Origin: Gammaproteobacteria bacterium
GTDB lineage: Bacteria; Pseudomonadota; Gammaproteobacteria; JAJPIJ01
Reading direction: 5' to 3'
Length of the DNA: 64,000 nt
Assembly: GCA_022072255.1 (NCBI GenBank)
Contig: JAJVHZ010000036.1
Coordinates: 1 to 64,000 of the forward strand
Shown here: positions 1 to 64,000 of the stretch, piece by piece
Numbering within the stretch: position 1 is the first letter of the stretch
Layout: each line of letters begins with the position of its first letter
Notes under the pieces: model-generated
What the model saw: the letters and a program-made list of their open reading frames with translations, nothing else
The model's database searches: none
Told to the model about the DNA's origin: nothing
Made by a program: the position numbers and the translations under genes

Positions 1-1260
1 AGCGCCGACGCGGCGGTGACGCCCGAGGCCCCGGCCGCCGCCAGTCCGGCAGTCGGGCTCGCCGCGGCCGCAACCGGCGTGACATCGGACCCGGCTGCGG
101 ACACCGCGGCGGCGATGACCGCACAACTCGAGAGCCTGTCCGCCCGCATCGAGGCGTTGCAGCGGCTGGCCAATGAACGCGAGGCCCAGATCCTCGCCCT
201 GCAGGGCACGCTCGGGGACCTGCAGCAACGGCTCGACGCACAGGCATCCGGCGCGCCCGACACGACCACCGCCGAGGCACAACCGCCGCTCTCGCTGCCG
301 ACGGTCGCGCCCCACACGGCTGGGGATGTGAGCACGCCGGAACCCCCGCGCGCCGGGACACCCGAGGTCGCCGCGCCCGACAGGAGCGTCGCCGCCGATT
401 CCGGCGGAACCGACGCGCAGGCGGATGAACGGCCGGCGCCCGCCCGCGACGGTTGGTGGTGGGGCGTGGGCACCCTGTTGATCGCGGGCCTGGCCAGCGC
501 CGCCACCGTGATGCGGGGTCGACGCGCGACCAAGGACGTCCGCCATGAGGATTGGGCCGCGCGCGAGCGCGAGGATGCCCGCCTGCGCGAGGAGGTCGCT
601 CAGAAACTCAACATGCCGGCACCCGTCACCGCGGCCGTGGCGCCGGAGATCGCGGTCGGGCCGATCGTGGATCTCGCCCCGGAGGACGCCGCAACGAACC
701 TTCCGGCGGCATCGCACATCGTCATCGACCCCTCCTCCGATCAGACCACCTCCGGGATCTGGAACGAGGACTCGGTGCCGAACTGGAGTCTCGAGGCGGA
801 CGCCGAGGCGACGGTCGCACTGGCCGATGCCCAGCCCCTGGAATCGGACGCGGCAGCACCGGCGCTGACCGCCCCACCGGCGCCGGCCACCGCCACCGTG
901 GTGCCGCTGCGGATGGACAGCACCCGTGTGGAGCCGATCCTGAAGGAAGTCGACCTGCAGATTGCCTACCTGCAGTACGAGGACGCCGAGCGGCTGCTGC
1001 TCGGGCCGCTGGCGGATCATCCGGACGAGCCGGCGCTGCTGGTCAAGCTCGCCGAGGTCCACGTCGCCGCCGGCGCGGCCGCGAAGTTCGTGGAGCTGGC
1101 CACGCGACTCAGCCAGGACGAGCAGTTCCGCAACACCGAGCACTGGACGAGGATCGCCAGGATGGGCGAGACGATCGCCCCGACGCATCCGCTGTTCGAG
1201 TTCGTCGCCACGGTGGAGATCGCCCCCGAGGACCTCGGCGACGTGCGCACCCGCGCCTGA
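1..1260 (+). CDS. FimV-like inner-membrane protein, C-terminal part (5' end outside window)
   Basis: The frame is already open at base 1, so only about 419 C-terminal residues are visible. They begin with an Ala/Pro/Thr-rich stretch and a heptad-like coiled coil (about residues 40-85, rich in Leu, Glu, Arg). A single membrane segment with a tryptophan cluster follows (about 151-174), then an acidic Ala/Pro-rich cytoplasmic linker. A TPR-like C-terminal domain (about 310-400) starts near VEPILKEVDLQIAYLQYEDA. Coiled coil, one membrane span, acidic linker and TPR end is the architecture of FimV/TspA proteins, polar organisers for type IV pili and twitching in Pseudomonas. The periplasmic LysM half that would settle the call lies outside the window. 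It converges on fumC. A different TPR membrane protein remains possible. Confidence 0.65.
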   Translation, partial: SADAAVTPEAPAAASPAVGLAAAATGVTSDPAADTAAAMTAQLESLSARIEALQRLANEREAQILALQGTLGDLQQRLDAQASGAPDTTTAEAQPPLSLPTVAPHTAGDVSTPEPPRAGTPEVAAPDRSVAADSGGTDAQADERPAPARDGWWWGVGTLLIAGLASAATVMRGRRATKDVRHEDWAAREREDARLREEVAQKLNMPAPVTAAVAPEIAVGPIVDLAPEDAATNLPAASHIVIDPSSDQTTSGIWNEDSVPNWSLEADAEATVALADAQPLESDAAAPALTAPPAPATATVVPLRMDSTRVEPILKEVDLQIAYLQYEDAERLLLGPLADHPDEPALLVKLAEVHVAAGAAAKFVELATRLSQDEQFRNTEHWTRIARMGETIAPTHPLFEFVATVEIAPEDLGDVRTRA

Positions 1261-1307
1261 GGCCCTTCATCCCCCGGCAGCGGCCGCCAACGCCCGCGGT
1301 CGCACCG

Positions 1308-2702
1308 TCAGCGGCGCGCCGGTATCCCGCCCCGGGTCAGCGCGACCGGATCGAGGATGCGCTTGAGCTCCTGCTCGGAGAGATCCGTCATTCGCAGCGC
1401 CACCTCCATGATCGATCGGTTCTCCGCGTACGCCGTCTTGGCGATCCTCGCCCCCAGCTCGTAGCCGATCGCGGCGTTAAGCGCGGTCACCAGCATCGGA
1501 TTGCGTTCCAGCGCCTCGCCGAGCCGTGCGCGGTTCACCGTGAATCCGGCGATCGCCCTGTCCGCGAGCAGCCGCACGGCGTTGGCGAGGATCTCGATGC
1601 TCTGCGAGAGGTTGTAGGCGATCACCGGCAGCATGACGTTGAGCTGGAAATTCCCGGACTGGCCCGCGACGGTGACGGTCACGTCGTTGCCGATCACCTG
1701 CGCGCACACCATGCACACCGCCTCCGGGATGACCGGATTGACCTTGCCGGGCATGATGCTGCTCCCCGGCTGCAGCTCGGGCAGGTTGATCTCGCCCAGC
1801 CCGGCCAGCGGCCCGCTGTTCATCCAGCGCAGGTCGTTGCAGACCTTCATCAGGCTGACGGCGATCGTCTTGAGCTGTCCGCTCAGCTCGACCGCGGCAT
1901 CCTGCGCGCTCAGCCCCTCGAAGAGGTTGTCCTTGCGCGTGAAGCCGATGCCGGACATCGCGCTCAGCGCGTTCACCACCCGCGCCCCGAACTCCGGATG
2001 GCTGTTGACCCCGGTGCCCACCGCGGTGCCGCCGATCGGCAGCGCGCAGAGACGCTCGAGCACCGCCTGCAGTCGCTCGCCGCCGAGCCGCACCTGGGCC
2101 GCCCATGCCGAGAGTTCCTGGCCGAGGGTGATCGGCATCGCGTCCATCAGGTGGGTGCGCCCGGTCTTGGTCACGTCATGGAACTCGGCCCTGCGGCGGT
2201 CGATGCGATCGGCCAGGTGACGCAGTGCCGGGATGAGGTCGCGGATCACCTGGGTGCCGCCGCTCACCTGTATGCACGTCGGGATCACGTCGTTGCTGCT
2301 CTGGCAGAGATTGACGTGATCGTTGGGATGCACCGGGCGGCCGAGGCGCTGGCTGGCGAGCGACGCGATGACCTCGTTCGCGTTCATGTTGGTGCTGGTG
2401 CCGGAGCCGGTCTGGAAGACGTCGACGGGCATGTGCTCGTCGTAAAGCCCGGTGGAGAGCTGCATCGCCGCGATGCCGATGGCGTCGGCGACCTCGCGAT
2501 CCAGCAGCCCGAGCTCGCTGTTGGCCATGGCCGCCGCGGCCTTCACCATGCCCAGCGCCTCGATGAACGCGCGCGGCATGCGCAGGCCGCTCACCGGGAA
2601 ATTCTGCAGCGCGCGCTGCGTCTGCGCGCCGTACAGCGCCCCGGCCGGGACGCTCACCTCTCCCATCGTGTCGTGCGCCGTGCGCTCGTTGCCCTTCTGC
2701 AT
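1308..2702 (-). CDS. fumC: Class II fumarate hydratase
   Basis: Interconverts fumarate and (S)-malate in the TCA cycle without a metal cluster. The protein is 464 residues, the usual FumC length. The fumarase/aspartase signature GSSIMPGKVNP lies near residue 318, with TGRTHLMDA earlier and SNDVIPT in the N-terminal third. The chosen ATG has a GAGGTGG-like ribosome site just upstream; a longer in-frame start at 2885 would add 61 residues unlike any fumarase. It is divergent from a class I, Fe-S fumarase, so oxygen-stable and oxygen-sensitive enzymes sit back to back. FumC is commonly used under oxidative or iron-limiting stress in organisms with both; that role here is inference. Confidence 0.95.
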   Translation of the reverse strand: MQKGNERTAHDTMGEVSVPAGALYGAQTQRALQNFPVSGLRMPRAFIEALGMVKAAAAMANSELGLLDREVADAIGIAAMQLSTGLYDEHMPVDVFQTGSGTSTNMNANEVIASLASQRLGRPVHPNDHVNLCQSSNDVIPTCIQVSGGTQVIRDLIPALRHLADRIDRRRAEFHDVTKTGRTHLMDAMPITLGQELSAWAAQVRLGGERLQAVLERLCALPIGGTAVGTGVNSHPEFGARVVNALSAMSGIGFTRKDNLFEGLSAQDAAVELSGQLKTIAVSLMKVCNDLRWMNSGPLAGLGEINLPELQPGSSIMPGKVNPVIPEAVCMVCAQVIGNDVTVTVAGQSGNFQLNVMLPVIAYNLSQSIEILANAVRLLADRAIAGFTVNRARLGEALERNPMLVTALNAAIGYELGARIAKTAYAENRSIMEVALRMTDLSEQELKRILDPVALTRGGIPARR

Positions 2703-2853
2703 CTTCCACCTCGCTGTTGCCAGTCCCGAACGTGTCGCGGTGTCGCGCCGCTCGCCCCCAGGATCGAGTATAGGTGGCGCGGACCGCCGGTGGCGCGCCC
2801 GTGGCCTCCGCGGCCTGCGCTCCGGCGACCGGATCGAACACGGCGAGATCGGG

Positions 2854-2859
2854 TAGAAT
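2854..2859 (+). promoter_or_regulatory. Candidate -10 element (TAGAAT) for the class I fumarase gene
   Basis: TAGAAT matches the sigma-70 -10 consensus at five of six bases and lies 52 bp before the ATG at 2912, in the divergent fumC/fumarase spacer. No convincing -35 hexamer is visible 16-18 bp upstream, so this is tentative. Confidence 0.35.
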
Positions 2860-2911
2860 GCCGCGCCCCTGGCAACTGGTACCACAGATCTTCGCAGTCC
2901 GGAACCGCCGC

Positions 2912-4438
2912 ATGACCACCCTCATCAAGCAGAACGACCTCATCGACAGCGTCGCCGACGCGCTGCAGTTCATCTCCTACTACCACCCGATCGATTTCAT
3001 CAAGGCCGTGCACCGGGCCTATCTCGAGGAGGAGTCGCAGGCGGCCCGCGACGCGATGGCGCAGATCCTCATCAATTCGCGCATGTGCGCCGAGGGCCAC
3101 CGCCCGATCTGCCAGGACACCGGCATCGTCACCGTGATGATGAAGATCGGACAGAACGTGCGCTTCGAGGGCGATCGCAGCGTCACCGACCTGGTCAACG
3201 AAGGCGTGCGCCGCGCCTACAACCATCCCGACAACAGGCTGCGCGCCTCGGTGCTCGCCGACCCGGCGGGCGCGCGCAGGAATACCGGCGACAACACGCC
3301 GGCGGTGGTGCACATGGAACTGGTGCCGGGCGACGTCGTCGACGTCCAGGTCGCCGCCAAGGGCGGCGGTTCCGAGGCCAAGAGCAAGTTCGTGATGCTC
3401 AATCCCTCCGACTCCATCGTCGAGTGGGTGATCAGGACGGTGCCCGGCATGGGTGCGGGATGGTGCCCCCCGGGCATGCTCGGCATCGGCATCGGCGGCA
3501 CGGCGGAAAAGGCGATGATCCTCGCCAAGCAGGCGCTGATGGATCCGATCGACATCCAGGAACTCCGGGCGCGCGGTCCGCGCACCCGCATCGAGGAGTT
3601 GCGGCTGGAGATCTGCGACAAGGTCAACGCCCTGGGGATCGGCGCGCAGGGCCTGGGCGGGCTCACGACGGTGCTCGACGTGAAGATCAGGGACTACCCC
3701 ACGCATGCGGCCAACCTCCCGATCGCGCTCATCCCCAACTGCGCCGCCACCCGCCACGCCCATTTCCTGCTCGACGGCAGCGGACCGGCGCTGCAGACCG
3801 CGCCGTCGCTGGAGGATTGGCCGACGATCACCTGGGAGGCCGGCCCGACGGCCAGGCGCATCAATCTGGACAGCGTCACGCGCGAGGAGATCGCGACCTG
3901 GCAGCCCGGGCAGACCCTGCTGCTGTCGGGCCGCCTGCTCACCGGGCGCGACGCCGCGCACAAGCGCATACAGGACCTGCTCGCGGGCGGACAGGGCCTG
4001 CCGCCGGGCGTGGATTTCAAGGGCCGGTTCATCTATTACGTCGGCCCCGTCGACCCGGTGCGCGACGAGGTGGTCGGCCCCGCAGGACCGACGACTGCCA
4101 CCCGCATGGACAAGTTCACCGAGATGATGCTGGCGCAGACCGGGCTCATGGGCATGATCGGCAAGTCCGAGCGCGGCCCGAGCGCGATCGAGGCGATCAA
4201 GCGGCATCGCGCCGTCTATCTGATGGCCGTCGGCGGCGCCGCCTACCTGGTCTCGAAGGCCATTACCGGCGCCCGTGTGGTGGCCTTCGAGGACCTCGGC
4301 ATGGAGGCCATCCGCGAGTTCCAGATCAAGGACATGCCGGTGACGGTGGCCGTCGACGTCCGGGGCCAGTCGGTTCACGACAGCGGCCCGGCCGAGTGGC
4401 GGCAGATCATCATGAAGCGTCAGCAGGCCCCCGCCTGA
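2912..4438 (+). CDS. Class I (Fe-S) fumarate hydratase
   Basis: Oxygen-sensitive [4Fe-4S] fumarase performing the same fumarate/malate step as FumC. The 508 residues match the roughly 505-residue single-chain class I fumarases of Pseudomonas-like bacteria. Three cysteine motifs fit the cluster ligands: RPICQDTGIV (about residue 67), GAGWCPPGMLG (about 187) and IPNCAATRHAHF (about 276). The C-terminal beta domain ends with the typical DMPVTVAVDVRG stretch. ATG 2912 is chosen because homologs begin with TLIKQNDLIDSVADALQ; the frame stays open 138 bp upstream without family similarity. E. coli has FumA, FumB and FumC, so I give no A/B letter. It is transcribed away from fumC and preceded by TAGAAT. 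Confidence 0.93.
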   Translation: MTTLIKQNDLIDSVADALQFISYYHPIDFIKAVHRAYLEEESQAARDAMAQILINSRMCAEGHRPICQDTGIVTVMMKIGQNVRFEGDRSVTDLVNEGVRRAYNHPDNRLRASVLADPAGARRNTGDNTPAVVHMELVPGDVVDVQVAAKGGGSEAKSKFVMLNPSDSIVEWVIRTVPGMGAGWCPPGMLGIGIGGTAEKAMILAKQALMDPIDIQELRARGPRTRIEELRLEICDKVNALGIGAQGLGGLTTVLDVKIRDYPTHAANLPIALIPNCAATRHAHFLLDGSGPALQTAPSLEDWPTITWEAGPTARRINLDSVTREEIATWQPGQTLLLSGRLLTGRDAAHKRIQDLLAGGQGLPPGVDFKGRFIYYVGPVDPVRDEVVGPAGPTTATRMDKFTEMMLAQTGLMGMIGKSERGPSAIEAIKRHRAVYLMAVGGAAYLVSKAITGARVVAFEDLGMEAIREFQIKDMPVTVAVDVRGQSVHDSGPAEWRQIIMKRQQAPA

Positions 4439-4479
4439 GGCGCGGCGTGCGCGCGCCGCCCCGCGTCTCCTGACGGCCT

Positions 4480-4500
4480 CGCGCGGCGCGTCGCCGCGCG
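4480..4500. terminator. GC-rich hairpin after the class I fumarase gene
   Basis: A perfect 9-bp inverted repeat with a 3-base loop starts 42 bp after the fumarase stop. There is no T-run, so it may be a weak terminator or an mRNA 3'-end stabiliser rather than a classic intrinsic terminator. Confidence 0.3.
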
Positions 4501-4529
4501 CCTGCGGTACGCCGGCGCATGCGCGGGAG

Positions 4530-4535
4530 TACAAT
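4530..4535 (+). promoter_or_regulatory. Candidate -10 element (TACAAT) for the START-like gene
   Basis: TACAAT matches five of six -10 consensus bases, 32 bp before the ATG at 4567, with a GGAGG ribosome site in between. No clear -35. Confidence 0.4.
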
Positions 4536-4566
4536 TGCGCCGGCTGCGACCTTGCCGGAGGCGCCT

Positions 4567-5166
4567 ATGGCTGGACGGATCCGGAGCCCGCGGCTGGCGG
4601 GCTGGCTGCTGATTGCCGCCGCGACCACATTCGCGACGTGGCACGCGCGCGCGGACGAGGTCGCGAGGATTGGCGTCAAGCGCGTTGGCAAGGGTTACGA
4701 GGTCTCGGCCTGCGCCAGCACCACTGCCGGCGCCGAGCTCGCCTGGCAGGTGCTGACCGACTTCGATCATTTGAGCGACTTCGTCCCCGACCTGCGTTCG
4801 AGCCGCGTCATCAGCGCGCCCGGGGAACCCCTGCGTGTGGAACAGCAGGGCATATGGCACGCGCTGTTCTTCCGGCACCGCATCGAGGTCGTCTTCGCCA
4901 TCGAACTGGATCCACCGCGAGCCCTCACGTTCCGCGCGGTGGACGGCAATCTGCGGCCCATGTGGGGCCACCTGCGGCTGACCGCGCGCCCGGACTGCCG
5001 CATCGAATACCGGACGCGGAGCACTCCCGACTTCTGGATCCCGCCGCTCATCGGGCCGGCGCTCATACGCGGCCAGGTGCGAGACCAGCTCGACGGCGTG
5101 CTGGGCGAGATCCGCCGACGACAGCAGATCCTCGCCACTTCCACGCGGCACCTGCCGGCGGACTGA
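4567..5166 (+). CDS. Exported SRPBCC/START-like (polyketide cyclase-type) protein
   Basis: 199 residues. The N-terminus (basic residues, then GWLLIAAATTFATWHARA) looks like a Sec signal peptide cleaved near residue 33, so the protein probably works in the periplasm. The rest has the SRPBCC/COQ10-like pattern: a helix at AWQVLTDFDHLSDFVPDL, beta strands carrying SSRVIS and RVEQQG, and a long C-terminal helix (GQVRDQLDGVLGEIRRRQ). This helix-grip fold binds hydrophobic ligands. GGAGG ends 5 bases before the ATG and fixes the start. It precedes the metallopeptidase/ATP-grasp pair with a 99-bp gap and could belong to the same function. The ligand is unknown. Confidence 0.75.
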   Translation: MAGRIRSPRLAGWLLIAAATTFATWHARADEVARIGVKRVGKGYEVSACASTTAGAELAWQVLTDFDHLSDFVPDLRSSRVISAPGEPLRVEQQGIWHALFFRHRIEVVFAIELDPPRALTFRAVDGNLRPMWGHLRLTARPDCRIEYRTRSTPDFWIPPLIGPALIRGQVRDQLDGVLGEIRRRQQILATSTRHLPAD

Positions 5167-5265
5167 CCGGACCGGACTGCGGAGGACCTGCCAGTCTCTT
5201 CCCAATCGAGCGCGAGGCCGGCAGCCGCACGCGGTTGGCAAAGCCTGACCGATCTCCTATGCTCC

Positions 5266-6327
5266 GTGCCGGTGGCTCGGCGCGCACGTCCAGGATCCCG
5301 CAACAAGAAACTGGCGCCCGATCAGTGGGCAGGCTGGTCGGACGAGCAGCTGCTCGAACTGCGCCTGTGCGACCTCGATCTCGCCATCGACGGCACACCC
5401 GTCGCCGAATGCATCGACCTGCTGTCCGGGGAGCTCGCGGCGAGGGGCATCACCTTCCGGCCGCACTTCTGGCTGTCCGCCGAGTGGTTCTGTCCCGACG
5501 GCGTTGCCGGCATCGCGGCGCCCTTCTACCTTGCGCATCCGCGGCTGGCGAGACTCGAGCTGAACCAGATGCTCGAGGTCGAGGGTGGCACGCAGGAGTG
5601 GTGCATGCAGATCCTGCGGCACGAGACCGGCCACGCCATCGAGAACGCCTATCTGCTGCGACGCCGCCCGCTGCGGCAGAAGCTGTTCGGCAAGTCCTCG
5701 GTCCCCTACCCGGACTGGTACACGCCGAGGCCATACAGCAAACGTTTCGTCCTGCACCTGGACCGCTGGTACGCGCAGGCCCATCCCGACGAGGATTTCG
5801 CCGAGACCTTCGCCGTATGGCTGCAGCCGGACTCCGGCTGGCGCGAGCGCTACCAGGGATGGCCCGCGCTGCGGAAGCTCGAGTATGTCGATCAGCTCAT
5901 GCATACGCTGGCAGGCAAGCCGCCGCGCGTCGCCGGCCGCGAGGTCGTCGAGCCGTTGTCTGACCTGCGCACCACGCTGCGCGAGCACTACCGGCGGCGC
6001 CGCGCCCACTACGGCCAGGTCCATCCGACGTTCTACGATGACGCCCTCGGGCGCATCTTCTCGGACTCCGCCCACCACGCCGCCAACATGCACGCGGCCG
6101 CGTTTCTCTCGCGCATCCGCAAGGAGGCCAGGCGCAAGGTCGCCGACTGGACGGGCGCATACCAGTACACGATCGACCAGGTCCTCGGCGGCATGATCGA
6201 TCGCTGCCGCGAACGCAACCTGCGCCTGGCGGTTCCCGAGGATCAGGCGCGTCACGACTTCATCCTGCTGCTGACGGTTCAGACCATGAACAACATGCAC
6301 AGCGGCAGGCAACGGGTAGCGCTATGA
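5266..6327 (+). CDS. Putative zinc metallopeptidase coupled to an ATP-grasp ligase
   Basis: 353 residues, resembling the proteobacterial 'putative zinc-binding metallopeptidase' family. The gluzincin-type motif HETGH is at 119-123, inside ILRHETGHAIENAY, and a conserved downstream acidic helix DEDFAETFAVWL (about 175-186) probably supplies the third zinc ligand. I see no signal peptide, so it is probably cytoplasmic, and no cysteine-rich zinc ribbon at the N-terminus. The start is GTG at 5266, with another in-frame GTG at 5272; neither has a strong ribosome site. Its stop overlaps the next start by 4 bp (ATGA), indicating translational coupling. Opposing peptide-bond activities, a ligase and a peptidase, suggest making and removing a peptide-like modification. 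The substrate is unknown. Confidence 0.8.
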   Translation: MPVARRARPGSRNKKLAPDQWAGWSDEQLLELRLCDLDLAIDGTPVAECIDLLSGELAARGITFRPHFWLSAEWFCPDGVAGIAAPFYLAHPRLARLELNQMLEVEGGTQEWCMQILRHETGHAIENAYLLRRRPLRQKLFGKSSVPYPDWYTPRPYSKRFVLHLDRWYAQAHPDEDFAETFAVWLQPDSGWRERYQGWPALRKLEYVDQLMHTLAGKPPRVAGREVVEPLSDLRTTLREHYRRRRAHYGQVHPTFYDDALGRIFSDSAHHAANMHAAAFLSRIRKEARRKVADWTGAYQYTIDQVLGGMIDRCRERNLRLAVPEDQARHDFILLLTVQTMNNMHSGRQRVAL

Positions 6328-7349
6328 GGAAGCTACGCATACTCGCGCTCATGCACGCCGATCTGGTGCCGCCGGAGGACGTCACGGGCGTGGACCTCAC
6401 CTCCGCGCAGTGGCGCACCGAGCACGACGTCGTCGACACGCTACGGCAGATCGGGCACGAGGTCCGCGCCCTGGGGGTGCGCAACGACCTGGGCGTCATC
6501 CGCCAGGCGATCGAGGAGTGGAAGCCGCACATCGCCTTCAATCTCCTCGAGGAGTTCGACGGCGTGGCGGTCTACGACCAGAACGTCGTGTCCTACCTGG
6601 AGTTGCTGAAGGTCCCGTACACCGGCTGCAATCCGCGCGGCCTCATGCTCGCCCGGGACAAGGCGCTGTCGAAGAAGATCCTGCACTACCACCGCATACC
6701 GAGTCCGGACTTCATGGTCGTGCCGATGGGTCGCCCGGTGCGCAGGCCCAGGCATCTGGAGTTTCCGCTGATCGTCAAGTCGCTGTCCGAGGAAGCGTCA
6801 CTGGGCATCTCCCAGGCATCGATCGTTGAGGACGACGAGCGACTGCGGGAACGCGTAGGGTTCGTGCACAACAGTGTCGGCACCGGGGCGATCGCCGAGC
6901 GCTACATCGAGGGGCGGGAGCTGTACGTATCGGTGCTCGGCAATCGGCACCTGCAAGTCTTTCCGGTCTGGGAGCTGGTCATGGACAACCTGCCGGACGA
7001 GGCGCGGCGAATCGCCACGCAGCGGGTGAAATGGTCGCGCAAGTACCAGGACAAATACCGGATCACCTCGCGCGAGGCGCGCAACCTGCCGGAGGGCATG
7101 GCGGAGAGGCTGCGGCACCTGGCGCGGCGGGTGTTCCGCATCCTCGGTCTGAACGGCTACGCGCGCATCGATCTGCGCATGGACAGGCAGAACCGCGTTT
7201 ACGTGATCGAGGCCAATCCCAATCCGCAGGTCGCCCGGGGCGAGGATTTCGCGGACTCCGCCGAGCACGCCGGCGTCCCTTACAGGGCGCTGTTGCAGCG
7301 TCTCATCGCCGCCGGTCTGCGCTGGCGGCCGGCGGAGTGGGGGCGCTGA
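6324..7349 (+). CDS. ATP-grasp ligase (D-Ala-D-Ala ligase-like), substrate unknown
   Basis: 341 residues with the ATP-grasp order. There is an N-terminal Rossmann-like part (RILALMHADLVPP), a central lobe with FPLIVKSLSEEASLGIS (nucleotide-binding Lys near 152), AERYIEGRELYVSVLG, and a C-terminal catalytic strand with ARIDLRMD and IEANPNPQV, where Asp, Glu and Asn bind Mg-ATP. Ligases of this fold join a carboxylate to an amine through an acylphosphate. It is too divergent to be Ddl: the DxxxPLHG-type substrate motif is absent and no ftsQ/mur genes are near. It is coupled to the upstream metallopeptidase by an ATGA overlap. Peptide or amino-acid ligation is inference from the fold. Confidence 0.8.
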   Translation: MRKLRILALMHADLVPPEDVTGVDLTSAQWRTEHDVVDTLRQIGHEVRALGVRNDLGVIRQAIEEWKPHIAFNLLEEFDGVAVYDQNVVSYLELLKVPYTGCNPRGLMLARDKALSKKILHYHRIPSPDFMVVPMGRPVRRPRHLEFPLIVKSLSEEASLGISQASIVEDDERLRERVGFVHNSVGTGAIAERYIEGRELYVSVLGNRHLQVFPVWELVMDNLPDEARRIATQRVKWSRKYQDKYRITSREARNLPEGMAERLRHLARRVFRILGLNGYARIDLRMDRQNRVYVIEANPNPQVARGEDFADSAEHAGVPYRALLQRLIAAGLRWRPAEWGR

Positions 7350-7463
7350 GCTGCGCGCTGGCGCCTGCGGCACGGCGGGCATGACCCCGTCAGGGGCATC
7401 CAGCCCTGCCATCGGTGAGCCGGGACGCAAAATCGCGGCCTCCGCATAGGCTAGGATCACATT

Positions 7464-9623
7464 GTGAACGAGCCACTGCCTCTCGAACCGTTGCCGCCGC
7501 CCGTGCTCGGGGCCAGCGAGGTCGTCTCGCGCCGTCTGTCGGCCGAGCACCTCGAGCCCGTTCGGCGCGCCGAGCTCGTCCTGCGCGAGCGCACGGATGC
7601 CAATCCCGCCCTGGACACCTGCCGGGCGCAGGGGCTGGAGTGCGTCAGCGTCCTCGAGGCGCTGGACCTCGACGCCGAGACGCTCGCCGCCGGCCTGTTG
7701 CTGCCGCTGTTCGAGTACGGAGAGACAGACGCCGACGTCGTCGAGCAGCGTGTCGGCGCCGGCGTCGCCCGGCTGCTCAGGGAGGCCGAACGGATCTCGG
7801 TGCTCAAGGAGTTGCGCCACACCGCGGTGGAGGCCGCGCAGGCCGATCGGCTGCGGCGCATGCTGCTCACCATGGCCGAGGACCCGCGCGTCGTGCTCGT
7901 GCGCCTCGCGCGGCAACTCTGCGAACTGCGCGCCGCCAAGCGGGCCGATGACGAGACGCGGCGGCGCCTCGGCGAGGAGACCCTGGACGTCTTCGCACCG
8001 CTCGCCAGCCGGCTGGGCGTGCGGCAGTTGAAATGGGAGCTGGAGGACCTTTCGTTCCGCTTCGTTGATCCGGCGACCTATTGCGAGCTCGCCAGCCAGC
8101 TGAACGAGCGGCGCGAGACGCGCGACGCCTACGTGCGCCGCGTGCTCGATCTCCTGATGTTCGAGCTCGGGCGCGCCGGCATAGGCAGCGAGGTGAGCGG
8201 ACGGCCCAAGCATATCTACAGCATCTGGAAAAAGATGCAGCGCAAGAGCGTCGGGATGGAGGCCATCTTCGATACCATCGGTTTTCGCGTGGTCGTCGAC
8301 GAGGTCGCGGACTGCTACGCCGCGCTCGGCCTGATCCACAGTCTCTGGGCGCCCGTTCCGAGCGAGTTCGACGACTACATCGCCCGCCCCAAGGCGAACC
8401 GCTACCAGTCGCTGCACACCGCGGTGGTCGGCCCCGAGGGCCGCACCATGGAGATCCAGATCCGCACCCACGCCATGCACCGCCACGCCGAGCTCGGCGT
8501 GGCGGCGCACTGGCATTACAAGGAGCGCAAGGCGGACTTCTCGGCATGGTCGCGGCGCCTGCTGGAGCGCGTCGAATCCGACGAGCCCGGCAGCGACAAC
8601 GACCTGTTCGAGCGTTTCCGTCACATCGCGTTTCACGATCGCATCTACGTGCTCACCCCGCAGGGACGCATCATCGATCTGCCGATCGGCGCGACCGCGC
8701 TCGATTTCGCGTACGCCGTACACACCGCCGTCGGACATCAGTGCCGCGGCGCGAAATCCGGCGGGACCATTCTGCCGCTGGCGCAGGCCCTCGTCAGCGG
8801 CTCGACGGTGGAGATCCTGACGGGACGCGAGGGCGGACCGAGCAGGGACTGGCTGAACCCCGCGCTCGGCTACCTGAAGACCGCCAGCGCCCGGGCCAAG
8901 GTTCGCAGATGGTTCCGCGAGCGTGATCGCGCCGAGCATGTCGTCCAGGGGCGCGCCGCGCTCGATCGTGAGCTGAAGCGCCTCGGGCTCGATGCCGTCA
9001 ATACCACGGAGCTGGCCCGCACGCTGCACCTGGCGGATGCCGACGAGCTGCTGGCCGCGCTCGGTCGCGGCGACTTCACCCCGGCGCAGATCGCGCAGGC
9101 CCTGCAACCGGCCAGGGCGACCCGGCCCGGACAGACGCAGATGCCGGCGGCGCCGCAGGCCGCCGGCGAGGCGCGCGGCGAGATCATCGTCCTGGGTGTG
9201 ACCGACGTGATGACCCGCACGGCGCGCTGCTGCAGTCCGGTGCCTGGCGAGCCGATCGGCGGTTACATCACCGTGGGCCAGGGGGTGTCGATACATCGCG
9301 CCACCTGCACGAACCTGGAGAAGCTGATACGCGAGCGCCCCGAGCGTGTCGTCGAGGTGAGCTGGGGCGAGAGCCCCGGCGCCAACCATCCGGTCAGCAT
9401 CGATCTCGAGGCCAACGACCGCCGCGGACTGCTGCGCGACGTCTCCGACATGCTCAGCAATCAGAAGGTCGACATCGTGGCGGTCAAGACCTACAGCGAC
9501 GCCAGGTCCGGCAAGGCACACATGATATTCACCGTGCTGGTCGCCGACGTCCGGCAGCTCGAACGCATCATCCATCGACTGAAGCGCATCAAGGACGTCC
9601 TGCACGCCCGGCGGCGTGCCTGA
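7464..9623 (+). CDS. relA: RelA-type GTP pyrophosphokinase ((p)ppGpp synthetase)
   Basis: 719 residues with the long RelA/SpoT layout. A degenerate HD region occupies about 20-200, the synthetase domain about 230-360, TGS about 390-460, then the helical/zinc-finger region (RCCSPVPGEPIGGYITVGQG near 592-615) and an ACT domain at the C-terminus. The hydrolase domain lacks the HD...ED metal motifs, and the synthetase carries the acidic EFDD motif (301-304) typical of RelA rather than the basic motif of SpoT. This indicates a synthetase-only enzyme responding to uncharged tRNA on ribosomes. GTG is the start, about 115 bp after the ATP-grasp gene. It converges on the DASS transporter gene. A bifunctional SpoT must lie elsewhere. 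Confidence 0.93.
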   Translation: MNEPLPLEPLPPPVLGASEVVSRRLSAEHLEPVRRAELVLRERTDANPALDTCRAQGLECVSVLEALDLDAETLAAGLLLPLFEYGETDADVVEQRVGAGVARLLREAERISVLKELRHTAVEAAQADRLRRMLLTMAEDPRVVLVRLARQLCELRAAKRADDETRRRLGEETLDVFAPLASRLGVRQLKWELEDLSFRFVDPATYCELASQLNERRETRDAYVRRVLDLLMFELGRAGIGSEVSGRPKHIYSIWKKMQRKSVGMEAIFDTIGFRVVVDEVADCYAALGLIHSLWAPVPSEFDDYIARPKANRYQSLHTAVVGPEGRTMEIQIRTHAMHRHAELGVAAHWHYKERKADFSAWSRRLLERVESDEPGSDNDLFERFRHIAFHDRIYVLTPQGRIIDLPIGATALDFAYAVHTAVGHQCRGAKSGGTILPLAQALVSGSTVEILTGREGGPSRDWLNPALGYLKTASARAKVRRWFRERDRAEHVVQGRAALDRELKRLGLDAVNTTELARTLHLADADELLAALGRGDFTPAQIAQALQPARATRPGQTQMPAAPQAAGEARGEIIVLGVTDVMTRTARCCSPVPGEPIGGYITVGQGVSIHRATCTNLEKLIRERPERVVEVSWGESPGANHPVSIDLEANDRRGLLRDVSDMLSNQKVDIVAVKTYSDARSGKAHMIFTVLVADVRQLERIIHRLKRIKDVLHARRRA

Positions 9624-9647
9624 CGCGACGCGCACCGCCGCCGGCGG

Positions 9648-11207
9648 TCAGATCAACCCCAGCGCCCAGGGCGCCAGGGCATAGCAGATCAGCGCGATCA
9701 GCACCGCCCCGGCGAGATCGATCAGCAGCCCGCTGCGCGCCATCTGCGGGACCGTGATGTAGCCGCTGGAGAACACGATGGCGTTCGGCGGCGTGCCCGC
9801 CGGCAGCATGAATCCGAAGGACGCGGCGATCGTGGCCGCCATCATCAGCGGCGCGGGATTGCGGCCGATCTCCGCCGCCAGCGCGACGAGCAGCGGCAGG
9901 ATGATGTTGGCGGTCGCGGTGTTGGACGCGACCTCGGTCAGGATCACCGTGATGAGGCACACGCACAGGATGAGCAGCAGAGGCGGCAGCTGATCGAGGT
10001 CGCGCAACCAGCCGCCCACCCAGTTCGACAGTCCGCTCTGCTGTATGCCGTAGGCCATCGCGAATCCGCCGCCCAGCAGGACGAGCAGGCCCCAGGGCAC
10101 ACGCACGGCGTTGCGCAGGCTCAGTGCCCTGCGCGTCGGCTGGCCGGGAACCGGGATGAAAAGCAGCAGGATACCGACCCCCATCGCCACCGCCGCATCG
10201 CCCACATCCTGCGCCAGCAGTCTGGCGAGCGGCGCCGGCAGGGATTCCACGGGCCTGCCGATGACGTCGGACCAGCCCCAGGTCACCAGGTCCCACCAGC
10301 CCGGTATCACGAATCCGCCGAGCTCGATGTCCTTGCGGAATATCCACAGCCACGCGGCCGTGAGAAACGCCACGAGCGCGATGCGTTCACCGGGATTCAT
10401 CGTTCCCAGGCGCCGGCGTTCCCCGGCGATGTAGGCGGCGCTGTCGACGAATCCGGCAGCGGGCAGCGGCGCAGCCACCCGCACCAGGTACAGCCAGACC
10501 AGGGGTAGCGCAATGGCCACGATCGGCACGCCCACCTTCAGCCACGTCAGGAAATCCACGTCGTGGTTCAGCAGCGGATCGGCCAGCTTCACGAACACCA
10601 GATTCGGCGCGGTGCCGATCTTCGTGCCGATGCCGCCGATGCTCGCGGCGTAGGCGATGCCGAGCATGAGGGCGAGGCCGAACCGCGACAGCAACTGTTC
10701 GTCGACGTGCTGTTCGCGCAGCCTGATGAGCACCGCCATGCCTATCGGATACATCATCATTGCCGTGGCGGTGTTGGAGATCCACATGCTGATGAAGGCG
10801 GTCCCGAGCATGAAGCCCAGCACGATCCGGCGCGGGCTGGCGCCGATGGCGTCGACGATCGCCAGCGCGATGCGCCTGTGCAGTCCCCATTGCTGCATGG
10901 AGGCGGCGATCATCATGCCGCCGAGGAAAAGGAAATTCACCGGGTCGGTGTACTGCAGCGCGACGCCGAACAGCGGCGCCACCTCGATCGCCGGGAAAAC
11001 GAACAACGGCACGCAGGCGGTCGCCCACAGGGGCACCGGCTCGGTGATCCACCAGATCGTCATCAGCGCCGCCGTGCCCGCGGTCCATGCCTGCTGCATG
11101 CTCATGCCCCATTCCGGGCCGTAGAGGCCGCAGAACATGAAACACAGCGGCCCCAGCATCCATCCGGTCAGCTGGCGGAACCCGAAACTGGAAAATGGGC
11201 GGGGCAT
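9648..11207 (-). CDS. DASS/SLC13-family sodium:anion (dicarboxylate) symporter
   Basis: 519 residues, almost entirely hydrophobic, with about a dozen membrane segments. The two inverted-repeat SNT signatures characteristic of the divalent-anion:sodium symporters are visible: ISNTATAMMMYP (about 145) and ASNTATANIILPLL (about 420). PAGTPPNAIVF near 465 is the second substrate/sodium hairpin. Likely cargo is a C4-dicarboxylate, citrate or sulfate-like dianion; the sequence alone does not decide. Two fumarases lie 5 kb away, which makes a TCA-cycle dicarboxylate plausible but unproven. It lies on the same strand as the TetR/SoxYZ-like cassette but behind a strong terminator, so it is probably transcribed separately. 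The start has no good ribosome site and may be slightly misplaced. Confidence 0.88.
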   Translation of the reverse strand: MPRPFSSFGFRQLTGWMLGPLCFMFCGLYGPEWGMSMQQAWTAGTAALMTIWWITEPVPLWATACVPLFVFPAIEVAPLFGVALQYTDPVNFLFLGGMMIAASMQQWGLHRRIALAIVDAIGASPRRIVLGFMLGTAFISMWISNTATAMMMYPIGMAVLIRLREQHVDEQLLSRFGLALMLGIAYAASIGGIGTKIGTAPNLVFVKLADPLLNHDVDFLTWLKVGVPIVAIALPLVWLYLVRVAAPLPAAGFVDSAAYIAGERRRLGTMNPGERIALVAFLTAAWLWIFRKDIELGGFVIPGWWDLVTWGWSDVIGRPVESLPAPLARLLAQDVGDAAVAMGVGILLLFIPVPGQPTRRALSLRNAVRVPWGLLVLLGGGFAMAYGIQQSGLSNWVGGWLRDLDQLPPLLLILCVCLITVILTEVASNTATANIILPLLVALAAEIGRNPAPLMMAATIAASFGFMLPAGTPPNAIVFSSGYITVPQMARSGLLIDLAGAVLIALICYALAPWALGLI

Positions 11208-11310
11208 GGGCGGTGGTTGGAATTCTTGTTATGGGCGTCATGATAAGCCGCGCCGGCGGCCTGCGACCACAATCCTGGCGCAGGGCGCGGGCCGCGCCGA
11301 CCGGAAGCCC

Positions 11311-11339
11311 AAAAACCGAGGGGCGCCGAAGCGCCCCTC
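11311..11339 (-). terminator. Intrinsic terminator after the SoxYZ-like gene
   Basis: On the minus strand there is a perfect 9-bp GC-rich stem, a stable TTCG tetraloop, then GG and five T residues. It lies 26 bp after the stop of the SoxYZ-like gene and separates that cassette from the DASS transporter gene. Confidence 0.85.
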
Positions 11340-11365
11340 ATCCAACGCACCATGCCGGTGGGGCG

Positions 11366-12250
11366 TCAGGTGCTCTTGTCGGCGGTGGCGGCCGCGGCCG
11401 GGGCTTCGGTGACATCGAAGACCTCGGACCACTTGTTGCCCTTGCTGTCCTCGATGTCGGCGCGCAGCGTGCCGCCGGTGCCGGGCTTGAAGAAGAACCG
11501 GAAGCTCGGATCCTGGCTGATGGAGATGCCGGTCTCCGCGCTCATCACCACCTTGTCGTTGTATACCAGCGTGACCTTGTTGATGAAATGCGGCGGCACG
11601 ATGTTGCCAGTGCGCTGGTTGATCGACATGCCGGTGAAATTCGGGTGACTGATGCTGAACTGGCCGAGCTGCGTCTGGTCGCCGAGGATCTCCCCGACGG
11701 TGCGGAATCTCATCTTGCCGGCCGTCTTGAGCGCCTCGTAGATGTCGCCGCCGAACGGATCCGAGCAGCCGCCCGAGGCCTTCACGTAATTGGTGACCAT
11801 GTGATGCTCGCCGTTGTTCAGCACGGCGACGGCGCGGATGTTGGTGTAGCGATCGATGCGCACCCGCAACGCGAGGTCGGCCTTGCCGGTGTCGGGCGTG
11901 AAATGGAAGGTCCCGACCAGCGGCTGCGGATTGTTGTCGACGATGACGTAGAGGGTCTTGATGTATCGTTCCGGGGACTGATCGAACTGCGCGGTTATCG
12001 ACAGCGGCGTCACCGCCGCATCCTCGGCGCGATACGGCGTCTTCATCTCGATGACGGTCTTGTCCTCGATGATCTCGACATCCTTGAAGAACGCCTCGCG
12101 CAGGAAGGTCGCCCACAGGTCCACGTCCGACTTCATCTCCTTGGGCCGGGCGATTTCGAGCATCTCCTCGGCCGCCGCCTGACCCATCGGCAGGGCGCCG
12201 ATCAAAGCCAGCGCGACGATGAGGCCGCGCCTGTATGTCTGCATGTTCAT
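11366..12250 (-). CDS. Quinoprotein dehydrogenase-associated SoxYZ-like carrier protein
   Basis: 294 residues with a clear Sec signal peptide (GLIVALALIGALPMGQAAAEE, cleavage near 27), so periplasmic. The N-terminal half is SoxY-like and contains KASGGCSDPFGG (about 159-170) with the single conserved cysteine, which here is internal rather than at a C-terminal GGCGG tip. The C-terminal half is SoxZ-like (HPNFTGMSINQRTGN, FINKVTLVYNDK). This SoxY-SoxZ fusion is known from genomes with PQQ-dependent alcohol dehydrogenases and is assumed to carry an intermediate or relay electrons; its chemistry is unproven. AGGAGG seven bases before the ATG makes the start firm. It is the last gene of the TetR-hydrolase-carrier cassette. 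No PQQ dehydrogenase is in the window. Confidence 0.88.
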   Translation of the reverse strand: MNMQTYRRGLIVALALIGALPMGQAAAEEMLEIARPKEMKSDVDLWATFLREAFFKDVEIIEDKTVIEMKTPYRAEDAAVTPLSITAQFDQSPERYIKTLYVIVDNNPQPLVGTFHFTPDTGKADLALRVRIDRYTNIRAVAVLNNGEHHMVTNYVKASGGCSDPFGGDIYEALKTAGKMRFRTVGEILGDQTQLGQFSISHPNFTGMSINQRTGNIVPPHFINKVTLVYNDKVVMSAETGISISQDPSFRFFFKPGTGGTLRADIEDSKGNKWSEVFDVTEAPAAAATADKST

Positions 12251-12323
12251 GATATGCCTCCTAAGCTCCGCCGTGATCTTCGCGACCGCCGCCTGACGCC
12301 GGAGTCGCCTCTTGCAAGTCCGC

Positions 12324-13301
12324 TCATTCCCACTCCAGTTCCGTGTAGGCGCGCGAGACGTTGCGCTTGTGCTGCTGGTCCCACAACTGCCAGCGTCCGC
12401 GTTCCGACAGGCCTACCGTCTCCACCGCCTCGTCGATATCCTTGCCGTCGGCGATCTGCGCCCTGACCTCGGCGACCACGGTCTCCATGTAGCGCTTCTC
12501 GTCGGCGAGCGCGGCCTTGAGTTCCTCGCCGACCGGGCCATGGCCCGGGATCACCGTCCTGACGCCCTGCTCCTGCTCCAGCGTGCCGATCACCTTCAGC
12601 CAGCCGAGCACGCTGCCGTCGAACGACGGCAGCCGCTCGCGAAACAACAGATCTCCCAGCCAGAACGTACCGGTGTCGACGTCGAGCACGGAAAGATCGC
12701 TATGCGTGTGCGCCGTCGGGTAGGCCGTCAGACGCAGCGTCTTGCCGCCCAGGTCCAGCTCGAGCATGGAGTCCACGGTCCGATCGGGCAGGATGATGTC
12801 GGCATTGCTCGGATGCTCGCCGAGATATTTGCCGAAGTGCTCCAGTACGTAGGCATTGTCGCCACCGAGGGCCTCGGGCAATTTCTGATGTCCGATGAAC
12901 TCGGGCTTGTCGTCCCTGAAGGCGATGTTGCCGAAGTAGTGATCGAAATGCGAGTGGGTGTTGATGACGTAGCAGATCGGCGCCGATGTACGTTCGCGTA
13001 TCGCATCCCTCAGGGCCCGTCCGACGGCCACCGATCCGCCGGTATCGACGACCGCCACGCACTTCTCCCCGACGATGAAGCCGATGTTGGCGATATCGTC
13101 GGTATCGGGATCCTCGAATGTCACATGCTTTCCCAGGTGCACGAAATTGCCCGGCGCGACCTCCTGGAGATTGAAGGGCGGCGCATAGGCGGCTGCGCGC
13201 AGGCTGTATGTCAGTGCCGCGCTCGCGGCCAGCGCCGCCAGGACCAGGGCGGCGTACACGCCGCGGGATCCATGGCCGTTGCCGGGGTATCGGTGTGTCA
13301 T
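12324..13301 (-). CDS. Quinoprotein relay system metallo-beta-lactamase-fold hydrolase
   Basis: 325 residues. An N-terminal hydrophobic segment (about 15-36) acts as signal or anchor. The metallo-beta-lactamase fold follows, with the zinc motif THSHFDH (about 115-121), TAHTHSDLSVLD (about 193) and VIPGHGPVG (about 250). The opening NLQEVAPGNFVHLGKHVTFEDP matches the SoxH-like 'quinoprotein relay system zinc metallohydrolase' families found next to SoxYZ-fusion proteins; I favour the type 2 subgroup but cannot separate the subtypes by eye. It probably acts in the periplasm on the product or the thiol-bound form carried by the SoxYZ-like protein. Spacing is 22 bp to the TetR gene and 73 bp to the carrier gene, consistent with one operon. 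Confidence 0.85.
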   Translation of the reverse strand: MTHRYPGNGHGSRGVYAALVLAALAASAALTYSLRAAAYAPPFNLQEVAPGNFVHLGKHVTFEDPDTDDIANIGFIVGEKCVAVVDTGGSVAVGRALRDAIRERTSAPICYVINTHSHFDHYFGNIAFRDDKPEFIGHQKLPEALGGDNAYVLEHFGKYLGEHPSNADIILPDRTVDSMLELDLGGKTLRLTAYPTAHTHSDLSVLDVDTGTFWLGDLLFRERLPSFDGSVLGWLKVIGTLEQEQGVRTVIPGHGPVGEELKAALADEKRYMETVVAEVRAQIADGKDIDEAVETVGLSERGRWQLWDQQHKRNVSRAYTELEWE

Positions 13302-13323
13302 CCGGGCGAGTGCCTCTAAACGG

Positions 13324-13914
13324 TTAGACTGCCGTGGCGCCGCCGGTTCGCCGGGCCGTCACCGAATCAATCAGGTGATCGATGACGTCCTCGATGCGCG
13401 TGCGGTCCGTGAACGCGCGGGCGGCGACCATGGCCCCTTCCATGGCCGCGACAAAGGTTCTGCCGACCGTTCTCGGGTCGAGGTCGGGGCGGAATTCGCC
13501 GCTTGCCTGCCCATCGCGTACGGTCTGGGCGACCCACGACTCGCCACTCTGCCAGAAATCGCGTACGCCGCTCCGGACCTCCTCCGGTATCGCGTCCTGT
13601 CCCATCGCCAGCATGCACATCGGGCAGAGCCGGTCGCCCTGTCCCCAGGTGCGCAGGAACAGGCCGCAGTAGCGCCGCAGTCGCTCGCCCGCCGATCTGG
13701 CGGAGGCATCGATATCGGCGATCGCGGCCGAGGTCGCCTCGCGCACCCGCTCCACGATCGCCATGGCAAGATCGGCCTTGGTCGGAAAGTGATAGTGGAT
13801 GCTCGCCGTGCGTATCCCGACACGCTTGGCGATATCCCGGTAACTGAAGGCGTGGAATCCCACCTTCTGGATGTATTCCTGCCCGATATCAATTATCTGT
13901 GCGGATGTTGCCAT
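13324..13914 (-). CDS. TetR-family transcriptional regulator
   Basis: 196 residues. A classic TetR DNA-binding domain spans about 8-55: IIDIGQEYIQKVGFHAFSYR, then DIAKRVGIRTASIHYHFPTKADL with the turn-and-YHF recognition helix. The C-terminal ligand domain carries two cysteines close together in LCPMCMLAMGQD (about 96-107), as in cysteine-sensing relatives such as NemR/AcuR, hinting at an electrophile or aldehyde signal; that is inference. It is the first gene of the cassette with the MBL hydrolase and SoxYZ-like carrier. An imperfect palindrome overlapping its own promoter begins 17 bp before the ATG, so autorepression of the whole operon is likely. Confidence 0.88.
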   Translation of the reverse strand: MATSAQIIDIGQEYIQKVGFHAFSYRDIAKRVGIRTASIHYHFPTKADLAMAIVERVREATSAAIADIDASARSAGERLRRYCGLFLRTWGQGDRLCPMCMLAMGQDAIPEEVRSGVRDFWQSGESWVAQTVRDGQASGEFRPDLDPRTVGRTFVAAMEGAMVAARAFTDRTRIEDVIDHLIDSVTARRTGGATAV

Positions 13915-13930
13915 GGGTGGATGGGTTTAT

Positions 13931-13974
13931 CTATCTATTGGTAGGTAGTTTACACGAACAAACGACGATTGCAA
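13931..13974 (-). promoter_or_regulatory. TetR operator overlapping a sigma-70 promoter
   Basis: On the minus strand TTGCAA (13969-13974), a 16-bp spacer and TAAACT (13947-13952) form a plausible promoter, each box matching four of six consensus bases. Overlapping its downstream edge is an 18-bp imperfect palindrome (13931-13948) with arms CTACCTA and TAGATAG, six of seven arm positions pairing. The region is AT-rich against a GC-rich background. Position and symmetry fit an operator for the adjacent TetR protein. Confidence 0.6.
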
Positions 13975-14110
13975 GGAGCGGGGTTGGCGGAACGCCCCCG
14001 GCGCGCCGGTGCCGCACTTGCTTCTGATCTGCGTTGCGGCTCGCTATCATTCGCTCCCCGCGCCTGCCTGCCACGGCAGGTTCGCTCAATCGAGAAGACG
14101 CACACCGACT

Positions 14111-14629
14111 ATGAGCCGACAGGAAAAATCCCTTTACATGACCGTCCTCATGACGCCCGACATGGCCAACTTCTCCGGCAAGGTGCATGGCGGGGCGCTG
14201 CTGAAGCTGCTCGACCAGGTCGCGTATGCCTGCGCCGCGCGTTACGCGAAGAGCTATGTCATCACCGCATCGCTCGACCTGGTCACCTTCAAGCAGTCCG
14301 TCGGGGTGGGGGAGCTGGTGACATTCATGGCCAACGTCAATTACGTAGGCACCAGTTCCATGGAGGTGGGCGTGAAGGTCATGGCCGAGAACCTGCGCAC
14401 CAAGGAGAAGCGGCACGCAAGCTCGTGCTTCTTCACGATGGTGGCGGTCGGCGAGGATGGCCGCCCCATGACCGTTCCGCGGCTCGAGATCGAGACCGAC
14501 ATCGAGCAACGTCTGTTCGATGCGGGCAAGATGCGCAAGGAGATGCGCAAGGAGATCCAGCAGCGCAACGACGCCCTGCACGTACGCATACCGGAGGGCC
14601 AGACACCGAGCGGCGCGGTGACCGGCTGA
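14111..14629 (+). CDS. YciA-like hotdog-fold acyl-CoA thioesterase
   Basis: 172 residues. The hotdog thioesterase signature GKVHGGALLKLLDQVAYACA is near residues 20-39, with VTFKQSVGVGELVTFMANVNYVG and STSSMEVGVKV-type strands after it, as in the YciA/BACH acyl-CoA hydrolases. These cytosolic enzymes cleave acyl-CoA to free acid and CoA and are thought to balance CoA pools. The C-terminal tail beyond about 120 is charged (KMRKEMRKEIQQRND) and longer than in YciA of E. coli. ATG 14111 is chosen from the family N-terminus; the frame stays open a further 102 bp upstream without similarity. It is transcribed divergently from the TetR cassette. Confidence 0.85.
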   Translation: MSRQEKSLYMTVLMTPDMANFSGKVHGGALLKLLDQVAYACAARYAKSYVITASLDLVTFKQSVGVGELVTFMANVNYVGTSSMEVGVKVMAENLRTKEKRHASSCFFTMVAVGEDGRPMTVPRLEIETDIEQRLFDAGKMRKEMRKEIQQRNDALHVRIPEGQTPSGAVTG

Positions 14630-14672
14630 GCCGCCGGGCGAGCGGATTCCCCGCCGCCCCGCAGCCAGGACG

Positions 14673-15422
14673 TTACTGTGGTGCCGGCGTCGGTTCGGTA
14701 ACCGCGAACACGGCGTCGATGGTGACCGAGACCTCCTGTTCGCCGCCGACCACCGGTGTCGCCGCCTCGGCGGACATCTTGGCCATCGCCACGCCGCCCA
14801 TGGGGATCGGGCCCGGCATGGTCGACGGCATGTCGATGATGCGCAGGGGCCGGCCGAGGCTCAGGTTCGCTGCCTTGGCGAGCTCCTGCGCCTTGGACAA
14901 CGCGTTGGCATAGGCACGCTTGCGGGCCTCCGACTCGGCGGCACCGGGGTCGTCGACCAGGAAACCGATCCCGTACATGCGGCCGGCGTCGCCGGCGGCC
15001 TTCAACGATTCGTCGATCACCTTGCCGACGCTCGCGACGTCGCGCACCTTCACCGTCAACTGATGGTGTGCCTGGTAGGCGACTATCCTGTTGGCCGAAT
15101 CCGGGGCGAAGATCGGATTCAGCGACAGATGCTGCGTCTGCAGGTCCCTGTCCTCGATGCCGCTCGCGCGCACCGCCGCGATCATGGCGGTCATGGCCTC
15201 GGCCGCCTTGGCCCGAGCCTCCTCCGCCGACTTGGCCTGCGCCTCGACGCCGAGGTTCACCGACGCGGTATCCACGGCAACCGACACGCGGCCCGTGCCG
15301 GCCACGCGTATGAGCGGCATGTCGCCGAAATCACTGAGCGCCAGATCCTGCGCCGCCACGCCACCGCAGGCGCTCAGCATCACTGCGCCCGCAACCGCCC
15401 ACCACCAGCCACACGTCTTCAT
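14673..15422 (-). CDS. SIMPL-domain (DUF541) exported protein
   Basis: 249 residues. The N-terminus WWWAVAGAVMLSACGG resembles a signal peptide with a lipobox (LSAC), so it may be a lipoprotein. The body is a SIMPL/DUF541 domain: RVAGTGRVSVAVDTASVNLGV at the start, a long EEARAKAAEAMTAMI helix, LNPIF and the AYANALSKAQELAKAANL helix. Bacterial relatives such as BP26 and YggE are periplasmic proteins linked to oxidative stress or oligomeric rings, but no biochemical activity is established. It converges on the thioesterase gene (43 bp between stops) and has a 243-bp leader after thiL. Confidence 0.85.
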   Translation of the reverse strand: MKTCGWWWAVAGAVMLSACGGVAAQDLALSDFGDMPLIRVAGTGRVSVAVDTASVNLGVEAQAKSAEEARAKAAEAMTAMIAAVRASGIEDRDLQTQHLSLNPIFAPDSANRIVAYQAHHQLTVKVRDVASVGKVIDESLKAAGDAGRMYGIGFLVDDPGAAESEARKRAYANALSKAQELAKAANLSLGRPLRIIDMPSTMPGPIPMGGVAMAKMSAEAATPVVGGEQEVSVTIDAVFAVTEPTPAPQ

Positions 15423-15552
15423 CTCCGCTCCATCGCCCCTGAGTTGTCAGATCCCGCCATCCGCGGCGCGCATCGGCCTGGCACTTCCGCCGGCGCCGCG
15501 GCCGCTGCCGCCCGTCATGGCCGGGCGGCCGTAGCCGCAGCCCCGATGCCAT

Positions 15553-15570
15553 GCGGCCCGGCCGGGCCGC
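15553..15570. repeat. 18-bp perfect GC palindrome downstream of thiL
   Basis: A perfectly self-complementary 18-mer of only G and C lies about 100 bp after the thiL stop. A second hairpin with 8-bp arms and a 7-base loop is at 15507-15529. Together they may end thiL-nusB transcription by a Rho-dependent or structural mechanism; no T-run is present. Confidence 0.4.
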
Positions 15571-15665
15571 AACGCCTGCTGCCTTCCGGTCGCGCGGTCG
15601 CTCCCTGCGGTGCGCGTCGCAAGCCGCGCGGAATCTTAACATCCCTGGACCGGTGCAGACCTCGA

Positions 15666-16631
15666 TCAGAAATGCGCGTAGCCGGCAATGTGACGATCGA
15701 CGACCCTACCCCCGGCCTCCACGAAGCGCAGGCCCGGGCGCGCGACGACCGTACCGATACGCGTCAACGGCACGCCGTCCTGCGCGCGCCAGGCTCCCAG
15801 CGCCGATTCGCGCCCGGGTGGCACCGTGAAGCACAGTTCGTAGTCATCACCGCCGCCGAGCGCACGCTCGATCGCCGCGTCGCCGCGCTCACAGGCGCGC
15901 AGCGACGCGGAGATCGGCAGGCGGGCGAGATCAACCTCCGCACCCCTGCCGCTGGCCTCGAGCACGTGCCGCAGGTCGGCCGCCAGTCCGTCCGACACGT
16001 CGATGGCGCTGCTGGCGATCCCGCGGAGGAATTGGCCCAGCGCGACCCGCGGCTCCGGCCGCAGAAACCGGCGTGTGAGCGCCGACCCGGAGTCCGCGTC
16101 GCACTCCGTCTCGCCCACGAGCACGCGCAGACCGGCCGCGGCATCGCCGAGGGTACCGGTGACGTACACGCCATCGCCGGCGCCGGCTCCCGCTCGCCGC
16201 AGTGACTGTCCGGCGGGCACCCAGCCGTGCGCAGTGACGGTGACCGTCAGCGGACCGCGTGTGGTATCTCCGCCCACCAACTGCATGTCGAAACGCTCCG
16301 CCAGTCCGAGCAGCCCGTCGGCGAACCCGTGCAGCCACGTCTCGTCGGCCTGCGGCACCGTGAGGGCGAGGCTGCACCACGCCGGCTCGGCCCCCATGGC
16401 CGCCAGATCGCTGAGATTCACGGCCAGGGCGCGGTACCCGACGTCGCCCGCACTCATGGTCACGGGGAAATGCACCCCGGCCACGATGGTGTCGGTCACC
16501 AGCACCAGTTCGTGGCCCGGCCGCGGCCTGAGGACCGCGCCGTCGTCGCCGATCCCGATCGCCACGTCGTCACGGCGCGCGCCGCCGCGTCTGAAATAGC
16601 GATCGATGAGCTCGAATTCGGAGACGGACAT
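15666..16631 (-). CDS. thiL: Thiamine-monophosphate kinase
   Basis: Phosphorylates thiamine monophosphate to the active cofactor thiamine diphosphate with ATP. 321 residues, usual length. ThiL motifs are present: SEFELIDRYF at the N-terminus, IGIGDDGAVL (about 27-36), TDTIVAGVHFP, NLSDLAAMGAEPAW, GGDTTRGP, and the C-terminal IDVSDGLAADLRH and GGGDDYELCF motifs. ATG 16631 is chosen because homologs start at SEFELI; an upstream in-frame start would add 19 residues of low complexity. It is the last gene of the nrdR-rib-nusB-thiL run, 66 bp after nusB. The often adjacent pgpA is not present here. Confidence 0.95.
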   Translation of the reverse strand: MSVSEFELIDRYFRRGGARRDDVAIGIGDDGAVLRPRPGHELVLVTDTIVAGVHFPVTMSAGDVGYRALAVNLSDLAAMGAEPAWCSLALTVPQADETWLHGFADGLLGLAERFDMQLVGGDTTRGPLTVTVTAHGWVPAGQSLRRAGAGAGDGVYVTGTLGDAAAGLRVLVGETECDADSGSALTRRFLRPEPRVALGQFLRGIASSAIDVSDGLAADLRHVLEASGRGAEVDLARLPISASLRACERGDAAIERALGGGDDYELCFTVPPGRESALGAWRAQDGVPLTRIGTVVARPGLRFVEAGGRVVDRHIAGYAHF

Positions 16632-16697
16632 TGGGCTCGGCCTGCTGGCGACGGATCGGATGCTGGCGGCGGCACCGGGCCCGGGCAAGGGGCTCCG

Positions 16698-17162
16698 CTA
16701 TCCCGTTCCAGCCGCCGTCTCGACCGGCCGCAGGGCGCGCGCCAGGCGGTCCAGTGCAGTGTTCACGTAGCGATGGCCCTGTTCGGCGCCGAACATCTTC
16801 TCCAGCTCGATGGCCTCGTTGATGACCACGCGCCATGGCGTCTCGATGCAGTGCCGAAGCTCATAGGCGCCGATGAGCAGGATCGCACGCTCCACCGGGT
16901 CGAGCTCCCGCACCGGCCGATCGATCACGCTCATCAAGTCCGCTTCGAGCTCCTCGATGTGGCGCGGGATGCCGCGCGTCAGCGTCTCGAACAACCCCAT
17001 GTCGGCATTGACCACCTCGCGCTCGGCGACGAACTCTTTCAGTATGTCGTTCGGATCCTGGCCCGCGAGCTGCCACTGGTACAGCGCCTGCACGGCACAG
17101 CGCCGCGCGCGCACGCGCGCGTGCGCGGCCGTGCTGCCCCGCCTGCTCTTCCCCGAGCCCAT
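16698..17162 (-). CDS. nusB: Transcription antitermination factor NusB
   Basis: 154 residues of the all-helical NusB fold, with ARRCAVQALYQWQLAG near the N-terminus, then LDPVERAILLIGAYELRH and VVINEAIELEKMFG, which are diagnostic. NusB pairs with S10 (NusE) on boxA RNA for rRNA antitermination. The N-terminus has a basic extension (SRRGSTAAHARVRARR) encoded partly by an alternating purine-pyrimidine GC tract. Its ATG directly follows the ribH stop (TAGATG), so the two are translated in tandem. The ribH-nusB-thiL order is widespread. Confidence 0.95.
   Translation of the reverse strand: MGSGKSRRGSTAAHARVRARRCAVQALYQWQLAGQDPNDILKEFVAEREVVNADMGLFETLTRGIPRHIEELEADLMSVIDRPVRELDPVERAILLIGAYELRHCIETPWRVVINEAIELEKMFGAEQGHRYVNTALDRLARALRPVETAAGTG
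17104..17127. repeat. 24-bp alternating purine-pyrimidine tract in the start of nusB
   Basis: A strictly alternating pyrimidine-purine run of CG/CA/TG steps covers 24 bp within the early codons of nusB, and bases 17109-17126 are a perfect 18-bp palindrome. Such tracts favour Z-DNA or cruciform extrusion under negative supercoiling. It is coding sequence as well. Confidence 0.55.
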
Positions 17163-17642
17163 CTACCTGCCCAGGTTCCGCGTGAGATTGATCATCTCGA
17201 TGGCGACCAGGGCCGCCTCGGAACCCTTGTTGCCCATGGCCCCCCCGGCCCGGGCCTCCGCCTGTTCATCGTTCTCGGTCGTCAGCACGCCAAAGGCGAT
17301 GGGGATGTCGAGATCCGCGCTCACCTCCGACACCCCGCGCGCGCACTCGCCGGCGACATAATCGAAGTGCGGCGTCTCCCCGCGTATGACGGCGCCCAGG
17401 GCGATCAGCGCGTCGTAGTCCCCCGACATCGCCATGCGCCTTGCCGCGAAGGCGATCTCGTAGGCCCCCGGGACGCGCACGACCGTGATGCGCCTGCCCG
17501 CCACGCCGCGTTCCTTCAACGTCTGCACGCAACCATCGATCAGTTTGCCGACGATCTCGTCGTTGAAGCGACTGGCGATGATGCCGATACGCGCGTCCTC
17601 CGATGGGGTGTCTCCACCTTCTATCTGCCTGACGTCTGCCAT
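17163..17642 (-). CDS. ribH: 6,7-dimethyl-8-ribityllumazine synthase
   Basis: Condenses 5-amino-6-ribitylaminouracil with dihydroxybutanone phosphate to make lumazine, the penultimate step to riboflavin. 159 residues with RIGIIASRFNDEIVGKL at the N-terminus, VRVPGAYEIAFAARR, and the active-site stretch GAVIRGETPHFDYVAGE carrying the catalytic His. Two in-frame ATGs lie 6 bp apart. An AGGA motif is six bases before the second (17642) but directly abuts the first (17648), so I chose 17642. The gene starts 8 bp after the ribBA stop and its own stop abuts the nusB ATG. Confidence 0.95.
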   Translation of the reverse strand: MADVRQIEGGDTPSEDARIGIIASRFNDEIVGKLIDGCVQTLKERGVAGRRITVVRVPGAYEIAFAARRMAMSGDYDALIALGAVIRGETPHFDYVAGECARGVSEVSADLDIPIAFGVLTTENDEQAEARAGGAMGNKGSEAALVAIEMINLTRNLGR

Positions 17643-17650
17643 GTGCATTC

Positions 17651-18766
17651 CTAGTGAGTAATGTATTCGACGACCTCCAGCCCGAAGCCCGACAACGCGC
17701 TGTATTTCCTCTGCCGGCTCATGACGCGCATCTTGCGCACGCCGATGTCGGCGAGCACCTGGGCGCCGAGACCCACGGTGCGCATTTCGTCGCGCGCGGG
17801 CGGGCCCGGAGTCTCGGCCTGCGCGAGCGCAGGCTCGTGCATGCGCTGCAGACTGCGAACGAGCTGGTCGTTGTCGTACTGGTTGCGGAGTATCACCAGC
17901 ACGCCGCTCGGCTCGCGCGCGATGCGCAGCAGGGCGTCTCGCAGCGGCCAGCCGGAATCGGCGCGCGATGCCCCGGTCAGATCGAACAGCGGGTTCTCGA
18001 TGTGCACGCGCACGGCGACCGGCTTCTCCGGCTCGACCGTTCCCTGCACCAGCGCGATGTGCAGGTCGCCGGCGATGGTGTCGCGATAGGTGACCGCGCG
18101 CAATTGGCCGACGTCGGTCTGCAGATCCGTCTCCGCCACGCGTTCGATGGTCTTTTCGTTGTGTATGCGGTACCGGATCAGGTCGGCAATGGTGCCGATC
18201 TTCAGGCCATGCTGCGCAGCCATCCGTTCCAGCCCGGGACGACGGGCCATGGATCCGTCCTCGTTGAGGATCTCCACGATCACCGCCGCCGGCTCCAGAC
18301 CGGCCAGCCGCGCCAGGTCGCAACCGGCCTCGGTGTGTCCGGCGCGCGTCAGCACCCCGCCCGGCTGCGCCATCAGCGGGAAGATGTGCCCGGGCTGCAC
18401 CACGTCGCTGGGCTGGGCATCCTCGGCTACCGCCGCCTGCACGGTGCGTGCGCGATCGGCCGCCGAGATGCCGGTCGTCACCCCCGTCGCCGCCTCGATG
18501 GACACGGTGAAGTTGGTGCCGTAGTTGAAATACGTGTCGCGCACCATCAGGGGCAGGTTCAGCCGCTGGCACCGCTCGCGCGTGAGGGTCAGGCAGATGA
18601 GGCCCCGTCCGTGCGTCGCCATGAAGTTGACGTCCCCGGGCTTGACGCACGCCGCGGCCATCACCAGGTCGCCCTCGTTCTCGCGATCCTCGTCGTCCAT
18701 GATGATGACCATGCGCCCCTGACGGATGTCTTCGACGATCTCTTCGGTTGGGCTGAGTGAGGACAT
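17651..18766 (-). CDS. ribB: DHBP synthase with a degenerate GTP cyclohydrolase II domain (RibBA-like)
   Basis: 371 residues. The N-terminal DHBP synthase domain (about 1-200) is intact: [42 protein letters not shown] and [16 protein letters not shown], the acidic and His residues that convert ribulose-5-phosphate to 3,4-dihydroxy-2-butanone-4-phosphate. The C-terminal half aligns with GTP cyclohydrolase II in outline. Where the enzyme should have the zinc cysteines (an HSEC...SLRCDCG-type stretch) it reads [17 protein letters not shown], with no cysteines, so that half should not open GTP. Such RibB-RibX proteins occur in other gammaproteobacteria. A true RibA must be encoded elsewhere. The DHBP is used by RibH, the next gene. 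Confidence 0.93.
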
Positions 18767-18851
18767 GCGTGCGGTCGGGAGACGAACCGGTGGATGGTCG
18801 GATTATACCTGCTTTGCGGGGCCGTCCCGGCGGAAGATGGCGGCCGCCCGT

Positions 18852-19451
18852 TCAGATCCGTCTGTCGGCGATCAACCGCTCGAGATAGCGTGCAATCAGG
18901 TCGACCTCGATATTGACGGCATCCTCCGGCCTGTAACCGCCGAACAGCGTCTCCTCGCGGGTGTGCGGGATGATCTGCACCTCGAAGGTGGCGCCCTCCA
19001 CGGCGTTCACGGTCAGGCTGACGCCGTCGACGCAGACCGAGCCCTTGCGGGAGACGTAGCGCGCCAGCTCGGCCGGCACCTCGATGCGCAGCCAGAGGCA
19101 GTCGCCGTCCGCACGCACTGAGCGGATCCGGCCGACGCCATCGACGTGGCCGCTGACCAGGTGCCCGCCGAGCCGATCGCCCAGGCGCAGCGCGAGCTCC
19201 AGGTTGACGCGGTCGCCGACCGCGAGCCCGCCCAGGGAGGTACAGCGCAGGGTTTCCGGCGAAACTTCCACTGCGAATCCGTGCGCGTCGAACTCCACGA
19301 CGGTCAGGCACACGCCATTGACAGCGATGCTGTCGCCAACACGGGCGTCGGCCAGCGCGAGCTGGCGGGCGTCGACGTGGATCTTCACGCCCTCCGCCCG
19401 CGGTGCGATCGCATGGATCTTTCCCATCGCCTGCACGATACCGGTAAACAT
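18852..19451 (-). CDS. ribE: Riboflavin synthase alpha subunit
   Basis: Dismutates two lumazines to riboflavin. 199 residues formed of two similar barrels: MFTGIVQAMGKI begins the first, HLVSGHVDGVGRIRS (about 95-110) the second, each with the expected SVAVNGVCLTV / GSVCVDGVSLTV motif. ATG 19451 gives the conserved FTGI start. A GTG four codons earlier (19463) overlaps the ribD stop in a GTGA arrangement like others in this window and cannot be excluded. It follows ribD and precedes ribBA by about 85 bp. Confidence 0.95.
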   Translation of the reverse strand: MFTGIVQAMGKIHAIAPRAEGVKIHVDARQLALADARVGDSIAVNGVCLTVVEFDAHGFAVEVSPETLRCTSLGGLAVGDRVNLELALRLGDRLGGHLVSGHVDGVGRIRSVRADGDCLWLRIEVPAELARYVSRKGSVCVDGVSLTVNAVEGATFEVQIIPHTREETLFGGYRPEDAVNIEVDLIARYLERLIADRRI

Positions 19452-19459
19452 CTGCTCGA

Positions 19460-20581
19460 TCACACCGTTGTCCGGGGGCGCATGATCACGCGCAAGTCCT
19501 GTCCGATCTGCCGCACGTCCACGGCGTCGAGCCCGATGGCATCGGCCAGGCGGTTCAGTCCCGGCAGGCGTGCCAGAGGTTGTGCGGCGTCCCCCATCAG
19601 TCTCGGCGCGACGTAGCAGATGAGTTCGTCGACCAGACCCGCCTGCAGCAGCGCCCCCGTCAGCGTGGGGCCCGCCTCGACCAGCGCCTCGTTGAGTTCA
19701 CGGTGGCCGAGCTCGCGCATCGCCGCCTGCAGATCGATCCTGCCGTTGGCACCGGGGCAGCAGACGGACTCCGCGCCGTCCAGACAGCGATCCGAAACGG
19801 CCGTGATCACGAGCGCGGCCCCGGGGCCGGACAATACACGCGAACGCCGCGGCGTGCGCAGGGCCGAATCGAACACCACGCGCAGCGGTTGCCCGGGAAG
19901 CTCTGCCAGATACGGCTGCGCGCGCACGGTAAGGGCCGGGTCGTCAGCCAACACCGTGCTTACGCCCGTGACCACCGCGCAGCTGCGGGCACGCCAGCGC
20001 TGCACGTCGGCGCGCGCGGCCTCGCCGGTGATCCACCTGCTCTCGCCGTCGGCCATCGCCACGCGACCGTCGAGGCTCATGCCGACCTTCGCGCGCACCC
20101 AGGGGCGGCCCCTGCGCATACGCTGACAGAATCCCACGTTCAATGCCTCGGCCTCGCCGGCCAGCAGGCCGGCGCCGGCCTCGACACCGGCGGCCTGTAA
20201 CTGCCGCAGACCGTCGCCGCCGACACGCGGGTTCGGATCGGTCATCGCCGCCACCACCCGCCCCACGCCGGCCTTCACCAGCGCCTCGCTGCACGGCGGC
20301 GTCCGCCCATGGTGACAGCATGGCTCGAGCGTGACGTAGCAGGATGCGCCGCGCGCCCGGGCGCCCGCGGCGCGCAGGGCCAGCGTCTCGGCGTGGGGCT
20401 CACCGGCGCGCTCGTGCCAGCCCTCGGCGATGACCTCGCCGTCCTTGACGATGACGCATCCGACACGCGGATTCGGGCGCGTCGAGTTCAGTCCCCGCGC
20501 CGCGAGCTGCAACGCACGCGCCATATGGCGATGATCATCGGCGGTGTACGTGTCGCCGATCGGAATGGCCGGCGTGCTCAC
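19460..20581 (-). CDS. ribD: Bifunctional pyrimidine deaminase/reductase RibD
   Basis: Performs the deamination and side-chain reduction steps between GTP cyclohydrolase II and lumazine synthase. 373 residues. The deaminase domain (about 12-150) has zinc motif [10 protein letters not shown] and [11 protein letters not shown]. The reductase domain (about 155-370) opens with [24 protein letters not shown] and has [20 protein letters not shown]. The GTG start overlaps the nrdR stop by 4 bp (GTGA) and keeps the family N-terminus [15 protein letters not shown]; an internal ATG at 20524 would cut it off. Translationally coupled to nrdR. Confidence 0.95.
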
Positions 20582-21180
20582 GAACGCGGACGCGGTCGAC
20601 GTGCCTGCCTGCCGGCCTTGGCCGCCTTGCCGTCGTACCGCGACGCAGGTTCCTCCGCCGCCGACGGCGCGCCGTCGTCGCCGGGCAGCATGAGGTTCAA
20701 CTGCCGGCGGCGCGCGTGCGGCGGGATCTCGTTCTCCAGGCCGGCAATCGCCTCGCTGAAGGCCTTGATGTCGTCGAAGCTGTGGTACACGGACGCGAAT
20801 CGCACATAGGCGACCTGGTCCAGCTCCCGCAACTCCTGCATCACCCACTCGCCCAGCCGGCTGGAAGGGATCTCGCGCTCGCCGCTCGCGCGCAGCCGGC
20901 GCTTTATGTTGTTGACGGCCGCGTCCACGCGTTCGGTCTCCACGGGACGCTTGCGCAAGGCGCGCTCCATGCCGGCACGCAGTTTCTCCTCGCTGAAGGG
21001 TTCGCGCCGCTTGTCGCGCCGCTTGACGATGCGCGGCAGGTTGAGCTCGGCCATCTCGTAGGTCGTGAACCGCTCGCGGCACTTCTCGCACTCGCGCCGG
21101 CGCCGCACCTGTTCGCCCTCGCCGACGAAGCGGGAATCGATGACGCGCGTATTGGGGAAGGCGCAATAAGGGCACTTCAT
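20578..21180 (-). CDS. nrdR: Transcriptional repressor NrdR with an extended C-terminal tail
   Basis: Represses ribonucleotide reductase genes in response to ATP/dATP. 200 residues. The zinc ribbon has CPYC (3-6) and CEKC (31-34), and the ATP-cone (about 49-139) includes [16 protein letters not shown] and [16 protein letters not shown]. Most NrdR proteins stop near 150-160; here about 40 further residues form a Pro/Ala/Gly and then basic tail ([18 protein letters not shown]). The tail-coding sequence has the same GC-rich style as its neighbours. The start is fixed by the MKCPYC N-terminus. First gene of the nrdR-ribD-ribE-ribBA-ribH-nusB-thiL group, downstream of glyA. Confidence 0.95.
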
Positions 21181-21201
21181 GCGGGCGATCTTAACCCACT
21201 A

Positions 21202-21224
21202 CCCCCAGCAATTGGGGGATTTTT
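21202..21224 (+). terminator. Hairpin with T-run, pointing away from nrdR (plus-strand sense)
   Basis: A 6-bp stem (CCCCCA/TGGGGG) with a 5-base loop is followed by ATTTTT on the plus strand. No plus-strand gene ends here, so as a terminator it would only stop antisense transcription coming out of nrdR. On the minus strand the element lies in the nrdR leader. Confidence 0.4.
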
Positions 21225-21283
21225 CCGGCGGCTACGCTAGCGGTGGGAGTGCCGCGGCATCGGGGATGAGTGTCCCCCATGAA

Positions 21284-21320
21284 CGAAACGGCCGTGGTGA
21301 CCACATCGCCACCACGGCCG
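21284..21320 (-). terminator. Terminator of glyA
   Basis: A perfect 11-bp stem with a 10-base loop, followed on the minus strand by TTTCGTTC, starts about 30 bp after the glyA stop. It is a credible intrinsic terminator despite an interrupted T-run. Confidence 0.65.
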
Positions 21321-21351
21321 CAGTTCGCCAGTTACGCGTGGCTCGAGAGGA

Positions 21352-22608
21352 TCAGTCCGTGTATAACGGGAACGCCCTGCAGAGCTCGCCGACCTTGCCG
21401 CGGGTCGCGTCGACCACGGACTCCTTGCCCATGTTGTCGATGATGTCGCAGATCCATCCGGCGACCGCCCTGGCCTCGTTCTCCTTGAAGCCCCGGCTCG
21501 TGCAGGCGGGCGTGCCGACGCGAATGCCGGAGGTCACGAACGGCGACTGCGGGTCGTTCGGCACCGCATTCTTGTTGACCGTGATGTAGGCGCGACCGAG
21601 CGCGGCGTCGAGATCCTTGCCGGTGATCTTGCGCGAGATGAGGTCCACCAGCATCAGGTGGTTGTCGGTGCCGCCGGAGACGATGTTCACACCGCGTTCC
21701 ATGAAGGTCTTGGCCATCGTCTGGGCATTCTTCTTGACCTGCTCCTGGTAGACCTTGAACTCCGGCTGCATGGCCTCCTTGAAGGCCACCGCCTTGGCGG
21801 CGATGACGTGCATGAGCGGGCCGCCCTGGATGCCCGGGAACACCGCGGCATTGAGCCTCTTCTCGATGTCCTCGTTCCTGCGCGCGAGGATAAGGCCCGA
21901 ACGCGGGCCGCGCAGGGTCTTGTGAGTCGTCGTGGTCACCACGTCGGCGTACTGCATCGGACTGGGATACAGGCCGGTTACGATGAGGCCGGCGACGTGG
22001 GCGACGTCCGCGACGAGATAGGCGCCGACCTTGTCGGCGATCTCGCGGAAGCGCTTCCAGTCGAGAACCCGCGAATAGGCCGAGAAGCCGGTCATGATCA
22101 TCTTCGGCCGGTGTTCCAGGGCCAGCCTCTCGGCCGCGTCGTAGTCGATCTCGCCGGTGGCGGTATTCAGCCCGTACTGCACGGCGCTGTAGGTCTTGCC
22201 GGAGAAATTCACCTTGGCTCCATGGGTCAGGTGCCCGCCGTGGGCGAGGCTCATCCCCATCACGGTTTCGCCGGGGTTCAGCAGCGCCAGGTAGACCGCG
22301 CCGTTGGCCTGCGAGCCGGAGTGCGGCTGCACGTTGGCGTAGTCCGCGCCGAAGAGCTGCTTGGCCCGGTCGATCGCCAGCTGTTCCACGACGTCGACGT
22401 ATTCGCAGCCGCCGTAGTACCGCTTGCCCGGGTAGCCCTCGGCGTACTTGTTCGTGAGCACGCTGCCCTGGGCCTCCAGCACGCGTGGGGTGACGTGATT
22501 CTCGGAGGCGATCAGCTCGATGTGCTCCTCCTGCCGGCGCGCCTCGTCCTGCAGCGCTGTCCAAAGTTCATCGTCAAAACCCGCAATCTTCATCTTTCTG
22601 CTGAACAT
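21352..22608 (-). CDS. glyA: Serine hydroxymethyltransferase
   Basis: PLP enzyme converting serine and tetrahydrofolate to glycine and methylene-tetrahydrofolate, the main one-carbon source. 418 residues. Typical motifs: [57 protein letters not shown] and the PLP-lysine site [19 protein letters not shown] (Lys near 229). AGGAAG six bases before the ATG supports this start; an upstream in-frame start would add 16 residues lacking similarity. The glyA-nrdR-ribD order is common in proteobacteria. Transcribed divergently from cyaA with a 324-bp spacer. Confidence 0.97.
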
Positions 22609-22932
22609 GTGTTTCTTCCTCGCGCCAGACGAGACCCGGAGGCTCCGCGGCGGCACTTTTCGTGGTTAGGACTGGGGACGCAACGATGCTGGGTTCAGCG
22701 CGCCCTCCGGACCGGAATGGTGGCGACCGCCGTTGCCGGGCAACCGTCCGGACGCCCCGTTCGAAGCCGGCGTAGATTAGCAAATCTCCCCCCCGACTGC
22801 ACGGCCGAACGGCTGCCTTGCACAGGCATTGTCCGCCTCCCCGGCGGCCGCGCAAGTGACCGGGATCAAAGCCCTTTCGGCTGCGCGCCCGGAGTCAAGG
22901 ATCGCCCCGGGCGGCCGCTAACCCTAGCTGCC
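22609..22932. other. 324-bp divergent spacer between glyA and cyaA
   Basis: No coding region is convincing here. It holds the glyA ribosome site, several GC hairpins (for example around 22730-22745), one AT-rich patch with a short inverted repeat (AGATT/AATCT, 22774-22787) and a CRP-like site at 22855-22870. I could not match the glyA leader to a riboswitch I know; ZTP-type core motifs are absent. Confidence 0.6.
22855..22870. promoter_or_regulatory. CRP-like binding site upstream of cyaA
   Basis: AGTGA, six bases, TCAAA: eight of ten half-site bases match the CRP consensus TGTGA-N6-TCACA. It lies about 63 bp before the cyaA start. CRP represses cyaA in E. coli by binding near its promoter, so position and partner make sense, but the match is imperfect. 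Confidence 0.35.
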
Positions 22933-25770
22933 ATGCAACGCCAGCAGAACGCCACGAACCGCCCGCCGCGTCCGCGCTCCAGTGAGGAGCGTTTCGTCGC
23001 CATCAACCGCGAGCGGCTGCGGCGGATCCGCGAGGCGCTCACGCCGCGCCAGCGCGACTTCCTGGAGCTGCTGCCGCTGCTGTTCCACAGCAACCATCCA
23101 CTCCTGCCGGGTTACGTCAACCAGACCACTCCCTGCGGTGTGCGCGACTACGCCCCGACCCAGGAGACCCTCACGGCCGCCCAGCGCGTCACGCGCTCCT
23201 ACAGTCACGAGCGCCGGATCCTGCCGCGACTGGACATCATGGGCCTGTACATGATGGGCTCCTGCGGGACCATCGCGTACACGCCGGGCAGCGACTTCGA
23301 CATCTGGCTCTGCCATACGCCCGGGCTCGAGCAAGCCGCGGTCGCGGACCTGCGCCTGAAGGCCACGCGCATCGAGGAGGCGGCCAGCGAGCTGAACCTC
23401 GACGTCCATTTCTTCGTCTTCGATCCGGAGAGCTTCCGGCGCGGCGAGCTCTCCTCGCTGTCCGCGGAGAGCAGCGGCAGCTCGCAGCATTATCTGCTGC
23501 TCGATGAGTTCTACCGCTCCGCCGTGGTGCTGGCCGGCCTCTGCCCCCTGTGGTGGCGGGTGCCGCCGGAGCAGGAGCGCGAGTACACCACGGTGGCAAG
23601 GAAACTGGTGGAAGGACGGTTCATCGGTCAGCACGACTACATCGATTTCGGCGGCCTGGAGCGCGTGCCGGCGGAGGAGTTCTTCGGCGCCGCTGTCTGG
23701 CACATCTACAAGTCGATCAACTCGCCGTACAAATCCGTGCTCAAGCTCATCCTCATCGAGGCCTACGCGCAGGAATACCCGGACATCGATCTGCTGGCCC
23801 TGCATTACAAGCGTCTGGTCTACGAGGGGGAGACCAATCTGAACGCCATCGACCCCTATCTGCTGATGTACCGCAAGGTCGAGGGTTATCTCACCCGGCG
23901 CGGCGACACGGAGCGACTGCACCTGTTCAGGAGATGCTTCTATTTCAAGGTGGAGGAGCGGTTGACGGCGCGATCCGCCCGTGGCGAGGAGAGCTGGCGA
24001 CGCGAGGTGCTGCGCGAACTGGTCTCCTCCTGGGGCTGGGACACGGCCCACCTCGCACTGCTGGACTCGCGCGATCAGTGGAAGGTGCCGGTGGTGCTCG
24101 ACCAGCGCCGCGATCTCATCGCCGCCCTGACGCAGAGTTACCGCCTGCTCTCCCAGTTCGGCCGCGAGCAGGCGGACTCCGCGCGCATCAGCCAGCGCGA
24201 CCTGCACGTGCTCGGGCGCAAGCTGTATTCCGCGTTCGAACGCAAGGCCGGCAAGATCGAGATCGTGAATCGCGGCATCGCGCCCGACATCGCCGAGCAG
24301 CGCCTGTCCCTGCATCTGCTCGGCGATGCCGCCACGGAGTCCGGCTGGCTGCTGTTCACCGACGCCGTCGCCCCCGAGGACATCGGCCAGCATGCGGCAG
24401 TCCGGCGCTCCACCAGCATCGTCGACGCGCTCGCCTGGTGCCACTTCAACCGCATCATCGCCGGTGATACCCAGATCACCGCCTATGCCGGCGCGCAACC
24501 CTACCCGGCGCGCGAGCTCCGATCGATCCTCGGCGCCCTGGAGGGCACCTTCCCGGGCGGCCTGCTCGGCAGCTCGGATTGCACCGATCTGACGCGGGCG
24601 CCACAACTGCTGCGTGCGGCACTGTTCGTGAATATCGGGCTCGAACATCAGCCCGGCCTCGCGCGCAGCGCCGACATGATCGCAAGCAGTCGCACCGACC
24701 CGTTGAGCTTCGGGGGCATGCACGACAACCTCACCGAGTGCTTCGACCTCGTCCTGATGACGAGCTGGGAGGAGGTGTTCAGCTTCCACTACCGGGGCCT
24801 GGACGGCCTGCTGCAATGCCTGTGCGAGTACCTGCGTCTGCGCGCCAACGCGGGATCCGCGACCGTCCCGGAGACCTTCAGCACGCACTGCTTCTCGCCG
24901 GGCCACGGCGCCAACATCAGTCAGCGCTTCCACGCCCTGTTCGACGACATTTCCAGGAGCGTGCAGGAGACCGCAGGGCACTGGCGTTACATACTCGAGG
25001 CCGCTGACAACTACTACGCGATCGTGCGCGACGACGGCGGCATACGCTTCGAGCGGGTCGGCAACTACGCCGGCCTCATCGCCTTCCTGGGACGGCCGGT
25101 GCCGCGTTACGCGCACACCCGCTTCGATCGCTACGCTCTGCGCAACGAGCCGCTGCCCCGCCTGTACGAGCTCAATCGCGCGGATGCCATTCAGACCTTC
25201 TATCGGGTCCTGGGCAAGGAGGCCGAGCTGTTCGTGATCGACGAACGGGGCAGCCTGTTCACGCAGACCCTGGCGTTCCACAACCAGCACGTGCTGCTCG
25301 ATAATCTCGCGCGCTTCTTCCGCAGCACGGCGCAGCGCATGACCCCCGGATCGGGCTTCAACAGCGAGTCTCGAAGGACGGGATTCGAGTTTCGCCACCT
25401 CGCCGGCGGCGCGAAGCGCGAGTTCGCGATCGAGCCGGTCAGCTACAACCCCGATCTCGGGCGGCAGTACCTGCAGATCAAGGTTCTGGTGGAGGCCGGT
25501 GAGGACTCCTCGCATCGGCACACGGTGATCTGCGACGGCCGGGAATTCTCCTCGCTGGCGCATGGCGCCGACCTGTTCCGCGTCGTTGCCAGGCACGTAC
25601 TGTCGGTCCGGACGCCCGGCTCGGCGTATCCCATCTACATCACCGACATCGATCTCTCCGGCGTGCAACTACCCGGCGAAGGCGATCAGACGGTGCGGCT
25701 GCTCGAGCAGAAGCGACTGATCGAGGAACGGCTGAACCGCGCCCTCGACGAGCTCTCCGCGGCCGGCTGA
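22933..25770 (+). CDS. cyaA: Class I adenylate cyclase
   Basis: Makes cyclic AMP from ATP. 945 residues, against about 850 in E. coli. The nucleotidyltransferase-type catalytic centre MGSCGTIAYTPGSDFDIWLCH lies near residues 110-130, followed by the class I catalytic features FIGQHDYIDFGG, AVWHIYKSINSPYKSVLKLILIEAY and NAIDPYLLMYRKVEGYL. The large C-terminal half is the regulatory region. ATG 22933 follows a stop-free upstream stretch with no similarity, so I take the first ATG matching family length. Class I cyclases are essentially gammaproteobacterial, which supports the taxonomic call. A CRP-like site precedes it. Confidence 0.95.
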   Translation: MQRQQNATNRPPRPRSSEERFVAINRERLRRIREALTPRQRDFLELLPLLFHSNHPLLPGYVNQTTPCGVRDYAPTQETLTAAQRVTRSYSHERRILPRLDIMGLYMMGSCGTIAYTPGSDFDIWLCHTPGLEQAAVADLRLKATRIEEAASELNLDVHFFVFDPESFRRGELSSLSAESSGSSQHYLLLDEFYRSAVVLAGLCPLWWRVPPEQEREYTTVARKLVEGRFIGQHDYIDFGGLERVPAEEFFGAAVWHIYKSINSPYKSVLKLILIEAYAQEYPDIDLLALHYKRLVYEGETNLNAIDPYLLMYRKVEGYLTRRGDTERLHLFRRCFYFKVEERLTARSARGEESWRREVLRELVSSWGWDTAHLALLDSRDQWKVPVVLDQRRDLIAALTQSYRLLSQFGREQADSARISQRDLHVLGRKLYSAFERKAGKIEIVNRGIAPDIAEQRLSLHLLGDAATESGWLLFTDAVAPEDIGQHAAVRRSTSIVDALAWCHFNRIIAGDTQITAYAGAQPYPARELRSILGALEGTFPGGLLGSSDCTDLTRAPQLLRAALFVNIGLEHQPGLARSADMIASSRTDPLSFGGMHDNLTECFDLVLMTSWEEVFSFHYRGLDGLLQCLCEYLRLRANAGSATVPETFSTHCFSPGHGANISQRFHALFDDISRSVQETAGHWRYILEAADNYYAIVRDDGGIRFERVGNYAGLIAFLGRPVPRYAHTRFDRYALRNEPLPRLYELNRADAIQTFYRVLGKEAELFVIDERGSLFTQTLAFHNQHVLLDNLARFFRSTAQRMTPGSGFNSESRRTGFEFRHLAGGAKREFAIEPVSYNPDLGRQYLQIKVLVEAGEDSSHRHTVICDGREFSSLAHGADLFRVVARHVLSVRTPGSAYPIYITDIDLSGVQLPGEGDQTVRLLEQKRLIEERLNRALDELSAAG

Positions 25771-25807
25771 GCGCGGTGCGACCGCCACGCGGGCGGCGGC
25801 ATCGGGT

Positions 25808-25813
25808 TAGAAT
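25808..25813 (+). promoter_or_regulatory. Candidate -10 element (TAGAAT) for the DUF815-hpt-mtiP operon
   Basis: TAGAAT, five of six consensus bases, lies 35 bp before the ATG at 25849 and just after the cyaA stop. It suggests the three downstream genes have their own promoter. No clear -35. Confidence 0.4.
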
Positions 25814-25848
25814 GGGGCGCGGCCACCGCCGTCCCATGACCCGATCAC

Positions 25849-26736
25849 ATGACGCTTTCCGAAGAGCTGACGCAGCGCCTGCTGCACCTCATCGCGCGCA
25901 TCGATGCGCTGCTCCCGGACGCGCCGGCGATCGATGTCGACTGGAGCGCGCCGGCCTACCTCTGGCGCCGGCAGGGATATCGAGGGTACCTGCGCCCGGT
26001 GCGCGTACCGGGAAAGGCGCGACTCGGTGACCTGCTGTGCATCGACGAGCAGCGACGCCAGATCGATCTGAACACCCGCCAGTTCCTCGCCGGCCTGCCC
26101 GCCAACAACGTGCTGCTGTGGGGTCCGCGCGGCACCGGCAAGTCCTCCCTCATCAGGGCGCTGCTGAACACGTATCGCGACCGGGGACTGCGCCTCATCG
26201 AGGTGGAGCGCGAACACCTGACCGACATGCCCGTGATCCTGGATTGCATCGAAGGCCGGCCGGAGCGATTCATCCTCTACTGCGACGATCTGTCGTTCGA
26301 GGCCCGCGACTCCGGCTACAAGGCACTGAAGGTGCTGCTCGACGGTTCGGTGCACGCCCCGCCCGAGAACGCCCTCGTCTATGCGACCTCCAACCGCCGT
26401 CACCTGCTGCCGGAACGCGCCGCCGACAATCTCGACGCGCAGTTCATCGACGGCGAGCTGCACCAGTCCGAGGCGGTCGAGGAGAGGATCTCGCTTTCCG
26501 AGCGCTTCGGCATCTGGCTGGCATTCCACCCTTTCAGCCAGGAAGAGTACCTGCGCATCGTCGCGCACTGGCTGGAACGGCTCGGCGTCGGGGACGCCGG
26601 CCGCCGCAGTGCCGAGCGGGCGGCGCTGCAATGGGCAATGCTGCACGGATCGCGTAGTGGGCGTTCCGCCTGGCAGTTCGCGAAGGACTGGGCGGGCCGG
26701 ACGTCACTGCCACATGACCGGGACCCGGAGGGCTGA
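25849..26736 (+). CDS. DUF815-family P-loop ATPase
   Basis: 295 residues. AAA-like P-loop ATPase with Walker A GPRGTGKSSL (about 87-96) and Walker B FILYCDDLSF (about 141-150), followed by a sensor-like YATSNRRHLLPER. The N-terminus (WSAPAYLWRRQGYRGYLRPV) and LLCIDEQRRQIDLNTRQFLAG are typical of the DUF815 group, which has no established function. It starts an apparent operon: HPRT begins 2 bp after its stop behind a GGAGG site. A nucleic-acid or protein remodelling role is conceivable but not shown. Confidence 0.85.
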   Translation: MTLSEELTQRLLHLIARIDALLPDAPAIDVDWSAPAYLWRRQGYRGYLRPVRVPGKARLGDLLCIDEQRRQIDLNTRQFLAGLPANNVLLWGPRGTGKSSLIRALLNTYRDRGLRLIEVEREHLTDMPVILDCIEGRPERFILYCDDLSFEARDSGYKALKVLLDGSVHAPPENALVYATSNRRHLLPERAADNLDAQFIDGELHQSEAVEERISLSERFGIWLAFHPFSQEEYLRIVAHWLERLGVGDAGRRSAERAALQWAMLHGSRSGRSAWQFAKDWAGRTSLPHDRDPEG

Positions 26737-26738
26737 TC

Positions 26739-27302
26739 GTGCAGGACAGGCCGGGCCATGAGGAGTTGATGCGCGTGCGCCGCGACGCCGAGCTCGTCTA
26801 CGGACGCCAGGAGATCGAGGCTGCCCTGGACCGCATGGCCGCGGCGATCACCGCGCGTCTTGCCGATCGGGATCCCATATTGCTGGCGGTGATGATCGGG
26901 GGCATCGTTCCGCTCGGCGCCCTGCTGCCGCGGCTGCAGTTCCCCCTGCAGGTCGACTACCTGCACGCCACGCGCTACCAGGGCAGCACGCGGGGCGGCC
27001 ATCTCGCCTGGCTGCGCAAGCCCGGTTTGAGCCTGAAGGACCGCTCGGTGCTGATCGTCGACGACGTACTCGATCACGGCATCACGCTGGCGGCCATTCT
27101 CGAGGATTGCCGCGACGCCGGCGCGCGAGAGGTATTGACCGCCGTGCTGATATCCAAGCGCCTGGCGCTGCGCAAGGGCCTGCAGGCGGCGGACTTCGCC
27201 GCGCTGGAGACCGGCGACAGGTATCTCTTCGGCTGGGGCATGGATTATCACGGCTACCTGCGCAATGGCGAGGGCATCTACGCCGCGAGGATACAGGCGT
27301 GA
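26739..27302 (+). CDS. hpt: Hypoxanthine(-guanine) phosphoribosyltransferase
   Basis: 187 residues of the type I PRTase fold. The PRPP loop is VLIVDDVLDHGITLAAI (about 105-121), with two acidic residues followed by a flexible loop, preceded by IGGIVPLGALLPRL and DYLHATRYQG. YLFGWGMDYHGYLRNGEGIYA near the C-terminus is the purine-base region of hypoxanthine PRTases. It converts hypoxanthine and PRPP to IMP. GTG start with GGAGG seven bases upstream. The stop overlaps the next gene's GTG by 4 bp, coupling it to the phosphorylase that would release hypoxanthine. Confidence 0.85.
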   Translation: MQDRPGHEELMRVRRDAELVYGRQEIEAALDRMAAAITARLADRDPILLAVMIGGIVPLGALLPRLQFPLQVDYLHATRYQGSTRGGHLAWLRKPGLSLKDRSVLIVDDVLDHGITLAAILEDCRDAGAREVLTAVLISKRLALRKGLQAADFAALETGDRYLFGWGMDYHGYLRNGEGIYAARIQA

Positions 27303-28045
27303 TCGGCATCATCGCCGGCACCGGCCTGGAGGAGATCGAGGATCTGCAGGCGCGGCGCGAGCTGCGGATTGCCACCCCGTACGGACCGCCGTCGGGGCCG
27401 ATCCGCGCCGGCGAACTGGCCGGCGTGCCGGTGGCGTTTCTCACCCGTCACGGCTGCGGCCACGCGCTGCCGCCGCACCGGATCAACTATCGCGCCAATC
27501 TGTTCGCCCTGAAGCAGGCGGGAGCCCGCCGCATCGTCGCCGTCGCTGCCGTCGGCGGCATCACCGCCGGCATGCGCCCGGGCCGGCTCGTCGTTCCCTC
27601 GCAGCTCATCGACTACACCTGGGGCCGGGATCACACCTTTTCCGACGGCGGCGCCAGCGCCGTGATGCACGTCGACTTCACCGATCCGTACTGCGAGCCA
27701 ACCCGCGCGGTGCTCCTCGATGCGGCGCTCGCGGCCGGCATCGATGCCGCCCGTGACGGGGTCTACGGGGCCACCCAGGGACCGCGGCTGGAGACCGCGG
27801 CGGAGATAACGCGCATGGAGCGCGACGGCTGCGACATCGTCGGAATGACCGGCATGCCGGAGGCGGCGCTGGCGCGCGAACTCGGGATCCCCTATGCCTG
27901 CTGCGCAGTCGTGGCCAACTGGGCCGCCGGCCGCAGCACCGGTCCCATCACCATGGAGACGATCACGGCCGCGCTTGCCGGTGGAATGGCCGACGTGATG
28001 CGGCTGCTGTCGCGGGCAGCGCCGTCCCTGCACGCGATGTCCTGA
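27299..28045 (+). CDS. S-methyl-5'-thioinosine phosphorylase (MTIP)
   Basis: 248 residues of the purine nucleoside phosphorylase/MTAP superfamily. Motifs: IIAGTGLEEIE (phosphate loop), FLTRHGCGHALPPHRINYRANL, VAAVGGI, GVYGATQGPRLETAAEI and MTGMPEAALARELGIPYACC. Length and these motifs match the MTIP characterised in P. aeruginosa, which acts on methylthioinosine, giving hypoxanthine and 5-methylthioribose-1-phosphate, rather than on methylthioadenosine. The context supports this: HPRT is coupled upstream, csiV-mfd is the neighbour as in Pseudomonas, and the MTA deaminase and MtnA are in this window. Start GTG 27299 overlaps the HPRT stop. Adenine-specific MTAP is the alternative. Confidence 0.85.
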   Translation: MIGIIAGTGLEEIEDLQARRELRIATPYGPPSGPIRAGELAGVPVAFLTRHGCGHALPPHRINYRANLFALKQAGARRIVAVAAVGGITAGMRPGRLVVPSQLIDYTWGRDHTFSDGGASAVMHVDFTDPYCEPTRAVLLDAALAAGIDAARDGVYGATQGPRLETAAEITRMERDGCDIVGMTGMPEAALARELGIPYACCAVVANWAAGRSTGPITMETITAALAGGMADVMRLLSRAAPSLHAMS

Positions 28046-28066
28046 TCGCGGCCCGCGGCCGCCGCA

Positions 28067-28654
28067 TCAGTCTCCCGATTCCCGCACGCGCGTCACCTGG
28101 ATCAGCAGGCCGCACAGCGGGTTGTCGACATAGTGCAGTTCGCCGATGCGGACCGAGCGCCGCGCGCGGAGCACGGCCACGGTGCCGTCGCGCCGGCATG
28201 CGAGATCGGCGCTGAAGGCGAGCTGCTGACCGACCTGCAGCGCTGCGTAGCCGCGCACGCCGGACTCCTCGATGCCCTCCGGATCGCCAATCCGCAACGG
28301 CGGGGATTGCGCGGCGTTCTGCCGCCAGCCGATGTGCAGCACCGTGCGGTACTTCCCGGACCGGTCGAGCCGGCGCGCGGAGTCCTCCAGCAGCATCGCA
28401 TCCCGGGGCAGCGGCGCCGGGTCGATCGCGCCGGCCGCGACCGGCGGACCTCGCGGAATCGCCGGCGTGGCCGGGTCGTGGACTGGAACGGCGGCGCGCA
28501 GATGATGGAACACGATCATCTCGACCTGGTAGACAGGTTCGGCGCGCGCCACGCGGGGTGCGATCGTCGCAGCCGAAAGCACGGCGGTCGCGACGATCGC
28601 CCTGCACAGGCGAAGTGCGGCGGCAGTGCCCGCAGCGGGAGGGGGCCGACTCAC
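28067..28654 (-). CDS. csiV: CsiV-family periplasmic protein
   Basis: 195 residues with a long signal peptide (CRAIVATAVLSAATIAPRVARA, cleavage near 38). Mature protein opens with YQVEMIVFHH, the CsiV hallmark, and later has SGKYRTVLHIGWRQ, a typical CsiV strand. In Vibrio CsiV is a peptidoglycan-binding activator of the LpoA-PBP1a synthase; a similar role here is inferred. It is coupled to mfd by a GTGA overlap, the usual neighbourhood of this family, and converges on the MTIP gene. Confidence 0.8.
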   Translation of the reverse strand: MSRPPPAAGTAAALRLCRAIVATAVLSAATIAPRVARAEPVYQVEMIVFHHLRAAVPVHDPATPAIPRGPPVAAGAIDPAPLPRDAMLLEDSARRLDRSGKYRTVLHIGWRQNAAQSPPLRIGDPEGIEESGVRGYAALQVGQQLAFSADLACRRDGTVAVLRARRSVRIGELHYVDNPLCGLLIQVTRVRESGD

Positions 28655-31600
28655 CCTGCCTCCACGCTGCGGTCGGCGCGGGCGGGCGGTGCGTGCGTCG
28701 TGCCCCCGAACAGCGACAGCAGATCGAAGAGCTCCTCGACCCGGGCCTGCGGATCGGGCAGCGGTTTGAGCACGCGCAGCTTCTCGCCGCCTTCCAGCTT
28801 GTAGAGCTTCGGCTGCTGCTGGACGAGGCGGATCACCGTCATCGGGTCGATCTTCGGCTGCGGATCGAACTGCAGGCGCCCGCCCTTCGCGCTGAGATCC
28901 ACCTTGCGCAGCCCGACGGCATCGGCGAGCAGCTTGGCGCGGGTCAGCACGAACATGCTCTGCGCCGGCGCGGGCAGCGGCCCGAAGCGATCGACGACCT
29001 CCTCGCGCAGCACCGTCAGCACCTCCTCGTCGGCGGCGCTGCTGATCCGCTTGTAGAGGATGAGCCGGGTATGCACGTCCGGTATGTAATCCTCCGGGAA
29101 CAGCGCCGGCAGGTGCAGGTTGATCTCCGCCGGCACGGCGGCGGCATCGAGCGGCGGCTGCCTGCCCGCCCTGAGGCTCCTGACGGCCCGCTCCAGCAGC
29201 TCGGTGTACATGGCGAAGCCGACCTCCTGGATGTGGCCGCTCTGCTCCTCGCCCAGTATCTCGCCGGCGCCGCGGATCTCCAGATCGTGCGTCGCCAGCG
29301 TGAAACCCATGCCCAGTTCCTCCAGCGCCTCGATCGCCTCCAGCCGCTTCTGCGCGTCGCCGCTCAGGGTCGTCTTCAAGCCGGTCCGCGGATCCACGCG
29401 CGAGGGCACCAGCAGGTAGGCGTAGGCGCGATGATGCGAGCGCCCGACACGGCCGCGGAGCTGGTAGAGCTGCGCCAGCCCGAAGCGGTCGGCGCGGTCG
29501 ATGACGATGGTGTTGGCCGTCGGCACGTCGATGCCGGTCTCGATAATGGTCGTGCAGACCAGGACATTGACGCGGCGATGGTAGAAATCGAGCATCACGC
29601 GCTCCAGGTCGCGTTCGCGCATCTGGCCGTGCGCGATCGCCACGCGCCCCTGCGGGATGAGTTCGGCGACCTTTCTGGCCGTCTTCTCGATGGTGTCGAC
29701 GTCATTGTGCAGGAAATAGACCTGGCCGCCGCGACTCACCTCGCGCAGCAGAGCCTCCTTCAGCAGCGCATCTTCCCACTCGCGCACGAAGGTCTTCACC
29801 GCCAGGCGCCGGGATGGCGGCGTGGCGATGATCGACAGCTCGCGCACGTTGCTGAGCGCCAGGTTCAGAGTCCTGGGAATCGGTGTGGCGGTGAGCGTCA
29901 GGATATCCACCTCGGCGCGCAGCTTCTTGAACTGCTCCTTCTGCTGCACGCCGAAACGATGCTCCTCGTCGACGATGATGAGACCGAGCCGCTTGAAGCC
30001 GATGCCCGGCTGCAAGAGCTTGTGCGTGCCGATGACGATGTCCACCGTGCCGTCGGCGAGTCCGCGCACTACGCTGTCCTGATCCTTTCTGCCGCGGAAG
30101 CGCGACAACTGCTCGATGCGCATCGGCCAGTCGGCGAAGCGATCGCGGAAATTCTGGTAATGCTGCTGTGCCAGCAGGGTCGTGGGCACGAGCACGGCCA
30201 CCTGCCGGCCGTCGTGCGCGGCGACGAAGGCCGCGCGCATCGCCACCTCGGTCTTGCCGAAACCGACATCGCCGCACACCAGCCGGTCCATGGGCTGGGC
30301 ACTCTGCATGTCCTTCAGCACACCCTCGATGGCCGCGGCCTGATCCGCGGTCTCCTCGAACGGGAACTTCTCCACGAAGGCGTTGTAGGCCGCGACGTCG
30401 AGATCGAAGCGGTGGCCCTGCCGCGCCGCGCGGCGGGCATGGATCTCGAGCAGCTCCGCGGCGACGTCGCGGGCGCGTTCCGCGGCCCGAGCGCGCGCCT
30501 TCGCCCATTGCCCGCTGCCGAGCTTGTGCAGGGGCGCGAGGTCCGGATCGATGCCGGTGTAGCGGCTGATGAAGTGCAGTGAGGACACCGGCACGTAGAG
30601 TTTGTCGGCATCGGCGTACTCCAGGTGCAGATACTCCGCGTCGATCCCGTCCACCGCCAGGGTGATGAGTCCGCGGTAACGGCCGACACCGTGCTGCTGG
30701 TGCACGACGGGCGCCCCGGGGCGCAACTCCGTGAGGTCCCTGATGATGGCCTCGGGATCGCGCGTCGCGGCGCGTCTGCGGCGCTGCTGCACCGCGCGCT
30801 CGCCGAACAGTTGCGACTCGGCGACGACCGCCATGCCGTCGCCGGGCAGCAGCAGGCCCTGCGTCAGCGGCGCGACGGCCAGGCTGAGCGGGGCATCGCC
30901 CGACTCGAATGCCGGCCAGCTCTCGACGACGATCGGCCGCAGGCCGTGGCCGCCGAGGACCTCGATCAGCGTCTCGCGTCTGCCGGCGGACTCGGCCGCG
31001 ATCAGTACGCGGCCGGCGAACCCGCCGAGAAACCGATCGAGCAGCGCGAATGGCGCCGCGGCGCGACTGTCCACCGGCATCGCCGTGGGCAGCGCGGTGT
31101 CGAATTCGATGAGCCCTGCCGCGCCCTCCTCCTCGTCGCCGCGCACGAAGATCTCCCCGTGGCGCCGACAGGCTCCGTAGAACTCCTCGAGCGGCAGGAA
31201 CAGCTCACCGGGGGCGAGCAACGGCCGCTGGACGTCGTGGCGCCCCTGCTCGTAGCGCGTCTCCACTTCCTCGCGGAACTCACGGGCCGCCGCCGCGATG
31301 CCCTCGTCGAGGACGACCAGGGCCGTGGGCGGCAGATAGTCGAAGAAGGTCGCGGTGCCGTCGAAAAACAGCGGCAGGTAGTACTCGATGCCGGCGGGAC
31401 AGAAGCCTTCGCTGACGTCGTTGTACACCGGCGAGTTGGTCGGCTTGCCCTCGAACCGCTGGCGCCAGCGCTGGCGGAAGGTGCCAATCGCCTGCTCGTG
31501 CAATGGAAATTCGCGCGCCGGCAGCAGCCGCATCTCCTCCACGACGCCCGTGGAGACCTGGGATTCCGGATCGAAGGTGCGGATGGTGTCGATCTCCTCG

Positions 31601-32184
31601 TCGAGCAGATCGATCCGGAACGGCACCTCGCTGCCCATGGGGAAGAGGTCGATCAGCGAGCCGCGCACGGCGAAATCGCCGTGCTCGGCCACCTGCGGGC
31701 TGGCACGATAGCCGGCGGCCTCCAGGCGTCGACGGAAGGCCTCGCGATCGAGCCGATCGCCCCGCCGCAGGCTGAAGCTGTTGCCGGAGACGAAGGCCAG
31801 CGGACACATCCGATGCATCAGCGTGTTGAGCGAGGCGACGATCACCCCGCGGCGCATGTCGGGAAGCCGCGCCAGCAGCGCCAGGCGATCGGAGATGATG
31901 TCCTGGTAGGGCGAGAACTGATCGTAGGGCAGCGTCTCCCAGCCCGGGAACAGCACCACCGGCACGCCGGCCTGTCCGTCGAGGAAGAACCGGATCTCCT
32001 CCATCAGCGCCTCGGCCACGGCCGGGTCGCGGGTGACCACCAGCACCGGGGAGTCGTGCTGGCGCGCCGCGCGGCCTATCGCCAGGGCGCGGGCGCTGCC
32101 GTACAGCCGGCGCCAGGTGTGGCGCTCACCGGCGCGCGGCAGCGGCGGCAGCAACGGGCTGTGGCGTGCGGTGTCCGTGTTCAC
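28651..32184 (-). CDS. mfd: Transcription-repair coupling factor Mfd
   Basis: 1177 residues. Displaces RNA polymerase stalled at lesions and recruits UvrA. The UvrB-homology N-terminus is visible (SPLLPPLPRAGERHTW, LFPGWETLPYDQFSP). It is followed by the RNAP-interacting CarD-like domain (APVVHQQHGVGRYRGL), the RecG-like translocase with Walker A CGDVGFGKTEVAMRAAF, DEEHRFGVQQKE and TATPIPRTL, and the C-terminal autoinhibitory region. The start is a GTG chosen from the family N-terminus; its ribosome site is weak. The stop overlaps the csiV start by 4 bp. Confidence 0.96.
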   Translation of the reverse strand: MNTDTARHSPLLPPLPRAGERHTWRRLYGSARALAIGRAARQHDSPVLVVTRDPAVAEALMEEIRFFLDGQAGVPVVLFPGWETLPYDQFSPYQDIISDRLALLARLPDMRRGVIVASLNTLMHRMCPLAFVSGNSFSLRRGDRLDREAFRRRLEAAGYRASPQVAEHGDFAVRGSLIDLFPMGSEVPFRIDLLDEEIDTIRTFDPESQVSTGVVEEMRLLPAREFPLHEQAIGTFRQRWRQRFEGKPTNSPVYNDVSEGFCPAGIEYYLPLFFDGTATFFDYLPPTALVVLDEGIAAAAREFREEVETRYEQGRHDVQRPLLAPGELFLPLEEFYGACRRHGEIFVRGDEEEGAAGLIEFDTALPTAMPVDSRAAAPFALLDRFLGGFAGRVLIAAESAGRRETLIEVLGGHGLRPIVVESWPAFESGDAPLSLAVAPLTQGLLLPGDGMAVVAESQLFGERAVQQRRRRAATRDPEAIIRDLTELRPGAPVVHQQHGVGRYRGLITLAVDGIDAEYLHLEYADADKLYVPVSSLHFISRYTGIDPDLAPLHKLGSGQWAKARARAAERARDVAAELLEIHARRAARQGHRFDLDVAAYNAFVEKFPFEETADQAAAIEGVLKDMQSAQPMDRLVCGDVGFGKTEVAMRAAFVAAHDGRQVAVLVPTTLLAQQHYQNFRDRFADWPMRIEQLSRFRGRKDQDSVVRGLADGTVDIVIGTHKLLQPGIGFKRLGLIIVDEEHRFGVQQKEQFKKLRAEVDILTLTATPIPRTLNLALSNVRELSIIATPPSRRLAVKTFVREWEDALLKEALLREVSRGGQVYFLHNDVDTIEKTARKVAELIPQGRVAIAHGQMRERDLERVMLDFYHRRVNVLVCTTIIETGIDVPTANTIVIDRADRFGLAQLYQLRGRVGRSHHRAYAYLLVPSRVDPRTGLKTTLSGDAQKRLEAIEALEELGMGFTLATHDLEIRGAGEILGEEQSGHIQEVGFAMYTELLERAVRSLRAGRQPPLDAAAVPAEINLHLPALFPEDYIPDVHTRLILYKRISSAADEEVLTVLREEVVDRFGPLPAPAQSMFVLTRAKLLADAVGLRKVDLSAKGGRLQFDPQPKIDPMTVIRLVQQQPKLYKLEGGEKLRVLKPLPDPQARVEELFDLLSLFGGTTHAPPARADRSVEAG

Positions 32185-32242
32185 GATCGTTCGCGGCCGG
32201 CGGTGTGTGCTCGGACGGGCAGGTGCGTGTACGGCTCGGCAA

Positions 32243-32962
32243 TCACGAACCGCCCGTCGCCTCGTTGATCGCCTGCTCGATGGCGGCCAGCGCACGCGCC
32301 GGATCGGGGGCGCGGGTGATGGGGCGGCCGATGACGAGATAATCCGCGCCGCTTCGCACCGCGCTGGCCGGGGTGGCGATACGGACCTGGTCGTCCGCGC
32401 CGTTCCCCGCCGGCCTTATGCCGGGCGTGACCAGCCTGAAATCCCGTGGCATCCCGGCCCGCAGCAGCGGCACCTCCTGCGGCGAGCACACGACACCGTC
32501 CATGCCGGCGCGCTCCGCCAGCCGCGCCAGCCGCAACACGGCCTCCTGCGGTGATCCGGCCAGACCGAGGTCATCCAGGTCGCCCTGCGCCATGCTGGTG
32601 AGCAGGGTCACGGCGATGAGCAGCGGTTTGTGGGCGGCGGCGTCCACCTGCTCGCGTGCCGCCCGCATCATCGCCGCGCCGCCGAGGGCGTGGACGTTCA
32701 CCATCCATACCCGGAGGGCCGCGGCGGCGGCGCAGGCCGCGCCGACCGTGTTGGGAATGTCGTGGAACTTCAGATCCAGGAAGACATCGAACCCGGCCGC
32801 CGTCATCGCGCGCACCAGCTCCGGGCCGGCGCGCGTGAACAGTTCCTTGCCGATCTTCAGCCGGCATCGCGCCGGATCCAGCCCGCGGACGAAGGCCAGC
32901 GCCGCATCGGGCTCGGAGAAGTCCAGCGCCACGATGATGCGGGGTCCGTTGCCGGCGGTCAT
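32243..32962 (-). CDS. pyrF: Orotidine 5'-phosphate decarboxylase
   Basis: Last step of UMP synthesis. 239 residues of TIM-barrel type: [29 protein letters not shown], and the catalytic [11 protein letters not shown] (Asp-Lys-Asp set near 68-78), VTPGIRP and [13 protein letters not shown] at the phosphate site. ATG 32962 follows the lapB stop by a single base (TGAGATG), and GAGG in the end of lapB can serve as ribosome site; an in-frame start seven codons earlier is less conserved. The lapB-pyrF linkage is standard in gammaproteobacteria. Confidence 0.95.
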
Positions 32963-32963
32963 C

Positions 32964-34130
32964 TCACTCGCCCTCGATGCCATGTATGGGCTTCACGGAG
33001 TTCCAGCGCTTGCAGCCCGGACATTGCCAGTGCAGCAGCCTGCCCATGAAGCCGCAGTTGCTGCAGCGGTACACGGACTTGTTCTCGAGCAGCTTGCTGG
33101 TGAACTCCTGCAGCAACTGCAGATTTTCGCGCTCCTTGCCCTCGGCGTGCATCAGCGTGTAGTGAATCAGCCGGTCCAGCCCGCGCGTGGAGGTGCGTTT
33201 GCGCAGCGCCGCGGTGAGGTACTCCACGGCCTGCGTGACGCCGTCGCGCTGGGCGACCATCTCGGTGACCGCCAGCACCGGCGTGATGCCGCGATGCCGG
33301 CTGGCGAGCTGATTGAGATACCCGAAGAACTCTGCGCTGCGCCCGAGCGCTGCGTAACACTTTCCCATGGGCTCGATCGCCTCCGGCAGGAATTCCTCGT
33401 CCTGGTGTTCGATGCGCTCGTAATGCCGGATGGCGAGCTCCGTATCGCCGTCCTTCTGCGCCACCTGGGCCGCCAGCATGCTGGCCCGCACGCAGCGCGG
33501 ATCCTCGTCCATGGCGCTCTGTATGTGCTGGCGGGCCTTCTTGAGGTCGTCCGCGCGCAGGGCTTCCTCGGCCTGCTCGCAGTAGAAGTGCGAGATCATC
33601 TGCCGCAGGCTCTTGCCGCGGGCCGTTTCGAGCCGGCGCGCGTAATCGATGGCGCGCAGCCAGTCCTGCTCCTGCTGATAGATGTCCACCAGGTTCGACA
33701 ACGCCTGGCGCGTGTACATCCCCGACCCCAGGACCTGGTTGAACAGACCCTCGGCGCGATCGAGGAGCCCGGACTTCATGAAGTCGATGCCGAGCTCGAG
33801 CAGCGCGAGCGTGCGTTCCTCGTCGGTGAGGTTGGTGCGGGCGATGAGGTTCTGGTGGATCGCGATGGCGCGGTCGACCTCGCCACGCTTGCGAAACAGG
33901 TTGCCGAGCGCGAGATGCGTCTCGACCGTCTCGCTGTCGACCTCGAGCATCTTGATGAAGACCTCGATGGCCTTGTCGGGCTGCTCGTTGAGCAGGTAAT
34001 TGATTCCCTTGAAGTAGTCAGGTGCGAGCCGGCGCGCCGGCTCGCGCCCGTTCCGACGCTGCTCGCGACGCGCCGCCAGCCAGCCCGAGAAGGCGGCGAC
34101 GGGCAGTAGCAGCCAGAGCAGGCCCTGCAT
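32964..34130 (-). CDS. lapB: Lipopolysaccharide assembly protein B
   Basis: 388 residues. One N-terminal membrane anchor ([17 protein letters not shown]), a chain of about nine TPR-type helices ([20 protein letters not shown] and repeats) and a C-terminal rubredoxin-like zinc site, [20 protein letters not shown]. LapB (YciM) is the inner-membrane adaptor that, with FtsH, controls LpxC turnover and thus LPS synthesis. It follows lapA by 5 bp and abuts pyrF, as in E. coli. Confidence 0.96.
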
Positions 34131-34135
34131 TCCCG

Positions 34136-34441
34136 CTAGGCCGGCCCCTTGTCGGCCGTGTCCGTCGGCGTCGCGGCGGGCAGCACGGCGTGCGCCCGCA
34201 GCTCGCGGCGTAGCCGCCGGTTCGCGCGCCGCCCGGCCAGCAGCCTGGGCAGAGCGCTCAATATGCCCAGCAGGGCGCCGAGGAGCAGGCTCACCGCAAG
34301 GATGAGGGATAGTGGCTGTTCAATGCGCAGGAAATACAGATCCAGCGTCACCGGCTGCGCGTTGCGCGTGTGCAGGACCAGTCCGCTCAGGATGATGACG
34401 ACGATCGCCAACAGGCGCAGCAAGGCGACGATGCGTTGCAT
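34136..34441 (-). CDS. lapA: Lipopolysaccharide assembly protein A (DUF1049)
   Basis: 101 residues with two membrane helices (LLRLLAIVVIILSGLVL and LSLILAVSLLLGALLGILSAL) joined by NAQPVTLDLYFLRIEQP, the DUF1049 hallmark. The cytoplasmic tail is basic, then disordered. LapA works beside LapB in envelope homeostasis. A TATACT -10 box lies upstream, and lapB follows after 5 bp. Confidence 0.92.
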   Translation of the reverse strand: MQRIVALLRLLAIVVIILSGLVLHTRNAQPVTLDLYFLRIEQPLSLILAVSLLLGALLGILSALPRLLAGRRANRRLRRELRAHAVLPAATPTDTADKGPA

Positions 34442-34493
34442 GGAAGGTGAGAATGCCCGGGTTGCGTGTGCCCCTCAGGAGCACCTACGGGCC

Positions 34494-34499
34494 AGTATA
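34494..34499 (-). promoter_or_regulatory. Candidate lapAB promoter (-10 TATACT)
   Basis: On the minus strand TATACT, five of six -10 consensus bases, lies 53 bp before the lapA ATG. It sits inside CCCCCCTATACT, preceded 13 bp upstream by CTTTTCG, which has partial likeness to a heat-shock sigma-32 promoter (CTTGAAA...CCCCAT-T). E. coli lapAB is heat-shock regulated. Confidence 0.45.
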
Positions 34500-34537
34500 G
34501 GGGGGCGCCGGACCGACGAAAAGTCCGCGGCCCGCAC

Positions 34538-34846
34538 TCAGTCGTTGATGATGGGCTTGGTCGCAACCGACTCGTTGACGCGGTCGCGCAGTTCCTTGCC
34601 CGGCTTGAAGTGCGGTACGTACTTGGCCGGCAGCATCACCGGATCACCCGATTTCGGGTTGCGGCCCACGCGCGCCGGCCGATAGTGCAGCGAGAAGCTT
34701 CCGAACCCCCGGATTTCGATCCGCTGTCCGCCTGCCAGCGTCCCCGCCATGTGCTCCAGCATGGTTCGAACCGCCAGCTCCACGTCACGATAGCCCAGTT
34801 GCGCCTGCTTGCGCACCAGCAGTTCGATCAATTCCGATTTGGTCAT
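34538..34846 (-). CDS. ihfB: Integration host factor subunit beta
   Basis: 102 residues. HU/IHF fold with [25 protein letters not shown] at the N-terminus, [28 protein letters not shown] covering the DNA-inserting arm (Pro near 65), and the beta-subunit C-terminus [15 protein letters not shown]. Pairs with IhfA to bend DNA sharply at specific sites. The rpsA-ihfB-lapA order is conserved in gammaproteobacteria. Confidence 0.96.
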
Positions 34847-34903
34847 GAAGATCCCCAATCTCTCGCTTTGCGTTCAAGTCCGCGGCGGATTCGCTCGGGA
34901 GCG

Positions 34904-34927
34904 GCCGGCGCGTGCTACTGCGCCGGC
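34904..34927. terminator. GC hairpin between rpsA and ihfB
   Basis: A perfect 8-bp inverted repeat (GCCGGCGC/GCGCCGGC) with an 8-base loop lies about 55 bp after the rpsA stop. There is no T-run. It could attenuate read-through from the abundant rpsA mRNA into ihfB. Confidence 0.35.
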
Positions 34928-34979
34928 ACGTTGCTGCACTTTCTTCTAGCCGCTGACGGTCTCCGTATGCAGTGTCCCG

Positions 34980-36662
34980 CTACTGCGCATCGAGCTTCTT
35001 CTTGAGCAGGTCGCCGAGCCGCGTGGTGCCGCTCGCTTCCTTCTCCGAGCTGTACTCCTGGATCGCGGCGGCCTCTTCCTCGCTTTCCTTGGCGCGCACC
35101 GAGAGCGTAACCACGCGCTTCTTGCGGTCGACACCGATCAGCATCGCCTCCAGCTCCTGGTTCTCGCGGAGCACCTTGCGGGCATCCTCCACCTCGTCGC
35201 GCGAGAGCTCCGAGGCGCGGATGTAGCCCTCCACACCGTCGGCGAGCTGCACGACCGCGCCCTTGGCATCGACGCTGCGGACGATACCCTTGACGACGCT
35301 GCCCTTCTGGTGCGAATCGAGATAGGAGGACAACGGGTCCTTGTCCGACTGCTTCACGCCGAGCGAGATGCGCTCGCGTTCGGCATCCACGCCCAGCACG
35401 ATCGCCTCGAGCTCGTCGCCCTTCTTGTACTTGCGCACGGCCTCCTCGCCGGCCTCGTTCCACGACAGGTCGGAGAGATGGACCAGGCCGTCGATGCCGC
35501 CCTCCAGGCCGATGAACACGCCAAAGTCGGTGATCGACTTGATCACCCCGCGGACCCTGTCGCCTTTGTTGTGCCTGGCGGCGAACTCCTCCCAGGGATT
35601 CGCCTGGCACTGCTTGATGCCCAGCGACACGCGGCGGCGCTCCTCGTCGATGTCGAGCACCATGACCTCGACCTCCTGGCCGACGTGCACCAGCTTGGAG
35701 GGGTGCACGTTCTTGTTCGTCCAGTCCATCTCGGAGACGTGCACCAGACCCTCCACACCGTCCTCGATCTCCACGAAGCAGCCGTAGTCGGCCAGATTCG
35801 TGACCTTGCCGAACAGGCGAGCCTTCACCGGGTGGCGGCGCGCCAGATCGACCCAGGGATCCTCCCCGAGCTGCTTCAGACCCAGCGACACGCGCATGCG
35901 CTCGCGATCGAACTTCAGGACCTTGACCTCGATCTCCTGGCCGATCTGCACGACCTCGGAGGGGTGCTTGACGCGTTTCCACGCCATGTCGGTGATGTGC
36001 AGCAGGCCGTCGACACCTCCGAGATCGATGAACGCGCCGTAATCGGTGAGGTTCTTGACGATCCCCTTGGTGACCGAACCTTCCCGGAGGTTGCTGAGCA
36101 GGGTCTCGCGCTCGGCGCTGCTCTCGCTCTCGACCACCGCACGGCGCGACACCACCACGTTGTTGCGCTTGCGATCGACCTTGATGACCTTGAACTCGAG
36201 CGGCTTGCCCTCCAGATAGCTGGTGTCGCGCACCGGACGCACGTCGACGAGCGAACCCGGAAGGAAGGCGCGTATGCCTTCGACATCGACGGTGAAGCCG
36301 CCCTTGACCTTCTCGGTGATGATGCCGGTGACCGCCTCGCCGGCCTCGCTCGCCTTCTCCAGGCGGGTCCAGGCCATGGCGCGCTTGGCCTTCTCACGGG
36401 AGAGGCGGGTGGCGCCGGAACCGTCCTCGACGGCGTCGAGTGCCACGTCGACGATGTCGCCGACGGCGATCTCCAGCTCACCCTGTTCGTTCCTGAATTG
36501 TTCGGTGGGGATGAAACCCTCGGACTTCAGCCCGGCATTGACGACCACCGTTTCGCTGCCGATGGACACCACCGTCGCCGGCACGATCGCGCCCGGCCGC
36601 ATCTTGGCGCCCATCTGACTCTGCTCGAATAATTCCGCAAAACTCTCCGCCATCTCCGACAT
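34980..36662 (-). CDS. rpsA: 30S ribosomal protein S1
   Basis: 560 residues with six S1 RNA-binding repeats. The first two (for example [26 protein letters not shown]) dock on the 30S subunit. The later ones ([53 protein letters not shown] and so on) bind mRNA. S1 unwinds leaders to start translation. GAGGTC six bases before ATG 36662 sets the start; the frame remains open upstream. It lies in the cmk-rpsA-ihfB series. Confidence 0.97.
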
Positions 36663-36732
36663 GAATTGACCTCGAAACCCCGGAGGAGACCGGGACCCTT
36701 CTGTTTGCCGCGATACACCGCGGGTTGAGTGA

Positions 36733-36738
36733 ATGATA
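36733..36738 (-). promoter_or_regulatory. Candidate -10 element (TATCAT) for rpsA
   Basis: On the minus strand TATCAT, five of six consensus bases, lies 70 bp before the rpsA ATG, in the 224-bp spacer after cmk. The -35 region is GC-rich and not recognisable. Confidence 0.3.
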
Positions 36739-36886
36739 GGCTGCGCGCGCCGCCTCGCCGGTAGCCGCGCAACCGCCCTGACGCTCGCTGCATGGTGGCG
36801 GCGCGAGGGCCGCCCGCCAATCACCTCGCCGGGCCTGTATCAGGACTGGGCATCGGCCAACCGCCGTCCCGCGACCGGCGAGACGG

Positions 36887-37573
36887 CTATCGACTCAGGC
36901 CCCGCTCACGAACCATGCCCATGACCACGTCGAATACCGCGTCGATATCCATATGCGTGGTGTCCAGTACGTGGGCATCCGGCGCGGGCACCAAGGGGGA
37001 AACCGAGCGGGCGCGATCGCGTTCGTCGCGCTCGGCGATGTCCTTGATGAGGGCCGGCAGACTAACACCTGTCCCTTTTCCTTTCAACTGCTTATAGCGC
37101 CTTTGGGCCCGCTCTTCGGCGCTGGCGGTCAAAAAGACCTTGAGCTCGGCGTCGGGGAATACCACGGTTCCCATGTCCCGGCCATCGGCGACCAGCCCCG
37201 GCGCACGGCGACATGCGCGCTGGCGCTCCAGCAGCGCCACGCGCACGGCCGGAACGGCGGCCACCCGGGAGGCGGCGTTGCCGGCGGCCTCCGTTCGTAT
37301 GGCCCTCGTGACGTCGCCGCCGTCGAGCACCACCCGGATGCCCTCGGCACCCCCGGGGAGGAAATCGAGGTTCAGCGTGCGAGCGACCGCGGCGAGGACG
37401 GCGTCGTCCTCCAGGCCGAGGCCGCGGGCAAGGGCGGCATGTGCCAGCACACGGTAGATCGCGCCGCTGTCGAGCAGATGCCAGCCCAGCGTTTCGGCGA
37501 GCCGCAGGCACAGCGTCCCCTTGCCGGTGCCGCCCGGGCCGTCGACCGCGATGACCGGCGCGGGGGTCGTCAT
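36887..37573 (-). CDS. cmk: Cytidylate kinase
   Basis: Phosphorylates CMP and dCMP. 228 residues. The P-loop reads VDGPGGTGKGTLC (about 10-22), with Gly-Gly-Thr where many homologs have Ser-Gly-Ser. LDSGAIYRVLAHAAL, VADGRDMGTVVFPDAELKVFLTAS and RYKQLKGKG follow as expected for the substrate and lid regions. It sits 6 bp after aroA and before rpsA, as in Pseudomonas and E. coli. Confidence 0.96.
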   Translation of the reverse strand: MTTPAPVIAVDGPGGTGKGTLCLRLAETLGWHLLDSGAIYRVLAHAALARGLGLEDDAVLAAVARTLNLDFLPGGAEGIRVVLDGGDVTRAIRTEAAGNAASRVAAVPAVRVALLERQRACRRAPGLVADGRDMGTVVFPDAELKVFLTASAEERAQRRYKQLKGKGTGVSLPALIKDIAERDERDRARSVSPLVPAPDAHVLDTTHMDIDAVFDVVMGMVRERGLSR

Positions 37574-37579
37574 CGCCGG

Positions 37580-38887
37580 TCAGCTCCCGCGGATCCCCAG
37601 GCCGGCGCTGCGGGCGAGCTCGACGAAGCCGGGAAACGACGTGGCAACGTTGGCGCAGCGCAATACCCGCACGGGGCCGCGGGCGCGCGCCCCGGCAATG
37701 GCAAAGGACATGGCGATGCGGTGATCGTCGTGGGCATCGACGGTGCCGGCGCCGAACTGGCCACCGGTGATGATCATACCGTCGGGCAGCGGGTCGGCCT
37801 CTATGCCCAGGAGCCGCAGATTCCCGGCCATGGCGGCAATGCGATCGCTCTCCTTGACCCTGAGTTCCTCCGCTCCCCCGAGGGTGGTGACGCCCTCGGC
37901 GCAGGCCGCGGCAATGAAGATGGCGGGAAACTCGTCGATGGCGGCCGGTACCACCTCCGGCCCGATCCTCACGCCATGCAGTGGCGCGTAGCGCACACGC
38001 AGGTCGGCGACCGGCTCGCCGCCCTGCCGGCGTTCGTTCAGGACCGTGATGTCCGCGCCCATGGCGCGCAGCACCGTGATGACGCCGGTGCGGGTCGGGT
38101 TCATGCCGACATGCTGGAGCGTGAGGTCGGAGCCCGGGCAGATCGACGCGCCGACCAGGAAGAAGGCCGCCGAGGAGATGTCGCCCGGAACGTCGATGTC
38201 GCAGGCGCCGAGCGTGGGCCCGCCTTGGACGGTGACCGTCGTCGCTTCGATCGCGACCGGGCATCCGAAGGCCTCCAGCATGCGCTCGGTGTGATCGCGC
38301 GACGGCATCGGCTCGGAGACGCGGGTGGCGCCGCCGGCATAAAGGCCGGCCAGCAGCAGACAGGATTTCACCTGCGCGCTGGCCACGGGGCTGACGTAAT
38401 CGATGCCGGTCAGCGCGCGCCCGCCGTGGATGTGCAGGGGCGCGGTGCCCGCCGCCGTCGTGTCGATCCACGCGCCCATGCGCGCCAGCGGTTCGGTCAC
38501 GCGCCGCATCGGGCGCCGGCTGAGCGAGGCGTCGCCGGTGAGCGTGGAGTCGAACCGCTGCCCGGCCAGCAGCCCGGCCAGCATGCGCATCGAGGTGCCC
38601 GAGTTGCCGAGGTCGAGCGGCGCCACCGGCGGCCTCAGTCCGTGCAGGCCGACGCCGTCGATGCTCAGGCGGTCCGCACTGCGTTCGATCGTCACGCCCA
38701 TCGCACGGAAGGCGGCGAGCGTCGCCAGGGTGTCCTCGCCCTCCAGGAAACCGCTGACCCGGGTATGGCCCTCGGCGATGGCACCCAGCATGATCGCGCG
38801 ATGCGAGATCGACTTGTCGCCGGGGACGCGCAGCACCCCGCCGAAGGGCCCGCCGGGGCCGATCTCGAATGTGTCGGACCGGTTCAT
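37580..38887 (-). CDS. aroA: 3-phosphoshikimate 1-carboxyvinyltransferase (EPSP synthase, class II-like)
   Basis: Joins PEP to shikimate-3-phosphate, the sixth shikimate step. 435 residues. Active-site motifs: PGDKSISHRA (about 20), LGNSGTSMRML (about 93), SAQVKSCLLLAGLYAG, SRDHTERML, NPTRTG and RVKESDRI. GDK, SAQ-K, R-H and N-TR are the signatures used to define class II enzymes, which tend to tolerate glyphosate; this is motif-based only. ATG overlaps the tyrA stop by 4 bp (ATGA). In Pseudomonas the two are fused into one protein; here they remain separate but coupled. Confidence 0.96.
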   Translation of the reverse strand: MNRSDTFEIGPGGPFGGVLRVPGDKSISHRAIMLGAIAEGHTRVSGFLEGEDTLATLAAFRAMGVTIERSADRLSIDGVGLHGLRPPVAPLDLGNSGTSMRMLAGLLAGQRFDSTLTGDASLSRRPMRRVTEPLARMGAWIDTTAAGTAPLHIHGGRALTGIDYVSPVASAQVKSCLLLAGLYAGGATRVSEPMPSRDHTERMLEAFGCPVAIEATTVTVQGGPTLGACDIDVPGDISSAAFFLVGASICPGSDLTLQHVGMNPTRTGVITVLRAMGADITVLNERRQGGEPVADLRVRYAPLHGVRIGPEVVPAAIDEFPAIFIAAACAEGVTTLGGAEELRVKESDRIAAMAGNLRLLGIEADPLPDGMIITGGQFGAGTVDAHDDHRIAMSFAIAGARARGPVRVLRCANVATSFPGFVELARSAGLGIRGS

Positions 38888-39783
38888 GGCCGCTCGATAT
38901 CCGACTGCGCGTGCGCCTGGCCGGTGTTCCCCAGCCGCTCCCGCAGGGCGCGCGCGCGCGCGAACATCTCCTCGAGCGCCGCGGCATCCCCTTTTTCGAT
39001 CGCGGCGACGATCTCCCCGAGACTCGCCCGGTAGCCGCGCAGGGCGCGCAGCAGCTCGTCGCGATTCGCCAGCGCGATGTCGCGCCACATGACCGGATGG
39101 CTGGAGGCGATGCGCGTGAGGTCGCGGAAGCCGCCGGCGGCGAATCGCAGCAGCTCCGAGGCCGGCTCGGCGCCACCCAGGCAGTTCACCAGCGCGTATG
39201 CCACCATGTGCGGCAGGTGACTGGTGTGGGCCAGGATCGCGTCGTGCTCGCTCGCCGGCATCTCCTCCACGCGCGCGCCGGCAGCCTCCCACAACGCGCG
39301 CACCGCGGCGATTGCGTCGGCGTGCGTCTCGGGCTCGGGGGTGAGGATGACCCGCTGGTCGACGTAAAGGTCCGGCAGCGAGGCGGCGACACCGCTGCGC
39401 TCGGTTCCGGCGATCGGATGGCCGGCGACGAACCGCGGAAAGTGCCGACCGAGATGCGCGCGCGCCGCGGCGACCACGCTGCCCTTGACGCTGCCGGCGT
39501 CGCTGACGATCGCCTGCTCGCCCAGGACGTCGGCGATTGCCCTGAACACCGCCGGCATCGCGCCGACCGGCGTTGCTATCATGACGACGTCGGCGCCGCG
39601 CGCGGCGGCCGCCGCGTCGGCCTCGGCACGGTCGATGACGCCGAGATCGAGCGCGCTGCGCAACTCGTCCCCGTCGATGCTGCAGCCGACGATCTCCCCG
39701 ACCGCGCCGCCGCGCCGGACGGCGCGCGCGAACGATCCACCGATGAGACCTATACCGATCACTGTCAGGCGGTCGACGCTCAT
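38884..39783 (-). CDS. tyrA: Prephenate dehydrogenase
   Basis: Oxidatively decarboxylates prephenate (or arogenate) toward tyrosine. 299 residues. Rossmann start VIGIGLIGGSFARAV (about 8-22), then SDAGSVKGSVV and GHPIAGTERSGVAAS with the conserved catalytic His. Further on, LAHTSHLPHMVAYALV and FAAGGFRDLTRIASSHPVMWRDI are typical of TyrA. There is no chorismate mutase or ACT domain, so it is the monofunctional form. It lies between hisC and aroA, coupled to the latter. Confidence 0.95.
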   Translation of the reverse strand: MSVDRLTVIGIGLIGGSFARAVRRGGAVGEIVGCSIDGDELRSALDLGVIDRAEADAAAAARGADVVMIATPVGAMPAVFRAIADVLGEQAIVSDAGSVKGSVVAAARAHLGRHFPRFVAGHPIAGTERSGVAASLPDLYVDQRVILTPEPETHADAIAAVRALWEAAGARVEEMPASEHDAILAHTSHLPHMVAYALVNCLGGAEPASELLRFAAGGFRDLTRIASSHPVMWRDIALANRDELLRALRGYRASLGEIVAAIEKGDAAALEEMFARARALRERLGNTGQAHAQSDIERP

Positions 39784-39820
39784 GCGTGTCCTCGGGCCTG
39801 GCTGCGCATGTTCGCACGGT

Positions 39821-40942
39821 TCATGGCCGGGCCGCCCCGTCGGCGTCCAGCGCAGCGGCCAGGGCGGCGAGGAAGCGATCGTTCTCGGCCTGCAGTCCGA
39901 CCGTCACGCGCAGATGCCGCGGCAGTCCGTAACCGGCGATCGGACGCACGATGATGCCCGCTCGCAGCAGCGCCTCGTAGACCCGCGCCGCGTCGCCGAC
40001 CTCCACGCTGATGAAGTTGCCCGCCGACGGGATGTAATCGAGCCCCGCGGCCCGGAAGGCGCGCTCCAGCTGCCGCATGCCGCGCTGGTTGAGCCCCGCG
40101 CTGGCGCGCACGTGCTCGTCGTCCTCCAGGGCCGCGACCGCCGCCGTCAGGGCGAGGCTGTTGACGTTGAAGGGCTGGCGCACGCGATTGAGCACATCGG
40201 CGATCTGCGGATGCGAGATGCCGTATCCGACCCTCAGCGCCGCGAGCCCGTAGATCTTGGAGAAGGTGCGGGTCACCACGAGGTTGGGGAATTCGCCCAG
40301 CCACCGCACCCCGTCGGGATACTCCGGCTCATTCACGAACTCGAAATAGGCCTCGTCCAGCACGACCACGACCTCGGGCGGCACGGCGCGCAGAAAGCGC
40401 TGCAAATCATCGCGCGGCGACCAGGTGCCGGTCGGATTGTTGGGATTGGCGATGAACACCAGGCGCGTGCGCGGCGTGAGCGCCGCCTGCATCGCGCGCA
40501 GGTCGTGCCCGTAGCCGGCCGCGGGCACCACCACGGGCCGGCCGCCGACCGCCTGCGTCACCAGCGGATAGACCGCGAAGGCGTGTTGCGAGAAGACGAC
40601 CTCCGCGCCGGGCGGGACGAAGGCGCGGGCGAGGAGCTCGAGCACGTCGTTGGAACCGTTGCCCACCGTGATCGCGTTCATGCCGACGCCGAGCTTCGCA
40701 GCCAGCGCGCGCTTCAGTTCGAACGCCCCGCCGTCGGGATAGCGGTGCAATTCCCCCAACGCCCCCTTCAGGGCCAGCACCGCGCGCGGGCTCGCGCCCA
40801 GCGGGTTCTCGTTGGAGGCGAGCTTGATGATGCCGGTGATGCCCAGCTCGCGCTCGAGCTCCTCGATCGGCTTGCCCGGCTCATAGGGCTGCAGCGCCTG
40901 TATGCCGGGCGCCGCCAGTTGAATGTAGTCGCAGACTTTCAT
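39821..40942 (-). CDS. hisC: Histidinol-phosphate/aromatic aminotransferase
   Basis: PLP aminotransferase of fold I, 373 residues. LASNENPLGASPRAV (about 40), FIANPNNPTGTWSP, DEAYFEF and the PLP lysine in TRTFSKIYGLAALRVGYG (about 229-246) identify HisC. Placed between pheA and tyrA, it probably acts mainly on aromatic keto acids, like HisC2 of Pseudomonas; another HisC in a his operon would be expected. ATG 40942 is chosen for the family-like start; an ATG 39 bp upstream is also in frame. Confidence 0.93.
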   Translation of the reverse strand: MKVCDYIQLAAPGIQALQPYEPGKPIEELERELGITGIIKLASNENPLGASPRAVLALKGALGELHRYPDGGAFELKRALAAKLGVGMNAITVGNGSNDVLELLARAFVPPGAEVVFSQHAFAVYPLVTQAVGGRPVVVPAAGYGHDLRAMQAALTPRTRLVFIANPNNPTGTWSPRDDLQRFLRAVPPEVVVVLDEAYFEFVNEPEYPDGVRWLGEFPNLVVTRTFSKIYGLAALRVGYGISHPQIADVLNRVRQPFNVNSLALTAAVAALEDDEHVRASAGLNQRGMRQLERAFRAAGLDYIPSAGNFISVEVGDAARVYEALLRAGIIVRPIAGYGLPRHLRVTVGLQAENDRFLAALAAALDADGAARP

Positions 40943-41070
40943 GGACCGGTGACCGGCAATGGGTGACTCGTGATCGGTCATTCGTGCATGGGGCGGCGGT
41001 CGCTGATTTCCGTGGCCGGCGCCGTGGTCTCGCCCCCGGCCCGGCGAGCACGCTTCGCCTGTCGCCTGTG

Positions 41071-42156
41071 CTACAGCACGGCGCGCGGGTACGAGCCCAG
41101 GATCTTCACCATCGCGGCGCGTTCCTGCAGCCGCTGCAGCGCCGCGGCTACGATGGCATCGTCGGCGTGGCCCTCCAGATCGACGAAGAACAGATAGTCC
41201 CACATCCCGCGCCGCGATGGACGCGACTCGATGCGGGTCATGCTCACGCCCGCCTCCGCGAACGCGCCGAGCACGTGATGCAGCGCCCCGGGCTTGTTGG
41301 GCGTGGAGAACAGCACCGTCGTCTTGTCGTCCCCGCTGCGCGCCGCGACCTGGTGGCCGATCACCAGGAAGCGCGTGGTGTTGGTCGGGTCGTCCTCGAT
41401 GCCGCTGGCCAGCGCCGTCAGTCCGTACAACTCCGCGGCCGCGTCGCCGGCGATCGCCGCGGTCGCTCCGAGCTCGGTGCTGGCTCGGCGGGCGGCCTCG
41501 GCATTGCTCGACACCGCCACGCGCTCGGCCTTCGCCAAGGCATGATCGAGCCAGTGGCGGCACTGCGCCAGCGCCTGGCTGTGCGCGTATACCCGCGCGA
41601 CCGCCTCCAGCGCAGGCGCGCGGCTCAGCAGGTTGTGGCGGATGCGCAGTTCCACCTCGCCGCAGATCTTCAGCGGCGACTGCATGAAGGAATCCAGCGT
41701 GTGGCTGATGACGCCCTCGATGGAGTTCTCCACCGGCACCACGCCGTAATGGCATTCGCCGGATTCCACCTCGCGGAAGACCTCTTCGATGGCGGCATAC
41801 GACCGGGTGTTGACCGAATGCCCGAAATGCTTGAGCGCGGCGGACTGCGTGTAGGTGCCCTGGGGTCCCAGGTAGGCCACCGCCAGCGGCTGCTCCAGGG
41901 CCAGGCAGGCAGACATGATCTCGCGAAACAGCCTTGCGGTTTCCTCGTCGGAGAGCGGCCCCGGGTTGTTCTCGATGATGCTGCGCAGCACCTGCGCCTC
42001 GCGCTCCGGCCGGTAGCAGAACCTCTCGCCCTGCGCCGTCTTCACGTGCGCCACCTGGCAGGCGAGTTCCGCGCGCCGGCTGATCAGTCCGAGCAGCTCC
42101 CGATCGATGGCGTCGATGCGGGCCCGGATCTGATCGAGTTCGCTGCCGGTGCTCAT
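41071..42156 (-). CDS. pheA: Bifunctional chorismate mutase/prephenate dehydratase
   Basis: 361 residues. The AroQ-type chorismate mutase domain spans about 1-90 (IRARIDAIDRELLGLISRRAELA). The prephenate dehydratase domain runs about 93-270 (AYLGPQGTYTQSAALKHFG, VVPVENSIEGVISHTLD, TTRFLVIG). The C-terminal ACT regulatory domain begins at TTVLFSTPNKPGALHHVL and contains IESRPSR, the phenylalanine-sensing motif. It commits chorismate to phenylalanine. It starts 22 bp after gyrA, where serC usually intervenes in related genomes. Confidence 0.96.
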   Translation of the reverse strand: MSTGSELDQIRARIDAIDRELLGLISRRAELACQVAHVKTAQGERFCYRPEREAQVLRSIIENNPGPLSDEETARLFREIMSACLALEQPLAVAYLGPQGTYTQSAALKHFGHSVNTRSYAAIEEVFREVESGECHYGVVPVENSIEGVISHTLDSFMQSPLKICGEVELRIRHNLLSRAPALEAVARVYAHSQALAQCRHWLDHALAKAERVAVSSNAEAARRASTELGATAAIAGDAAAELYGLTALASGIEDDPTNTTRFLVIGHQVAARSGDDKTTVLFSTPNKPGALHHVLGAFAEAGVSMTRIESRPSRRGMWDYLFFVDLEGHADDAIVAAALQRLQERAAMVKILGSYPRAVL

Positions 42157-42178
42157 GCGCCCGCCGTCATCGCGCAGT

Positions 42179-44773
42179 TCAGTGGACGGTGGCGGGCCCT
42201 TCCTCCCCGCCGCCGTCTGCCTCGCCGTTGCCGTTCTCCTCGCCGCCGGCCTCGACGACGCGTTCGACGCCGATGAGGTGCTCGCCATCGTCGAGGTTGA
42301 TGAGGCGCACGCCCTGCGTGTTGCGGCCCATCCCGGATATGCCGGACGCGGGCGTGCGCACCAGCGTGCCCCCCTGGGTGATGAGCATCACCTCGTCCTC
42401 GGCGGCGACCGCCACCGCGCCGACCACCTCGCCGTTGCGTTCCGTGGTCTGTATGGAAATGACGCCCTGGCCGCCCCGGCCCTGCACCGGGTAGTCCTCG
42501 ATCGGTGTGCGCTTGCCGTAGCCGTTGGCGGTCGCGGTCAATATCGTCGTGTTCGGCTCGACGATGATGAGCGCGATCACGCGCTGGTTCTGGCCCTCGT
42601 CCAGCCGCATCCCGCGCACGCCGCGCGCCACGCGTCCCATGGGCCTGACGTCGTCCTCATTGAAGCGGATCGCCTTGCCGTCGTTGCGGAACAGCATCAC
42701 GTCCTGCCTGCCGTCGGTCAGCGCCACGCCGACGAGATCGTCGTCCTCCGGCAGATCCACGGCGATGATGCCGCTCGGACGGGGACGCGAGTACTCGGCC
42801 AGCGCGGTCTTCTTGACGATGCCCTGGCGCGTGGCCATGAACACGTAATGATCGTCGGAGAACTCCTTGATCGGCAGCACCGCGGTGATACGCTCCCCGT
42901 CGACCAGCGGCAGCAGGTTGACCAGCGGCTTGCCGCGCGCCTGCGGGCCGGCCTGCGGCAACTGGTAGACCTTCAGCCAGTAAAGCCGCCCGCGCGTGGA
43001 GAAGCACAGCACGGTGTCGTGCGTGTTGGCGATGAACAGCTTCTCCACGAAGTCCTCCTCGCGCGTGGTAGCCGCGGTGCGGCCGCGGCCGCCCCGGCGC
43101 TGCGAGCGGTAGACGTCGATCGGCTGGGACTTCGCGTATCCGGCATGCGAGAGCGTCACCACGACGTCCTCCGGCGTGATGAGGTCTTCGTCGTTCAGAT
43201 CGTGGTGATCCTGGACTATCTCGGTGCGACGATCGTCGCCGTATCGCTCGCGTATCTCGGTCAGTTCGTCGCGTATGACCCGCATCAGACGCTCCGGCCG
43301 CGCAAGGATGTCGCTCAGATCCGCGATGGTCGCGAGCACCTCCTCGTACTCGCCCATGATCTTCTCCTTCTCGAGCCCCGTCAGGCGCTGCAGCTTGAGA
43401 TCGAGGATCTCCTGCGCCTGCACCTCCGAGAGCCTGTAGCCCTGCGCCGTCAGTCCGAGCCCTTCGGGCAGGCCGTCGGGGCGCGATGACTTCGCGCCGG
43501 CGCGCTCCAGCATCTGCACGACAATGCCGGGCGGCCAGGTCGTGGCAAGCAGTCGATCCCTCGCCTCCGCGGGACTGGCGGAGGTCTTGATGAGCTCGAT
43601 CACCGGGTCGACGTTGGCGAGCGCCACGGCGAGGCCCTCCAGCTTGTGGGCGCGTTCGCGCGCCTTGCGCAGATCGAAGACGGTGCGCCGCGTCACCACC
43701 TCGCGCCGATGGCGGAGGAAGGCATCGAGCAGCTGCCGCAGGTTGAGCGTCCGCGGCTGGCCGCCGACCAGCGCCACGCAGTTGATGCCGTAGACCTCCT
43801 GCAACTGCGTGTGCTTGTACAGGTTGTTGAGGACGACCTCGGACACCTCGCCGCGCTTCAGCTCGATCACCATGCGCATGCCGTCCTTGTCGGATTCGTC
43901 GCGCAGATCCTTGATCCCTTCTATGCGTTTGTCCTTGGCGAGCTCGGCGATCTTCTCCAGCAGCCGGGCCTTGTTGACCTGGTAGGGGAGCTCGGTGACG
44001 ATGATCTTCTGCCTGTCGTCCTCGCCCTCGACGTGAGTGCGCGCGCGCACGTACAGCCGTCCGCGGCCAGTGCGATAGGCCTCGCGGATGCCGGCCACGC
44101 CGCTGATGATCCCGGCGGTCGGAAAATCCGGACCCGGGACTATCTGCATCAGCGCGTCGATATCGACGTCCGGATCGTCGACCATCGCAACGCAGGCGTC
44201 GATCACCTCGCGCAGATTGTGCGGCGGGATGTTCGTGGCCATGCCGACGGCGATGCCCGTGGAGCCGTTGACCAGCAGGTTCGGGATGCGCGCCGGCAGT
44301 ATCGCCGGCTCCTCTTCCTTGCCGTCATAATTGGGAACGAACTCGACGGTCTCCCTGTCGATGTCGGCGGTGAGCTCCGAGGCGATGCGATCCAGGCGGC
44401 ACTCGGTGTAGCGCATCGCCGCCGGCGAATCGCCGTCGACCGAGCCGAAATTGCCCTGGCCGTCGATGAGCGTGTAGCGCAGCGAGAAATCCTGCGCCAT
44501 GCGCACCAGCGTGTCGTAGATCGCGGTGTCGCCGTGCGGGTGATATTTGCCCATCACCTCGCCGACCACGCGCGCGCACTTCACGTACGGGCGATTCCAG
44601 ACATTGTTGGTCTCGTGCATCGCGTACAGCACGCGACGGTGGACGGGCTTCAGGCCATCGCGCACGTCCGGCAGCGCGCGACCGACGATGACGCTCATGG
44701 CATAGTCCAGATAGGACTGCCGCATCTCGTCTTCGATGTTGACCGGGAACAGTTCCTTGGCGAAATCGACCAT
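42179..44773 (-). CDS. gyrA: DNA gyrase subunit A
   Basis: 864 residues. The breakage-reunion domain has the catalytic tyrosine in [12 protein letters not shown], and the quinolone region reads [11 protein letters not shown], with Thr at 83 and Asp at 87 in this protein's own numbering. The GyrA box QRRGGRG opens the C-terminal beta-pinwheel that wraps DNA, and an acidic tail ends the protein. Thr83 is also the wild-type residue in Pseudomonas, so it is not evidence of resistance. ATG 44773 fits the [17 protein letters not shown] start. Upstream is an extended -10 promoter. Confidence 0.97.
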
Positions 44774-44870
44774 CAGCGAACCAGCTTCAAAAACGATAGG
44801 GAACACCGACGCGCGGTATGTTCAAGTGGCAGCCTTCTGATGCGTGCACGGGCTGTTTTTCTGTCGTGCA

Positions 44871-44879
44871 AGTGTATCA
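44871..44879 (-). promoter_or_regulatory. Candidate extended -10 promoter for gyrA
   Basis: On the minus strand TGATACACT: TACACT preceded by the TGn extension that can replace a -35. It lies 98 bp before the gyrA ATG. Confidence 0.45.
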
Positions 44880-44962
44880 CGCGGGCACCCCCCGCCGCAC
44901 CCGGGACATGGCATGCCCGCACCTGCCTGCGAGGCGCCGCGGGCAGCGCGCGCGCATCGACG

Positions 44963-45000
44963 CGGATCGAAACGCAGCGGCGCTGGCGCGTTTCGATCCG
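44963..45000. repeat. 13-bp perfect inverted repeat between gyrA and mtnA
   Basis: Two perfect 13-bp arms (CGGATCGAAACGC and its complement) flank a 12-base centre. It lies 62 bp after the mtnA stop and about 190 bp before gyrA. There is no T-run on either strand, so it may be a regulator site or an unusual transcript end. Confidence 0.6.
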
Positions 45001-45061
45001 GGCGGCGACGGGGAAACACCACGAAACGGTTCCAGCCGATCCTCGCGGCCGGGAAGCGGCG

Positions 45062-46108
45062 TCACGCGCCGAGCACCCGCCTCATGCCGGCGACATCGGG
45101 CCGCTCGATGGCGCCCCGCTCGGTGACGATGACGTCGATCAGTCCCGCCGGAGTGACGTCGAAGACCGGGTTCCACGCCGACACGCCGGCCGGCGCGAGG
45201 CGCCGCCCGCCGGCATCGAGCAATTCCTCCTCGCCGCGCAGCTCGATCGGTATGGATGGGCCCTCGGCGATGCCCGCATCGAAGGTCGAGCTCGGCGCGA
45301 CCACCATGAACCGGGTGCCGTGTGCGCGTGCGGCGAGCGCCAGTTGATAGGTGCCGATCTTGTTGGCGACGTCGCCGTTGGCGGCGATCCGATCGGCGCC
45401 GACGATGACCCAGTCCACACCGCGGGTCCTCATCAGATGTGCCGCGGCGGCGTCAGCGATCAGCGTGACCGGGATGCCGTCGCGCGCCAGCTCCCAGGCC
45501 GTCAGGCGCGCGCCCTGCAGCCACGGGCGCGTCTCGTCGGCGTACACTGCCGCGATCGACCCGCGCGCACTGGCGGCACGTACCACCCCCAGCGCCGTGC
45601 CGTATCCGCCGGTGGCCAGCGCACCGGCGTTGCAGTGCGTCAGCACCACGGCGCCGGAACCGATGTATGCCGCCCCGATCTCGCCCATGCGACGGTTGGC
45701 GGCGACGTCCTCCTCGTGGATCGCGATGGCCTCTGCGAGCAACGCCGCCGCGGGAGGTCCGTCGACGCGCTCGGCCGCCCGGTCCATGCGGGCCAGGGCC
45801 CAGGCGAGATTCACCGCGGTCGGCCGTGACGCGGCGAGGCGCTCGATCTGCGGGCGCAGGTGCGATCGCCAATGCGTCGGGGCCGCCGCGCAGGCGGCGC
45901 GCACCGCGAGCACGTAGCCATAGGCCGCGGCGATGCCGATGGCGGGTGCACCGCGCACCACCATGCAACGGATGGCGGCGGCGACCTCGCCGGCATCGGT
46001 GTAGCTGCGATAGATCTCCTGCCGCGGCAGCTCGCGCTGATCCAGCAGCACCAGCGCGTCGTCCTTCCAGTCGACGGCGCGAAACGATTCGGGACGGTGG
46101 ATGGTCAT
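45062..46108 (-). CDS. mtnA: S-methyl-5-thioribose-1-phosphate isomerase
   Basis: Isomerises methylthioribose-1-phosphate to the ribulose form in methionine salvage. 348 residues. eIF2B-like fold with [17 protein letters not shown], the catalytic cysteine in [19 protein letters not shown] (about 158-176) and the catalytic aspartate in [21 protein letters not shown] (about 235-255). Divergent from mtaD, upstream of gyrA, the same arrangement as in Pseudomonas. No mtnB, mtnC or mtnD is in the window, so the fate of the ribulose product is not visible. Confidence 0.95.
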
Positions 46109-46193
46109 GGCGTCGTGCTCGGATCGGCACGCGCATCATCGGCGCTGGCGGGGACGATGACAACCGGGCGGCGGGGGCATGTACACTGGCGCC

Positions 46194-47516
46194 ATGTCCG
46201 CGCGAACCGTCGACCTGATCGTGACCGGCCGCTGGGTCGTCCCGGTGGAGCCGGAAGGCGTGGTGCTCGAGCACCACGCCGTGGTCATGGACGCCGGGCG
46301 CATCGCCGCGGTCCTGCCGGCGGCGGAGGCGCTGCGCAATTACGCGGCACGCGAGGTGATCCCCTGCGATCGCCACGCGCTCATCCCCGGGCTCGTCAAC
46401 ACCCACACGCACGCGGCCATGTCGCTGATGCGCGGCTACGCCGATGATCTGCCGCTCATGCAGTGGCTGCAGGACCACATTTGGCCGGCGGAGCAGAAAT
46501 GGGTGAGTCCGGAGTTCGTGCGCGACGGCACCCTGCTCGCCGCCGCGGAGATGCTGGCAGGCGGCACCACCTGTTTCGGCGACATGTTCTTCTTCCCCGA
46601 CGATGTGGCGAGGGCCGCGGTCACCGCGGGCATCAGGGCGGTGGTCGGCATGATCGTCATCGAGTTCCCGTCGGCCTACGCCAGCGACTGCGACGACTAC
46701 CTGCGCAAGGGCATCGACTTCCACGATCACTACCGCGACCACCCGCTGGTGCGCACGGCGCTGGCGCCGCATGCACCCTACACCGTCTCGGACGAGGCGC
46801 TCGGCCGCATCGTGACCTACGCGGCGGAACTCAACGTGCCCGTGCACATGCACGTGCACGAGACCGAGGCAGAGGTGCGCGAGTCGGTCGCCAGGACCGG
46901 CGTGCGGCCGCTCGCGCGCCTGGAGCGCCTCGGCCTGCTGTCACCGCAACTGATGGCCGTCCACATGACGCAGATCGAGCAGCACGAGATAGCCATGCTG
47001 GCCGCGCAGGGCGTGCACGTACTGCATTGCCCGGAGTCGAACATGAAGCTCGCCAGCGGCTTCTGCCCCGTCGCCCGCCTGGCCGCTGCCGGCGTGAACG
47101 TGGCGCTGGGGACCGACGGGGCGGCGAGCAACAACGATCTCGACATGTTCGGTGAGATGCGCAGCGCCGCCCTGCTCGCCAAGGCGGTGGCCGGCGACGC
47201 GAGCGCCGTACCTGCCGCCGCGGCGCTGCGCATGGCGACGTTGAACGGCGCGCGCGCCCTCGGGATGGAGGAACTGCTCGGCTCCCTCGTACCGGGCAAG
47301 GCCGCCGACGTGGTGGCGGTCGACCTCGGGGGCATCGCCACCCAGCCGATCTACAACCCCATCTCGCACCTGGTCTACGCGACCGGCCGCCATCAGGTCA
47401 CGGACGTGTGGGTCGCCGGCCGGCATCTGCTCCGCGGCGGCGCGCTGCTCACCGTGGACGAGATCGACCTCGCCCAGCGTGCGAGCCAGTGGCAGGATCG
47501 GCTCTCCGCGCGGTGA
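46194..47516 (+). CDS. mtaD: 5-methylthioadenosine/S-adenosylhomocysteine deaminase
   Basis: Amidohydrolase that deaminates MTA to methylthioinosine. 440 residues. TIM-barrel metal ligands: GLVNTHTHAAMSLMRG (about 62-77), HMHVHETEAEV (about 216), the His in HCPESNMKLASG and GTDGAASNNDLDM (about 300). VVPVEPEGVV at the N-terminus is as in the characterised P. aeruginosa MTA deaminase. ATG 46194 is favoured by the family start; an ATG five codons upstream is also in frame. TACACT at 46182 may be a -10 box, in which case the mRNA is nearly leaderless. Divergent from mtnA. Confidence 0.92.
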   Translation: MSARTVDLIVTGRWVVPVEPEGVVLEHHAVVMDAGRIAAVLPAAEALRNYAAREVIPCDRHALIPGLVNTHTHAAMSLMRGYADDLPLMQWLQDHIWPAEQKWVSPEFVRDGTLLAAAEMLAGGTTCFGDMFFFPDDVARAAVTAGIRAVVGMIVIEFPSAYASDCDDYLRKGIDFHDHYRDHPLVRTALAPHAPYTVSDEALGRIVTYAAELNVPVHMHVHETEAEVRESVARTGVRPLARLERLGLLSPQLMAVHMTQIEQHEIAMLAAQGVHVLHCPESNMKLASGFCPVARLAAAGVNVALGTDGAASNNDLDMFGEMRSAALLAKAVAGDASAVPAAAALRMATLNGARALGMEELLGSLVPGKAADVVAVDLGGIATQPIYNPISHLVYATGRHQVTDVWVAGRHLLRGGALLTVDEIDLAQRASQWQDRLSAR

Positions 47517-47567
47517 GCCACGCGCGCCGCCGGCGATCGCCGTGCTCCGTACCCCGGACCGGCGTCG

Positions 47568-48227
47568 TCAGTCCGGGGAGGCGGCGGCGCGAGCCATCTC
47601 GTCCCAACGATTGACGATCGCGCAGAACAGCTCCGCGGTGATCTCGGCATCGTAAAGCGCCGAATGCGCCTCGCTCGCCTTCCATTTCAGTCCCGCGGCC
47701 TCGACTGCCCGCGCCAGGACCGTCTGACCATAGGCGAGTGCGGACAGCGCGGCGGTGTCGAAGGTGCTGAAGGAGTGGAACGGATTGCGCTTGATGCCGC
47801 TGCGTTCCGCGGCCGCCCTGACGAAGCCGAGGTCGAAGAAGGCGTTGTGCCCGACCAGGATCGCGCGGCTGCAGCCGTGCTCGACGACGAGCTTGCGCAC
47901 GGCCTTGAAGATGTCCTCGAGCGCCTGCCGTTCCGGCACGGCGTCGCGAAACGGGTGGTATGGATCGATGCCCGTGAACTCGAGCGCGGCCTTCTCGATG
48001 TTGGCGCCGGCGAAGGGCTGTACGTGGCGGTGTATGGACTCGCCGCGCTCCCACCTGCCGCGCTCGGCGACCCGCAGGGTGACCGCGGCGATCTCGAGCA
48101 GCGCGTCGGTCTGCGCATTGAAGCCGCCGGTCTCGACGTCCACCACCACCGGCAGGAAGCCGCGGAAGCGCTTCGCGAGCTGACTCCCGGGCGCGAACTT
48201 TTCTACGATGTCGGCTGGAACGTCCAC
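47568..48227 (-). CDS. rnt: Ribonuclease T
   Basis: DEDD 3'-to-5' exonuclease for tRNA end turnover and 5S/23S 3' maturation. 219 residues. Exo [14 protein letters not shown] (about 25-37), Exo [14 protein letters not shown] and Exo [17 protein letters not shown] give the four acidic residues and His. The chosen GTG has GGGGAG five bases upstream; it lies 25 bp inside the end of pyrC, in another frame. Longer in-frame starts exist but lack a ribosome site. The pyrC-rnt pair is common in gammaproteobacteria. Confidence 0.94.
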
Positions 48228-49240
48228 GTGCACTCCCCGCCGGCCCGGCATGGCACCAGGGTGTGATCGCCGAATGGCAGCGCCTCTGGCACCGGTTGCC
48301 GGCGCCGGATGAGGGTAACGGAACCGGAGTTGCGCGGCAGACCGTAGAAATCCGCGCCGTGGAAGCTCGCGAAGCCCTCCAGCCTGGCGAGCGCGTCGGC
48401 CTGCTCGAAGGCCTCGGCATACAGTTCCAGTGCGTTGTGCGCGGTGTACAGGCCGGCGCACCCGCACGCGGCCTCCTTGGTGTGACGCGCGTGCGGCGCG
48501 CTGTCGGTCCCGAGGAAGAACCTGGGGTTGCCCCCGGTCGCCGCGCGCAGCAGGGCCTGGCGGTGCTCCTCGCGCTTGAGGACCGGAAGGCAATAGTGAT
48601 GCGGCCTGATACCACCCTCGAACATCGCGTTCCGATTGAGGAGCAGATGATGGGCCGTGATGGTGGCCGCGACATTCCCCGGCTGCGACTGCACGAACTC
48701 CACTGCGTCGGCGGTCGTGACGTGTTCGAATACGAGCTTGAGATCCGGAAAGCGTTCCAGCAGCGGCGCGAGCACGTGCTCGATGAAGACCATCTCGCGG
48801 TCGAAGACATCGACGAAAGGGTCGGTGACCTCGCCGTGCACCAGCAGCGGCAGCCCGCAGCGCTGCATGGCGTCGATCACGCGGTACACGCGTGTCATAT
48901 CCGTGACGCCCGAATCAGAATTCGTGGTCGCGCCGGCCGGATAATACTTCACCGCGTGCACGATGCCGCTGGCGCGGGCACGCTCGATCTCCGCCGGCGG
49001 CGTATTGTCGGTGAGGTACAGCGTCATCAGCGGCTGGAAATCCGTGCCGGCGGGCAGCGCGGCGAGTACGCGCTCGCGGTAGCCCCGCGCCTGCTCGACC
49101 GTCACGACCGGCGGCTTGAGGTTGGGCATGACGATGGCCCGGGCGAACTGGCGCGCGGTGTCGGGCGCGACGGCCGACAGCGCGGCGCCGTCGCGCAGGT
49201 GCACGTGCCAGTCGTCGGGGCGCGTAATGGTCAGTTCCAT
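48203..49240 (-). CDS. pyrC: Dihydroorotase (type II)
   Basis: Cyclises carbamoyl aspartate to dihydroorotate. 345 residues, type II size. Zinc motifs: [11 protein letters not shown] (about 8-18), the carboxylated lysine in [31 protein letters not shown] and [15 protein letters not shown] small GC hairpin (49255-49271) lies in its 53-bp leader after the MarC gene. The 3' end overlaps rnt. Confidence 0.96.
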
Positions 49241-49293
49241 GATGTGGTCGTGCCGCGCCCTCCGGGGGCGCCCGTCGTTTCAGGATGCCGGCC

Positions 49294-49920
49294 TCAGGGA
49301 GCCGTGGCGAGCTGATGAATGCCGTTGCTGACGTATTGTACCGCGAGCGCCGCGAGCAGTATGCCGAAGAGACGAACGACGACATTGACCCCGGTTTCGC
49401 CGAGGAGCCGCTGTATGAGGCGCGCCGCCAACAACATGGCGAGTGTGATGCCGAGGACGAGAACCACCGGGACGATGACGTCCAGGGTCTGCCTCGACCA
49501 GCCGCGATCGCCGGTCAGCAGCAGCACGGTGGTCAGGGTGCCCGGCCCGGCGATCATCGGTATGGCGAGCGGAAAGACGCTGATGTCGGCGCGGTGCCCG
49601 GCCTCCTCCTGCTCGCTCGCCGTGGCGGTACGCAGGCCGGATTGCCGCACCAGGACCATGTCGACCGCCAGCAGGAACAGCAGGATGCCGCCGGCCACGG
49701 TGAACGCGGGCATGCTGACGCCCAGGTACCGCAGCAGCGCGCTGCCGCCCAGGGCGAAGGCGAGTACGATGACGAACGCCACCGCCACGCCGCGCACCGC
49801 CGCGGCGCGGGCCGCCTGCCGCGCGTAGTCGCGGGTGATGGCGCAGAACAGTGACGCCACCCCGATGGGATCGATGACCACGAACAGCAGGATGAAGGCG
49901 TTGACGAGATGCTCGGGCAC
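49294..49920 (-). CDS. MarC-family integral membrane protein
   Basis: 208 residues with six hydrophobic segments. LFVVIDPIGVASLFCAIT near the N-terminus and AIPMIAGPGTLTTVLLL (about 120-136) are the MarC/NAAT hallmarks. The family was first linked to multiple antibiotic resistance by map position only; some members appear to move small amino acids, and the function here is unknown. The start is GTG 49920. It precedes pyrC on the same strand by 53 bp. Confidence 0.88.
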   Translation of the reverse strand: MPEHLVNAFILLFVVIDPIGVASLFCAITRDYARQAARAAAVRGVAVAFVIVLAFALGGSALLRYLGVSMPAFTVAGGILLFLLAVDMVLVRQSGLRTATASEQEEAGHRADISVFPLAIPMIAGPGTLTTVLLLTGDRGWSRQTLDVIVPVVLVLGITLAMLLAARLIQRLLGETGVNVVVRLFGILLAALAVQYVSNGIHQLATAP

Positions 49921-49967
49921 GCGGGCATGTTACCCGCGAACGGGCGATACCGGTTAGGGGGGCGCGA

Positions 49968-51008
49968 ATGAAATTCACCCGGCTGGGCGGCACGGATCTT
50001 CAGGTGAGCCGCATATGTCTGGGCTCCATGAACTGGGGCGATCAGAACAGCGAGGCCGAGGCCCACGAGCAGCTCGATTACGCCGTCGCGCAGGGCATCA
50101 ACTTCATCGACACCGCCGAGATGTACCCGCTGCCCACGCGCGCCGAGACCTACGGCCGCACCGAGGAGATCATCGGCCGCTGGCTCAGGGCGCGGAGGAA
50201 CCGCGAACAGGTGGTGCTCGCGACCAAGGTCTGCGGCCGCAGCGACTCGGTGCCATGGATACGCGGCAGCAAGCTGCGGCTGGACCGGGCCAATATCCAG
50301 AAGGCCGTCGACTGCAGCCTGCAGCGGCTGAGGACCGACTACATCGATCTCTACCAGCTGCACTGGCCGGACCGCGATACCAACTACTTCGGCAAGCTCG
50401 GCTACACTCCCGGGGACGACGGCGAGGCGGTGCCGATCGAGGAGACGCTGTGCGTGCTGCGCGACTTCGTGCGCATCGGCAAGATCCGCCATGTCGGCGT
50501 CTGCAACGAGACGCCGTGGGGCGTCATGACGGCCCTGGCGGCCGGCGAGCGTCTCGGTCTGCCGCGCATCGAGTCGGTACAGAACCCCTACAGCCTGCTC
50601 AATCGGACCTTCGAGATCGGGCTGGCGGAGATCGCGCATCGCGAGCAGGTCGGACTGCTCGCGTACTCCCCCCTCGGCTTCGGCGTGCTCAGCGGGAAAT
50701 ACGCCGGCGGCGCGCGGCCGGCAGGCGCGCGCCTGACGATGTTCGATCGCTTCAGGCGCTACCTGACCCCGGAGGGCGAGGCGGCGACCCTGGCCTACGT
50801 GGAGCTCGCCCGGCGCCACGGCATGGAGCCGGCGCAGCTCGCGCTCGCCTTCGTCAACAGCCGCCCGTTCCTGACCAGCACCATCATCGGCGCCAGCCGG
50901 ATCGAACAATTGGCCGAGAACGTCGCCAGCGTCGGACGCACGCTCTCGGGGGACATCCTCGCTGAGATCGAAGGCATACATCAGCGCCACCCGAATCCCT
51001 GCCCCTGA
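49968..51008 (+). CDS. Tas-like NADPH-dependent aldo/keto reductase
   Basis: 346 residues, (beta/alpha)8 aldo-keto reductase. LGSMNWGDQNSEAEAHEQLD, INFIDTAEMYP (Asp and Tyr of the catalytic tetrad), VLATKV with its Lys, and LYQLHWPDRDT carrying the catalytic His. The cofactor end SPLGFGVLSGKYAGG and STIIGASRIEQLAENV follow. Closest to the Tas subfamily of E. coli. Substrate unknown. It begins 47 bp from the divergent MarC gene and ends at a strong GC hairpin. Confidence 0.9.
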   Translation: MKFTRLGGTDLQVSRICLGSMNWGDQNSEAEAHEQLDYAVAQGINFIDTAEMYPLPTRAETYGRTEEIIGRWLRARRNREQVVLATKVCGRSDSVPWIRGSKLRLDRANIQKAVDCSLQRLRTDYIDLYQLHWPDRDTNYFGKLGYTPGDDGEAVPIEETLCVLRDFVRIGKIRHVGVCNETPWGVMTALAAGERLGLPRIESVQNPYSLLNRTFEIGLAEIAHREQVGLLAYSPLGFGVLSGKYAGGARPAGARLTMFDRFRRYLTPEGEAATLAYVELARRHGMEPAQLALAFVNSRPFLTSTIIGASRIEQLAENVASVGRTLSGDILAEIEGIHQRHPNPCP

Positions 51009-52487
<1,479 letters not shown>

Positions 52488-53729
52488 ATGACCGCGCGGA
52501 GCTCCGCGTCACGCCGCGCAGCACCTGCGGCCGCGCCCGATGCTCCGCGACCGCCGCGCGCCCGTTCGCCGCGGCCCGCCTCGTTGCTGGGCGGGTTGCG
52601 CATCGACGCCTTTCTGCGCCGGCACTGGCAGAAGAAACCCCTGCTGGTCAGACGGGCCATGCCCGGGCTCCGCCCCCTGCTCACGGCCGAGGAGCTCGCG
52701 GGCCTGGCCTGCGAGGAGGACGTCAGTTCCCGGCTGGTCATCGAGAAGGGCGGAACCCGGCCGTGGCAGGTGATCCACGGTCCGCTCTCGGCCTCGGATT
52801 TCCGCCGGCTGCCGCGAAGTCACTGGACCCTGCTGGTGACCGACGTCGACAAGATCGTGCGGGCCGCCGGCGATCTGCTCGAGCATTTCGACTTCATCCC
52901 GGGCTGGCGCGTGGACGACCTGATGGTCTCATACGCCGCCGATCGCGGCAGCGTCGGGCCACACGTGGACAGCTACGACGTCTTTCTGCTGCAGGCCGGG
53001 GGCCGGCGGCGCTGGAAGCTGAGCGATCGCCGCCACGGCGCCGAGGACTTCGTGCCCGGGCTGGACCTGCGGATACTCGGAGACTTTCATGCCAGCCAGG
53101 AGTGGCTGCTCGAGCCCGGAGACATGCTGTACCTGCCGCCGGGGGTGGCGCACTACGGTATCGCCGAGGGCAGTTGCATGACCTATTCGGTGGGTTTCCG
53201 CGCGCCCTCGCAGCGGGATCTCGTCAGCGCCTATGCGGATTACGTCGCGACTACGCTCGACCCCGAGACCCGCTACGTCGACCCGGACCTGCGCCTTCAG
53301 TCCGCCTCCGGTGAGATCGGCGCCGGGGCGCGACGGCGATTCCGCCGGATGGTCCGTGCCCTGGCGCGCGGCGAGGCGGGAGTGGACGACTGGCTGGGAC
53401 GCTACCTCACCGAGAGCGGACCGTGGCGCCCCGCGCAGCCGCCGCGACGCCCGCTCACGCCGGCGCGGTTCAGCGCCCGTTGGGCCCGCCGGGGCACACT
53501 GCTGCGCAGTGACCGCTGCCGATTCGCACATATCCGACAAGGCCGCGCCTGCACGCTTTACACCGACGGGCACGCGTTCGCGCTGCCGGGATCGCTGGCG
53601 TTCGCCGGCGCGCTCCTCAGCGGCCGACGGCGCTTCCCGTACGAGGAATTCGCGCGGGCGCGCCAGCGTCCCGGATTCCTGCAGTTGCTCTGTGAATTGC
53701 ATAACAAAGGGTATCTGCATTTCCCGTGA
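52488..53729 (+). CDS. roxA: JmjC cupin ribosomal protein uL16 arginine hydroxylase (RoxA/YcfD)
   Basis: Iron/2-oxoglutarate oxygenase that in E. coli hydroxylates an arginine of ribosomal protein uL16. 413 residues. Double-stranded beta-helix with the HxD iron motif SVGPHVDSYDVFLLQ (His159, Asp161), the distal His in PPGVAHYG, and RRRWKLSD. After the JmjC domain comes the dimerisation and winged-helix part. The N-terminus has about 35 extra basic, Pro/Ala-rich residues before the conserved DAFLRRHWQKKPLLVRRA, so the start could be further in. Its ATG abuts purB, as often in Pseudomonas-like genomes. Confidence 0.9.
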   Translation: MTARSSASRRAAPAAAPDAPRPPRARSPRPASLLGGLRIDAFLRRHWQKKPLLVRRAMPGLRPLLTAEELAGLACEEDVSSRLVIEKGGTRPWQVIHGPLSASDFRRLPRSHWTLLVTDVDKIVRAAGDLLEHFDFIPGWRVDDLMVSYAADRGSVGPHVDSYDVFLLQAGGRRRWKLSDRRHGAEDFVPGLDLRILGDFHASQEWLLEPGDMLYLPPGVAHYGIAEGSCMTYSVGFRAPSQRDLVSAYADYVATTLDPETRYVDPDLRLQSASGEIGAGARRRFRRMVRALARGEAGVDDWLGRYLTESGPWRPAQPPRRPLTPARFSARWARRGTLLRSDRCRFAHIRQGRACTLYTDGHAFALPGSLAFAGALLSGRRRFPYEEFARARQRPGFLQLLCELHNKGYLHFP

Positions 53730-53796
53730 GCTCGACCTGCATGTGCGATCATGCTGCCCGCGCCGCCGCCACGGCCGGCCGCGATGGGGAGAGGCT

Positions 53797-54306
53797 ATGG
53801 ATCTGACCACGCAAGCGCTGGGCAAGGCCGGCGAGAGGTTGTCCTGCGGCAGCAGCGAGGACGTGCGCGCGATCGGCACCACGCTCGCCCTGCAGTGCCG
53901 GCGTACGCTCGACATCTGCGGACGGGCACTGGATCCGCACGTGTTCGACAACGTCGAGTTCGCCAGCGTCGTCAAGGCGCTGGCCATCAGCAGCCGCTTT
54001 GCACGCATACGCCTGCTGGTGCTGCAGCCCGAGCAGCTGTACACGCGCGGCCACCAGTTGTTGCTGCTGGCCCACGAGCTGCCCACCTACATACACGTGC
54101 GCGTGCCGGCGATCGAGGATCGCGATTTCAACGAGGCCATGCTGATCGCGGACGACGCCGGCTACATACATCGCAGGCTCTCGGACCGCTATGAAGGCAT
54201 CGCCCATTTCAACGACCGCGCGTATGTCCGCGAGCTCGCGCGGCGTTTCGACGGCCTGTGGGATCACGGCGCGATCGATCAGAATTTCCGGAGACTGAGC
54301 CTGTGA
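53797..54306 (+). CDS. DUF7931-domain protein
   Basis: 169 residues, no signal peptide. The core TLALQCRRTLDICGRALDPHVFDN...FARIRLLVLQPEQLYTRGHQLLLLAHELPTYIHVRV resembles the domain that in Pseudomonas follows a GNAT acetyltransferase; here it stands alone. The strand-helix pattern recalls phospholipase D-like folds but lacks HKD motifs. GGGAGAGG precedes ATG 53797. Its stop overlaps the next GTG (GTGA), so it is coupled to a secretin-like export protein. Function unknown. Confidence 0.7.
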   Translation: MDLTTQALGKAGERLSCGSSEDVRAIGTTLALQCRRTLDICGRALDPHVFDNVEFASVVKALAISSRFARIRLLVLQPEQLYTRGHQLLLLAHELPTYIHVRVPAIEDRDFNEAMLIADDAGYIHRRLSDRYEGIAHFNDRAYVRELARRFDGLWDHGAIDQNFRRLSL

Positions 54307-55166
54307 GGTCGCTGCGTGCGCTGCTGGCCGTGCTGCTCCTGGCAGCGGCCGCCTGCGCGCAGGCGCAGGAAGACATGCTCATGGAAGTGATCCCGCTGCG
54401 GCACGCCCTGGTCAGCGACGTCGTGCCGGTGCTCGAGCCGCTGGTGACGCCGGGCGGAACCGTCACCGGCATGAACAACCAGCTCATCATCAAGTCCACG
54501 CCCGCGAACATCGAGCAGCTCAAGGCCGTGCTCGCCAGCATCGACCGGGCGCCGCGCCAGTTGCGCATCACCGTGCGCCAGGACGTGGCCGACAGCCTCG
54601 AGGCTCGCCAGGACGCCATCTCGGCCACCGGCCGCGTCGGCGACGTGCGTGCCCGCCTGCCGGATGCCGGCCACGGGGGCGCCACCGTCGGCATCGGCAG
54701 CGAGGATGGCAGCGTGCAGTACCGCACCTACAGCACCCGCGGCAGCTCCGACAGCTACAACTCTCACTTCGTGACCGCGCTCGAGGGCCAGCCGGCGTGG
54801 ATCCAGACTGGCGAATCGCTGCCCGTGCCGACGCGCGACGTGTACGTGGGGCCGGGCGGAACCAGCGTCCAGGACAGCATCCAGTACCAGGACGCCAATC
54901 GCGGCTTCTACGTCGTTCCGCGCGTGAGCGGCAGCCAGGTGACCCTCGACATCGCCCCGCAGCTCGATCGCTTCGACAGGCGCGGCGAGTACACCATCGA
55001 CCGGCAGCAGGCGCAGACGCAGGTGAGCGGTCGGCTGGGTGAGTGGATCCGCGTCGGCGGATCCAACGAGGGCTTCGAGCGCGCCGACAACGTCAATCTC
55101 ACCAGCACACGCCAGCGCGGTGGCGAGACGCGCGGCATCTGGGTGAGGGTCGAGGAGGCCCGCTGA
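54303..55166 (+). CDS. Small secretin-like exported protein
   Basis: 287 residues. The signal peptide ALLAVLLLAAAACAQA may be a weak lipobox. Residues about 23-80 (MEVIPLRHALVSDVVPVLEPL...NNQLIIKSTPANIEQLKAVLASID) form a secretin N1-type ring domain. The rest has a partial secretin-like segment: FVTALEGQPAWIQTGESLPVP and RGFYVVPRVSGSQVTLDIAP. It is far too short to contain the full outer-membrane barrel of a GspD or PilQ (about 600 residues or more), and no pilus or type II secretion genes are nearby. Role unknown. Start GTG overlaps the DUF7931 stop. Confidence 0.75.
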   Translation: MRSLRALLAVLLLAAAACAQAQEDMLMEVIPLRHALVSDVVPVLEPLVTPGGTVTGMNNQLIIKSTPANIEQLKAVLASIDRAPRQLRITVRQDVADSLEARQDAISATGRVGDVRARLPDAGHGGATVGIGSEDGSVQYRTYSTRGSSDSYNSHFVTALEGQPAWIQTGESLPVPTRDVYVGPGGTSVQDSIQYQDANRGFYVVPRVSGSQVTLDIAPQLDRFDRRGEYTIDRQQAQTQVSGRLGEWIRVGGSNEGFERADNVNLTSTRQRGGETRGIWVRVEEAR

Positions 55167-55183
55167 GGGCCGGAACACGCGGC

Positions 55184-55711
55184 ATGCGAGCAGGCTTCCC
55201 CGCGCTCACCTGCGCCGCCTCGCTCGCGGCAGTCACCGCCAGTCCCCACGCCTGGGCGGAGTACGACGGTGCCCGCAGCCAGGTGATCGAGTCGCACACC
55301 ACCCGGCCGCTGGCGATTGCGCCGGTCGAGCAGGAGGTCATAGACATCATCAATGTTGAGCGTGCCCGGCAGGGCCTGCCGCCCCTGATCCCCGATCCGC
55401 GGCTGGCGGACGCGGCCGCGAACCACAGCATCGACATGGCCGGCGGCGATTTCTTCGCCCACCGGGGCTCCGACGGCAGCGGGCCCGACGAACGCGTCGG
55501 GCGCGAGGGTTATCGCTGGCGCTACGTGGCCGAGAACATCGGCTGCGGACAGGACACGCCGCAGCGCATCGTGGCGAGCTGGATGGGCAGCGCGGGACAC
55601 CGGGAGAACATGCTGTCTGCCGATGCCACGGACATCGGCGTCGCGCTCGCCACCCGCCACGGCGGCGGCTGCGAGATCTTCTGGACGGCCCTGTTCGCGC
55701 GCGAGGACTGA
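55184..55711 (+). CDS. CAP/SCP-domain secreted protein
   Basis: 175 residues. Signal peptide LTCAASLAAVTASPHAWA (cleavage near 25). The CAP domain has IINVERARQGLPPLIPDPRLADAA, HSIDMAGGDFFAH, AENIGCGQ, SWMGSAGHRENML and a late strand with EIFWTALFARE, which includes the two His and two Glu positions of the CAP cleft. Bacterial CAP proteins are secreted; some bind peptides or lipids, and the activity is generally unknown. It is 17 bp after the secretin-like gene and likely in the same operon. Confidence 0.88.
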   Translation: MRAGFPALTCAASLAAVTASPHAWAEYDGARSQVIESHTTRPLAIAPVEQEVIDIINVERARQGLPPLIPDPRLADAAANHSIDMAGGDFFAHRGSDGSGPDERVGREGYRWRYVAENIGCGQDTPQRIVASWMGSAGHRENMLSADATDIGVALATRHGGGCEIFWTALFARED

Positions 55712-55720
55712 CACCGCCGG

Positions 55721-55748
55721 CGCGCCCCGCGCCAGGATGCGGGGCGCG
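55721..55748. terminator. Bidirectional hairpin between the CAP gene and terC
   Basis: A perfect 10-bp stem of G and C with an 8-base loop lies between two convergent stops (55711 and 55764). Lacks a T-run. Confidence 0.5.
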
Positions 55749-55763
55749 GAATCCCGCCACTCC

Positions 55764-56513
55764 TCACTCCTTCGCCGTGTAAGGCTCGTGCAGGTGCACG
55801 GGCACCGCGGCGCGCCTGCGCACGCGGATGTTGAGCGTCTCCACCGCCACCGAGAATGCCATCGCGAAATAGATGTAGCCCTTGGGCACGTGGTGGCCGA
55901 AGCCCTCGGCGATGAGAACGACGCCCACCACCATCAGGAAGGAAAGCGCGAGCATCTTGATGGTGGGATGACGCGACACGACCTCGCCGATCGCGCCGGC
56001 GAAGGCCATCATCAGCGCCACCGACGCGACCACGGCGGCCATCATCACCTCCACCTCGTCGACCATCCCGACCGCGGTGATGATGGAGTCCAGGGAAAAG
56101 ATGATGTCGATGATGATGATCTGGACGATGATCGCCGTGAACGTCGCCTTCACCGCGCTCGACCCGTGGCCTTCCTCGCCCTCCAGCAACTGATGGACCT
56201 CCCGGGTGCTCTTCCAGACCAGGAATACCCCGCCGAACAGCAGGATGAGGTCGCGGCCGCTGAACTCGTTGCCGAACGCGGCGAGAACGGTGACGGTGAG
56301 ACCCGCGATCCAGGCGAGCAGCATCAGCAATCCCAACCGCATGAACATCGCCAGCAGCAGGCCGATGCGGCGCGCCATCCTCCGCTGCGCCCCGGGCAGC
56401 TTGTCCACGAGTATCGATATGAAGATGACATTGTCGATGCCGAGAACGAGTTCCAGCGCCGTGAGCGTGAAGAAGGCGATCCAGGCCTGCGGGTCGATGA
56501 GCAACTCGATCAT
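55764..56513 (-). CDS. TerC-family membrane protein
   Basis: 249 residues, seven or so membrane helices. ALELVLGIDNVIFISILVDKLP with the acidic pair in a helix and IIIDIIFSLDSIITAVGM are TerC motifs. It lacks the CBS and CorC domains of larger relatives. TerC proteins have been linked to tellurite resistance and, more recently, to manganese export at the secretion machinery; no tellurite genes are near. It follows the DUF2330 gene by 94 bp on the same strand. Confidence 0.9.
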   Translation of the reverse strand: MIELLIDPQAWIAFFTLTALELVLGIDNVIFISILVDKLPGAQRRMARRIGLLLAMFMRLGLLMLLAWIAGLTVTVLAAFGNEFSGRDLILLFGGVFLVWKSTREVHQLLEGEEGHGSSAVKATFTAIIVQIIIIDIIFSLDSIITAVGMVDEVEVMMAAVVASVALMMAFAGAIGEVVSRHPTIKMLALSFLMVVGVVLIAEGFGHHVPKGYIYFAMAFSVAVETLNIRVRRRAAVPVHLHEPYTAKE

Positions 56514-56607
56514 GCGTTGTCTCCGGGAAGGTGTGCCGGGCGTTCGTGGCCGGCATCAGTGCTGGCGCCGCGCGGCGGCAGATGATAGGCGAGGTGCGCT
56601 CCGACCG

Positions 56608-57972
56608 CTAATCCTTCCAGATCCTGCCCCACCATTTCTCCGCCGGAGGCGCCGCCGGCTCGGGAGCTTCGAGCCCCATCTTCGCGCGGATCCGGCTGAG
56701 TTCCTCGCCGGTCAGATCTGCGAGCGTCTGCGCCAGCCGTTCGCGGCGCCCCGGCAGGGCGGCCTGGTAGATCCGCGCCGCCTCGCAGGCGGTGCTGCCT
56801 TCCCAGGCGTGTCGAAGCAGGTAACGGCTCTGGAACGATGCGCGATCCGCCGTCTCGCGCAAGACCAGGTCCTGCGGAAACGTGCCGGCGCCCGGGCGCA
56901 GCCGCAGCCGGGTCACGAACACGTTGCGGGCGCGCGGCAGTGAAATGGATCTCTCGGGATTATTCGGGCTGAACACGCCTTGCGGCTCCGATTCGCTCAA
57001 CTCCCAGAACACGCCGAGCGCGCGCAGTTCATCATCGGCCAGCGGATCGGCGGTGCAGGGATCGCAGGCGTTGAGGTCCCCGGCATATTCCAGGAAGACC
57101 GTATCCGCGGCCGAGTGCGCGACCTGTGCGTCCACGACCGCCGCGTAGAACCGCGCCGGGTCTTCCTTGACGAAGACCGGCAGCCCGACATCCGTCGGCA
57201 TCGTGACCGTCGGGTAGTTGGCGGCCTCGACGCGCCCGCCGCGCGTCAGTGCGAAAACGACCAAGTCCTGGGGTCCCTCGGCGTTCGACGCGCCCAGCCG
57301 GATCGGCAGCGAGAGTCCGGTCGACTCGAAGGCGATCTGCAGCGGCCGGAGCGTGTCGTAGCCCTCGCCGGTTCGCTCGCGGAGGGTCACCTTCACGAGA
57401 AAGAAATGCATTCCCTGCCGGACATGGCCCGCCAGGGTGACCGCCGCGCCGTCGTTCAACACGTAGCCTTCCCCCCTCAGCCACGTGGCGAGCCCGGCGC
57501 TCTGCTCCGCGGTGAGCATGACGATCTCGTATTCGCCGATCGCGTATCGCTGCTCGACACGCACCCCCAGCGCCTGCTCGCGCCGCCCGCCGGCCACTGC
57601 TTCGGCGCCCCTGGCCTGATCCGCCGCCTCCCTTCGTATCATCTGGCAGGGATCCGGATCGAACTGCTCGTGGAGGCGCGCGGCCGTGTAGGCATCGAGG
57701 TGATCGAGGGGTGCGGTTTCCCCGAGATGGATCTGATCGCGCTCCAGCAGCACCGGTACCGGAACCACCATGGCGAACTCGGCCGGGGCACCGCCGTAAT
57801 CGTTGACGATGGTCATGACCGTGCGCTCGCCGTCGCGGGCCACCACGACGCGCGAACCGCGGTTGTACAGGTCCGCCTCGGACTTGGCGACGTACAGACC
57901 GCAACACGCGTCAACGAGCACGGGGCATGCCAGCAACGTCACCGCCACCGCGAGTATCTTCATGTCAGCCAT
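56608..57972 (-). CDS. DUF2330-domain exported protein
   Basis: 454 residues. Signal peptide [18 protein letters not shown], followed by the characteristic [21 protein letters not shown], a DUF2330 hallmark. The centre has [22 protein letters not shown] and [20 protein letters not shown], also family-typical. Further cysteines cluster at NACDPCTAD. The C-terminus is Pro/Ala-rich and then [16 protein letters not shown] precedes the chosen ATG. Function unknown; probably periplasmic. Transcribed away from purL. Confidence 0.85.
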
Positions 57973-58042
57973 GCAAACCCTCCTCGGCTCGGAAGCGGCC
58001 GGCCGCGATGGCCGGCGACCCCAAAATCATGCCCCGTTCGAG

Positions 58043-58048
58043 TATGAT
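58043..58048 (+). promoter_or_regulatory. Candidate -10 element (TATGAT) for purL
   Basis: TATGAT, five of six consensus bases, 52 bp before the purL ATG. Followed by CACGCGC, close to the purB site. Confidence 0.45.
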
Positions 58049-58094
58049 CACGCGCTCTTTTTCCGACATCGCCGCAGCCGCCGACCCGCCCCTC

Positions 58095-61000
58095 ATGCTC
58101 GTCCTGAACGGCCCCTCCGCACTCTCGGACTTCCGTCTCGCCAAGCGCCTGCAGGGGCTGCGCGCACTGCACCCCGGGGTGCGGGCCGTGAGCGCACGCT
58201 TCGTGCACTTCGTCGACATTGCCGGGGACCTGGGTGCCGAGGAGCGCGCGCGGCTCGACTCATTGCTGAATTATGGCGCCCCGGCGGCCGATGCCGAAAG
58301 CGATCCGGCGCTCTGCATCCATACCACCCCGCGTTTCGGCACGGTCTCGCCATGGTCGAGCAAGGCGACGGATATCGCCCGCAACTGCGGGCTTTCCAGG
58401 ATACGGCGCCTGGAACGCGGCACGCGCTGGCGGGTGCAGCTCGACGCTGCCGTCGCCGTTGACGACACGGTCCTCGCGGATCTGCAGCGCGCCCTGCACG
58501 ATCCGATGACGGAGTCGGTGTTCACCGACCCCGGCGATGCCGGCCGGCTGTTCGCGCGCACCGCGCCGGCCCCCCTCGCGCACGTGGACGTGCTCGCTGC
58601 GGGCCGCGCCGCGCTGCTCGATGCCAACCGCGACCTGGGACTGGCGCTCTCCGAGGAGGAGATCGACTACCTGCACGAGAACTTCACGGCGATGCGGCGC
58701 AATCCGACCGACGTCGAGCTGATGATGTTCGCGCAGGCCAATTCCGAGCACTGCCGGCACAAGATCTTCAATGCGGGCTGGACCGTCGACGGCGAGGAGC
58801 AGCAGCGCTCGCTGTTCGAGATGATCCGCAACACCCACGCGCTGCATCCGGGCAAGGTGCTCGTGGCCTACAAAGACAACGCCGCCGTCACGCGCGGCTA
58901 TCCCGGCCACCGCTGGCTGCGCGATCCCGCCACCGGTGAATTCCGCCATCATGCCGAGGACGTGCACATCGTCATGAAGGTCGAGACCCACAATCACCCG
59001 ACCGCCATCTCCCCCTATCCGGGCGCGGCGACCGGCGCCGGCGGGGAGATCCGCGACGAGGGCGCGACCGGCATCGGTGCGCGGCCGAAGGCCGGCCTGA
59101 CCGGCTTTTCGGTCTCGAACCTGCGCATTCCCGGGCTGCCGCAGCCCTGGGAGCGGGAGCATGGCAGGCCCGCGCGCATGGCCTCGGCGCTGTCGATCAT
59201 GATCGAAGGCCCGGTCGGCGCCGCGGCCTTCAACAACGAGTTCGGCAGGCCCGCGCTCGGCGGTTACTTCCGCACCTACGAGCAGCAGGTCGGCGAGGAG
59301 GTGCGCGGTTATCACAAGCCCATCATGATCGCCGGAGGAGTGGGCAACATACGTGCGGCCCACATCGAGAAACGCGACCTGCCGGCCGGCGCGCTCATCA
59401 TCGTGCTCGGCGGCCCGGCGATGCAGATCGGGCTGGGCGGCGGCGCGGCCTCCTCGGTGGCGAGCGGCGCCGGCCAGGAGCACCTGGACTTCGCCTCGGT
59501 GCAGCGCGACAACGCCGAGATGGAACGCCGCTGCCAGGAGGTGATCGACGCCTGCGTCGCCCTCGGCGACGCCAATCCGCTACTCTCCATCCACGACGTG
59601 GGGGCCGGCGGTCTGTCCAATGCCGTGCCGGAGCTGCTGCACGGCGCCGATCGTGGAGGCCAGCTCGAGCTGCGCGAGATCCCCAACGACGAGCCGGGGA
59701 TGGCGCCGCTGGCGATCTGGTGCAACGAGGCCCAGGAACGTTACGTACTGGCGATCGGCCCGGACGAGCTGGAGCGATTCCGCGCGATCTGCGAGCGCGA
59801 GCGCTGCCCGTTCGCCGTGCTGGGCAGTGCCACCGTCGAACGGCGGCTGCGGCTGACGGATCGGCTGCTCGGCGGCACCCCGATCGACATGCCCATGAAC
59901 GTGCTGCTCGGCAAGCCGCCGCGCATGCATCGCACGGCGACGCGGCCGGCGCGCGTGGGACGCATGTTCGACCTGCGCGCCGCGCGGCTCGCGGAGGCCA
60001 TCGAACGGGTGATGAGCCTGCCAACCGTGGCCGACAAGGGCTTCCTCATCACCATCGGCGACCGCTCCGTCGGCGGCCTGACGGCGCGCGACCAGATGGT
60101 CGGGCCGTGGCAGGTTCCGGTCGCCGACTGCGCGGTCACTGCCAGCGGCTATCGCGACGTCACCGGCGAGGCCATGGCCATGGGCGAGCGCACGCCGGTC
60201 GCTCTCATCGACGCGGCGGCCTCCGCGCGCCTGGCGATCGGCGAGGCGATCACGAATATCGCGGCAGCACGCATCATGCAGTTGTCGGACCTGGCGCTGT
60301 CGGCGAACTGGATGGCCGCCTGCGGACACGGCAGCGAGGACGCGGCCCTGTTCGATGCCGTGCATGCCGTGGGCATGGAGCTCTGTCCGGCGCTCGGCAT
60401 CGCCGTCCCGGTCGGCAAGGATTCCCTGTCGATGAAGACGGTGTGGAAGGACAACCGCGGCGAGCATCGCGTGGTGGCGCCGATGTCGCTCATCGTCTCG
60501 GCGTTCGCCCCGGCGATCGACGTCAGGCAGACCCTGACGCCGCAATTGCGAACCGACTGCGGCGAGACTGTCCTGCTGCTGATCGACCTGGGCCGCGGCC
60601 GCGGCCGCCTCGGCGGCTCGTGCCTGGCGCAGGTCTACAACCAGCTCGGCGCCGAGGCGCCGGATGTCGACGAGCCGCGGGACCTGCGGCACTTCTTCAC
60701 CACCGTGCAGATCCTGAACGAGGCGGGTCTGCTGCTGGCATATCACGACCGCGCCGACGGCGGCCTGTTCGCGACTATCGCGGAGATGGCGTTCGCCGGG
60801 CGCAGCGGCGTCACGCTCGATCTCGACGCGATCGGCGGCGACGTCATGTCGGCGCTGTTCAACGAGGAACTCGGGGCCGTCGTGCAGGTGGCGAGCGCGC
60901 GCGTCGAGGAGGTGCGGGCGCAGTTCGCCGCCGTCGGACTCGGTGACTGCGTACACCTCATCGGCGCGCCTGCCGAGGGCCTGCGGGTGCAGATCGGCCG

Positions 61001-61985
61001 GGGCGGCAGCACGCTCTACGACTCGGACCTGCCGGCGCTGCATCGGCTGTGGTCGCAGACCAGCCACCGGCTGCGCGCCCTGCGCGACCACCCCGACTGC
61101 GCACAGCAGGAATACGACGCGCTGCTGGACCGCACCGATCCCGGCCTGAGCGTCCATGCGACCTTCACCGTGGACGCCGCCCCGGCGATCCTCGGCGAGT
61201 CGCGGCCGCGGGTGGCCATCCTGCGCGAGCAGGGAGTCAACGGTCACGACGAGATGGCCGCCGCCTTCGACCTGGCGGGATTCACCGCGGTGGACGTGCA
61301 CATGAGCGACATCCTGGGCGGTCGCGTGACGCTGCGCGACTTCAGCGGCCTGGCGGGCTGCGGCGGATTCTCCTACGGCGACGTGCTCGGTGCAGGCGGC
61401 GGCTGGGCGAAGTCCGTCCTCTACAACCCGCGTGCGCGCGAGGAGTTCGCGGCCTTTCTCGCCCGCGGCGACCGCTTCGCCCTGGGTGTGTGCAACGGCT
61501 GCCAGATGCTCTCGCAGCTCGACTCGCTGGTGCCCGGCGCCGAGCACTGGCCGCGCTTCGTGCGCAATCGCTCCGAGCAGTTCGAGGCGCGCCTGGTGAT
61601 GGTCGAGATCCTCGATACCGCCTCGATCTTCTTTGCCGGCATGGCCGGTTCGCGCCTGCCGATCGTGGTCTCGCATGGTGAAGGCCGCGCCATGTTTCGC
61701 GACGAGCGCGGGCCACGGCAGGCATTGCATGCGAAGCTCGTTCCACTGCGCTACATCGACAACCACGGTACCGCGACCGAGGCCTACCCCTTCAATCCGA
61801 ATGGGTCGCCGCTCGGGATCACGGCGCTCACCAATGTCGACGGCCGCGTCACCATACTCATGCCGCACCCGGAGCGCGCGTTCCTGCGCAAGCAGTTCTC
61901 GTGGATCGACCCGCGCTGGCGGCAGGCGGAAGGCCCGTGGCTGCGGATGTTCCGCAACGCACGGGCCTGGGTAGGCGGGTCCTGA
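58095..61985 (+). CDS. purL: Phosphoribosylformylglycinamidine synthase
   Basis: Large single-chain FGAM synthase, 1296 residues, as in E. coli. The N-terminal domain binds the ammonia channel. FGAM synthetase motifs include [19 protein letters not shown] (about 210-228), [46 protein letters not shown] and [11 protein letters not shown]. The C-terminal glutaminase (about 1040-1290) has the catalytic cysteine in GVCNGCQML and the His/Glu pair in [11 protein letters not shown] 58095 gives the family start [16 protein letters not shown]; upstream codons are open but unlike PurL. Confidence 0.97.
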
Positions 61986-62003
61986 TCCGCAGCGCTTTGC
62001 CGG

Positions 62004-62822
62004 TCAGGGGAGCGGCGCGGTCGACGGACCGCCGGTGGGTGGCGTGATGACCCCGCCGCCGCCGCTGCTCGGTGGCGGGATCTCCGGTGTCGGCGGCGGC
62101 ACCGGATCGATCTTCGGCGGCGTGAAATCGATCGGATTCTCGCCGGCCCGGAAACCCGGATCGTCGAGCGGATTTTCGCCCAGATCATCCAGCGGACCGC
62201 CCTCGCCGTTCTCCTCCAGCAGCACGGGCGGCGTGTTCTCGTCCTTCACCCAGGCGGACTTGCCCGCCGGCACGTCGAGCGACCCGGCCCTGTTGGCGAG
62301 GTTGGTGGTGCCGTCATCGGTGGTCTCGTGTAGGCCGTTCTCCTTGCCCTCGCAGTCGTTGTTGCAGAGATCGGCTTCGTAGGCAGTACCGCGTATCCCA
62401 ATCGTGGCCACCGCGGTCTGCACCCGATAGGCATTCCGGTTCTTGTGGCCGATGGCGCCGCTGATGGCGCGGAAGCCGCCCTTCAACAGGCTGAAGAAGC
62501 TGCGCTCGCTGCCATCCTCGCTGCCGGCATAGTTGTATTCGTCGATGCGGAACTGCGTGCGCGGCTTCAGCGCGATGACGCCGCCGTCGCGAAAGTGGAT
62601 CTGCGCCCGCCCGTCATTCGTACTCAGCATGTCGCCGGTGTTGACCATGTCGTTCTTGCGCACGGCGCGGCTCTGGCCGTCGGCGCCCGTGGCCTGTACC
62701 TGGCCCGTTACCGACACGACCCGGCCCGCCGAATCCGCAGCCCAGGCCATTCCCGACGCCGTCACGAGCAGGGCGGCCATCAGGGACGCGCGTGCCGTCG
62801 TTCTTCCGTAATTCGTTTGCAT
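62004..62822 (-). CDS. FecR-domain exported protein
   Basis: 272 residues. Signal peptide SLMAALLVTASGMAWA (cleavage near 27). The FecR beta domain spans about 30-170: AGRVVSVTGQVQATGADGQ, DMLSTNDGRAQIHFRDGGVIALKP, RTQFRIDEYNY and ATIGIRGTAYEADLC. Two cysteines sit in LCNNDCEGK. The C-terminus is a Pro/Gly-rich tail. Unlike the FecR of iron uptake it lacks an N-terminal cytoplasmic and membrane part and no sigma factor is near. GGGGAGG precedes ATG 62822. Confidence 0.8.
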   Translation of the reverse strand: MQTNYGRTTARASLMAALLVTASGMAWAADSAGRVVSVTGQVQATGADGQSRAVRKNDMVNTGDMLSTNDGRAQIHFRDGGVIALKPRTQFRIDEYNYAGSEDGSERSFFSLLKGGFRAISGAIGHKNRNAYRVQTAVATIGIRGTAYEADLCNNDCEGKENGLHETTDDGTTNLANRAGSLDVPAGKSAWVKDENTPPVLLEENGEGGPLDDLGENPLDDPGFRAGENPIDFTPPKIDPVPPPTPEIPPPSSGGGGVITPPTGGPSTAPLP

Positions 62823-62982
62823 GCCGATCCTCCCCTCGCTGGTCTTGCGGCGCTTCCCATTATCTGTCCCGTCTCGCCGGGATGGCGCCGGCGACCCCGA
62901 GAGGTAGCAGGAACTCATTCACAGAAAGCGCATCGCGCCGGGTTCCCTCTCCGGATCCTGTCAATGCCGGCACCGGGCGGTG

Positions 62983-64000
62983 CTAGTTCGACAGCACCGA
63001 GATTTCGCCGTTGAATTGGAACCCCGCGGCGCCGGAGAGCGGATCGGTGTCCTGGATCGTATACGTCATGCCGGCGTGTGACGGGATGGTGCCGACCGTC
63101 GAGCTCGCCGAGCCGCTCAGGAATCCGGCGATATCCACGCCGCAGCCGTTCACACACGCACTGGTGCTGCCGATGGCGGTGCCGGTGTCCGCGAAGATCG
63201 GATTCACGCCGCCGCCGGGGGCCGACAACAGCAGGATGGCCATCGGCTCGGTGCTCACGGTGTAATTCGCGCCGCCCTGTGCCACCGTCATCCCGGAAAG
63301 CTGCGCGCTCGGCTCGGTCGAAAAGGTCACGGCCAGGGTGCCGCCGCGGACCACGCCGGGCGTGCCGCTGCCGCTGGCGCGCGTCGGCGCCGTGAAAGCG
63401 GCGAGGTCGTAGAACGCCACGGCCCCGGAGCTCAAGGCCGATTCGGAGACCGTCGCGGAGGTGCCGTAGGCGAAGTGCAGGCCCTGATCGCCGCTCAGGG
63501 TCTCGGTCTTGCTCACGCCGTCCTGGATGTCGGTGTAGGTTCCTCCCCCCCAGCGCGCCAGGAACAGAGCGCCGTTCGCGCTCGAGTACGAGTCCTGCAC
63601 GGTGGCCGTTCCGAGCACCGCGGAATGCTGTATGCCGGTCGAGCTTTCCACGCCGGTGATCGCCGTGGGCGGGTTCTTGTCCACGCCCACGAGGAACCCG
63701 AGCTGGGGCGTGGGTACAACGTTGCCACCGACCACCGAGGCGATAAGGTCGCCCGTCTCCGGAGTCGCGGGCGCGGGGCTTTCCGGCAGATCGAGAAGAT
63801 CGCCCTCGGCATCGCGCTGCTCGCCCGCGACGTAGCCGCCCTCGGGCGTTCCCTGCGGCGCACCGCCCTCGTCCTTGTCTTCCTCCTGGTCGCCCTCGCC
63901 GGGCGTGACTGCGGCGTATGCGTTCGGCCCGGCGTCGACCTCGCGGATGTCGCAGCCGGCGCAGTCGGTATAGAAGGTCTCACCCGGATCGATATCCTGG
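62983..64000 (-). CDS. C-terminal part of a secreted or surface protein (5' end outside window)
   Basis: The frame is open from the stop at 62983 to the window edge, about 338 residues. The first visible part has a cysteine pair (FYTDCAGCDIREVDAGPNAYA), then an acidic linker (EGDQEEDKDEGG) and a Gly/Ser/Thr-rich region of predicted beta strands: GALFLARWGGGTYTD, LHFAYGTSATVSES, AFYDLAAF, GTLAVTFSTEP, GGANYTV. It ends with two more cysteines in ACVNGCGVD. The composition suggests a beta-barrel or surface domain. 160 bp upstream of the FecR gene on the same strand. It might itself be a second FecR-type protein; I cannot identify it. Confidence 0.65.
   Translation of the reverse strand, partial: QDIDPGETFYTDCAGCDIREVDAGPNAYAAVTPGEGDQEEDKDEGGAPQGTPEGGYVAGEQRDAEGDLLDLPESPAPATPETGDLIASVVGGNVVPTPQLGFLVGVDKNPPTAITGVESSTGIQHSAVLGTATVQDSYSSANGALFLARWGGGTYTDIQDGVSKTETLSGDQGLHFAYGTSATVSESALSSGAVAFYDLAAFTAPTRASGSGTPGVVRGGTLAVTFSTEPSAQLSGMTVAQGGANYTVSTEPMAILLLSAPGGGVNPIFADTGTAIGSTSACVNGCGVDIAGFLSGSASSTVGTIPSHAGMTYTIQDTDPLSGAAGFQFNGEISVLSN

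Follow-up and report, generated by a model that had tools for sequence, protein, structure and literature searches.

A TetR-linked SoxYZ-like carrier and zinc hydrolase as a candidate accessory unit for a distant PQQ dehydrogenase

Several roles have been proposed for the SoxYZ-like and SoxH-like proteins whose genes accompany PQQ alcohol dehydrogenases, and the locus described here raises the matter in a particular form. In the window, by which we mean the whole stretch of 64,000 nucleotides that was analyzed from one contig of a gammaproteobacterial genome (GCA_022072255.1; 4.27 Mb in 128 contigs, 95.5% complete), genes for such a carrier and such a hydrolase follow a tetR gene, with no dehydrogenase gene close by. 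What, then, might the pair serve? The features that bear on this question are the following.

11317..11340, (-) strand: terminator-like hairpin with a T-run, 3' of soxYZ
11366..12250, (-) strand: soxYZ, fused SoxY-SoxZ carrier (TIGR04557) with an N-terminal signal-like stretch
12324..13301, (-) strand: predicted periplasmic SoxH-type zinc hydrolase (TIGR04559, "quinoprotein relay system zinc metallohydrolase 2")
13324..13914, (-) strand: tetR, predicted TetR-family repressor of 196 amino acids (TetR_N and TetR_C_13) with a CPMC pair
13931..13948, no strand: candidate TetR operator, palindrome CTAYCTAYYRRTAGRTAG
13947..13974, (-) strand: proposed promoter, read by eye
14111..14629, (+) strand: divergent hotdog-fold thioesterase (4HBT), a neighbor conserved in relatives
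15666..18766, (-) strand: thiL, nusB, ribH, and ribBA, the syntenic anchor of the window's SoxYZ clade

The cassette and its proteins

The positions and family matches of the three genes agree with the first-pass annotation, which had placed a TetR, an MBL hydrolase, and a SoxYZ fusion side by side. All lie on the (-) strand with intergenic gaps of 22 and 73 bp, a spacing consistent with a single transcript, and the divergent thioesterase probably stands outside the unit. A terminator had also been claimed, and directly past the soxYZ stop codon we find a hairpin (11340-11317) with a 10-bp stem, a TTCG loop, and a T-run; as the terminator scan gave a count of 1 against a mean of 1.5 in shuffled sequence, this reading is supported by position and shape and not by the count. 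The cassette is a real, conserved, and probably regulated unit and a variant of a known protein pair, and the order tetR-hydrolase-soxYZ is kept at the same place in all four genomes of the family.

The product of 11366-12250 matches both Pfam SoxY and Pfam SoxZ, fused in one frame, and aligns with positions 1-225 of the 226 in TIGR04557 at 239.1 bits (cut-off 140), with a carrier cysteine, C162, that is invariant in all 50 aligned sequences. In a fold search, each domain of its AlphaFold model (mean pLDDT 86.1) resembles chains from solved SoxY or SoxZ structures, with TM scores to the target of 0.70-0.82; transglutaminase and other multidomain beta proteins in the same search were discounted, their rmsd being about 15-23. 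The hydrolase scores 367.2 bits against TIGR04559 (cut-off 280), and its zinc ligands (H116, H118, D120, H121, H198, D217, and H254) are all present in each of the 17 sequences aligned. Its model (mean pLDDT 89.1) resembles MBL-fold hydrolases, alkylsulfatases included.

PQQ dehydrogenases in the genome and across the class

The cassette had been described as lacking a nearby quinoprotein dehydrogenase, and this holds for the whole contig, window included, where the six dehydrogenases of this genome, together with pqqB, pqqC, and pqqE, recovered no PQQ dehydrogenase or pqq gene when used as tblastn queries. A PQQ dehydrogenase close by is the common setting of TIGR04557 carriers, though the model does not demand one. 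The accompanying suggestion of service to a distant dehydrogenase is supported by the other contigs, since pqqBCDE, pqqDE, and at least six dehydrogenases are encoded there, and the outcome that had been named as refuting, a genome with neither PQQ dehydrogenases nor pqq genes, did not arise. Gene calls place pqqB, C, D, and E on contig C15, while contig C1 carries pqqD and pqqE with genes for a Urate_ox_N protein, a class-V aminotransferase, and a dihydroorotate dehydrogenase; two PqqE proteins in the genome exceed the cut-off. A gene cluster of the C1 type has been proposed, in PMC12423496, for oxygen-independent PQQ synthesis.

The dehydrogenases are encoded on C3, C5, C7, C1, and, twice, C38, where one gene is cut by the contig end; two are XoxF-like, and all six enzymes carry vicinal cysteines (CC). 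The C3 enzyme matches TIGR03075 at 679 bits and has, besides CC, an RDVD motif with the second Asp of D-x-D, which we take to be the mark of a lanthanide-type XoxF. Genes for a cupredoxin and a XoxJ-like binding protein adjoin it, as they do in three related genomes, and orthologues with 84-96% identity to the C3 enzyme and the RDVD motif are present in all four family genomes. As the XoxF orthologue is the one TIGR03075 match in each of genomes G001 and G002 (2.2-2.4 Mb) among the matches listed, per-genome numbers being lower bounds with at most the best three candidates scored, XoxF emerges as the common candidate client. With methanotrophy in mind, PF02461 (pmoA/amoA) was searched for and matched in 0 of the four family genomes; the control genomes were likewise without a match, and the result therefore does not establish absence.

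Across a sample of 369 genomes of the class, fused SoxYZ proteins of at least 140 bits and without an internal stop are encoded at 58 loci in 40 genomes, matches with internal stops being taken as separate soxY-soxZ pairs. TIGR03075 is matched at an E value of 1e-60 in 64 genomes, and PqqE is found in 51. The dehydrogenase family is present in 39 of the 40 fused-SoxYZ genomes versus 25 of the 329 others (Fisher 2e-34, a value that ignores the relatedness of the genomes), and the single exception, G202, is 64% complete. PqqE accompanies the fusion in 35 of the 40 (missing in G313, G073, G202, G266, and G063). As 25 of the 64 genomes with TIGR03075 have no fused SoxYZ above the cut-off, the carrier is not generally required. 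Unbroken fusions under the cut-off were left out of these counts, namely G173:C2 (86 bits) and that of G120 (113 bits), a genome with no TIGR03075 match.

When the loci are placed into genomic context, a dehydrogenase match of at least 100 bits lies within 10 kb at 28 of the 58, a further 17, with 5 kb or more of sequence to either side, show no clear dehydrogenase in that 10-kb range, and 13 are cut, with less than 5 kb on one side. The missing neighbor is consequently not peculiar to the window's genome. Phylogenetic analysis with IQ-TREE places the window's SoxYZ in a clade of 19 (support 100/99) with no dehydrogenase-linked locus, 12 orphan loci, and 7 cut loci, many of them at ribBA-ribH-nusB-thiL, within which the rib-locus proteins linked to a tetR cluster with one another (81/73 for seven, 97/87 for six). 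Two members, scored as having no clear dehydrogenase at the threshold of 100 bits, have a distant cytochrome-PQQ-propeller protein nearby: in G215:C56 it scores 81 bits and lies 595 bp away, and in G123:C30, where a rhodanese gene adjoins, it scores 64 bits and lies 3.2 kb away. Neighborhood-based inference misses this entire branch of SoxYZ carriers.

Of 80 named loci, 19 belong to the ribBA-ribH-nusB-thiL setting and 16 lie no more than 7 kb from a dehydrogenase gene, while the other 45 show neither feature; in low-GC loci the neighbors were read from open reading frames, as our home-made gene caller, trained on 12 genes of the window, is poor there. The 19 rib-locus soxYZ genes are accompanied by a dehydrogenase in no case, by a DsrE-like gene in 6 (of five such proteins checked against Pfam, three exceed the cut-off), by a recognizable TetR in 4, and by the hydrolase in 2. 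From these counts, the hydrolase seems to have joined the operon within the window's family; the standalone SoxYZ arrangement seems to be an old variant, with rib-locus soxYZ older than the hydrolase's entry. TIGR04559 genes elsewhere often stand alone.

The TetR regulator and its predicted operator

The cassette had further been credited with an operator of its own, and the 18-bp palindrome CTACCTACCAATAGATAG, at 13931-13948 and 5' of tetR, is indeed kept in every tetR-linked relative examined, with CTAYCTAYYRRTAGRTAG found upstream of tetR in six genomes. The palindrome is imperfect in the window's genome, for which reason the repeat search missed it. The proposed -35 (TTGCAA, 13974-13969) and -10 (TAAACT, 13952-13947) are 16 nt apart, and the -10 shares 2 bp with the operator; the consensus promoter scan did not list this pair, and three relatives have the same geometry of -35, -10, and operator with spacers of 16, 17, and 17. 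In this layout the TetR would bind the palindrome, which extends into the -10, and so repress its own operon.

The operator is present at 5 of 5 tetR-linked loci and at 0 of the 75 others (80 named loci, 953,561 bases). Genomes G303 and G200, left out of the motif definition, also carry it at two mismatches; it forms a tandem pair in G303, as in G069, and the TetR of G200 was matched in two pieces only. All four family genomes have the operator with zero or one mismatch, and when up to two mismatches are allowed, three of them contain a single site and the window's genome contains two, the reversed-pattern control giving 0, 0, 1, and 3 sites. A wider regulon was considered and rejected, the one extra site being at G000:C23:16144 with two mismatches. 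In the scan of the four family genomes the operator is absent at xoxF, at pqq, and at every dehydrogenase, and we therefore read the TetR as a private, local repressor; together with the lack of dehydrogenase linkage, this leaves co-regulation of the cassette with a dehydrogenase unsupported.

The CPMC pair noted in the first-pass annotation is present as DRLCPMCMLA. In a comparison of 20 TetRs with loci, out of 34 matches, each of the 7 rib-locus TetRs has CPxC, which all 13 other relatives lack. CxC is found in six of those 13, and a first cysteine at this position is common across the wider family, observations that we counted against the explanation proposed below. Whole-length sequence relatives of the window's TetR include the TetR_C_13 regulators of PDB entries 2g7s and 3on4, from which the rib-locus SoxYZ-linked group is set apart by the CPxC pair and the CTAYCTAYYRRTAGRTAG operator. 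New here are the operator, essentially unique per family genome and tied to tetR-linked loci, and CPxC as a mark of the rib-locus TetRs; among the matches listed in the open-license literature, we found no description of a TetR-linked SoxYZ/SoxH unit.

A working analogy is offered by SoxR/sHdrR of Hyphomicrobium denitrificans, likewise a cysteine-pair repressor over genes that include SoxYZ. That regulator belongs to the ArsR family, responds to sulfane sulfur, and serves true thiosulfate oxidation, whereas the window's regulator is a TetR in a genome with no detectable SoxB. A private repressor with about one operator per genome and a candidate sensor cysteine pair would give simple entry to the function of the cassette, as the signal that relieves the TetR would strongly suggest what the carrier and hydrolase handle.

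A distant client and the alternatives

We propose that the cassette is an accessory operon under its own repressor and that it serves a PQQ dehydrogenase whose gene lies elsewhere in the genome, with the lanthanide-type XoxF of C3 as the likeliest client; we give this reading a probability of roughly 0.58. It can be hypothesized that the TetR comes off the DNA when its CPxC pair is modified by a signal that reacts with thiols, be it sulfane sulfur, a persulfide, or an electrophile, upon which exported SoxYZ would take sulfur or a thiol adduct onto Cys162 from a periplasmic quinoprotein or its PQQ. The exported zinc hydrolase could then cleave the adduct off SoxYZ, in a step resembling the action of SoxB or SoxH on this carrier, and XoxF may benefit through protection or repair of PQQ or of the vicinal-cysteine site common to all six dehydrogenases. 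In favor of the proposal we counted the family matches, the co-occurrence, the family-wide XoxF, the CC pairs, the missing SoxB, the operator, CPxC, the DsrE-like neighbors, and the hydrolase fold; against it, the absence of a physical link to any dehydrogenase, the 25 of 64 dehydrogenase genomes without the carrier, G120, G202, and the minimal phenotype in Pseudomonas putida. A more specific version, in which the CPxC TetR is a dedicated cytoplasmic thiol sensor that acts through one operator on a private SoxYZ-like/SoxH regulon protecting or repairing the distant XoxF, in a standalone riboflavin-operon clade, is tentative and in our view possible rather than probable.

Least probable of the alternatives is that the cassette belongs to a thiosulfate-oxidizing Sox system. 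The SoxY and SoxZ folds and a separate SoxY/SoxZ pair on contig C2 would fit, but SoxB was found in none of the four family genomes, the carrier falls under the cut-offs for true SoxY (64.3 versus 125 bits) and SoxZ (66.2 versus 76 bits), and no further sox gene adjoins. It is also very improbable that the unit is independent of PQQ, with co-occurrence reflecting shared ancestry and the cassette answering some stress that has nothing to do with quinoproteins: the missing dehydrogenase linkage, the lack of a common operator, a test blind to relatedness, and the conserved thioesterase neighbor could all be so explained, yet the association extends across many genera and other branches of the SoxYZ tree are dehydrogenase-linked.

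Thiol-bound aldehyde detoxification, also raised in the first-pass annotation, in which formaldehyde or another aldehyde in the periplasm would be trapped by the SoxYZ cysteine and then freed as an acid by the hydrolase in the manner of glyoxalase II, is accommodated by the aldehyde that XoxF would produce, by the existence of electrophile-sensing TetRs, and by the full HxHxDH-H-D-H site of the hydrolase, of the kind found in glyoxalase II. The glyoxalase II model is, however, matched weakly (16 bits, cut-off 200.8), the operon has no oxidase partner, sulfur is what SoxY proteins carry, and the DsrE-like genes at sister loci point to sulfur; with no sequence evidence in its favor, we hold this route to be improbable. 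A maturation factor, whose two proteins would form or reshuffle the vicinal disulfide of PQQ dehydrogenases without removing sulfur, is unlikely in a less pronounced way. The CC pairs agree with it, as does the disulfide formation or cofactor stabilization proposed for the P. putida homologues, but a carrier with one cysteine and an enzyme with a hydrolytic zinc site make no obvious disulfide-exchange pair, and P. aeruginosa makes CC dehydrogenases without SoxYZ-like/SoxH genes (both points on pseudomonads from the review PMC12997753).

Our preferred reading, an accessory unit for a distant dehydrogenase, extends ideas published for homologues to a standalone, self-regulated unit. According to the same review (PMC12997753), P. 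putida PP_2677-PP_2678 encode a SoxYZ-like carrier and a SoxH beside PedE/PedH and show a minimal phenotype on alcohols without lanthanides, and the ideas put forward for such proteins include disulfide formation, maturation, and, as speculation with no measurement, protection of PQQ from sulfur. The two kinds of protein and the adjacency of their genes are the same in the window, whereas the P. putida pair lies in the ped cluster by PQQ dehydrogenases and the window's pair has no such neighbor on its contig and comes with a TetR and an operator of its own. For lucinid symbionts, PMC11237559 describes SoxYZ-S2 and SoxYZ-S4 fusions near soxH, suggests that homologues protect methanol dehydrogenase from thiosulfate, and cites the replacement of SoxB by SoxH in Sulfurimonas. 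These carriers are fused like the window's, but S2 is linked to a quinoprotein ADH and S4 to xoxF, while the 19 members of the window's clade have no clear dehydrogenase neighbor. In Hyphomicrobium, a Sox(YZ) fusion and a SoxH likewise fall within a gene ensemble for PQQ-dependent alcohol catabolism, as noted in PMC11582611.

Setting of the cassette and its operator

Downstream of the cassette, past the terminator-like hairpin, lies the following gene:
9648-11207, same (minus) strand as the cassette, DASS-family sodium:anion symporter
The symporter is present in the window's genus, including the family genome G003, and is absent at the corresponding place downstream of the cassette in G001 and G002.

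Standalone soxYZ genes are adjoined by a gene for a DsrE-like protein at loci L158, L159, L165, L166, L167, L169, and L178. The predicted TetR operator is located inside the intergenic region common to the DsrE-like gene and tetR in L158 and at the edge of these two genes in L159. In G200 (L165:6355-6712), the operator is retained and the TetR match is split into two pieces, reflecting either frameshift or decay. The sole further operator-like site in the window's own genome (G000:C23:16144-16161) carries two mismatches.

Separate SoxZ and SoxY genes

SoxZ and SoxY also occur as separate genes on contig C2 of G000 (L041:10647-12930), adjoining an M48/TPR peptidase, and the gene order is the same in G003 (L046) and G001 (L047). 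SoxB was not detectable in these three genomes.

PQQ synthesis and a second XoxF-like gene

G000 contains both a normal pqqBCDE cluster (C15) and a pqqD-pqqE-puuD-serC-pyrD-like cluster (C1; L038:9705-13672), an arrangement for which one report proposes oxygen-independent PQQ synthesis (PMC12423496). A second XoxF-like gene, interrupted by the end of contig C38 (L035:12099-17901), is accompanied by a TonB receptor, a TIGR03866 beta-propeller, and a TIGR03863-like binding protein; these surroundings are likely a lanthanide uptake neighborhood.
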